A stretch of DNA of 32,749 bases from Deltaproteobacteria bacterium (GTDB lineage: Bacteria > Desulfobacterota > Deferrimicrobia > Deferrimicrobiales > Deferrimicrobiaceae): assembly GCA_016218975.1 (NCBI GenBank), contig JACRCO010000019.1, positions 1 to 32,749 of the forward strand. The letters are read 5' to 3'. Positions 1 through 32,749 of this stretch are shown in pieces. Both the position numbers and the translations under genes were made by a program. The notes under the pieces are model-generated. The model searched no databases. It worked only from the letters and a program-made list of their open reading frames with translations, and was not told where the DNA came from. Within the stretch, counting starts at the first letter, position 1. Every line of letters begins with the position of its first letter.

Positions 1-240
1 ACAGGTCAAAAACAGGTCAAAAACAGGTCAAAAACAGGTCAAAAACAGGTCAAAAACAGGTCAAAAACAGGGACGTTCTTAAAAACTCCAAGCGTGAGCG
101 CTGTGTTTTAATTCAGATATATTTCTAAAGTAAGGGACGAGTTTTTAAGAACGTCCCTGTTTTTGACCTGTTTTTGACCTGTTTTTGACCTGAGTTTTTA
201 AGAACGTCCCTGTTTTTAAGTACGTGTCCCCGTTTTTATT
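1..240. repeat. REP-like repeat cluster forming a long palindrome
   Basis: Six tandem copies of an 11-bp unit (ACAGGTCAAAA) occupy 1-66, followed by a GGGACGTTCTTAAAAACT block. The same material returns inverted: bases 35-88 are perfectly complementary to 139-192, giving a 54-bp stem with a 50-base loop (89-138). The loop contains a small AGCG-TGAG-CGCT hairpin. A further partial copy of the GTTTTTAAGAACGTCCC block follows at 193-240 with a diverged TTTTTAAGTACGTGTCCCC copy. No coding region is seen in 1-258. The arrangement resembles REP/BIME clusters linked to IS200-like REP-associated transposases; no transposase is visible here, so that link is inference. Confidence 0.85.
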
Positions 241-258
241 GTTTCCGTCGCCTGTGCG

Positions 259-957
259 TTACTTCCGGGGGTGCTTCTCGTGCCAGCGGCGAAGCATCGC
301 CTCCAGCCGCTCCTTGTAGACGATCGTGAGGATTACGATGACGACGGCGATCCCCGCCATGAGGAACAGCGGGCCGTACGCCTTGTCCCTCAGGTAGTGC
401 CCGCTCAGCGTCAAAAGCGTCGTGCCCAGCAGCCGCCCCGCGCTCGCTATCGCCAGGAACTCGAGGGTCGTGAGGTGGCCGAGCCCCAGCATGTAGCAGA
501 GCAGGTCTTTCGGAAACCCGGGGATCAGGAAGAGAACGAACACCAGGAAGACGCCCTTGTGATGGAGAAGGTAATCGAACCGCCCCATGACCGATTTGTC
601 GACGAACCGGTCCGTTAACGGCCTGCCGAAGGCGCGGGAGAGAGAGAACGCGATGAAGGATCCGATCGTAAGGCCGATCGTCGAAAGAAACGTCCCGAGG
701 ATCGGCCCGTAAAGGAAGCCCCCGAGGAAGCCGGTCGCCTCGCCCGGTATCGGGGCCATCACGACCTGGACGACCTGAAGGAAGATGAAGCCCGCGAATC
801 CCCAGGCCCCGAGGGAATCGATGAACTTCGTCAGCCTCGCCTTGTCCAGGAAGAAGCGGACGAAATCCGTCTGGTAGGCGGCCACGGTGATGGCGGCGAG
901 AACGGCGACGAGGATGACGGGTTTAAGCCAGACGCGATTCTTCTCTTCCGGCGGCAT
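259..957 (-). CDS. TVP38/TMEM64 (VTT/DedA-superfamily) membrane protein
   Basis: This 232-residue polytopic membrane protein has an N-terminal transmembrane helix (about residues 12-28). A VTT/SNARE-associated core follows, with the family-typical PIPGEATGFLGG re-entrant region, a glycine-rich helix (GTFLSTIGLTIGSFIAF), the PGFPKD motif and an AGRLLGT segment. Family members are implicated in lipid scrambling or transport and envelope homeostasis; the substrate here is unknown. It lies 23 bp downstream of bioD on the same strand and may be the last gene of that operon. There is also a TATAAT at 964-969 whose expected start site falls on the ATG, so an extra leaderless transcript is possible. 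No biotin role is evident. Confidence 0.85.
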   Translation of the reverse strand: MPPEEKNRVWLKPVILVAVLAAITVAAYQTDFVRFFLDKARLTKFIDSLGAWGFAGFIFLQVVQVVMAPIPGEATGFLGGFLYGPILGTFLSTIGLTIGSFIAFSLSRAFGRPLTDRFVDKSVMGRFDYLLHHKGVFLVFVLFLIPGFPKDLLCYMLGLGHLTTLEFLAIASAGRLLGTTLLTLSGHYLRDKAYGPLFLMAGIAVVIVILTIVYKERLEAMLRRWHEKHPRK

Positions 958-980
958 CCCGTAATTATATGGGATGTGAG

Positions 981-1685
981 CTAACGGGGGGACGAGAAAG
1001 CGATATCGCTAAAACGGGAGAAAATCCCCTCGGGCAGGGCCGTCGCCCCGTACGGGACCCTTCCAAGGTAACGGTCCCCGGCGATCCGGCGGATTTCGCC
1101 CTCATTGGTATCGCGCGAAGGGGAGGGATCCGCCGCCAGGTCGTTCAGGACGACCCCGAACAGCTCAAGCCCTTCGGAGCGGAGAAACCGTATCGTAAGC
1201 TTCGCATGGTTCAGCACTCCGAGGCGGTTCCCGGCCACGACCAGCACGGGCAGTGAAAGGTCCCGCGCGAGGTCGGCGAACGAATAATCCTCGCCGATTT
1301 CGACGGCGATCCCTCCTGCACCCTCGATCAGCACCGCATCCGAAGAAGCCGCCGCGCCGTTCGCCAACAGGCGGATACGTTCAAGGTCGATCCGCACGCC
1401 CTGCTTTCTCGCGGCAAGATGCGGGGAAAGCGGCGCGGAGAGCGGATAGGCGCATACCGACGCAAGGGGCAGGTGGGGAGCCATCGAATCACGAAGCGAC
1501 AAGGCGTCCGACGGAAGCAGCTCCCCGTTCATGTCGGCCGGACATCCCGATTCGACCGGCTTCAGCGGATGAACGGAAATCCCTTCGGCTGCAAGGCGCC
1601 TGCCGAGGAGGCAAGCGAAATAAGTCTTGCCGACTCCCGTGTCCGTTCCCGTTACGAGCAGGCGCAGCCCGGCCTTGCCCGTCAT
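981..1685 (-). CDS. bioD: Dethiobiotin synthetase BioD
   Basis: BioD carboxylates 7,8-diaminopelargonate with ATP and CO2 to form dethiobiotin in the cytoplasm. The 234-residue protein starts with a P-loop, GTDTGVGKT (residues 13-21), followed by KPVESG, the IEGAGG motif and a VVLND segment typical of BioD. The frame is open far upstream on this strand, but only as the shadow of bioA. The ATG at 1685 overlaps the bioA stop by one base (TGATG), implying translational coupling. It is the fourth gene of bioBFAD. Confidence 0.95.
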   Translation of the reverse strand: MTGKAGLRLLVTGTDTGVGKTYFACLLGRRLAAEGISVHPLKPVESGCPADMNGELLPSDALSLRDSMAPHLPLASVCAYPLSAPLSPHLAARKQGVRIDLERIRLLANGAAASSDAVLIEGAGGIAVEIGEDYSFADLARDLSLPVLVVAGNRLGVLNHAKLTIRFLRSEGLELFGVVLNDLAADPSPSRDTNEGEIRRIAGDRYLGRVPYGATALPEGIFSRFSDIAFSSPR

Positions 1686-3070
1686 CAGGCGCGAACCTTC
1701 GCCACGCATTCGGCGGAAAGGGTTTCGCGGATCGCCCACACGGCGGCGGCTGCAAGATCCTCGATCTCCTTTTCCGTGGACGACAAGGGGGGCATGAGAA
1801 CCACGACGTCCCCGAGCGGACGGATTATCACTCCTTTCTCTCTCGCCTTGCGCGCGATCTTCTGGCCTATCTTCCGTTCGGATGGAAATCTTTCCTTCGT
1901 CACACGGTCGGCTACGATCTCGATTCCGGCCATCAGGCCTTTCTGCCGGACATCCCCCACGTTCGGGTGCGCCGGGACGGCCGACAGGGACTCTTCCATC
2001 GTAATGGAAAGATCGGAAACCCGCCCGAGCACATCTTCCTTTTCGAAGATGGAAATGGTCGCAAGCGCGGCCGCGCAGCCCAGGGGGTTCGCGGTGTAGG
2101 AATGCCCGTGGAAGAACGTCCGGAATTCCTCGTGCCGCCCGAGAAACCCCTTGTAGATATCTTCCGTCGTCAGCGTCGCCGCAAGGGGAAGATAACCGCC
2201 CGTAAGCCCCTTGGCCACGGCCATGATATCCGGCGCAACCGCCTCGTGGTCGCAGGCGAACATCGCGCCAGTCCGCCCGAACCCGGTCGCCACCTCGTCG
2301 GCGATGAGGAGGACGCCGCATTCCCGCGTCACGGTCCGCAGGCGGGAGAGGTATCCGCCCGGCATCATCAACATCCCGGCAGCTCCCTGGACAAGCGGTT
2401 CCACGATGACGGCCGCCAGAGACTCTCTCCCCTCGCGCACCGCCTCCTCCATCCTGTCGGCGCACTGCATGAAACAGGAGGGGCGGGAAAGTCCGTACGG
2501 GCACCGGTAGCAGTGGGGCGTCGGCAGCCGGCGCGTGGTGAAGAGAAGGGGCCTGAATATCTTGTGGAACAGGTCGATCCCGCCTGCGGAGACGGAGCCG
2601 ATAGTGTCGCCGTGGTAGGCTTCGGAATGGGTCAGGAATACGGTCTTCCCATCCCCGCCCTCCTTCTGGCCCCAGTACTGGAACGCCATCTTGATGGCGA
2701 TCTCCATCGCCGTGGAGCCGTTGTCGGAATAGAAGACGCGTGACAATCCCGGAGGGGCCGCCGCGACGAGCTTCTCCGCCAAATCTATCGCCGGCGGATG
2801 GGTGAGGCCGAGGAACGTGGAGTGGCCGAGCATGGATAGCTGCGCCCGGACGGCGTCGTCTATTTCCTTGCGGCAATGGCCGAAAAGGTTCACCCAGAGG
2901 GAGGAGACGCCGTCGAAGTAACGGTTCCCGTCGGTATCGAACAGGTAGTTCCCTTCACCGCGCTCGATGACGAGCGGCTCGTCCTTTTCCCAGTCGGCCA
3001 TCTGCGTAAACGGATGCCAGATGGCCGCCTTGTCCTTACGCCTTAACCGTTCCGTGCGGTTCATATCCAC
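1685..3070 (-). CDS. bioA: Adenosylmethionine-8-amino-7-oxononanoate aminotransferase BioA
   Basis: BioA transfers the amino group of S-adenosylmethionine to 8-amino-7-oxononanoate (KAPA), giving diaminopelargonate. The 461 residues carry the BioA hallmark WHPFTQM (18-24), the aminotransferase class III segment IADEVATGFGRTG (Asp258) and the PLP lysine in AVAKGLTGG (Lys287). WHPFTQM and the bio neighbours favour BioA over other class III transaminases such as ornithine or 4-aminobutyrate enzymes. The start overlaps the end of bioF by 10 bp. Length is slightly above the usual ~430 residues. Confidence 0.95.
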   Translation of the reverse strand: MDMNRTERLRRKDKAAIWHPFTQMADWEKDEPLVIERGEGNYLFDTDGNRYFDGVSSLWVNLFGHCRKEIDDAVRAQLSMLGHSTFLGLTHPPAIDLAEKLVAAAPPGLSRVFYSDNGSTAMEIAIKMAFQYWGQKEGGDGKTVFLTHSEAYHGDTIGSVSAGGIDLFHKIFRPLLFTTRRLPTPHCYRCPYGLSRPSCFMQCADRMEEAVREGRESLAAVIVEPLVQGAAGMLMMPGGYLSRLRTVTRECGVLLIADEVATGFGRTGAMFACDHEAVAPDIMAVAKGLTGGYLPLAATLTTEDIYKGFLGRHEEFRTFFHGHSYTANPLGCAAALATISIFEKEDVLGRVSDLSITMEESLSAVPAHPNVGDVRQKGLMAGIEIVADRVTKERFPSERKIGQKIARKAREKGVIIRPLGDVVVLMPPLSSTEKEIEDLAAAAVWAIRETLSAECVAKVRA

Positions 3071-4269
3071 TCACCCCTCCATGTGTCGGATTTCGGGCGG
3101 CGGGCAATTCCGTGCTCCGTCAAAGCCTCGTCTATCCGGGCCGCCGCGGTTGCGATCATCTCCCGGGTATGAGTGGCCATAAGCGTCAGCCTTAGACGCC
3201 CGGTTCCCTCCGGAACGGTCGGGGGCCGTATGCCGTGGACGAACACGCCGCGGTCGAACAGCAGCTTCGACACCTCCATGGTCTCCGTGTCGCCTCCCAC
3301 GAGGATCGGCACGATCGCAGTGGGGGAGCCGGCCGCCCTTCCCCGGGAAGCCATCTCCTCGCGGAAGGCCGCCTGGTTGCGCCAGAGGGATTCGATGATA
3401 TCCGTCTCCTTCCCGAGAAGGCGCAGGGAAGCCAGCGTAGCCCCTGCAAGCGCGGGAGGAAGCCCCGTGTTGAAGATGAAGGGGCGGCACTTGTTGACGA
3501 AGTATTCGACCATGGCCCGCGAAGCGCCGATGTACGCGCCGTATGTCCCCAGCGCCTTGGAGAAGGTGCCCATCTGAACTTCCACGCGGTCTTTCAAGCC
3601 GAAGTGATCCGCGGTACCCCGTCCCGCAGGCGGCAGTACGCCCGTAGCGTGCGCGTCGTCCACGACGAGGATCGCGCCGTGGCGGTCCTTCGCTTCCACG
3701 AGCGCGGGGAGGGGGGCGATGTCCCCGTCCATGCTGAACACGCCGTCGGTCACGACGATTTTGCGGGCGGCGTTCGACCGCTTGAGAAGGTCATCGAGAT
3801 GCGAGGCGTCGGCGTGCCGGTAGACCTCCACGCGCGTGCGCGCCAGCCGGCATCCGTCCACGATCGAGGCATGGTTCAGTTCATCGGAAAAGACGGTAGA
3901 ATCGGCGCAGCAGAGCGTGGACATGATCCCGAGGTTGGCCATATACCCCGCGCTGAACGTCAGCGCCGCCTCGGTACCTTTCAGCTTCGCCACCGCGTCC
4001 TCAAGCTCCGCGTGGACATCCATGTGCCCGCAGATCAGCCGGGACGCTCCCGACCCGACCCCGTACTTCCCTGCATGTTCCGAAAACGCCGCCACGACCT
4101 CCGGGTGGTTGGCCAGCCCCAGGTAGTTGTTCGAGGAGAAATTGAGCCGCCGCGCCCCCTCGATTACTATTTCCGCATCCTGCGGCCCCGAGACGCGCCG
4201 CATGAACCGGTAGCGGCCCTTCACCTTGAGGGTCGCGATCTCATCGGAAAGAAAGGAGAGGTCGGTCAT
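3061..4269 (-). CDS. bioF: 8-amino-7-oxononanoate synthase BioF
   Basis: BioF condenses pimeloyl-ACP or pimeloyl-CoA with L-alanine to KAPA. The 402-residue alpha-oxoamine synthase shows NFSSNNYLGL (43-52), GSGASRLICG, the VDDAHATG aspartate region (203-210) and the PLP lysine in GTFSKALG (Lys238). The fold is shared with 2-amino-3-ketobutyrate CoA ligase (Kbl), and sequence alone separates the two poorly. Position between bioB and bioA decides for BioF. The ATG directly abuts the bioB stop (TAGATG). Confidence 0.93.
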   Translation of the reverse strand: MTDLSFLSDEIATLKVKGRYRFMRRVSGPQDAEIVIEGARRLNFSSNNYLGLANHPEVVAAFSEHAGKYGVGSGASRLICGHMDVHAELEDAVAKLKGTEAALTFSAGYMANLGIMSTLCCADSTVFSDELNHASIVDGCRLARTRVEVYRHADASHLDDLLKRSNAARKIVVTDGVFSMDGDIAPLPALVEAKDRHGAILVVDDAHATGVLPPAGRGTADHFGLKDRVEVQMGTFSKALGTYGAYIGASRAMVEYFVNKCRPFIFNTGLPPALAGATLASLRLLGKETDIIESLWRNQAAFREEMASRGRAAGSPTAIVPILVGGDTETMEVSKLLFDRGVFVHGIRPPTVPEGTGRLRLTLMATHTREMIATAAARIDEALTEHGIARRPKSDTWRGEWI

Positions 4270-5283
4270 CTATGGCTCCCGCAGCGTCAGGCCGAGGTCG
4301 GCGATCATCCGCACATCCTCCTCGGCCGGGCGTCCCGTGGTAGTGAGGTAATTTCCCGCCATCGTCCCCGTCGCGCCCGCCGCGAACATGAGCGATTGCA
4401 GGTCGCGCAGGTTCACTTCGCGTCCTCCGCAGACGATGATTTCCCGCGCCGGATGACAGAGGCGCAGCATAGCGATGATCTTGAGGCAGTGGAACGGGGC
4501 CAGGTCCCGCTTGCCTTCGAGCGGCGTGCCGGGAACGGCGTTAAGGAAATTGACCGGGATCGAATCGACATCGAGCTCGCGCAGCGTCATCGAAAGCTCC
4601 ACCCTGTCCTCGTCCGTTTCCCCGATGCCGAAGATCCCACCGCAGCACACCCAGGCCCCCGCTGCCTTCGCCTCCCGCACGGCCCGAACGTCCTCTTCGT
4701 ACTCATGTGTCGTGCACATCGACGGGAAGAAGCTGCGGGACGTCTCCAGGTTATGGTGGACAGAGCGCAGGCCGCGAGAGAGAAGATAGGCGACGTTCTC
4801 CGCGGAAATCGTGCCGAGGCTCACGCACGTTTCCACCCCCACCTCGTCACGGATCCGCTCGACGGCGTTTCCTACGCGGACCAGTTCCTTCCGGCTCCGC
4901 ATCGCCATCCCGGACGCCACGATGGAAAATTCCCGAGCACCACGCGCCTTGGCTTCCCGCGCGGACGCTACGATCCTGTCTTCGTCGATCAGGGGGTATT
5001 TCCCGATTTCGGCAGTCGATCGGCGCGACTGCGAGCAGAACGAACAATCTTCCGAACAGAGGCCGGATTTCGCGTTGACGATGGAGCAGAGCCGTATCCC
5101 GTCTCCCTTGAAGCGCCGCCGGACGGATTCCGTCACATCCAGCAGCCGCCACATCGCTTCCCGCGGCAGAAGCAGGACCGCGAGCGCGTCGGCGGGGGAA
5201 ATCCCCTCCCCCGCCATCGCCTCCTCCCGAATCCTCATCCAGAAGGCTTCCATATCCCCCCCACTGATGGCAACGGGGACCAT
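4270..5283 (-). CDS. bioB: Biotin synthase BioB
   Basis: BioB is a radical-SAM enzyme that inserts sulfur into dethiobiotin. The protein carries CSEDCSFC (Cys76, Cys80, Cys83), which binds the SAM [4Fe-4S] cluster. Further conserved segments ETCVSLGT and WVCCGGIFGIGET hold cysteines expected for the auxiliary [2Fe-2S] cluster, and a typical GAR-like C-terminal region follows. It is the first gene of bioBFAD. The ATG at 5283 gives 337 residues but has a weak ribosome site; an in-frame ATG at 5253 preceded by a run of seven G is an alternative. The BirA operator lies 21 bp upstream. No bioC, bioH or other pimelate-pathway gene is in the window. Confidence 0.95.
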   Translation of the reverse strand: MVPVAISGGDMEAFWMRIREEAMAGEGISPADALAVLLLPREAMWRLLDVTESVRRRFKGDGIRLCSIVNAKSGLCSEDCSFCSQSRRSTAEIGKYPLIDEDRIVASAREAKARGAREFSIVASGMAMRSRKELVRVGNAVERIRDEVGVETCVSLGTISAENVAYLLSRGLRSVHHNLETSRSFFPSMCTTHEYEEDVRAVREAKAAGAWVCCGGIFGIGETDEDRVELSMTLRELDVDSIPVNFLNAVPGTPLEGKRDLAPFHCLKIIAMLRLCHPAREIIVCGGREVNLRDLQSLMFAAGATGTMAGNYLTTTGRPAEEDVRMIADLGLTLREP

Positions 5284-5304
5284 TCTTGCCGCAACCGGAG
5301 CCTG

Positions 5305-5338
5305 CTGTCAACCTCGAATCGGCGCCGCCGGTTTACAG
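5305..5338 (-). promoter_or_regulatory. BirA operator (biotin repressor box)
   Basis: The half-sites CTGTCAACC (5305-5313) and GGTTTACAG (5330-5338) form an inverted repeat with a 16-base spacer. This matches the known bacterial BirA box TTGTAAACC-N16-GGTTTACAA in sequence and spacing. Its place 21 bp upstream of bioB implies repression of bioBFAD by biotinyl-AMP-bound BirA. It predicts a BirA with an N-terminal helix-turn-helix elsewhere in the genome. An AT-rich stretch upstream (5365-5405) probably holds the promoter, but I cannot fix -35/-10 boxes. Confidence 0.85.
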
Positions 5339-5429
5339 CCCCGCCTCCCTCCCGTTCAAGTTTTCATCTAATATAAAGGGCAACGTAAAATCCTCGTTCC
5401 ATATATACCTCCCCTGAACGGGAGTACAC

Positions 5430-5640
5430 CGGGTAGACGCGTCACCGAGCCACCGAAACGGGATGCCTGGCTGGCGAGCCGCCGAGACGGGGTGCCCATC
5501 GCGGGGGCGTTGAGCGACGAAGCGGTAGCCAGGGATGGCGGAGCGAGGAAGCTCACGAGCCGCCGCCCGGCCATGGACGGCCGGGCAAGGCGTCCCTCGC
5601 GAGGGGTACCCCGCGAGGCGTGCCGAGCCCGGAAAATGAA
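5430..5640. repeat. GC-rich structured non-coding segment upstream of the HAD gene
   Basis: With the operator region this forms a 373-bp gap (5284-5656) between bioB and the HAD phosphatase. It contains a perfect 8-bp hairpin GCCCGGCC-ATGGAC-GGCCGGGC at 5565-5586. A second near-palindrome follows at 5595-5618 (CCTCGCG-A-GGGG-TA-CCCC-GCGAGG). Similar short words (GCGAGCCGCCGAGACGG, GAGCCGCCGC) recur on either side. The open frames here have no recognisable protein character. It may be a genome-specific intergenic repeat or a structured leader. Confidence 0.45.
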
Positions 5641-5656
5641 ATTGGAGGCGGTAACG

Positions 5657-6316
5657 ATGAGGGACGCTGTACGGCTGCTGGTGTTCGACCTGGACGGGAC
5701 GCTTATAGACTCGAAGGAGGACATCGCCAACTCCGTCAACCATGCGCTCGGGGAATTCGGCTATCACGCACTGCCGCACGAAAAAATATATTCATACGTC
5801 GGCGACGGGGCGACGATGCTCATACGCAGGGCTGTAGGTGACGACGGCAACGGCGTGCTTTCCTCGGTCCTCGATGCTTTCCTTTCCGATTACCGGCGGC
5901 GCCTGCTGGACACGACCCTCCCCTATCCCGGCGTTGCGGAGAGCCTCGAAGAATGGGCGGGGAGATACGATATGGCGGTGCTCACGAACAAACCGCTCGA
6001 CATGACGCATTCGATCCTCTCGGGCCTGTCTCTCGACCGTTATTTCGCGGATGTCATCGGAGGGGACAGCCTCGATAGCAAGAAGCCGAACCCTGAAGGG
6101 CTTATCCGGATCATGAGGAGGCGCAGTTCGCAACCCGGCGAAACGATCATGGTCGGCGACTCCAGGAACGACGTGCTTGCCGGACGGGGGGCGGGTGTCC
6201 GGAGCTGCGGCGTTACCTACGGGCTGGGGGCGGCGGGCTTCGAGGAGCACCCCCCGGATTTCACGATCGACAGTTTTCCGGAGCTGTTCGAGCACATCCA
6301 TCCCAAAACGTACTGA
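5657..6316 (+). CDS. gph: HAD-family phosphatase, phosphoglycolate phosphatase-like
   Basis: The 219-residue HAD hydrolase shows all four motifs: nucleophile and acid in VFDLDGTLID (Asp11, Asp13), motif II in VLTNKP, the motif III lysine in SKKPNPEG and the metal-binding VGDSRNDVLAG. The small helical cap and overall sequence fit Gph, which hydrolyses 2-phosphoglycolate, though related HADs (pyrophosphatase PpaX, sugar phosphatases) share the layout. The ATG at 5657 is chosen because GGAGG lies 8 bases upstream (5644-5648). The frame is open further upstream, but there it runs through the structured repeat region. A CPBP protease gene follows after 25 bp. Confidence 0.82.
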   Translation: MRDAVRLLVFDLDGTLIDSKEDIANSVNHALGEFGYHALPHEKIYSYVGDGATMLIRRAVGDDGNGVLSSVLDAFLSDYRRRLLDTTLPYPGVAESLEEWAGRYDMAVLTNKPLDMTHSILSGLSLDRYFADVIGGDSLDSKKPNPEGLIRIMRRRSSQPGETIMVGDSRNDVLAGRGAGVRSCGVTYGLGAAGFEEHPPDFTIDSFPELFEHIHPKTY

Positions 6317-6341
6317 AAGAGCCGGTCAGGAGAGATCCATC

Positions 6342-6959
6342 TTGAAGAAGCCCGGCGCATTACCTTTTACGGCGGTACTTCTGTTCCTCGGCATACTGCT
6401 CGCCGTGCGGCTCGCCTCCCGGCACGCGCCAACGTTCGCGTTCCTTCCGCCGGAGCTTCTCGCCGCCATACTGTTTCTGTACACCCCTGTCTTCCACTAC
6501 CGGCGCGGAAAAGCCCCCTCCTGGCTTACCGTCGCCGACCCCGGGAAAAGCGCGAAGACATTGTTTGCGCTGGCCGCGGCCGGCGTCTTCGCCTACCTGG
6601 TGTTCCTGCGTCTTCCGCTCCCCCCTTCCGTGACCGCGTATGCAGGCATGGCTCCTTCCATCGCGGATCTCCTGTTCCGGGAAGGGCTGCTTGCCGCGCT
6701 CCCGGAGGAAGTATTCTTCCGCGGATACCTGTACGATGCCTTCGAGGAAAAAGGGTGGGAGCCGATCATCCCGTCCTCAGTCCTGTTCGCTGTCGGGCAC
6801 CTTCTCATATTCGCTTCGTGGTACCGCGCGCTGACGCTCCTGCCCGCCCTTCTCCTCGGGTGGAGCCGCAAATCCACCGGAAACATATACGTTCCGATCC
6901 TGCTCCACCTGCTGTTCAACCTGCTGCCGTACGCAGCCGGAGGCCTGCGATGGACGTGA
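6342..6959 (+). CDS. CPBP-family intramembrane metalloprotease (Abi/CAAX-like)
   Basis: The 205-residue, multi-helix membrane protein carries the three CPBP catalytic motifs: EEVFFR (Glu122, Glu123, Arg127), FAVGH (His153) and HLLFN (His189, Asn193). These residues are expected to form the metal site of a glutamate intramembrane protease related to Rce1. The substrate is unknown. No ATG fits; the TTG at 6342 is chosen because AGGAGAG (6328-6334) sits 7 bases upstream and the protein then begins just before the first hydrophobic helix. It overlaps the next gene by 10 bp. Confidence 0.85.
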   Translation: MKKPGALPFTAVLLFLGILLAVRLASRHAPTFAFLPPELLAAILFLYTPVFHYRRGKAPSWLTVADPGKSAKTLFALAAAGVFAYLVFLRLPLPPSVTAYAGMAPSIADLLFREGLLAALPEEVFFRGYLYDAFEEKGWEPIIPSSVLFAVGHLLIFASWYRALTLLPALLLGWSRKSTGNIYVPILLHLLFNLLPYAAGGLRWT

Positions 6960-8047
6960 TCACGGTGGAGCGGGGGCACCTCTTCTTTTTCTTCGCGTAC
7001 GACGTGGGGTTCGATATATCCCTGCCCGAGGCCCGCCGCCTGGCCGAAGCGGAGGAGTCCCCCGGCCTCGCCGGACTGCGCCCCGCCCCTGCGCACCTCC
7101 AGTACCGGCCCAGGCCGCTTTCGGTCCCGTTCGGGACAGTCGAGGTAATCCACGCCGGGTCGCCGTTCCGCCTGGAGGCAACCGCCAAGATTTTCGATTT
7201 CGGAGCGCTTTCGATCGCACTCTGTCTCCCCCTCGGTCAAATCGGATGGGAGGAGTTCACATCTACCGCACTTTCCCTTTCCGGCGCAGGAGGGGTGGAG
7301 AACGCGGCGCGGGGCGTGGCAGCCCGTCTCTTCGACAAGATCCGACCTGCGGTGACACGGCCCGGCTTCGCCGACCTTGTGGAGGAATACAACCTTTGGC
7401 ATATCGGCGGATTCCTTCCTGCGATGAACGGAAGTCAGGCCCTCGCCCGGTTCCCCCAGGACATCGCCCGCCTGCTCACGCTGGAAAGAGGCGATTTCAG
7501 CGACGCGGCGATCGCGGAGATACTGCGCAACCCCATCCGGTATTTCGAGAACGACTTCTGCATCCCTGAATGGAACGCGGCGCTCGTCTACGACCCCCGG
7601 TACCAGGACACCGTCGAGGTGCTGGAATTCCTGAACGTCCAGATGCTGGAACTGCGGTTCTTCGACAAGATCCTGCACGCGGCGCTCGACGACATGGGGG
7701 AGGAGATACGGAAGAAGCGCGGGATACTTTCGGTCCTGCACGATCCGTACGAAACCCCCCTGCGCAAGCTCTCCGAGATCAAGATGGACGTTTCGCTTCT
7801 ACGCGAGCGCATCGGCAACGCGCTGAAGCTCGCGGGCGACGTCTACCTCGCGAAGGTCTACGAGGAGGCGCGCCGGAAGGCGGGGGCGGAAACGTGGGAA
7901 GGTACGATCCGGGACCAGTTGAAGGCGCTGGAGGACATCTACACGATCCTCAACAACCGGGCGGCCGCCTCGCGGGCCGAAACGCTGGAGACGATCATCA
8001 TCCTGCTGATCGCCCTCGAAATCCTGATGGGGCTGCTGCGGCGCTGA
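6950..8047 (+). CDS. RMND1/DUF155-family protein with C-terminal membrane anchor
   Basis: The 365-residue protein starts at an ATG with GGAGG 6 bases upstream, inside the end of the CPBP gene. The N-terminal half is a mixed alpha/beta region beginning LFFFFAYDVGFDI. The C-terminal half is helical and charged, and ends in a single hydrophobic helix (LETIIILLIALEILMGLL) followed by RR. That layout matches the RMND1/Sif2/YagE-like family, whose mitochondrial members support translation; bacterial function is unknown. The assignment rests on recalled family shape, not an alignment. It ends 19 bp from the convergent regulator gene. Confidence 0.6.
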   Translation: MDVITVERGHLFFFFAYDVGFDISLPEARRLAEAEESPGLAGLRPAPAHLQYRPRPLSVPFGTVEVIHAGSPFRLEATAKIFDFGALSIALCLPLGQIGWEEFTSTALSLSGAGGVENAARGVAARLFDKIRPAVTRPGFADLVEEYNLWHIGGFLPAMNGSQALARFPQDIARLLTLERGDFSDAAIAEILRNPIRYFENDFCIPEWNAALVYDPRYQDTVEVLEFLNVQMLELRFFDKILHAALDDMGEEIRKKRGILSVLHDPYETPLRKLSEIKMDVSLLRERIGNALKLAGDVYLAKVYEEARRKAGAETWEGTIRDQLKALEDIYTILNNRAAASRAETLETIIILLIALEILMGLLRR

Positions 8048-8066
8048 GCATAACAACAGAGGATCG

Positions 8067-8714
8067 TCAGTCCACTATTTCCGTGAGCATGTCCCGATCG
8101 AGGATTTCGACGGTTTGCCGGGCAAACCGGATCAGACCCTTCCCCACCAGTTCCCTTGTGCTGCGGTAAAAGGTCTCATGGGTCATGCCCAGGAAGGTCG
8201 CCAGCTCTTTGCGCGATACGGGGAGGGTAATCGACAGGGAATCATGAGTTTCGGACAGAAGCAAAATGTAGCTGGCGATCCTCGCCTTGGGGGATTTGAG
8301 AGTCAAATCGGACAGGCGGCTTCGGAGCCGAATAACCAGGAGGGAAAGAAGGCGAATCCATTCGGCGGCGAATTTCGGGTCCGTGGCGATCAGATCCAGG
8401 AACTGCTTCTTTTTTATAAGGTAAAGCCGGCTGTCTTTCAGGGCGTCCGCGAAGCAATGATAGGTGTCGGAATAGAGACTGGCCAAGGCAAAGGCGCTCC
8501 CCGGGCTCGCGATCTCCTGGGTGATTTCCTTGCCTTGGGGAGAGATCCGGTAAAGGCGCACTGCGCCTTCCTGAACCACGTAAAACCCCTGGGTCGGATC
8601 CCCGGGACCGAATAGCCCCGCCCCTTTTTTCAGAACCATCTCCCGAGCCATCTTTTCCAATTTCGCGAGATGCTCCTGCCAAAGATCGGCGAAGATCGGG
8701 AATCCCGCCAGCAT
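8067..8714 (-). CDS. Crp/Fnr-family transcriptional regulator
   Basis: The 215-residue protein has an N-terminal cyclic-nucleotide-type beta-barrel (FVVQEGAVRLYRISPQGKE-like region), a dimerisation helix, and a C-terminal winged helix (about 164-195, SRKELATFLGMTHETFYRSTREL). It lacks the N-terminal cysteine cluster of Fnr, so it is not an obvious Fe-S oxygen sensor; the effector could be a nucleotide, NO/heme or something else. It is divergent from the TolC-HlyD-FtsX-ATPase operon. An Fnr-type palindrome lies between them (8757-8772), suggesting it regulates that operon and perhaps itself. The ATG at 8714 follows a GGGGGGGCGGAA stretch. Confidence 0.88.
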   Translation of the reverse strand: MLAGFPIFADLWQEHLAKLEKMAREMVLKKGAGLFGPGDPTQGFYVVQEGAVRLYRISPQGKEITQEIASPGSAFALASLYSDTYHCFADALKDSRLYLIKKKQFLDLIATDPKFAAEWIRLLSLLVIRLRSRLSDLTLKSPKARIASYILLLSETHDSLSITLPVSRKELATFLGMTHETFYRSTRELVGKGLIRFARQTVEILDRDMLTEIVD

Positions 8715-8756
8715 TTCCGCCCCCCCACTTGTTTCCTTAAAATTATTTCCCGGCTT

Positions 8757-8772
8757 TATGATTCAAATCATA
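8757..8772. promoter_or_regulatory. Fnr/Crp-type operator palindrome
   Basis: TATGATTCAAATCATA is an inverted repeat with 7-base arms and fits the Fnr-class pattern TGAT-N4-ATCA. It sits in the 117-bp gap between the divergent Crp/Fnr regulator and the exporter operon. A TATTTT at 8789-8794 could be the exporter -10 box, placing the site just upstream of the core promoter as in class II activation. On the other strand a TAATTT (8740-8745) could serve the regulator. Confidence 0.7.
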
Positions 8773-8831
8773 TTCCTTTTTCCGCCGGTATTTTACCATC
8801 CGTCCAATTACTACCCCATGGAGTGAGCAGC

Positions 8832-10184
8832 GTGCGCGATCCATTAAAAACCATCCACCTGATTTTTACGGTTGCCTGTGTTCTTTTTGTTTTTAAAGGC
8901 GGTGCCGATGCACAGGAAATGAATAACCAGGCCTTGACCCTGGAAGACTGCCTGGCCGCAGCCCGGACGGGTAACCCGGTGATAGGCGCAAGCATGGAAA
9001 AAATACGGGAACTAGTGGCCGATTACCAGGCCGCCAGGTCCAGGTTATTTCCCCGGCTCTTGTTGTCGGCCTTCTATACCGTGCAGCCTTCGGACCGGTT
9101 TGCCCCGGGAGGGGGAGTATCGAGCACAGAGTCGTTCCAAAGGGAAGGGTTTGCCGGGGTTACCGGCAAGCAGGTCGTTTTCGACGGCTGGAGGACTCAA
9201 TACAATTCCCAGGCTGCACGACTCGATACCACGGCGCAGGAACAGGAGGTCCGGCGCACAGCCGATGAAGTGGATTTTGTCGTGACCGAAGCCTTCTACC
9301 GTATGGTCGAGGCCAAGGAGAACCTAAAGGTGGCCCGGGAGGCGTTGCAGCAGCGGCAGGAGTTCGCCAAACTCAGCGAGGCCTTTTTCAAGGCCGGAAA
9401 AGTTACCCGTCTCGATTCCTTCCGTGCCCAATCCCGGGTGTCCGAGGCAGAGCAGGCCGCTGTGGAAGCGGAAAACGCCGTGCGCGTGGCGGGGGAAATA
9501 CTGACGCGCCTCCTGGCATTGGGAGAACAGGCGCAGGTGGATATCCGGGGGCGGTTGCCCCAGGAGTTCAAGCCGGCAGCCGATGTCTCCGCGCTGTGGG
9601 AGGAAGCGTTGGAACGCAATCCTGAAATCAAAAAACTCGACGTGGAAATATCCCGGAGCCAGGCCGCTATCAAGGCGGCACGGGGCGGCTATTTCCCGGA
9701 ATTGAGCATCCAGGCGGCTGCCGACGTGCGCCATCGTGACATGGGAGGAACCAAGCCGGAATGGCTGGCCGGGTTTTTTTTGGAATATCCCTTTTATGAA
9801 GGCGGGCTGACCAGGGCGCAGGTGTCCAGGGCATCGTCCAGGTACCGCCGATTGGCGGAGGAAAAGAGGGACCGGCTCAACACCCTGAAGGTGGACCTGA
9901 CGCGCGCATGGAGAGACCATGAGAACGCCCGGAGGGGAGTGGATGCGGCCCGCCAAACCTTGGCCACCAACGAGGAAGCATACGCCAGCGCCCAGACCCT
10001 GTACCGTCACGGCAAGGCCATAGGCCTGGAAGTGCTTCAGGCCCAGGTGGAATTGACCGACTCCCGGTTCAACATCATCCGATACGCGGTGGCATATGAA
10101 ATCGCCAAGGCACGGATCGAACAGATCACGGGCCCCGGCCCGGCACATTCTCACGGACAGAATAACAGCGGAGGTCGGAAGTAG
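8832..10184 (+). CDS. TolC-family outer membrane efflux protein
   Basis: This is a 450-residue outer-membrane channel of the TolC family. A signal peptide (TIHLIFTVACVLFVFKGGADA, cut before QE) precedes two outer-membrane-efflux repeats rich in heptad-like Ala/Glu/Arg helices, including TLEDCLAAARTGNP near the N terminus and KAIGLEVLQAQVELTDSRFN near the C terminus. The GTG at 8832 is chosen because GGAGTGA (8820-8826) lies just upstream; a GTG at 8823 is possible. It is first in a four-gene exporter operon and overlaps the next gene by one base. Confidence 0.9.
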   Translation: MRDPLKTIHLIFTVACVLFVFKGGADAQEMNNQALTLEDCLAAARTGNPVIGASMEKIRELVADYQAARSRLFPRLLLSAFYTVQPSDRFAPGGGVSSTESFQREGFAGVTGKQVVFDGWRTQYNSQAARLDTTAQEQEVRRTADEVDFVVTEAFYRMVEAKENLKVAREALQQRQEFAKLSEAFFKAGKVTRLDSFRAQSRVSEAEQAAVEAENAVRVAGEILTRLLALGEQAQVDIRGRLPQEFKPAADVSALWEEALERNPEIKKLDVEISRSQAAIKAARGGYFPELSIQAAADVRHRDMGGTKPEWLAGFFLEYPFYEGGLTRAQVSRASSRYRRLAEEKRDRLNTLKVDLTRAWRDHENARRGVDAARQTLATNEEAYASAQTLYRHGKAIGLEVLQAQVELTDSRFNIIRYAVAYEIAKARIEQITGPGPAHSHGQNNSGGRK

Positions 10185-11113
10185 TGAAATCGCCCGGGGG
10201 AATGCGGATCATCGGCGCAATCATCGTGATTCTTCTTTTCGTCATGGTCGGCTATGGCCTCTTCCGGCATCGTCCATCGGCGCCCGTAACTACGGTCGAT
10301 AAATCGGAGATTCAAGCCGGAGTTCGCGGGCCGGGCACGGTGCAATCGAGGGTGCCGGTACTGATAAGCGCCAGGATCACCGGGATTCTGGAGAAACTTC
10401 ATGCCGATCAAGGAGACCGCGTAAGGAAGGGCCAGTTGTTGGCGGAACTGGATGCCGTGGAGCTGGAGGCCCGCGCAGCGGCGGCCCGTGCCGCGGAAGG
10501 CCGCGCTCGTCGCGAGCTGGCGCGCGCCCGGGCGGATCTGGTGAAAGCCCAGGCCAACCTCGGTCTGGCTCAAAGCAATTACCGGCGGGACCAGGAAGTC
10601 TATAAACCCGGCTACATCTCCCAGGCGGCCTTTGACGCCGCCGAGGCCCAACTCCGCGTGGCCGAAAGCGAGGTTTCGTCCGTCCGGGCCGCTGTGGAGG
10701 CCCTCCAGGCGGCGGTCGGGCAGGCGGAATCGGAATCCAACGCCGCCAAGGCCTTGAAGGACTATACCCGCATCCTGGCACCCATGGACGGCCTCATCAC
10801 GGTGCGCAAGGCGGAGGTGGGCACAACCCTTGTTCCCGGGAGTCCCGTTTTCCAGATGGTGGACCTGAACCAAATATGGGTTGCCGCCTGGATCGACCAG
10901 GCCCTGGCGGCCCGACTGCGGGAGGGCCAGCCGGCCCGTATCACCCTGCGCTCGGGACGGGTGTTCCAGGGAAAGGTGGCCCGGATCAACGCGGAGGGAG
11001 ACACACTCACCCGGGAACTGGAGGTGGATGTGAAGTTCGACCGATTGCCCCAGCCCCTGATCATGGGAGAAGAAGCTGTGGTGGATATCGACACCGGCCA
11101 CCGGGGGAACTGA
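10184..11113 (+). CDS. HlyD/DevB-family periplasmic adaptor (membrane fusion protein)
   Basis: The 309-residue adaptor joins an inner-membrane ABC transporter to TolC. It has an N-terminal anchor helix (about 7-26), a split lipoyl/biotinyl-like domain (ARITGILEKLHADQGDRVRKGQLLAELD and ILAPMDGLITVRKAEVGTTL), and a long Ala/Glu/Arg coiled coil between the halves (about 85-190). A beta-barrel domain with VWIDQ-like WVAAWIDQ follows. The GTG at 10184 overlaps the tolC stop (TAGTG), with GGAGG at 10170-10174. The pairing with a separate permease and ATPase resembles DevBCA rather than MacAB, whose MacB is a fusion. Confidence 0.9.
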   Translation: MKSPGGMRIIGAIIVILLFVMVGYGLFRHRPSAPVTTVDKSEIQAGVRGPGTVQSRVPVLISARITGILEKLHADQGDRVRKGQLLAELDAVELEARAAAARAAEGRARRELARARADLVKAQANLGLAQSNYRRDQEVYKPGYISQAAFDAAEAQLRVAESEVSSVRAAVEALQAAVGQAESESNAAKALKDYTRILAPMDGLITVRKAEVGTTLVPGSPVFQMVDLNQIWVAAWIDQALAARLREGQPARITLRSGRVFQGKVARINAEGDTLTRELEVDVKFDRLPQPLIMGEEAVVDIDTGHRGN

Positions 11114-12267
11114 TGGATCTCGCCGTTCATGACCTGAGGCTGCACAAGGGGCGCTTCATCGCCACCATCATCGGCGTGGGCCTCCTGTTTACCATCGTCC
11201 TGGCGATGAACGGCCTTTACAGGGGGAATATCTACGAAGGCCTGGCGGTCATCCAGGCCACAGCCCCCGACCTCTGGGTGGTTGAGCGTTTCCGTGGCGG
11301 CCCCTTCAATGAACAGTCGACCATGCCCGAATATTACTATTACAGCGTCAAGGCGGTTCCGGGCGTGGAGCAAGCCGGTCCCTTCATTTATTACACCGTG
11401 GAACGGCAAATCGGCGGGCGAAGCCGTCATTTCAGCATCATCGGATATGATGTCTTCGGCGGACTGGGCGGGCCGCGAAAGATTTATGCAGGCAGGGGGA
11501 TTCAACAAGCCCACTACGAGATGGTGGCACATCCCAAACTGCAAATGGGCCTGGGCGACAAGGTGCCGCTGGGCCTCCATACGTATACGGTGGTGGGGCT
11601 TACCAAGGAGGCGGTGGATGCCAACGGCGACCCCCTGGTCTATCTCTCCCTGCCCGACGCCCAGGAAGTTCTGTTTCAGAAAGACAACGAAGAGATCCGC
11701 AATCAACGGACGCGCCTTGCCCGCGGCCTTGCCCACCCGAGTTCGGACACCCATATCATCAATGCCATCCTGGTAAAGCTTTCGCCCGGCGCCGACGTGG
11801 CCGATGTGGCCCGCCATATCGAAGATTGGCTCTATTTTTCCACCTACACCACCCTGCAAGAGGGTCAATTGATGCTGAAAGGCCGGCTGGCGAGCATGAC
11901 CAGGCAGCTTCTCCTGTTCAGGGTCCTGCTGATGATCGTTTCCGTGGTGATCGTCTCCCTGGTGATCTACACCTTCACCATGGAAAAGATTCGCTCCATC
12001 GCTGTCATGAAGCTCATCGGCGCTCCCAACAAGGTCATAGTCCGCCTGGTGATGGAACAATCCCTGCTTCTCACTATCGGCGCGTTCCTGGCGGCACTGG
12101 TTCTCGTCAATCTGACGTATCGCTTTTTCCCCAGGACAATCCTGTTGATCCCGGGCGACGAGGCCATCACGTTCATCGTGGTTTTGATCGGGGGCATCCT
12201 GGCCAGCATTTTGGGGCTTTGGCATGCATTGAAGACCCAGCCTGCCATGGCCCTGGGAGGTCAGTGA
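11113..12267 (+). CDS. FtsX-like ABC transporter permease (DevC type)
   Basis: The 384-residue permease has the MacB/FtsX/DevC topology: one N-terminal helix (RFIATIIGVGLLFTIVLAM), a large extracytoplasmic domain, then three C-terminal helices (about residues 270-380) ending LGLWHALKTQPAMALGG. It would couple ATP hydrolysis to movement of a periplasmic or membrane substrate through the adaptor and TolC. The start overlaps the adaptor stop (TGATG), and its own stop overlaps the ATPase start (TGATG). No substrate is indicated by the sequence; lipids, glycolipids, peptides and drugs are known in related systems. Confidence 0.88.
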   Translation: MDLAVHDLRLHKGRFIATIIGVGLLFTIVLAMNGLYRGNIYEGLAVIQATAPDLWVVERFRGGPFNEQSTMPEYYYYSVKAVPGVEQAGPFIYYTVERQIGGRSRHFSIIGYDVFGGLGGPRKIYAGRGIQQAHYEMVAHPKLQMGLGDKVPLGLHTYTVVGLTKEAVDANGDPLVYLSLPDAQEVLFQKDNEEIRNQRTRLARGLAHPSSDTHIINAILVKLSPGADVADVARHIEDWLYFSTYTTLQEGQLMLKGRLASMTRQLLLFRVLLMIVSVVIVSLVIYTFTMEKIRSIAVMKLIGAPNKVIVRLVMEQSLLLTIGAFLAALVLVNLTYRFFPRTILLIPGDEAITFIVVLIGGILASILGLWHALKTQPAMALGGQ

Positions 12268-12956
12268 TGGAAGTCCTTAAGGTCGAGGGCCTCGGCAAGA
12301 TTTTCGGGGCCGGCCGACTGGAAGTGCGGGCCCTGGAGGATATCCATCTTTCGGTGAACGCCGGGGATCTGGTGGCCCTGTTGGGGCCAAGCGGCTCCGG
12401 CAAAACCACCATGCTGCTATGCGCCAGCCTGATCCTGGAACCAACCAAAGGCAAGATCGTCTTTGACGGCCAGACGATCTTTCAGAAAAACGGCTGGGCC
12501 GGAGGCGTCGACATCCGGCGTATCCGGCGTGAGAAAATGGGTTTCATCTTCCAGGCCCACAATCTCATTCCCTTTCTCACAGCCCGGCAAAACGTCATGT
12601 TTCCTCTTGATCTGGTGGGTCGTGAAGGGGATGCCGCCCGGGAGCGGGTCATGGAACTGCTGGACTACATGGAGATCGCCGACCGGGCCGACTACCTGCC
12701 TGCCCTGCTTTCCGGCGGCGAGCAGCAGCGGGTGGCCATCGCGCGGGCCCTGGCCAACAACCCCAGGCTGATTCTGGCCGACGAGCCCACCGCCTCCCTG
12801 GACACTCCCCGGGGCAAGAAGGTCATGACACTGTTAAAGAAGATCGCTAAAGAGAACCGGTCGGCGGTCGTAGCGGTTACCCATGACGTGCGCATGATCG
12901 AGGGGTTTGACCACGTTTACCATTTGAAGGACGGTCGTCTCGATCGAAACCATTAA
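12267..12956 (+). CDS. ABC transporter ATP-binding protein (LolD/DevA type)
   Basis: The 229-residue ATPase has Walker [10 protein letters not shown] (40-48), a Q-loop in [14 protein letters not shown], signature [15 protein letters not shown], Walker [13 protein letters not shown] and switch histidine in AVTHD. It powers the adjacent FtsX-like permease. Its TAA stop (12954-12956) is exactly where the 230-bp inverted-repeat element begins. The four genes form one translationally coupled operon. Confidence 0.93.
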
Positions 12957-13184
12957 CCCGCATTTCTCACCATGGTTCGCAGCGAGGCGGTGGAGACGGG
13001 TATGGATACAAGGCGTCGCGACCGAGGGCACCGCAGGCGTAGTTTACACTACGTCGAGGAGCCCGACCGAGCGCAACGAAGTAGACATGGCCGCTCCCGC
13101 CATCCATGGCTCCCGCGGCACTTGTCCATCCATGGACGTCGCCCGTATCCGCCGCAGCAGCAGAAGCATGGTGAGAAATGCGGG

Positions 13185-13185
<1 letters not shown>
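12956..13185. mobile_element. 230-bp MITE-like element with 19-bp perfect terminal inverted repeats
   Basis: The left end ACCCGCATTTCTCACCATG (12956-12974) is repeated perfectly inverted at 13167-13185. The interior carries a nested palindrome CGTAGT-TTAC-ACTACG around 13037-13052 and further GC-rich inverted words, with no plausible gene. It fills the space between the ATPase stop and the acr3 stop, sharing one base with each. It could be a miniature inverted-repeat element, a bidirectional terminator, or both. No target-site duplication is clear. Confidence 0.65.
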
Positions 13186-14252
<1,067 letters not shown>

Positions 14253-14326
14253 GTCATCCTCCGGGAAATGAATGATCGCCGTCTTTCGGGTGTTCCCTGC
14301 CGCACGAAACGGGTAGGATAAGCACG

Positions 14327-14356
14327 TTGGATATTATTCGCCCCGCGCGGTATGAT
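14327..14356 (+). promoter_or_regulatory. arsR promoter
   Basis: TTGGAT (14327-14332) and TATGAT (14351-14356) are separated by 18 bases, a good sigma-70-type promoter. The expected start site lies inside the operator immediately downstream, so repressor binding would block it. Confidence 0.7.
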
Positions 14357-14361
14357 GTCAA
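14333..14361 (-). promoter_or_regulatory. acr3 promoter
   Basis: On the minus strand TTGACA (14361-14356) and AATAAT (14338-14333) are separated by 17 bases, an almost ideal sigma-70-type promoter. Its -35 box lies partly within the ArsR operator half-site, and it overlaps the arsR promoter face to face. Confidence 0.72.
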
Positions 14362-14374
14362 TTCGTTAATTGAC
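14357..14374. promoter_or_regulatory. ArsR operator
   Basis: GTCAATTCGTTAATTGAC is a perfect inverted repeat (GTCAATT arms, CGTT centre) just downstream of the arsR -10 box and over the acr3 -35 box. Its size and position fit an ArsR/SmtB-family operator controlling both divergent genes. Confidence 0.75.
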
Positions 14375-14391
14375 GATGTGGAGGAAGTCAC

Positions 14392-14841
14392 ATGAGCTTG
14401 CGCGCATACGAGGATATCATGAAGGCCGCCTCCGACCCGACCCGTGTTAGGATTCTCAAGATCCTGGAAGGCGGGGAAATGTGCGTCTGCCAGATCATCG
14501 CGGTCATCGCCCTGGGCCAGTCCACGATTTCGAAGCATCTTTTTCTGCTGCGCGCCGCCGGATTGATCAAGGACCGCCGCGACAAAAAATGGATCCACTA
14601 CTCCCTCGACGGGAAGAGCGTAAATCTTTACGCCGGCCCGGTTCTCCGGAATCTCCGGAAGTGGCTGAACGACGATCCCCTCGTCCTGAAGGACCGCGAA
14701 AGGGCGGCCATGGCAAGGGAGATCGGGCCGATCGCCATCTGCGAGCACGGCATGAAACTTCCGGGACGCAGATCGCCACTCACACGATTCCATAATCGGC
14801 CCTTGAAGCGGACGTACGGCACGGCAAGACCCATAGCATAA
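14392..14841 (+). CDS. arsR: ArsR-family arsenite-responsive repressor
   Basis: The winged-helix repressor has the metalloid motif EMCVCQI (Cys31, Cys33), corresponding to ELCVCDL of classical ArsR, and a recognition region GQSTISKHLFLLRAAGLI (42-59). As(III) binding to the cysteines should release DNA. At 149 residues it is longer than the usual 95-120; the tail after about residue 115 is basic, unrecognised and may be lineage-specific. GGAGG lies 7 bases before the ATG. It is divergent from acr3, and moeA follows after 48 bp. Confidence 0.92.
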   Translation: MSLRAYEDIMKAASDPTRVRILKILEGGEMCVCQIIAVIALGQSTISKHLFLLRAAGLIKDRRDKKWIHYSLDGKSVNLYAGPVLRNLRKWLNDDPLVLKDRERAAMAREIGPIAICEHGMKLPGRRSPLTRFHNRPLKRTYGTARPIA

Positions 14842-14889
14842 AATGGTTTAGAATCGAGCTTGTTTACTTTTTTCAGGGAGAATTGAAAG

Positions 14890-16119
14890 GTGGCCGTCAC
14901 CTACGAAGAAGCGCTTGCATCCGTGCTGCCGATCATACGCACGCAGGATGTCCACCGCGTCTCCCTTGCGAACGTCGCCGGAGAAATACTTGCGGAAGAC
15001 GTCCTCGCGGACCGGAACATTCCACCCTTTCCCCGGGCGGCAATGGACGGATACGCGGTGATCTGGACGGGCCGGGAAACCGGGACGACCTACAGGGTAG
15101 TCGGAACCGTCAACCCGGGGAGCGAGTGGCAGGGCGATGCGGCGGCATCCGACTGCGTCGGCATTATGACCGGAGCGAGTGTCCCTCCGCCCTTCGACAC
15201 GGTCATCCAGGTGGAGCTTTCCGAGGCGGCTCCGGGAGGCTGTGTCCGTTTTACCGGGTCCGTAAAACGCGGGGAGCACATCGCAAAAGAGGGGGAGGAC
15301 GTCCGAAAAGGCGCCCTGCTAATTCCTTCGGGGACGCTCGTGTCGCCGCATCACGTCGCAATCCTGTCATCGGCGGGCATGTGGGAGGTCCCTGCCTACA
15401 AGCGGCCATCCGTGGCGGTTATCGCCACGGGCAGCGAGCTGCTCGAACCCTGGGAAAGCGCGCGTGGAGCCATGATTCGCAATACCAATTCCCACTTCCT
15501 CCTCTCCGCGCTGAAGGAACTCGGTTTCCATGACGTCCGGTACCTGGGTATCGTCCCGGATGACAGGGACCGCATCGTCGCAAAGATACGCGAGGGACTC
15601 GACTGCGATTTCCTCCTGCTTTCAGGAGGCGTCTCGGTAGGAGAGGTGGACATCGTTCCGGATTGCCTGAAGGAATGCGGCGTCCGGAAGATCCTTCACA
15701 AGGTTGCCGTCAAACCGGGCAAGCCCATCTTCGCCGGAGAATCTGCCGGCGGAGGGATCGTGATCGGTCTGCCCGGAAACCCGGTCGCGGTGATGGTCCA
15801 TTTCCACATGTTCATCCGGCCGCTGCTTCTGAAAGCGTCCGGGGCGGCGGAATATCTTCCGAAACCGATCCACCTGCCGCTTTCCGCAGATGCCTTCAAC
15901 AAAAGCGGGGGTAAGAAATTCACGATAGCGAGGCTTGAATCGAGGGACGGCAAAACGCATGTGGTGGAAATACCCTCGCACGGGTCCGGAGATTACGTCT
16001 CGGCAGGCCGCGCCGACGGGGTGTTCGAGATCCCCCTCGGGACCGTGCGGCTTCCCGCCGGCCATATCGTGCGTTTCTATCCCATCTGGGGAAATTTTCT
16101 GTCGGACGGGAATCAATGA
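14890..16119 (+). CDS. moeA: Molybdopterin molybdenumtransferase MoeA
   Basis: MoeA inserts molybdate into adenylylated molybdopterin, completing molybdenum cofactor in the cytoplasm. The 409 residues show the MoeA pattern: AMDGYAV near residue 50, GIMTGASVPPPFDTVIQVE, IATGSELLEPWESARGAMIRNTNS, LLSGGVSVGEVDIV, KPGKPIFAG and GLPGNPVAVMV, followed by a C-terminal beta-barrel. The GTG start at 14890 is preceded by AGGGAG (14875-14880). It overlaps mobB by 4 bp, and together they would supply Mo-bisMGD to the ArrA-type enzyme encoded downstream on the other strand. Confidence 0.94.
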   Translation: MAVTYEEALASVLPIIRTQDVHRVSLANVAGEILAEDVLADRNIPPFPRAAMDGYAVIWTGRETGTTYRVVGTVNPGSEWQGDAAASDCVGIMTGASVPPPFDTVIQVELSEAAPGGCVRFTGSVKRGEHIAKEGEDVRKGALLIPSGTLVSPHHVAILSSAGMWEVPAYKRPSVAVIATGSELLEPWESARGAMIRNTNSHFLLSALKELGFHDVRYLGIVPDDRDRIVAKIREGLDCDFLLLSGGVSVGEVDIVPDCLKECGVRKILHKVAVKPGKPIFAGESAGGGIVIGLPGNPVAVMVHFHMFIRPLLLKASGAAEYLPKPIHLPLSADAFNKSGGKKFTIARLESRDGKTHVVEIPSHGSGDYVSAGRADGVFEIPLGTVRLPAGHIVRFYPIWGNFLSDGNQ

Positions 16120-16631
16120 CTCCCAAGGCGATTGCCTTCATCGCCCGGTCAGGAACGGGCAAGACGACGCTGATCGAAAAAATATTGCCGGAGCTGGCGG
16201 CGCGCGGTTACCGGGTCGGAGCGATCAAGCACGATGCCCACCGTTTCGACATCGACCGTCCCGGAAAGGACAGCCACCGGCTCACCGCCGCCGGCGCGCT
16301 GACGATGGTCATCTCTTCCGCGGAGAAGCTGGCCCTTGTGAAGAAACACGGCGGGTCGCCTTCCGCGGAAGATCTTCTCCGGGATTATTTCTCCGACATG
16401 GACATCGTGATCGTCGAAGGGTTCCGCTCGAGCGGCCTCCCGAAGATCGAACTTCACCGGAAGGGGAAGAACGATCCCCTCATATGCAGGGGGGAAAACC
16501 ATGATCCTTCCCTGATCGCCGCCGCCAGCGACGAACCGCTGGACCTGGACGTGCCTGTCCTGGACCTGAACGACGCGCGAGGCATCGCCGATTTCATCGA
16601 GGCAAACCTTCTACGGGCGTGCCCGGAATAG
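16116..16631 (+). CDS. mobB: Molybdopterin-guanine dinucleotide biosynthesis adaptor MobB
   Basis: MobB is a GTP-binding partner of MobA, which makes the guanine dinucleotide form of the cofactor used by the DMSO-reductase family. The 171-residue protein has a P-loop ARSGTGKTTL near the N terminus, GAIKHDAHRFDIDRPGKDSHR, and VIVEGFRSSGLPKIELHR typical of MobB. The ATG overlaps the moeA stop (ATGA). No mobA is seen in the window. The gene converges with the transporter gene, 24 bp away, with no clear terminator. Confidence 0.93.
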   Translation: MTPKAIAFIARSGTGKTTLIEKILPELAARGYRVGAIKHDAHRFDIDRPGKDSHRLTAAGALTMVISSAEKLALVKKHGGSPSAEDLLRDYFSDMDIVIVEGFRSSGLPKIELHRKGKNDPLICRGENHDPSLIAAASDEPLDLDVPVLDLNDARGIADFIEANLLRACPE

Positions 16632-16655
16632 AAAAGACCGGTGCGGATTACGGAT

Positions 16656-17867
16656 CTACGAGGATTTTTCCCAGGCGGTCTTGCGGCAGACGTCTTTCCG
16701 GAAAAGCTTCCCGCCGATCTCGTTCAGGGCGATCCCCACCATGAAGGCAATGGCAAGGTTGCCCGTGACAAGCGTTATTAACCCTATGCTTGCGGTGACC
16801 GCCAGTTCGCGGGAGTCCTCCAGCACATCCGCGATCAGCAGCGCGTGTTCGAACCCGACATAGATCAGCAGGACCCCGAGGATCGACAAGGGCAGAAGGC
16901 CGAAGAGATCCGGTATCGATCTTCCGAACAGCAGGGCAAGCGCGATGAACAGCCCGCCGATGAAGAGATTGGCCCCTCCGCCCCTCGCCCCGAAACGGTA
17001 ATGGGCCGTCAGGCCTCCCGACCCGTGGCACACCGGCATCCCGCCGATCAACCCCGCGAGAAGATTTGCGCCCCCCAGGGATGCCGCGAGACTGCGGATC
17101 GTCACGCGCCGCGCATCTTCACCGAAATACCGGCGCGATGTCTCAGCCGTGGCGGCCACAGAGTTGGCGAAAGTGAGCGGTATCTGCGGGAGGAGGAGAA
17201 CGACGAGAACCGTGTAGATATCAGCGCCGAGGGGAATGCTCCATTCCGGACGGATCCAGCCAAGGGACAGGGAAGACGCCCCGCTGAAAGGCCTCTCCAG
17301 CAACCCGAGGAGCAATCCGAAGACCGTGACCACAAGGGCGGCGGGATACCGGCGGCTTTTCCGGGAAAGGAGGATGATGCCCGCGCAGACGACGGCGACT
17401 GCAACACCGTAAAGAACCGGCGAGCCCGCCATGCCGGCGATGGCATGGCCGCCGCCTCCGAAAACCGCCTTCCATCCGCTCTTGACCAGGAGAATTCCCA
17501 ACCCGAGCTGGATACCACGCACGACGGGGCGGGTGAATATCCTTCCGAAAATCCTCTTCAGGTCGAACAGCGACAGGAGAAGGAAGAGGACCCCCATCGA
17601 GAAAGCCGCCGCGGATATTTCCTCCGGGCCGACGGCCATGGCGATTGCGATGGCGGACGTCGCCTTCAGCGGCTGGACAGGCATCGGCAGGCCGTAATAG
17701 AGGCCCGCCGCTATATACGCGAAACCCGCCGACAAAAAAAGCGACGTCGCGTTCACTCCATTGACGACGATCAGGCCGATGGCCAGGGGAAGAAAGGTCG
17801 CGAGGTCTCCAAGGGACCCGGAAATCTCCATCAGGTCAAGTTTGAACCGGCCCCCTGTTCTCCGCAC
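16656..17867 (-). CDS. MOT1-type molybdate (or sulfate) transporter
   Basis: The 403-residue protein has about ten hydrophobic helices and the two MOT1 signatures: SGSLGDLATFLPLAIGL with PMPVQPLKATSAIA in the first half, and GGMPVCHGSGGLTAHYRFGAR in the second. MOT1 proteins are SulP-related high-affinity molybdate transporters. Location downstream of arrA-arrB-arrD and beside moeA-mobB supports molybdate uptake for the molybdoenzyme. Sulfate or another oxyanion cannot be excluded from sequence. The GTG at 17867 follows a GGGGG stretch and lies 2 bases after the small upstream ORF. Confidence 0.85.
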   Translation of the reverse strand: MRRTGGRFKLDLMEISGSLGDLATFLPLAIGLIVVNGVNATSLFLSAGFAYIAAGLYYGLPMPVQPLKATSAIAIAMAVGPEEISAAAFSMGVLFLLLSLFDLKRIFGRIFTRPVVRGIQLGLGILLVKSGWKAVFGGGGHAIAGMAGSPVLYGVAVAVVCAGIILLSRKSRRYPAALVVTVFGLLLGLLERPFSGASSLSLGWIRPEWSIPLGADIYTVLVVLLLPQIPLTFANSVAATAETSRRYFGEDARRVTIRSLAASLGGANLLAGLIGGMPVCHGSGGLTAHYRFGARGGGANLFIGGLFIALALLFGRSIPDLFGLLPLSILGVLLIYVGFEHALLIADVLEDSRELAVTASIGLITLVTGNLAIAFMVGIALNEIGGKLFRKDVCRKTAWEKSS

Positions 17868-17869
17868 CG

Positions 17870-17986
17870 TCAGCCCCCAACCGTCGACATGACGGCGGAC
17901 CCGTCACTCGCGACAAGGATCTTTTCGCAACGGAGGTCGATGTTCATTCTTCCGAAGGTATCGGGAAGTCCCACGCCCGCCCTCAC
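17870..17986 (-). CDS. Candidate 38-aa small protein between arrD and the MOT1 gene
   Basis: A 38-codon frame starts at a GTG overlapping the arrD stop by four bases (GTGA) and ends 2 bases before the transporter's GTG. It therefore exactly tiles a gap that would otherwise be empty. GGAGG precedes the GTG but is only one base away, so expression would depend on translational coupling; an internal ATG at 17947 gives 25 residues. The segment CEKILVASDGSAVM resembles the first strand of universal stress proteins, but the rest of that fold is absent. It could be a genuine micro-protein, a gene remnant, or chance. Confidence 0.35.
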   Translation of the reverse strand: MRAGVGLPDTFGRMNIDLRCEKILVASDGSAVMSTVGG

Positions 17987-18645
17987 GCCTCCGGGCCGAG
18001 CTTTTCGGGGAGCGTCCCCGGAACGGGGGTATTCATGATGAACGTCGAAAGTCCATCCGCAAGCAGCCTGTAGAACTCATGATCGGAACCGGTCCTGATG
18101 CTTTCGCAGAACGGCTCGACCCAGGGGCGCAGATAATTTCCCTGGAACTTCCGCTGCATTTCCAGGTAACCGTAAGCGCCGTTCCTGTCCCCGTGCCGGA
18201 TCGCCCTCGTCTCTTTCCCGACGAGGTAATACATGAATTCCAGCTCCGCGGCAATGTGGTCGGGAGCCTCTTCGAAATCGGCAATCAGGGACAGGCCGGC
18301 CCGACGATAAAACCTTAGAACCTCGATCGTCGAGTCGCCCATCAGTCTCCTGCCCGAATCCAGGTATACCGACCCGTACGGAGGCGCCTGCAATTCGAAG
18401 GGCCCCACGAACAACTTCGCATGGGCCGCGGCGAGTTCGACATCCTCTGTTCGCGATAGCGCACCGGCCATCCCTTCCGCATGCGAAGCCGCTTCCGGGC
18501 AGACGGATTCAAGAAGCCTGCGAAGGTTACCCGGCACATCCTCCTCCAGCAACGCTTTCCTGTCGGGAGGGTAAAAGCACGCGGCAAGAAGCCTGAAGCA
18601 ATCCCCCCTTTTCACCTCCGCGGCGACGAAACCGTCACTGGACAC
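17983..18645 (-). CDS. arrD: TorD/DmsD-family chaperone, probable ArrD
   Basis: TorD-family proteins bind the Tat signal peptide and apoprotein of molybdoenzymes until cofactor is inserted. The 220-residue all-helical protein shows CFRLLAACFYPP near the N terminus, the region YGSVYLDSGRRLMGDST, and EAPDHIAAELEFMYYLVGKE, corresponding to the family E(x)PDH(x)xxELEFM motif. It follows arrA and arrB on the same strand, so ArrA is the likely client. The start is uncertain: GTG at 18645 has no close ribosome site. A well-placed ATG at 18655 gives only six codons, and GTG before KRGDCFRLL is another option. Confidence 0.85.
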   Translation of the reverse strand: MSSDGFVAAEVKRGDCFRLLAACFYPPDRKALLEEDVPGNLRRLLESVCPEAASHAEGMAGALSRTEDVELAAAHAKLFVGPFELQAPPYGSVYLDSGRRLMGDSTIEVLRFYRRAGLSLIADFEEAPDHIAAELEFMYYLVGKETRAIRHGDRNGAYGYLEMQRKFQGNYLRPWVEPFCESIRTGSDHEFYRLLADGLSTFIMNTPVPGTLPEKLGPEA

Positions 18646-18681
18646 GATAACTCATGCACCTCCCCGGAAGGGTAAGGTACG

Positions 18682-18707
18682 GCGCCAGGCCCCCCCCGGC
18701 CTGGCGC
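18682..18707 (-). promoter_or_regulatory. Strong GC-rich hairpin between arrB and arrD
   Basis: The perfect 10-bp arms GCGCCAGGCC (18682-18691) and GGCCTGGCGC (18698-18707) enclose a six-C loop in the 66-bp arrB-arrD gap. No U-run follows on the minus strand, so it is more likely an attenuating or mRNA-stabilising stem than a full terminator. It could keep structural subunits in excess over chaperone and transporter. Confidence 0.6.
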
Positions 18708-18711
18708 ATCC

Positions 18712-19467
18712 CTATAGAGATACCTTGAAGCTCCGGATGTAATAAACATTCGGACCGGTGCCTTCCTCGGGTTTCAGCACCTGGGCCTTGTACGTCTTCA
18801 GGAGCTTCGCCGGTTCGCCGGCCGGATCCTTGATATCGCCGAAGATACGCGCCCCGGAAGGACAGGAAACCACGCAGTAGGGCAATTCTCCCTTTTTGAC
18901 GCGATGGTCGCAGAAGATGCATTTTTCGATGACTCCGGCGCGGCGGATATCGTCGTAATCGGGGTGGCCGTACCTGTTACGGTGGGGTGGGACCGAGCCC
19001 GCTTGTGCGGCTGTCGCCGCGCCGGATGCCGTTCCGCCCGGGATCATCTCCGAGGCGTCGCGGAAATTCGGGTGGGTTTCCTTCTTGAACTCGTTGAAGC
19101 TCAAGACGCTCCAGTCGCCTGCGCCGATTGCCTCCTTGCTGTAGGGGCAAGCCCGCTGGCACGCCCGGTCGCCTTTGCACCTCTCGTGGTTGATCATGGT
19201 GATCCCGTCCGGCGTCTTGAATATGGCCGGCGGGGTCACGGGACACGCGGCGACGCAGGGGGCGTCCGTGCAGTGGTTGCACATCACTGGACGGGTGATA
19301 TGGGCGACGTTCGGGAACGAGCCGGACTCTTCATACAGGAAGCCCGCCCAGTTGAACGACTGGCCGTTCCCCCTGTTCTGCGTGTTGTTCTCGGTCTTGC
19401 AGGATATCGCGCAAGCCCCGCAGCCGACGCACTTTTGAAGGTCTATAACCATTCCGTACTGTTTCAT
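18712..19467 (-). CDS. arrB: Respiratory arsenate reductase iron-sulfur subunit ArrB
   Basis: ArrB passes electrons to the catalytic subunit through four [4Fe-4S] clusters. The 251-residue DmsB/PsrB-type protein begins with CVGCGACAISC (Cys13, 16, 19, 23), continues with CNHCTDAPCVAAC and CKGDRACQRAC, and has a later CIFCDHRVKKGELPYCVVSC block. MVIDLQKCVGCGAC...CKTENNT is very like known ArrB as I recall it. A Gly/Ala-rich insert near residues 145-165 makes it slightly longer than the usual ~234. It has no own Tat signal, so it probably travels with ArrA. It lies 14 bp after arrA, with GGAGGGA before the ATG. Confidence 0.9.
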   Translation of the reverse strand: MKQYGMVIDLQKCVGCGACAISCKTENNTQNRGNGQSFNWAGFLYEESGSFPNVAHITRPVMCNHCTDAPCVAACPVTPPAIFKTPDGITMINHERCKGDRACQRACPYSKEAIGAGDWSVLSFNEFKKETHPNFRDASEMIPGGTASGAATAAQAGSVPPHRNRYGHPDYDDIRRAGVIEKCIFCDHRVKKGELPYCVVSCPSGARIFGDIKDPAGEPAKLLKTYKAQVLKPEEGTGPNVYYIRSFKVSL

Positions 19468-19481
19468 TTATCGTCCCTCCC

Positions 19482-22046
19482 TCAGGCCTTCTCTATCTTG
19501 ACGCCGGTGAAGCCGCCGTTGCGGGCGGTCGAGCCGCTGAGACGGTCGTAGTCGTCCGGGAGGATCTCGTTGTTGTTTCCGCCCCTCGGCAGGAACTTCG
19601 AATAATCCAGCGCCGCCACGCGGCCGTAGGCCCAGTGCCCCTGTCCGTAGCACTTGGCCACGGTTCCGGGCCGCACCCCCTGCCACAGCCTGGCCGTGGC
19701 GAGGATCGAGCCGGTTACGGATGTGAGACGGATCCTGTCGCCGTCCCGGATATCCAGCCTGGATGCGTCCGCGGGATTGATCTTTGCGACGTCGTCCCAG
19801 CTCCTGTCGCCGACGTCCACCGCCTTGAACTCGTGGTACCAGGCGATGTTCTGGCTGCGCCCCTCACGGTTCAGGCGCGACTTGTAATCGATGAAGGTGA
19901 AGGGGAACTCCTTCTCGTTCCCCCATCGCTTCGGCGACTCGTAGTGCGGGACGAAGGCCAACTCGCCGCGGGCCTCGTAGCCGCTGGCCTGAAGTACTTC
20001 GTCGATCGTGACGTTGTGCTTCTTCGCGTGCTCCCCGAAGGCCTTCTTCATCGTTTCGCTGTAGAACTCGAACTTCTTCGTTTCGGTCTTGAACTTGCCC
20101 TCGAACTTCCCGGTCGCGGGGTCAACCTTTCCCCAGTTCTTCCTGTAGGGGTAGGTCTCGGTGTTGTATATCCCCCGCTTGCGGAACTCCGCCCAGCCCG
20201 CGACCTGGTCCCCTTTCATCTTCTCCTTCCCGTTCCACACTTTCTGGCTGGAAATCCTTGCGGCGATTTCCGCGAACTCGGCGGCGTTCGCCGGCTTCTT
20301 CCCGGTTTCCGGATCGGCGAAGGAGGCATAGTAATCGTGCAGGTTGGAAAAGCCTCTGGCCTTGAGCTTTTCAGCCAAAAGCCACATCACCTCTGTCTCT
20401 TCGGCCTTGACCTGCCACAGTGTCTTTCCGGCGGGCTGCTGGATCGAGAGGTGGCCGTGCAGGTTCGCCATGCTGGCGATGATCGAAAATTTCTCCGCGG
20501 GCGCGAAGGTCGCCGGGAGGACGATATCGGCGAATTGAGTCATCTCCGACGCGTTGGTCACCATGTGCACGAAGAAGGGAATCCTTTCCAGGGCCTTCTC
20601 CCAGCGCTGGGCGCCGGTGCAGGAGAAGGCGAAGTTGCTCCAGGAGCTGATGAAGACCTTGACCGCGTCCGGATCTTTCAACAACCCGTTGGCCACGTTG
20701 TTTGTGACCACCCCGCTGCCCGGCTTCGCGCTCATCATGGCCGGCATGTCCTTCGCTCCTCGGCCGTCCAACTTCTTCCCCTTGCCGGCTTTTTTCGCAA
20801 GCTCGTCGACGTATTTATCGAGAGAGGGGAATTTTTCCGTCGGAGCGCTCGAGCCCTGCATGACACCACCCTCGGTCTCGATCGAGCCGAGTATGCCGTT
20901 CAGGGCGTAGACCGCCATGGCGGCATAGGTGCCGCGGGGAGTCATCGCCACCCCCGGACCCATCCAGACGGCCGTGGCGGACCCGGCCTTGCCCATAGCC
21001 CGGGCCACGCGGAGGATCTGGTCCTCGGGGATCAAGGTCTTATTCGCGGCCCATGCGGGGGTCTTGTCCTTCAGCTCCAGGTTCCACCACTTCACGACGC
21101 CGTGTGTCTGCTTCTCCGTGAATGACGCCTCGTCGACGGTGGCGCCGGCTTTGAAGAGGTTCTTGCCGTCCTTGAAATCGCCGACGAATTCCTTGCTCCA
21201 CATGCCTTCAGTCATGATGGCGTGCGCGAGGGCTGCGGCGAGCGCGCCGTCCTCCCCCGGCTTTATCGGCAGCCATTCCGTCGCCTTGGCGGCCGAGGCC
21301 GAAAGGCGGGGATCGACGGCGAACACGACGCCCCGGTCAAGTATCCGGCCGAACTTGTCTATGGCGTTCGGCACCTGGCGGTTGGAGCTTAAGGGGTCGC
21401 AACCCCAGACCACAAGGCATTTGGTCCTGGCAAGATCGTAATCGCGGTATCCGAAATACCCCTGGGTATATCCGGGCCCCATCTTCTCGGCCTCGGCGCA
21501 AATTGCGCTGTGGGAGAAGTAGTTGGGGGTGCCGAAGATCTTCGGCAGGGTTCCGTAAAGCAGGTCTGTGGAAGTGGGCGAGTACCGGCCTCTCATGTAC
21601 ATGAGCTTCTCGGGCTCGTTAGCCTTGCGCAGCGACATCATCCTGTCGGCGATGGTGTCCAGCGCCTCGTCCCAGGTGATCGGCACGAACTTCGGGTCGA
21701 CGCCGCGCCCTTTATTCGCATTGGTCCTTTTCATGGGCACTTTGACCCGGTCGGGATCGTACACCTGCTGAACGATCATGTGGCCGCGCGGACAGACATG
21801 TCCGCCGTTTGCCTTTGAGAACCGGTTGCCCCGAACCTTGACTATCCGCCCCTCCTGGACGAATAACTCGGCGGGACACCAGGCGGTGCACCCCTGGCAC
21901 GTGGTGGGGATCCACGCTCCCGGGCTCTCCAAGGGCGATTTGGAGACATGGTCGGCGGCAAACGCATTCAGAGAATACATTCCCACCGCCGCCATGGCCC
22001 CTGTCGTCGCCGAAACTTTAAGGAAATCCCTGCGGCTGATCTTCAT
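19482..22046 (-). CDS. arrA: Respiratory arsenate reductase catalytic subunit ArrA (molybdopterin enzyme)
   Basis: ArrA is the periplasmic Mo-bisMGD enzyme reducing arsenate to arsenite as terminal electron acceptor. The 854-residue protein has a Tat signal (RRDFLK at 5-10, cleavage near AFA-AD at 30/31) and a [4Fe-4S] site CQGCTAWC...C (Cys50, 53, 57, 85). The probable molybdenum ligand is Cys183 in HSAICAEAEKMGPG. RGRY at 152-155 is the motif reported for ArrA, where ArxA has a GRGWG-type motif. The length matches Shewanella ArrA, and the C-terminal CYGQGHWAYGR and PRGGNNNEILP segments fit the family. The start has a near-perfect AGGAGGTGA. Psr/Phs polysulfide or thiosulfate reductases are the main alternative, but resemblance and context favour ArrA. 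Confidence 0.88.
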   Translation of the reverse strand: MKISRRDFLKVSATTGAMAAVGMYSLNAFAADHVSKSPLESPGAWIPTTCQGCTAWCPAELFVQEGRIVKVRGNRFSKANGGHVCPRGHMIVQQVYDPDRVKVPMKRTNANKGRGVDPKFVPITWDEALDTIADRMMSLRKANEPEKLMYMRGRYSPTSTDLLYGTLPKIFGTPNYFSHSAICAEAEKMGPGYTQGYFGYRDYDLARTKCLVVWGCDPLSSNRQVPNAIDKFGRILDRGVVFAVDPRLSASAAKATEWLPIKPGEDGALAAALAHAIMTEGMWSKEFVGDFKDGKNLFKAGATVDEASFTEKQTHGVVKWWNLELKDKTPAWAANKTLIPEDQILRVARAMGKAGSATAVWMGPGVAMTPRGTYAAMAVYALNGILGSIETEGGVMQGSSAPTEKFPSLDKYVDELAKKAGKGKKLDGRGAKDMPAMMSAKPGSGVVTNNVANGLLKDPDAVKVFISSWSNFAFSCTGAQRWEKALERIPFFVHMVTNASEMTQFADIVLPATFAPAEKFSIIASMANLHGHLSIQQPAGKTLWQVKAEETEVMWLLAEKLKARGFSNLHDYYASFADPETGKKPANAAEFAEIAARISSQKVWNGKEKMKGDQVAGWAEFRKRGIYNTETYPYRKNWGKVDPATGKFEGKFKTETKKFEFYSETMKKAFGEHAKKHNVTIDEVLQASGYEARGELAFVPHYESPKRWGNEKEFPFTFIDYKSRLNREGRSQNIAWYHEFKAVDVGDRSWDDVAKINPADASRLDIRDGDRIRLTSVTGSILATARLWQGVRPGTVAKCYGQGHWAYGRVAALDYSKFLPRGGNNNEILPDDYDRLSGSTARNGGFTGVKIEKA

Positions 22047-22121
22047 CCTTCACCTCCTCGAGTAAGCGTCACGAGTGCCTGTGCTCAGAACCGGGATTCG
22101 CCTATAAACCATTTTATTGCA

Positions 22122-22168
22122 TATCTTAAAAGATAAATGGAAAATACAATACTTAATCCCTGTATTTT
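22122..22168. repeat. AT-rich palindromes in the arrA leader
   Basis: TATCTT-AA-AAGATA (22122-22135) and AAAATACA...TGTATTTT (22141-22148 with 22161-22168) are two consecutive perfect inverted repeats between the candidate arrA promoter and the gene. They could be protein-binding sites or leader stem-loops. Confidence 0.5.
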
Positions 22169-22170
22169 CT

Positions 22171-22189
22171 CTCAATTCCCATGCCGCAC
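22171..22189 (-). promoter_or_regulatory. Candidate sigma-54 promoter for arrA
   Basis: On the minus strand GCGGCATGGGAATTGAG has GG and GA separated by ten bases, close to TGGCACG-N4-TTGC but with GA instead of the invariant GC at -12. It lies about 125 bp upstream of arrA, and the next gene upstream encodes a GAFTGA-type sigma-54 activator. The imperfect -12 keeps this tentative. The rest of the 313-bp gap 22047-22359 is unusually AT-rich and holds the palindromes listed separately. Confidence 0.35.
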
Positions 22190-22317
22190 GTAACTTGTTG
22201 GATTCAAAGAAAATACCTTTGGCAAAACGTAACCCGGAAGAAACATCGCAGAAGAGGTATGACGGCTAAGAAGTTGATTTTATAAATTATTTCCCGCGTT
22301 CCATAGGGTCGACCTAT

Positions 22318-22335
22318 TGTTACTTATTGGTAACA
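22318..22335. promoter_or_regulatory. Probable enhancer-binding site upstream of arrA
   Basis: TGTTACTTATTGGTAACA is a perfect inverted repeat (TGTTAC-N6-GTAACA). The half-site GTTAC recurs as GTTACGT on the minus strand at 22188-22194 and 22227-22233. The palindrome lies about 155 bp upstream of the candidate -12 element, a normal distance for an NtrC-type activator site. Confidence 0.55.
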
Positions 22336-22359
22336 TATTTAATATGAAGCCCGTGGCCT

Positions 22360-23694
22360 TCATTCGATCCCGAACGCATTTATTTTTTCCCAGAGCGTCT
22401 TCCTGCTGATGCCCAGGATTTCGGCAGCTTTCGATTTCCCACCCCCGGTAGTTCGCAGCACGCGCAGAATATGGTTCTTCTCCGCTTCAGCGGCGACATC
22501 GGAAAGAAGAAGGCTCCTCGCCCGCTGTCCCTTCGCTATCGCCGGGGGGAGTTCCTCCCTGCCGATCACGCCCGATGTCGCGAGTGTGACGCACCGCTCA
22601 ACGGTGTTCTCGAGCTCCCTGACGTTCCCGGGGAAATCGTGAATGATAATCGCATCCGCCGCTTCCTTCGAAAGCCTTACGTTCTTCGACTGGATTTTCC
22701 TGTATTTGTCCATGAAGTGTTCGATCAGGGCCGGGATGTCCTCCTTCCGCTCCCTCAAGGGTGGAAGCACGATCGGAATGACGTTCAGCCGGTAATACAG
22801 GTCTTCCCTGAACCGCCCTGCCCCGACCTCCTTTTCGAGGTCCCTGTTCGTCGCCGCGATCACTCGCACGTCGACGGTCAGCGTTTCCGTCCCGCCGATC
22901 CTCTCGAACTGCCGCTCCTGCATGACACGCAGTATCTTCGCCTGGGTGGACTGGGGCAGGTCCCCCACCTCGTCGAGGAATATGGTTCCTCCGTCGGCAA
23001 GCTCGAACCGGCCGGGCTTTCTTTTTATCGCTCCGGTGAACGCCCCTTTTTCATGGCCGAAGAGCTCGCTCTCTATCAGCCCCTCGGGAAGCGTCGAACA
23101 GTTGACCTTGATCAGCGGCTTGCTCCTCCTGGCGCTGCGATAGTGAATTGTCGTGGCGGCCATCTCCTTGCCCGTGCCGCTTTCGCCGAGGAGGAGAACG
23201 GTAGACGAGGATGCGGCCACCTTGTCGATGAGGAAGAAGATCTTCTTCATCCCTGCGCTTTCGCCCACGATGTTCGGAGCGCGGGAATACGAGTTCAGGT
23301 CTTTCCTGAGCCGGATGTTCTCGTCCTTCAGGCGCTTGAGATCGAGCGCCCTTTCGACGAGCAACAGGAACTCGTCGAGCGAGAAGGGCTTGGTAAGGTA
23401 ATCGAAGGCCCCCAGCTTCATCGCTTCCACCGCGTCCCTTATGGTGCCGTAGGCGGTCATCACGATGACCTGGATGTCTCCCCGCCCCGCGATTTCCCTT
23501 ACGATGGCGAACCCGTCGATGTCCGGGAGCCTCACGTCGGTTATCACGACGTCGCACGATGTGTTTTGTATGGCATTGAGGCCCGCGGTGCCTGTAGCGA
23601 AAGACATGACCTCGTACCCGGCCCCTTTCAGCGCGTCTTCCAGGGTCACGCGCATGATCTTGTCGTCCTCTATTAGTATGACGCCCCCGTTCAT
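22360..23694 (-). CDS. Sigma-54-dependent NtrC-family response regulator
   Basis: The 444-residue protein has a receiver domain (residues 1-120; phospho-acceptor Asp53, Thr80, Lys102). An AAA+ domain follows with Walker A GESGTGKE (170-177), the sigma-54 contact loop GAFTGA (217-222), Walker B GGTIFLDEVGD and the RFREDLYYRLNV segment. A C-terminal Fis-type helix-turn-helix (KSKAAEILGISRKTLWEKINAFGIE region) ends the protein. It would activate a sigma-54 promoter after phosphorylation by the upstream kinase. The frame is open into the kinase gene, but ATG 23694 overlaps the kinase stop as ATGA. arrA is the next gene in the same direction, making it the obvious target. Confidence 0.93.
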   Translation of the reverse strand: MNGGVILIEDDKIMRVTLEDALKGAGYEVMSFATGTAGLNAIQNTSCDVVITDVRLPDIDGFAIVREIAGRGDIQVIVMTAYGTIRDAVEAMKLGAFDYLTKPFSLDEFLLLVERALDLKRLKDENIRLRKDLNSYSRAPNIVGESAGMKKIFFLIDKVAASSSTVLLLGESGTGKEMAATTIHYRSARRSKPLIKVNCSTLPEGLIESELFGHEKGAFTGAIKRKPGRFELADGGTIFLDEVGDLPQSTQAKILRVMQERQFERIGGTETLTVDVRVIAATNRDLEKEVGAGRFREDLYYRLNVIPIVLPPLRERKEDIPALIEHFMDKYRKIQSKNVRLSKEAADAIIIHDFPGNVRELENTVERCVTLATSGVIGREELPPAIAKGQRARSLLLSDVAAEAEKNHILRVLRTTGGGKSKAAEILGISRKTLWEKINAFGIE

Positions 23695-25163
23695 GTTGCC
23701 TCCCCCGCCGGGAATCGCATGGTGAACCGGCTCCCCTTTCCCGTTTCGCTTTCGACGGCGATCTCCCCGCCGTAGCTGCGGACGACTTCGTATGCGAGCC
23801 AGAGGCCGAGGCCGGTCCCCTCCCCTGCGGGCTTGGTGGAAAAGAAGGGGTCGAAGACCCTCCCGAGGTTTTCCGGCGGGATTCCGGCGCCGGTGTCGAT
23901 GATATCGATGGCGACGAGCGAGTCGTGCACGGCGGCCCTGACCGTCAGCACCCCGTCGGCGCTCATGGCGTGGACCGCGTTTATCAACAGGTTGAGAAGA
24001 AGCTGCTGGAGATCGTGCGCATCGAACGTGAAGCGCAGCTCCCCGGGAACCTCGTTCCTGAATGCGATCCGGCCGTCGCTTATCTTGTACCTCAGGAAGG
24101 CGTATGCCTCTTCGACGGCGTTCCGCACATTCACCTCGGCGAGGGCGCGCTCCTTCTTGCGGGACATCCACAGCAGCTTGCCGACCGTCGCCTCGATCCT
24201 GTCCATCCCCTCCCTGACGAGATCCAGGTATTTCTCCCTGAGGCCCGTGTCCGCGCCGTTTTTTTTCAGCATCTGGAGGCAATTGAAGATTCCGCCCAGC
24301 GGGTTGTTGATCTCGTGGGCGACGCCCGCCGCAAGGACTCCGATGGACGCGAGCTTCTCCGATTGCACCAGCTTTTCATGCGTCTTTTTCAGTTCCTCGT
24401 TCGCCTGCCGGATCCTTTCGATCATGCCGTTGAACCGCTCGCCGAGAACGGCGATCTCGTCGCTCCCCTTTACGTCCACCTTCAGGTCGAGGAAATCTCC
24501 GCGCGCCCTTTCCATGGTGTCGGCAAGCCTGGTTATGGGGCTAATGAACCGCCTGCTCAAAAGAACGACGATGACGAAACCGCCCAGCAGAAGAAACACG
24601 GTCAGCGCCGCGATCCTCTTCACCATGGCGAGGATTTCGCGCTCGACCTTCTCGAGGGAGATCCCGAATTTCAGGGTCCCCCACCGTTTCGTCCCGATCG
24701 AGAGGGGAACTCCGAAGTCCAGCGCATTGTGGCCGTCCCTGGAAAATCGCTGAACGGTGGTCAGCTCCGCGGCGAGTATCCTCCGTGTCATATCGTCCGA
24801 ATATACCTTCCCGTATTCTGTAATGTCGTTGTGAGAGATAACCTTGCCTTCCTCGTCAAGGATCGCCACGTAGATAAGGTCCGTCTCCTTCCGGTGGAAG
24901 ACCTCCGCCGTGTAATTGTCGATTAGCCCGCCCTCTTCGACCAGCCCCAGCTTCTCGTATATGAGGTCGTTGATGATGGGTATCGCGAGCGTCTCGCCGA
25001 GCAACCGCCCCTGTTTCTCCGCTTCCGCATACATGATGCTCTTTTCCCTCTCTACGGCCAGGTAGCCCAGCGCGGTCATCATCGCTATGATCGCGCACGT
25101 CGTTACGAGAATGAATTGAAACTGAAGCCCTTTCCCCGATAACAGAGGGACCGGGCGAGTCAT
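23691..25163 (-). CDS. Membrane sensor histidine kinase (HAMP, HisKA, HATPase)
   Basis: The 490-residue kinase has TM1 (about 16-36), a ~145-residue periplasmic sensor region, and TM2 (about 184-203). A HAMP domain, a short coiled coil and HisKA GVAHEINNPLGG (His283) follow. The ATPase lobe has N-box NLLINAVHAM, G1 DTGAGIP and G2 GTGLGLWLAYE. It is the cognate kinase of the downstream NtrC-type regulator, joined by an ATGA overlap. The ATG at 25163 is chosen because it overlaps the stop of the upstream periplasmic protein as ATGA; an earlier ATG at 25196 lacks a ribosome site. By analogy with AioS/AioX it may receive its signal from that periplasmic protein. Confidence 0.92.
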   Translation of the reverse strand: MTRPVPLLSGKGLQFQFILVTTCAIIAMMTALGYLAVEREKSIMYAEAEKQGRLLGETLAIPIINDLIYEKLGLVEEGGLIDNYTAEVFHRKETDLIYVAILDEEGKVISHNDITEYGKVYSDDMTRRILAAELTTVQRFSRDGHNALDFGVPLSIGTKRWGTLKFGISLEKVEREILAMVKRIAALTVFLLLGGFVIVVLLSRRFISPITRLADTMERARGDFLDLKVDVKGSDEIAVLGERFNGMIERIRQANEELKKTHEKLVQSEKLASIGVLAAGVAHEINNPLGGIFNCLQMLKKNGADTGLREKYLDLVREGMDRIEATVGKLLWMSRKKERALAEVNVRNAVEEAYAFLRYKISDGRIAFRNEVPGELRFTFDAHDLQQLLLNLLINAVHAMSADGVLTVRAAVHDSLVAIDIIDTGAGIPPENLGRVFDPFFSTKPAGEGTGLGLWLAYEVVRSYGGEIAVESETGKGSRFTMRFPAGEAT

Positions 25164-26911
25164 AGCCTGATATTCGGATGGCATCCCATGCCGCATGCCC
25201 GCGGAACCGCGTTGATCTGCAACCGTATATTTTCGTAATCCCTTTCCGACGCCTCGGTAAAACCGTTCTTCAGGTCTTCATCGAGGCGCTTCAATACCTT
25301 TCTCCCCTCGTCCTCGGAAGGGTTCAGGCCGAGAAGGGCCTTCCTTATCGTTTCAACGACCGTGGGAGATACGTTCTTTCCGGCGACAAGCGGCCCCGTC
25401 GGTATGGCCTCGGATACGGCGATGGTCTCTATGCCAAGCCCAAGATATTTCTTCGCCACCGATTCCCGCACGGCCCCCGCATCGAACCGTCCCTTGAGAA
25501 CGGCCTTTACCACGGAATCGTGGAAATCGAAATTAGCATATCCCTTCAGGTCCCCCAGATGGATGCCACTTTCGGCCAGGAGATAGCGGGGAACAAGGTT
25601 CCCGGATGTCGATTTTGACGATGCGAAGGCGACGCTCCTCCCCTTCAGGTCGGAAGGGCTGTTCATGGGAGCGCCTTTCCGCTTGATGATCACGCTCCTG
25701 TTCTGTGCACTACCGTCTACCCCACGAGGTTTCAGGATGCACCTGACGTCGCTTCTCGCCCGGGCCTCGAGGTAGGTCAACGGACCCAGCAAGGCGACGT
25801 CCGTTTCTCCGTTCACGAGAGCGCCCACGGTCTCCGCATAGTTTCTTTTCAGCACGATCTCGTAGGAATACGGCGTCTTCCTCGACAGGTAATCGATGAG
25901 GGGCTGGTACTTTTCGTAAAGGATCCTGGGGTTGTCCCTCGGGATGATCCCGAACCGCACCGTCCTGCGGTCGCCGGTTTTTTTCGGCGCCGACACGATG
26001 CCCGCGATGGCCCGGTCCATCTCCCGAATCCCGTCATAGTCCTTGTCGGAAATTTCGGCGAATCCGTCGATCATCATGGCGTCGAGGATCGCTTTGCCCT
26101 TCGGATCCTTCTCCATCGCGAGAAATGCGTCCCTTACCTTTTTCTTGAGGATGGGATCGACATCCGTTGCGACAACCACCGGAGGGATTCCGAAAGGAGG
26201 GGAACGTTTGATGATTTTCGTCTGCCTGACGTAAGGCGAACCGGTCCTCCGCATGTGCTCGTATACGATGCTGTCTACCGCCGCTCCTTCCGCGATCCTT
26301 TTCGCCACCATCTCGACGGACTTGTTATGGCTGTAGCTGTAGTGAATTCTTCCGAAAAACCTTTCCGGGGTGAACCCCATCGTCTTCAGAAGATAGGTGG
26401 GGTAGATCTTGCCGGTATTGGATTTCGGGTCGGTGAAGGCGAATGCCTTACCCTTTAGTTCCGGGAATGCCCTTATCTGGCTGTCGATGTGGACGATGAC
26501 GTACGAGTGGTACCGCAGGCTTCCGTTCACCCTCGGCGCAACCAGGAGTTCGACTCCGAATTTCTCCCGGTCCTTGACATAAGGAGCGGAACAGATGAAC
26601 GCTATCTTGACCTCGCCCCTTTCGAGGAGCCTGTCCATCTCGTCATACGTCCTCCTGTGGACCATCTGAACGGGCTGTCCGATCCTGTTCCCGATGTATT
26701 CGATGATTTCCTGGTAATACCTGACAGTGTCGACCGGCGTGATCATGGAGGATACACCGATCCGGATCGGCGCCTGCCGGGCGGCGTATACGGAAGGAGC
26801 GACAAGAGATGAGACAGCGAGGAAAAAGAGGAGGAAAACGATTGTTTCGAAAAAGGCGGAAGCGTTCCGGATGATGAACCGGCGGGGAAACGCACGGGCG
26901 ACAAGACCCAT
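25160..26911 (-). CDS. Tandem PhnD-like periplasmic oxyanion-binding protein, probable sensor component
   Basis: The 583-residue exported protein has a signal peptide (hydrophobic 20-40, cut after VYA at 43) and two PhnD-type substrate-binding domains, about 48-305 and 316-565. Both repeat the fold landmarks: KIAFICSAPYV and DVALLGPLTYL, then DPKSNTGKIYPTYLL and SSKSTSGNLVPRYLL. Single-domain PhnD relatives such as AioX act as arsenite sensors for a kinase. Here the first domain has Cys107 in the ICSAPY loop, the second has Cys391, and the tail has CGMGC (573-577). There is no ABC permease or ATPase next to it, but a kinase overlaps it, so sensing rather than transport is inferred. The ligand could be As(V), As(III) or phosphate. 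Confidence 0.85.
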   Translation of the reverse strand: MGLVARAFPRRFIIRNASAFFETIVFLLFFLAVSSLVAPSVYAARQAPIRIGVSSMITPVDTVRYYQEIIEYIGNRIGQPVQMVHRRTYDEMDRLLERGEVKIAFICSAPYVKDREKFGVELLVAPRVNGSLRYHSYVIVHIDSQIRAFPELKGKAFAFTDPKSNTGKIYPTYLLKTMGFTPERFFGRIHYSYSHNKSVEMVAKRIAEGAAVDSIVYEHMRRTGSPYVRQTKIIKRSPPFGIPPVVVATDVDPILKKKVRDAFLAMEKDPKGKAILDAMMIDGFAEISDKDYDGIREMDRAIAGIVSAPKKTGDRRTVRFGIIPRDNPRILYEKYQPLIDYLSRKTPYSYEIVLKRNYAETVGALVNGETDVALLGPLTYLEARARSDVRCILKPRGVDGSAQNRSVIIKRKGAPMNSPSDLKGRSVAFASSKSTSGNLVPRYLLAESGIHLGDLKGYANFDFHDSVVKAVLKGRFDAGAVRESVAKKYLGLGIETIAVSEAIPTGPLVAGKNVSPTVVETIRKALLGLNPSEDEGRKVLKRLDEDLKNGFTEASERDYENIRLQINAVPRACGMGCHPNIRL

Positions 26912-26920
26912 AATGGCCGG

Positions 26921-26947
26921 ATTATATCCCGGATTATATCATTGTCC
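26921..26947 (-). promoter_or_regulatory. Promoter of the sensor operon with duplicated TATAAT
   Basis: On the minus strand GGATATAATCCGG-type sequence occurs twice in tandem, giving two perfect TATAAT boxes. The second (26926-26921) is preceded at 16 bases by TGGACA. The predicted start site falls only about 3 bases before the ATG at 26911, and no Shine-Dalgarno is visible, so the transcript may be nearly leaderless. Confidence 0.5.
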
Positions 26948-26968
26948 ATGGTCGCTCCTTCGACGGAC

Positions 26969-27019
26969 GCCTCCCGGTGCAAGCTGCGGCCTCGGGGAGG
27001 CAATCCCGCAAGCGGGATT
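26969..27019. other. Two adjacent hairpins between the sensor operon and pgk
   Basis: GCCTCCC (26969-26975) pairs with GGGAGGC (26995-27001), and directly after it AATCCCG-CAAG-CGGGATT (27002-27019 region) forms a perfect 7-bp stem. They lie in the 180-bp divergent gap upstream of pgk. A role as operator, leader structure or intergenic repeat cannot be decided. Confidence 0.4.
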
Positions 27020-27091
27020 TCGTGACGTGAACCGACCGGCGGTTTTTGGTACTATTCACGGAGAAAACGACCCATTTCGGAGGAAGACCCG

Positions 27092-28276
27092 ATGAAGGTG
27101 CGCTCCATCGACCAGCTGGAACTGACCGGCAAGCGCGTTCTGATCCGCGTCGACTTCAACGTGCCAATGGACAAGGAAGGGAACGTCACCGACAACACCC
27201 GCCTCCAGGCGGCGCTCCCCACGATCCGGCACGCCGTGATGAGCGGGGCGAAGACGATCCTTCTATCCCACCTGGGGCGCCCCAAGGGGAAGAAGGTCCC
27301 GGAGATGAGCCTCGCGCCCGCCGCCCGACGGCTCTCCTCCCTCATGGGAAAAGAGGTGACCTTCGTGCCGGACTGCGTAGGTCCCGATACCGAAAAAGCC
27401 GTCGCGGCGATGCGGCCGGGCGACGTCCTGCTGCTGGAAAACGTCCGCTATTATGCCGATGAAGAGAAGAACGACGAGGGCTTCGGGAAGAAGCTGGCGG
27501 CTCTTTGCGACGTCTATGTGAACGACGCCTTCGCCACCGCGCACCGGGGCCACTCCTCGAACGTCGCGATCGTGAAGTTCGTGATGGAGAAGGCCGCGGG
27601 GATGCTGATGAAGAACGAGATAACCTATTTCGAGAAGGCGCTCGTCGATCCGGCGAGACCTCTCGTCGCGGTGTTCGGGGGTGCGAAGATCTCCGGCAAG
27701 ATCGAAGCGATCAACAACGTTCTGGGCAAGGTGGACAAGATCCTCATCGGCGGCGCGATGGCGAACACCTTCTTCGCCGCGAAGGGGCTCGAGGTGGGCA
27801 AGTCGCTCTTCGAGGCCGAAATGCTGGAGACGGCGAAGCAGGTCCTGGCCAACGCGGCGGGCCGCAAGGTGAAGCTCTACCTACCGGTGGACGTGGTGGT
27901 CGCCGATCGTCTCGACCCTTCGGCGTCAGTGAAGCCCGTTCCGGTGGAGGAGATCCCCCCGGGCTGGATCGCGGCGGACGTCGGGCCCGCGACCTCCCTC
28001 CTGTTCAAGGAAGCGCTCCATGGGGCGCGCACGATCGTCTGGAACGGGCCGCTGGGCGCCTTCGAGATGGGGCCGTTCGCAAGCGGAACCTTTTCCCTTA
28101 TGCGCGCGCTGGCGGAAAGCGACGCGATCACCATCGTCGGGGGCGGCGACACCGATACGGCGCTCCACAAGGCCGGGCTTTTCTCGCGTATGTCCTACGT
28201 TTCCACGGGCGGCGGGGCGTTTCTCGAACTTCTCGAAGGGAAACGGCTGCCGGGGATCGTCGCGCTGGAAGAGTAA
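27092..28276 (+). CDS. pgk: Phosphoglycerate kinase
   Basis: Pgk interconverts 1,3-bisphosphoglycerate plus ADP and 3-phosphoglycerate plus ATP in glycolysis and gluconeogenesis. The 394 residues show RVDFNVPMD, LLSHLGRPKG, LLLENVRYY, VNDAFATAHRGHSS, VFGGAKISGKI, and the nucleotide-site motif VWNGPLGAFE, with GGGDTDTAL near the C terminus. GGAGGAAG lies before the ATG. The usual neighbours gap and tpiA are absent on both sides in this window. It converges with the ferritin-like gene 43 bp away. Confidence 0.97.
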   Translation: MKVRSIDQLELTGKRVLIRVDFNVPMDKEGNVTDNTRLQAALPTIRHAVMSGAKTILLSHLGRPKGKKVPEMSLAPAARRLSSLMGKEVTFVPDCVGPDTEKAVAAMRPGDVLLLENVRYYADEEKNDEGFGKKLAALCDVYVNDAFATAHRGHSSNVAIVKFVMEKAAGMLMKNEITYFEKALVDPARPLVAVFGGAKISGKIEAINNVLGKVDKILIGGAMANTFFAAKGLEVGKSLFEAEMLETAKQVLANAAGRKVKLYLPVDVVVADRLDPSASVKPVPVEEIPPGWIAADVGPATSLLFKEALHGARTIVWNGPLGAFEMGPFASGTFSLMRALAESDAITIVGGGDTDTALHKAGLFSRMSYVSTGGGAFLELLEGKRLPGIVALEE

Positions 28277-28319
28277 CGATCGATCGAATAGGCGCCGGAG
28301 GCAGGTGGCTGTATTATAG

Positions 28320-31062
<2,743 letters not shown>

Positions 31063-31085
<23 letters not shown>

Positions 31086-32067
31086 AGGGCGCGTCGCGGC
31101 GCACTGGGCCCACGAAGGGGACGCCGTCCGCTGCGGGCTCTGCCCGCATTTCTGCAAGATCGCCGACGGGAAACGCGGTATCTGCCGCGTGCGGGAAAAC
31201 CGCGGGGGGACGCTTTACGCGCTCACTTACGGCATGGTGGCGGCCGCGGCTATGGATCCCATCGAAAAGAAGCCGTTGTTCCACTACCACCCGGGATCGG
31301 CCATCCTTTCGATAGGGTCGATCGGTTGCAACTTCCGCTGCGGCTTCTGCCAGAACTACCACCTGGTAACGGGGCAGGCGCCCCTGGGCCCGGCGCCGAT
31401 CCCGGAGCTGATCCGCGCGGCGAAGGATGCGGGATCGGTCGGCATCGCCTACACCTACAACGAGCCCCTGATATGGTTCGAGTTCGTCGCGGACTGCGCC
31501 CGGGAATTCCGGAAGGAAGGAATGGCCAATGTGCTGGTGACCAACGGCTACGTCTCGCCGGAACCGCTGGCGGAACTCCTGCCGCTGGTGGATGCGATGA
31601 ACATCGACCTGAAATCGATGGACCCGGAATTCTACCGGAAAATCTGCGGGGGGACGCTCGAGCCGGTGCTTGAAACGATCCGCGCCGCAGCGCGGAGCGT
31701 CCACGTCGAGATCACCACCCTGTTGGTCACCGGCGAGAACGATTCGGACGAGTCGATCCGGCGCGTCGTCGATTTCGTAGCGGAGACGGACCCGGAGATC
31801 CCGCTCCACCTCTCACGCTACTTCCCGCAGCACCGGTTCACCGCCCCGCCGACGCCCCCTGAAAGGCTTGCCGCTGCGTGGCGCATCGCGCGGGAAAAGC
31901 TTTCCTACGTCTACGTAGGTAATTACCATATCCCGGGAAGCGAGGACACGAAATGCCCCCGGTGCGGCGCCACCGTTGTACGGCGTACGGGATACCGCGC
32001 CACGGTCACCGGGCTTTCAGGAAACCGTTGTTCCTCATGTTCCGCAGGGCTTCGCTTCGTCGTTTAG
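31063..32067 (+). CDS. amrS: AmmeMemoRadiSam-type radical SAM protein AmrS
   Basis: The 334-residue protein has an N-terminal cysteine set (CGLCPHFC at 24-31, Cys41) and the radical-SAM motif CNFRCGFC (Cys89, 93, 96). [11 protein letters not shown] and [19 protein letters not shown] are typical of AmrS/PflA-like proteins. A C-terminal zinc-ribbon-like region (CPRCG...CSSC) closes it. AmrS proteins usually occur with Memo and AMMECR1 homologues; neither is in this window. The precise reaction of the family is not established. The ATG at 31063 lies inside acyP with GGAAGAG upstream; no later start would retain the first cysteines with better support. Confidence 0.87.
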
Positions 32068-32103
32068 AAAAGCGAATTATTTCCATATCTTTGGATGAAA
32101 ATT

Positions 32104-32137
32104 TTCCGCAACGGTAAAAACCGGAAATACTTTTTTC
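32104..32137 (+). terminator. Possible terminator after amrS
   Basis: TTTCCG and CGGAAA flank a short AT-rich loop, with an alternative inner CGGT-AAAA-ACCG stem, and a run of six T follows. It is plausible as a weak intrinsic terminator about 40 bp after the amrS stop. Confidence 0.35.
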
Positions 32138-32202
32138 CTCGACAATAATGTCTGCACCTGATTAATTCTTTATTTTTGCCATGTTACAGTAGAATGACTT
32201 TA

Positions 32203-32218
32203 TGGCCCCCTTCTTGCA
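32203..32218 (+). promoter_or_regulatory. Sigma-54 promoter
   Basis: TGGCCCCCTTCTTGCA has the invariant GG and GC separated by exactly ten bases and matches TGGCNCN-N4-TTGCA very well. It lies in an AT-rich 304-bp gap (32068-32371) and points toward the small conserved gene at 32372, with an expected start site near 32229. A TGTTAC half-site like that upstream of arrA lies just upstream (about 32182). I see no gene within the gap itself. Confidence 0.65.
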
Positions 32219-32371
32219 GCTTTTGTTGCCAAGCAATTTATTTGTGTGTATTATTATGTAAGCCGCTCAAAGGATAGTTCAAGAAAAGTGTTTGCCCACG
32301 ATATTCCGGGACGATTCTGTGGGGGGGGGCGGCCCGGGAGTTCCATTATACTTACGGGAGTGTGCAATTCC

Positions 32372-32599
32372 ATGCAGACATTCACCGTGTACAGGGTGGA
32401 CTACGCCAGCGGAATGAAAGTCCCTGTCGGGGCCATCCAGGAGCGCCGCACCAAGGAGCGCGGGGCCAATTTCTTCGGCCTGCTGTTCCTCGCGAGAAAA
32501 AAATACGCGGAATCCCCGCTGGATGCTTTCCGGATCACGCTGGGAAAATCCAGGATTGAAAGTCCGCACGTGGGCGGGTTGCGAAGGAGCCCGGGGTAA
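32372..32599 (+). CDS. Small conserved hypothetical protein (75 aa)
   Basis: The product begins MQTFTVYRVDYASGMKVPVG and continues with ERRTKERGANFFGLLFLARKKYA. I recall this pattern (TFTVYR-DY, then IG-ERR--ERG-N--GLL-LA--YA) from uncharacterised short proteins common in Geobacter-like bacteria; no function is known. The ATG at 32372 is chosen where the conserved pattern begins, with GGGAG about 11 bases upstream; a GTG four codons earlier is possible. The frame is open to 32246 but looks non-coding there. The sigma-54 promoter at 32203 may drive it. Confidence 0.6.
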   Translation: MQTFTVYRVDYASGMKVPVGAIQERRTKERGANFFGLLFLARKKYAESPLDAFRITLGKSRIESPHVGGLRRSPG

Positions 32600-32694
32600 C
32601 GCCGCATTCCGTTCCTGCTTTCCACAAAGGCCGTATCGCCATAAATTCCCCAATGTCTATGCGGCTTTCAGAGAACATGATATAAATTACCTTC

Positions 32695-32749
32695 ATGAGA
32701 AGCGCGCTTCTCGTCTTCCTGTTCTGCCTCTCGTTGTGGTCGCCGCCGC
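32695..32749 (+). CDS. Start of a secreted or membrane protein gene, cut by the window edge
   Basis: From the ATG at 32695 the frame reads a short basic start and a hydrophobic stretch (MRSALLVFLFCLSLWSPP), typical of a signal peptide. Only 18 codons are available, so the product cannot be named. A TATAAAT lies 9-14 bases upstream, but no ribosome site is evident. Confidence 0.5.
   Translation, partial: MRSALLVFLFCLSLWSPP

Follow-up and report, generated by a model that had tools for sequence, protein, structure and literature searches.

The 313-bp gap between arrR and arrA is, with a probability that we put at roughly 0.84, the enhancer and promoter region of a sigma-54-driven arsenate-respiration operon under the control of ArrXSR. 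Its boxes and sigma-54 promoter recur beside the same sensor-regulator genes across several phyla, which makes it very probable that the switch which turns on arsenite oxidation also controls the arsenate respiration genes here; by analogy, the architecture published for aioXSR and aioBA would here be extended to arr.

The arr locus and the gap upstream of arrA

The window, by which we mean the whole stretch of 32,749 nucleotides that was analysed, is contig C19 of a 2.95-Mb draft genome (G000) in which rpoN is present. On its minus strand the genes run in the order arrX, arrS, arrR, the 313-bp gap, arrA, arrB, a TorD-type chaperone gene and then a molybdate transporter gene. The molybdopterin subunit of the respiratory arsenate reductase, ArrA (19482-22046, minus strand), carries a Tat signal and was named on account of ArrA 6cz7, its sole PDB match under 1e-50, and of its 80% identity to ArrA of Geobacter sp. 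OR-1 (L048); its best NCBIfam family, NF041714, is matched over the full length at 1026 bits, which does not reach the curated equivalog cut-off of 1600. The iron-sulphur subunit ArrB (18712-19467, minus strand) scores 229.6 bits against its best family, NF041715, below the cut-off of 450, and the operon also holds the TorD/DmsD-type chaperone (17983-18645, minus strand; Pfam PF02613). Genes for a MoeA-like protein and a MOT1 molybdate transporter (14890-17867) adjoin the arr operon and point to molybdenum cofactor supply.

Upstream of the gap lie, on the same strand, arrR (22360-23691), encoding an NtrC/AtoC-type response regulator, arrS (23691-25196), encoding a membrane sensor kinase with sCache_3, HAMP, HisKA and HATPase domains (Pfam), and arrX (25160-26911), encoding a periplasmic sensor; this X-S-R synteny is kept in relatives. 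The sequence-only reading had described the neighbouring gene as a sigma-54 activator with a GAFTGA motif, which is confirmed by the Pfam domains (Response_reg, Sigma54_activat and HTH_8) and by the translation of arrR: the receiver, the AAA+ domain with its Walker motifs and GAFTGA, and the Fis-type helix-turn-helix are all intact, as expected of an NtrC-type activator (bEBP). The recognition helix, ISRKTLWEK, is common to AioR-type regulators.

The gap itself (22047-22359, minus strand) extends from the end of arrR at 22360 to the arrA ATG at 22046, contains no predicted terminator and is AT-rich, as had been noted (40% GC versus 61% for the window). Towards arrA it presents box 1, box 2, a candidate -24/-12 element and a strong ribosome site 5' of the ATG. 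The predicted distal ArrR box, or UAS1 (GTTACCAATAAGTAAC, 22319-22334, minus strand), lies within the perfect 18-bp palindrome TGTTACTTATTGGTAACA (22318-22335), of the form TGTTAC-N6-GTAACA, which stood exactly as first described; it occurs once in the window and in none of 100 shuffles, and its exact GTTAC-N6-GTAAC core is present as a single copy in the whole 2.95-Mb genome. Read as GTTACTTATTGGTAAC, positions 22319-22334 conform to GTTN10AAC upstream of the target operon.

Alignment with relatives revealed the predicted proximal box, or UAS2 (GTTTCTTCCGGGTTAC, 22229-22244, minus strand), which reads GTTTC-N6-GTTAC in the window owing to a mutation of its right arm from GTAAC to GTTAC, and which is intact as GTTTC-N6-GTAAC in five aligned relatives; in relatives of the clade this second tandem palindrome retains 9 of 10 core bases. 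The two boxes are spaced 90 bp apart in the window and 89-93 bp apart in the relatives, and the two-box pattern occurs once in the genome, with no occurrence of a reversed control. Two GTTACGT half-sites had been listed as separate elements; both are indeed present on the minus strand (CGTAAC at 22189 and 22228 on the plus strand), and the copy at 22228-22233 proved to be the right arm of box 2. The half-site near 22190 was rejected as an element in its own right, aligned relatives keeping only GTT and not GTTACG. The architecture initially proposed is retained in its palindrome and its -24/-12 element and replaced in its count of one box plus two half-sites, there being two boxes, of which the second has a mutated arm. 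Elsewhere in the genome, boxes with one mismatch were no commoner than a reversed-pattern control, and therefore no further members of a regulon can be claimed.

Conservation of the boxes with the regulator genes

Relatives of ArrA were taken from 20 of 395 same-phylum genomes and from 80 loci retained after 84,980 species had been scanned, and regulators were located by tblastn. In an unbiased search that took in every inverted dyad of four bases with a gap of 0-20, the top dyad was GTTA-N8-TAAC / TTAC-N6-GTAA, present in 14 of 29 regions that follow a same-strand regulator (0.05-0.12 expected) and in 11 of 14 regions in which arrA and the regulator genes point away from each other (0.03-0.05 expected). 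In 28 arrA regions in which no regulator was found and whose upstream sequence extends to 4 kb or more, this dyad was neither enriched nor among the top motifs.

When a box was called at 9 or more of 10 core bases, it was found at 33 of the 38 loci with an AioR-type regulator, a class defined by the pattern R[KTEQ]xLW[EDGK][KR] in the recognition helix, versus 3 of the 37 loci without one (Fisher p ~1e-12); counting only the 700 bp before arrA gave 30/38 versus 3/37. This association test was scored against the core first seen in the window, a choice of which the dyad search is free. On the ArrA tree, among 14 phylogenetically independent pairs whose members differ in the regulator, approximately 10.4 differed in the box in the same direction and 0.4 in the opposite one (median sign-test p 0.002). 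The conservation check that the sequence-only reading had proposed was passed: relatives that share the regulator keep the palindrome in front of arrA. The palindrome is missing where the regulator is missing.

Boxes accompany regulators with a helix of the ISRKxLWEK type (ISRKTLWEK in the window, ISRTTLWEK in NT-26), while other helices occur without boxes. Eight loci, whose NtrC-type regulator lacks such a helix or has it cut off, were first set apart, and seven of these have no box; the eighth, L110, where the contig ends within the regulator, does have boxes and was placed in the AioR-type group for the association. Treating every NtrC-type neighbour as ArrR was accordingly rejected, the seven loci without the helix being also without the box. 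The combination of box and AioR-type ArrR was found in Thermodesulfobacteriota/'Deltaproteobacteria', Nitrospirota and Pseudomonadota, and in betaproteobacterial loci the boxes are still present with arrA divergent from X-S-R.

A few individual loci deserve mention. At L074 a perfect box, GTTACCGAACGGTAAC, lies at -211 from arrA and no regulator was found in the 10 kb upstream; the XSR genes may be elsewhere in that genome. L026 and L064, where arrA has no XSR, have in common a site, GTTGCANAGTTGTAAC, at -71 from arrA, which perhaps serves another regulator. At L029 (1583-1595), the arrA reading frame of genome G064 is broken into two near residue 604, through a frameshift or an assembly error.

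In the regulator tree the window ArrR falls in a clade of seven rows with support of 100/100, and the deep order is left open, this clade being sister either to AioR or to the Geobacter-type ArrR; a single clade with AioR/ArxR is not rejected (p-AU 0.21). The same genome carries a paralogous kinase-regulator pair (L142, contig C53 near 70 kb) with the helix GIGRKALWERL, after which come two GTTTC-N6-GAAAC palindromes, GTTTCCATATGGAAAC and GTTTCCCTATGGAAAC, 30 bp apart and, 3' of these, a -24/-12 element, CGGCATGCCGATTGCT, whose -24 starts CGGCAT like that of the window, and then a multihaem cytochrome gene. To judge from its sequence, this appears to be another switch built to the same plan, in which the boxes are altered.

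The -24/-12 element and the probable route to arrA expression

The candidate sigma-54 element CGGCATGGGAATTGAG (22171-22186, minus strand; predicted start near 22160) is weak. It agrees with the consensus at 7 of 11 positions, its -12 reads TTGA and not TTGC, and it is absent among the sites of the gap with at most two mismatches to the -24/-12 consensus; a score of this level is expected approximately 0.4 times by chance anywhere in such a gap and has a probability of approximately 0.0007 at a fixed position. The description of this element as near-consensus was consequently abandoned, while the distance of about 155 bp that had been given from the palindrome was accurate (approximately 154 bp from palindrome centre to -12).

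The element is credible because of its position relative to the boxes and not because of its own sequence. Measured from the start of the proximal box, it begins at 58 bp, and a -24/-12 element begins at 57-59 bp in all eight clade promoters, which come from seven loci (the window, L024, L029, L045, L051 with two, L069 and L097). These elements are TGGCATGGGAATTGAT, TGGCAAGAAACTTGAA, TGGCAAGGAAATTGAA, TGGCAAAAAAGTTGCA, TGGCACCGAAATTGCT, TGGCATGAAAGTTGAT (twice) and the window's CGGCATGGGAATTGAG, some being consensus-perfect, as is TGGCACCGAAATTGCT. Since its -12 reads TTGA and one arm of its proximal box is lost, the window copy of the promoter may be weak, and by sequence its -24/-12 is best described as a weakened version of the clade element. 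In L024 and in L069 (L027 being the same contig as the latter) arrR and arrA are separated by a gene for a porin-like protein or a multihaem cytochrome, and it is this gene that the boxes and promoter precede; L051 carries two sets, one following arrR and one preceding arrA, while L097 has its set only before arrA. From these placements we conclude that the module travels with whichever gene comes first in the target operon.

It might be argued that ArrR binds the boxes while the arrA promoter is not of the sigma-54 type, the -24/-12 look-alike being incidental. Besides the weakness of the window element, the Geobacter-type arr loci (L050, L053, L058, L059, L061, L065, L068 and L073) lend themselves to this interpretation, as they have a box shortly before the next start codon and, in these eight, no recognisable -24/-12 after the box. 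We nevertheless regard it as unlikely in the face of the GAFTGA motif kept in ArrR and of the 57-59 bp spacing in all eight clade promoters, in places with a perfect element.

Alternatively, arrA could be expressed mainly by read-through from a promoter upstream of arrXSR, with the gap a mere spacer, as would be compatible with genes that all face in the same direction, a short gap and the lack of a predicted terminator. The strong conservation of the boxes and of their spacing within the gap, together with the boxes of betaproteobacterial loci in which arrA is divergent from X-S-R, renders this account very unlikely.

A sigma-70 promoter at TTGAGA-18-TATTGT (22175-22146), with the palindrome serving another factor, merits hardly any credence: the single 9/12 match in its favour is at chance level (0.8 such matches expected), its second hexamer is not conserved in aligned relatives and the palindrome tracks the ArrR genes, and this promoter was rejected. 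A functionless chance palindrome, for which nothing was found, was discarded on the strength of the shuffles, its single occurrence in the genome and its conservation across phyla.

Control of arsenate respiration by sigma-54 through the palindrome, as the sequence-only reading had suggested, is supported by a box that tracks the AioR-type ArrR across phyla and by the fixed-distance -24/-12 in 8/8 clade promoters. That ArrR binds the boxes and is phosphorylated, that arsenate is the signal and where transcription starts are inferences from what is established for NtrC-type activators, on which the following mechanism is based. Periplasmic ArrX would bind arsenate and signal through the kinase ArrS, which would phosphorylate the NtrC-type ATPase ArrR; ArrR dimers would occupy the two GTTAC-N6-GTAAC-type boxes 90 bp apart, and the assembled ATPase would contact sigma-54 RNA polymerase at the -24/-12 element (22186-22171) and open the promoter, so that arrAB-torD would be transcribed from approximately 22160. 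Read-through from arrXSR may add basal arrA expression, since no terminator is predicted in the gap.

Relation to known arsenic switches and the two-domain sensor

The arrangement resembles that of aioXSR and aioBA in Agrobacterium, NT-26 and Herminiimonas, where a periplasmic oxyanion sensor, a kinase and a GAFTGA regulator are likewise combined with two GTTN10AAC palindromes and a -24/-12; in the window the second palindrome has a mutated right arm. GTTN10AAC is the published consensus of AioR sites, one of which was footprinted at GTTCGGATTTCCGAAC (PMC5335332), and box 1 is in the exact frame of both. A study of aioBA operons (PMC3834237) reported two palindromes and a -24/-12 in 12 of 12 that have aioXSR and in none that lack it, and the absence of the boxes where XSR is absent is common to the aio and arr systems; rpoN dependence and a start determined by 5'-RACE were demonstrated for Herminiimonas aioBA (PMC2848651). 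In our analysis the same boxes and a -24/-12 were found in the control regions of NT-26 aioBA (GTTCGAGAATGCGAAC and TGGCACAACGATTGCA), Azoarcus KH32C (GTTACGTCGGCGTAAC and TGGCGCGAATGTTGCG) and Hydrogenophaga (GTTACTTTTTTGTAAC and TGGCACGCGCGTTGCG), and that of Sulfuricella has two imperfect boxes. The systems differ in their target, which is the arsenate reductase arrAB in the window and arsenite oxidase in aio, in the box arms (GTTAC in the window, GTTCG in aio), in the weak -12 of the window and in its sensor, which is a fused two-domain protein. The window regulator is likened to AioR by its helix and boxes and may belong to the AioR clade.

A sensor of the ArrX type beside arrAB is also a feature of ArrXSR in Chrysiogenes arsenatis, the solved ArrX being the best PDB match of the N-terminal half of the window sensor. 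According to excerpts of the Chrysiogenes report (PMC5908839), that ArrX binds arsenate with a Kd of approximately 1 μM and phosphate with one of approximately 150 μM, its ArrR, in contrast to that of the window, is CitB/NarL-like without an AAA+ domain, and an RpoN promoter could not be found in front of arrAB. In three of the loci collected here (L041, L062 and L067) ArrX likewise stands beside a NarL/CitB-type and not an AtoC-type regulator. The same excerpts report an AtoC-family ArrR in the ArrXSR of epsilonproteobacterial arsenate respirers, which are likened to the window by this description alone, the excerpts describing no box or promoter there (PMC5908839). A literature search confined to papers outside subscription found no described sigma-54 promoter of arrA.

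The less expected part of the system is ArrX itself, in which two PhnD/AioX-type binding domains (two Pfam Phosphonate-bd stretches) are fused and a CX3CH tail is added. The N-terminal half has ArrX 6x6b as its best PDB match (E 6.8e-48; AioX, E 5e-39) and the C-terminal half PtxB; the protein is PhnD-like, encoded beside S and R and closest to ArrX/AioX, as befits a member of this family. The fusion is shared by L024, L029, L051 and L097, and in L052 the halves are separate genes. The tail, of the form C-G-x-x-C-H and reading CGMGCH in the window (25163-25200), lies at the extreme C-terminus in 19 of 19 ArrX proteins with this type of C-terminal half and is missing in AioX as well as in ArrX encoded next to NarL-type regulators, as compared by eye. 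It is possible that the tail constitutes a haem or an As(III)-thiol site. As a tentative and rather doubtful suggestion, ArrX might be a two-input sensor, with an arsenate-binding domain and a PhnD/PtxB-type domain bearing the tail, in which case the arr promoter would respond to arsenate and to a second signal, such as redox state or the product arsenite.

Uncultured arsenate reducers mobilise arsenic into groundwater, and to our knowledge the control of their arr genes is poorly known. If the box and the sigma-54 promoter are shared, then arsenite oxidation (aio) and arsenate reduction (arr) would use the same regulatory code, the box and promoter together would offer a searchable mark for regulated arr operons, and the gap described here would represent a directly testable promoter for arsenate biosensing.
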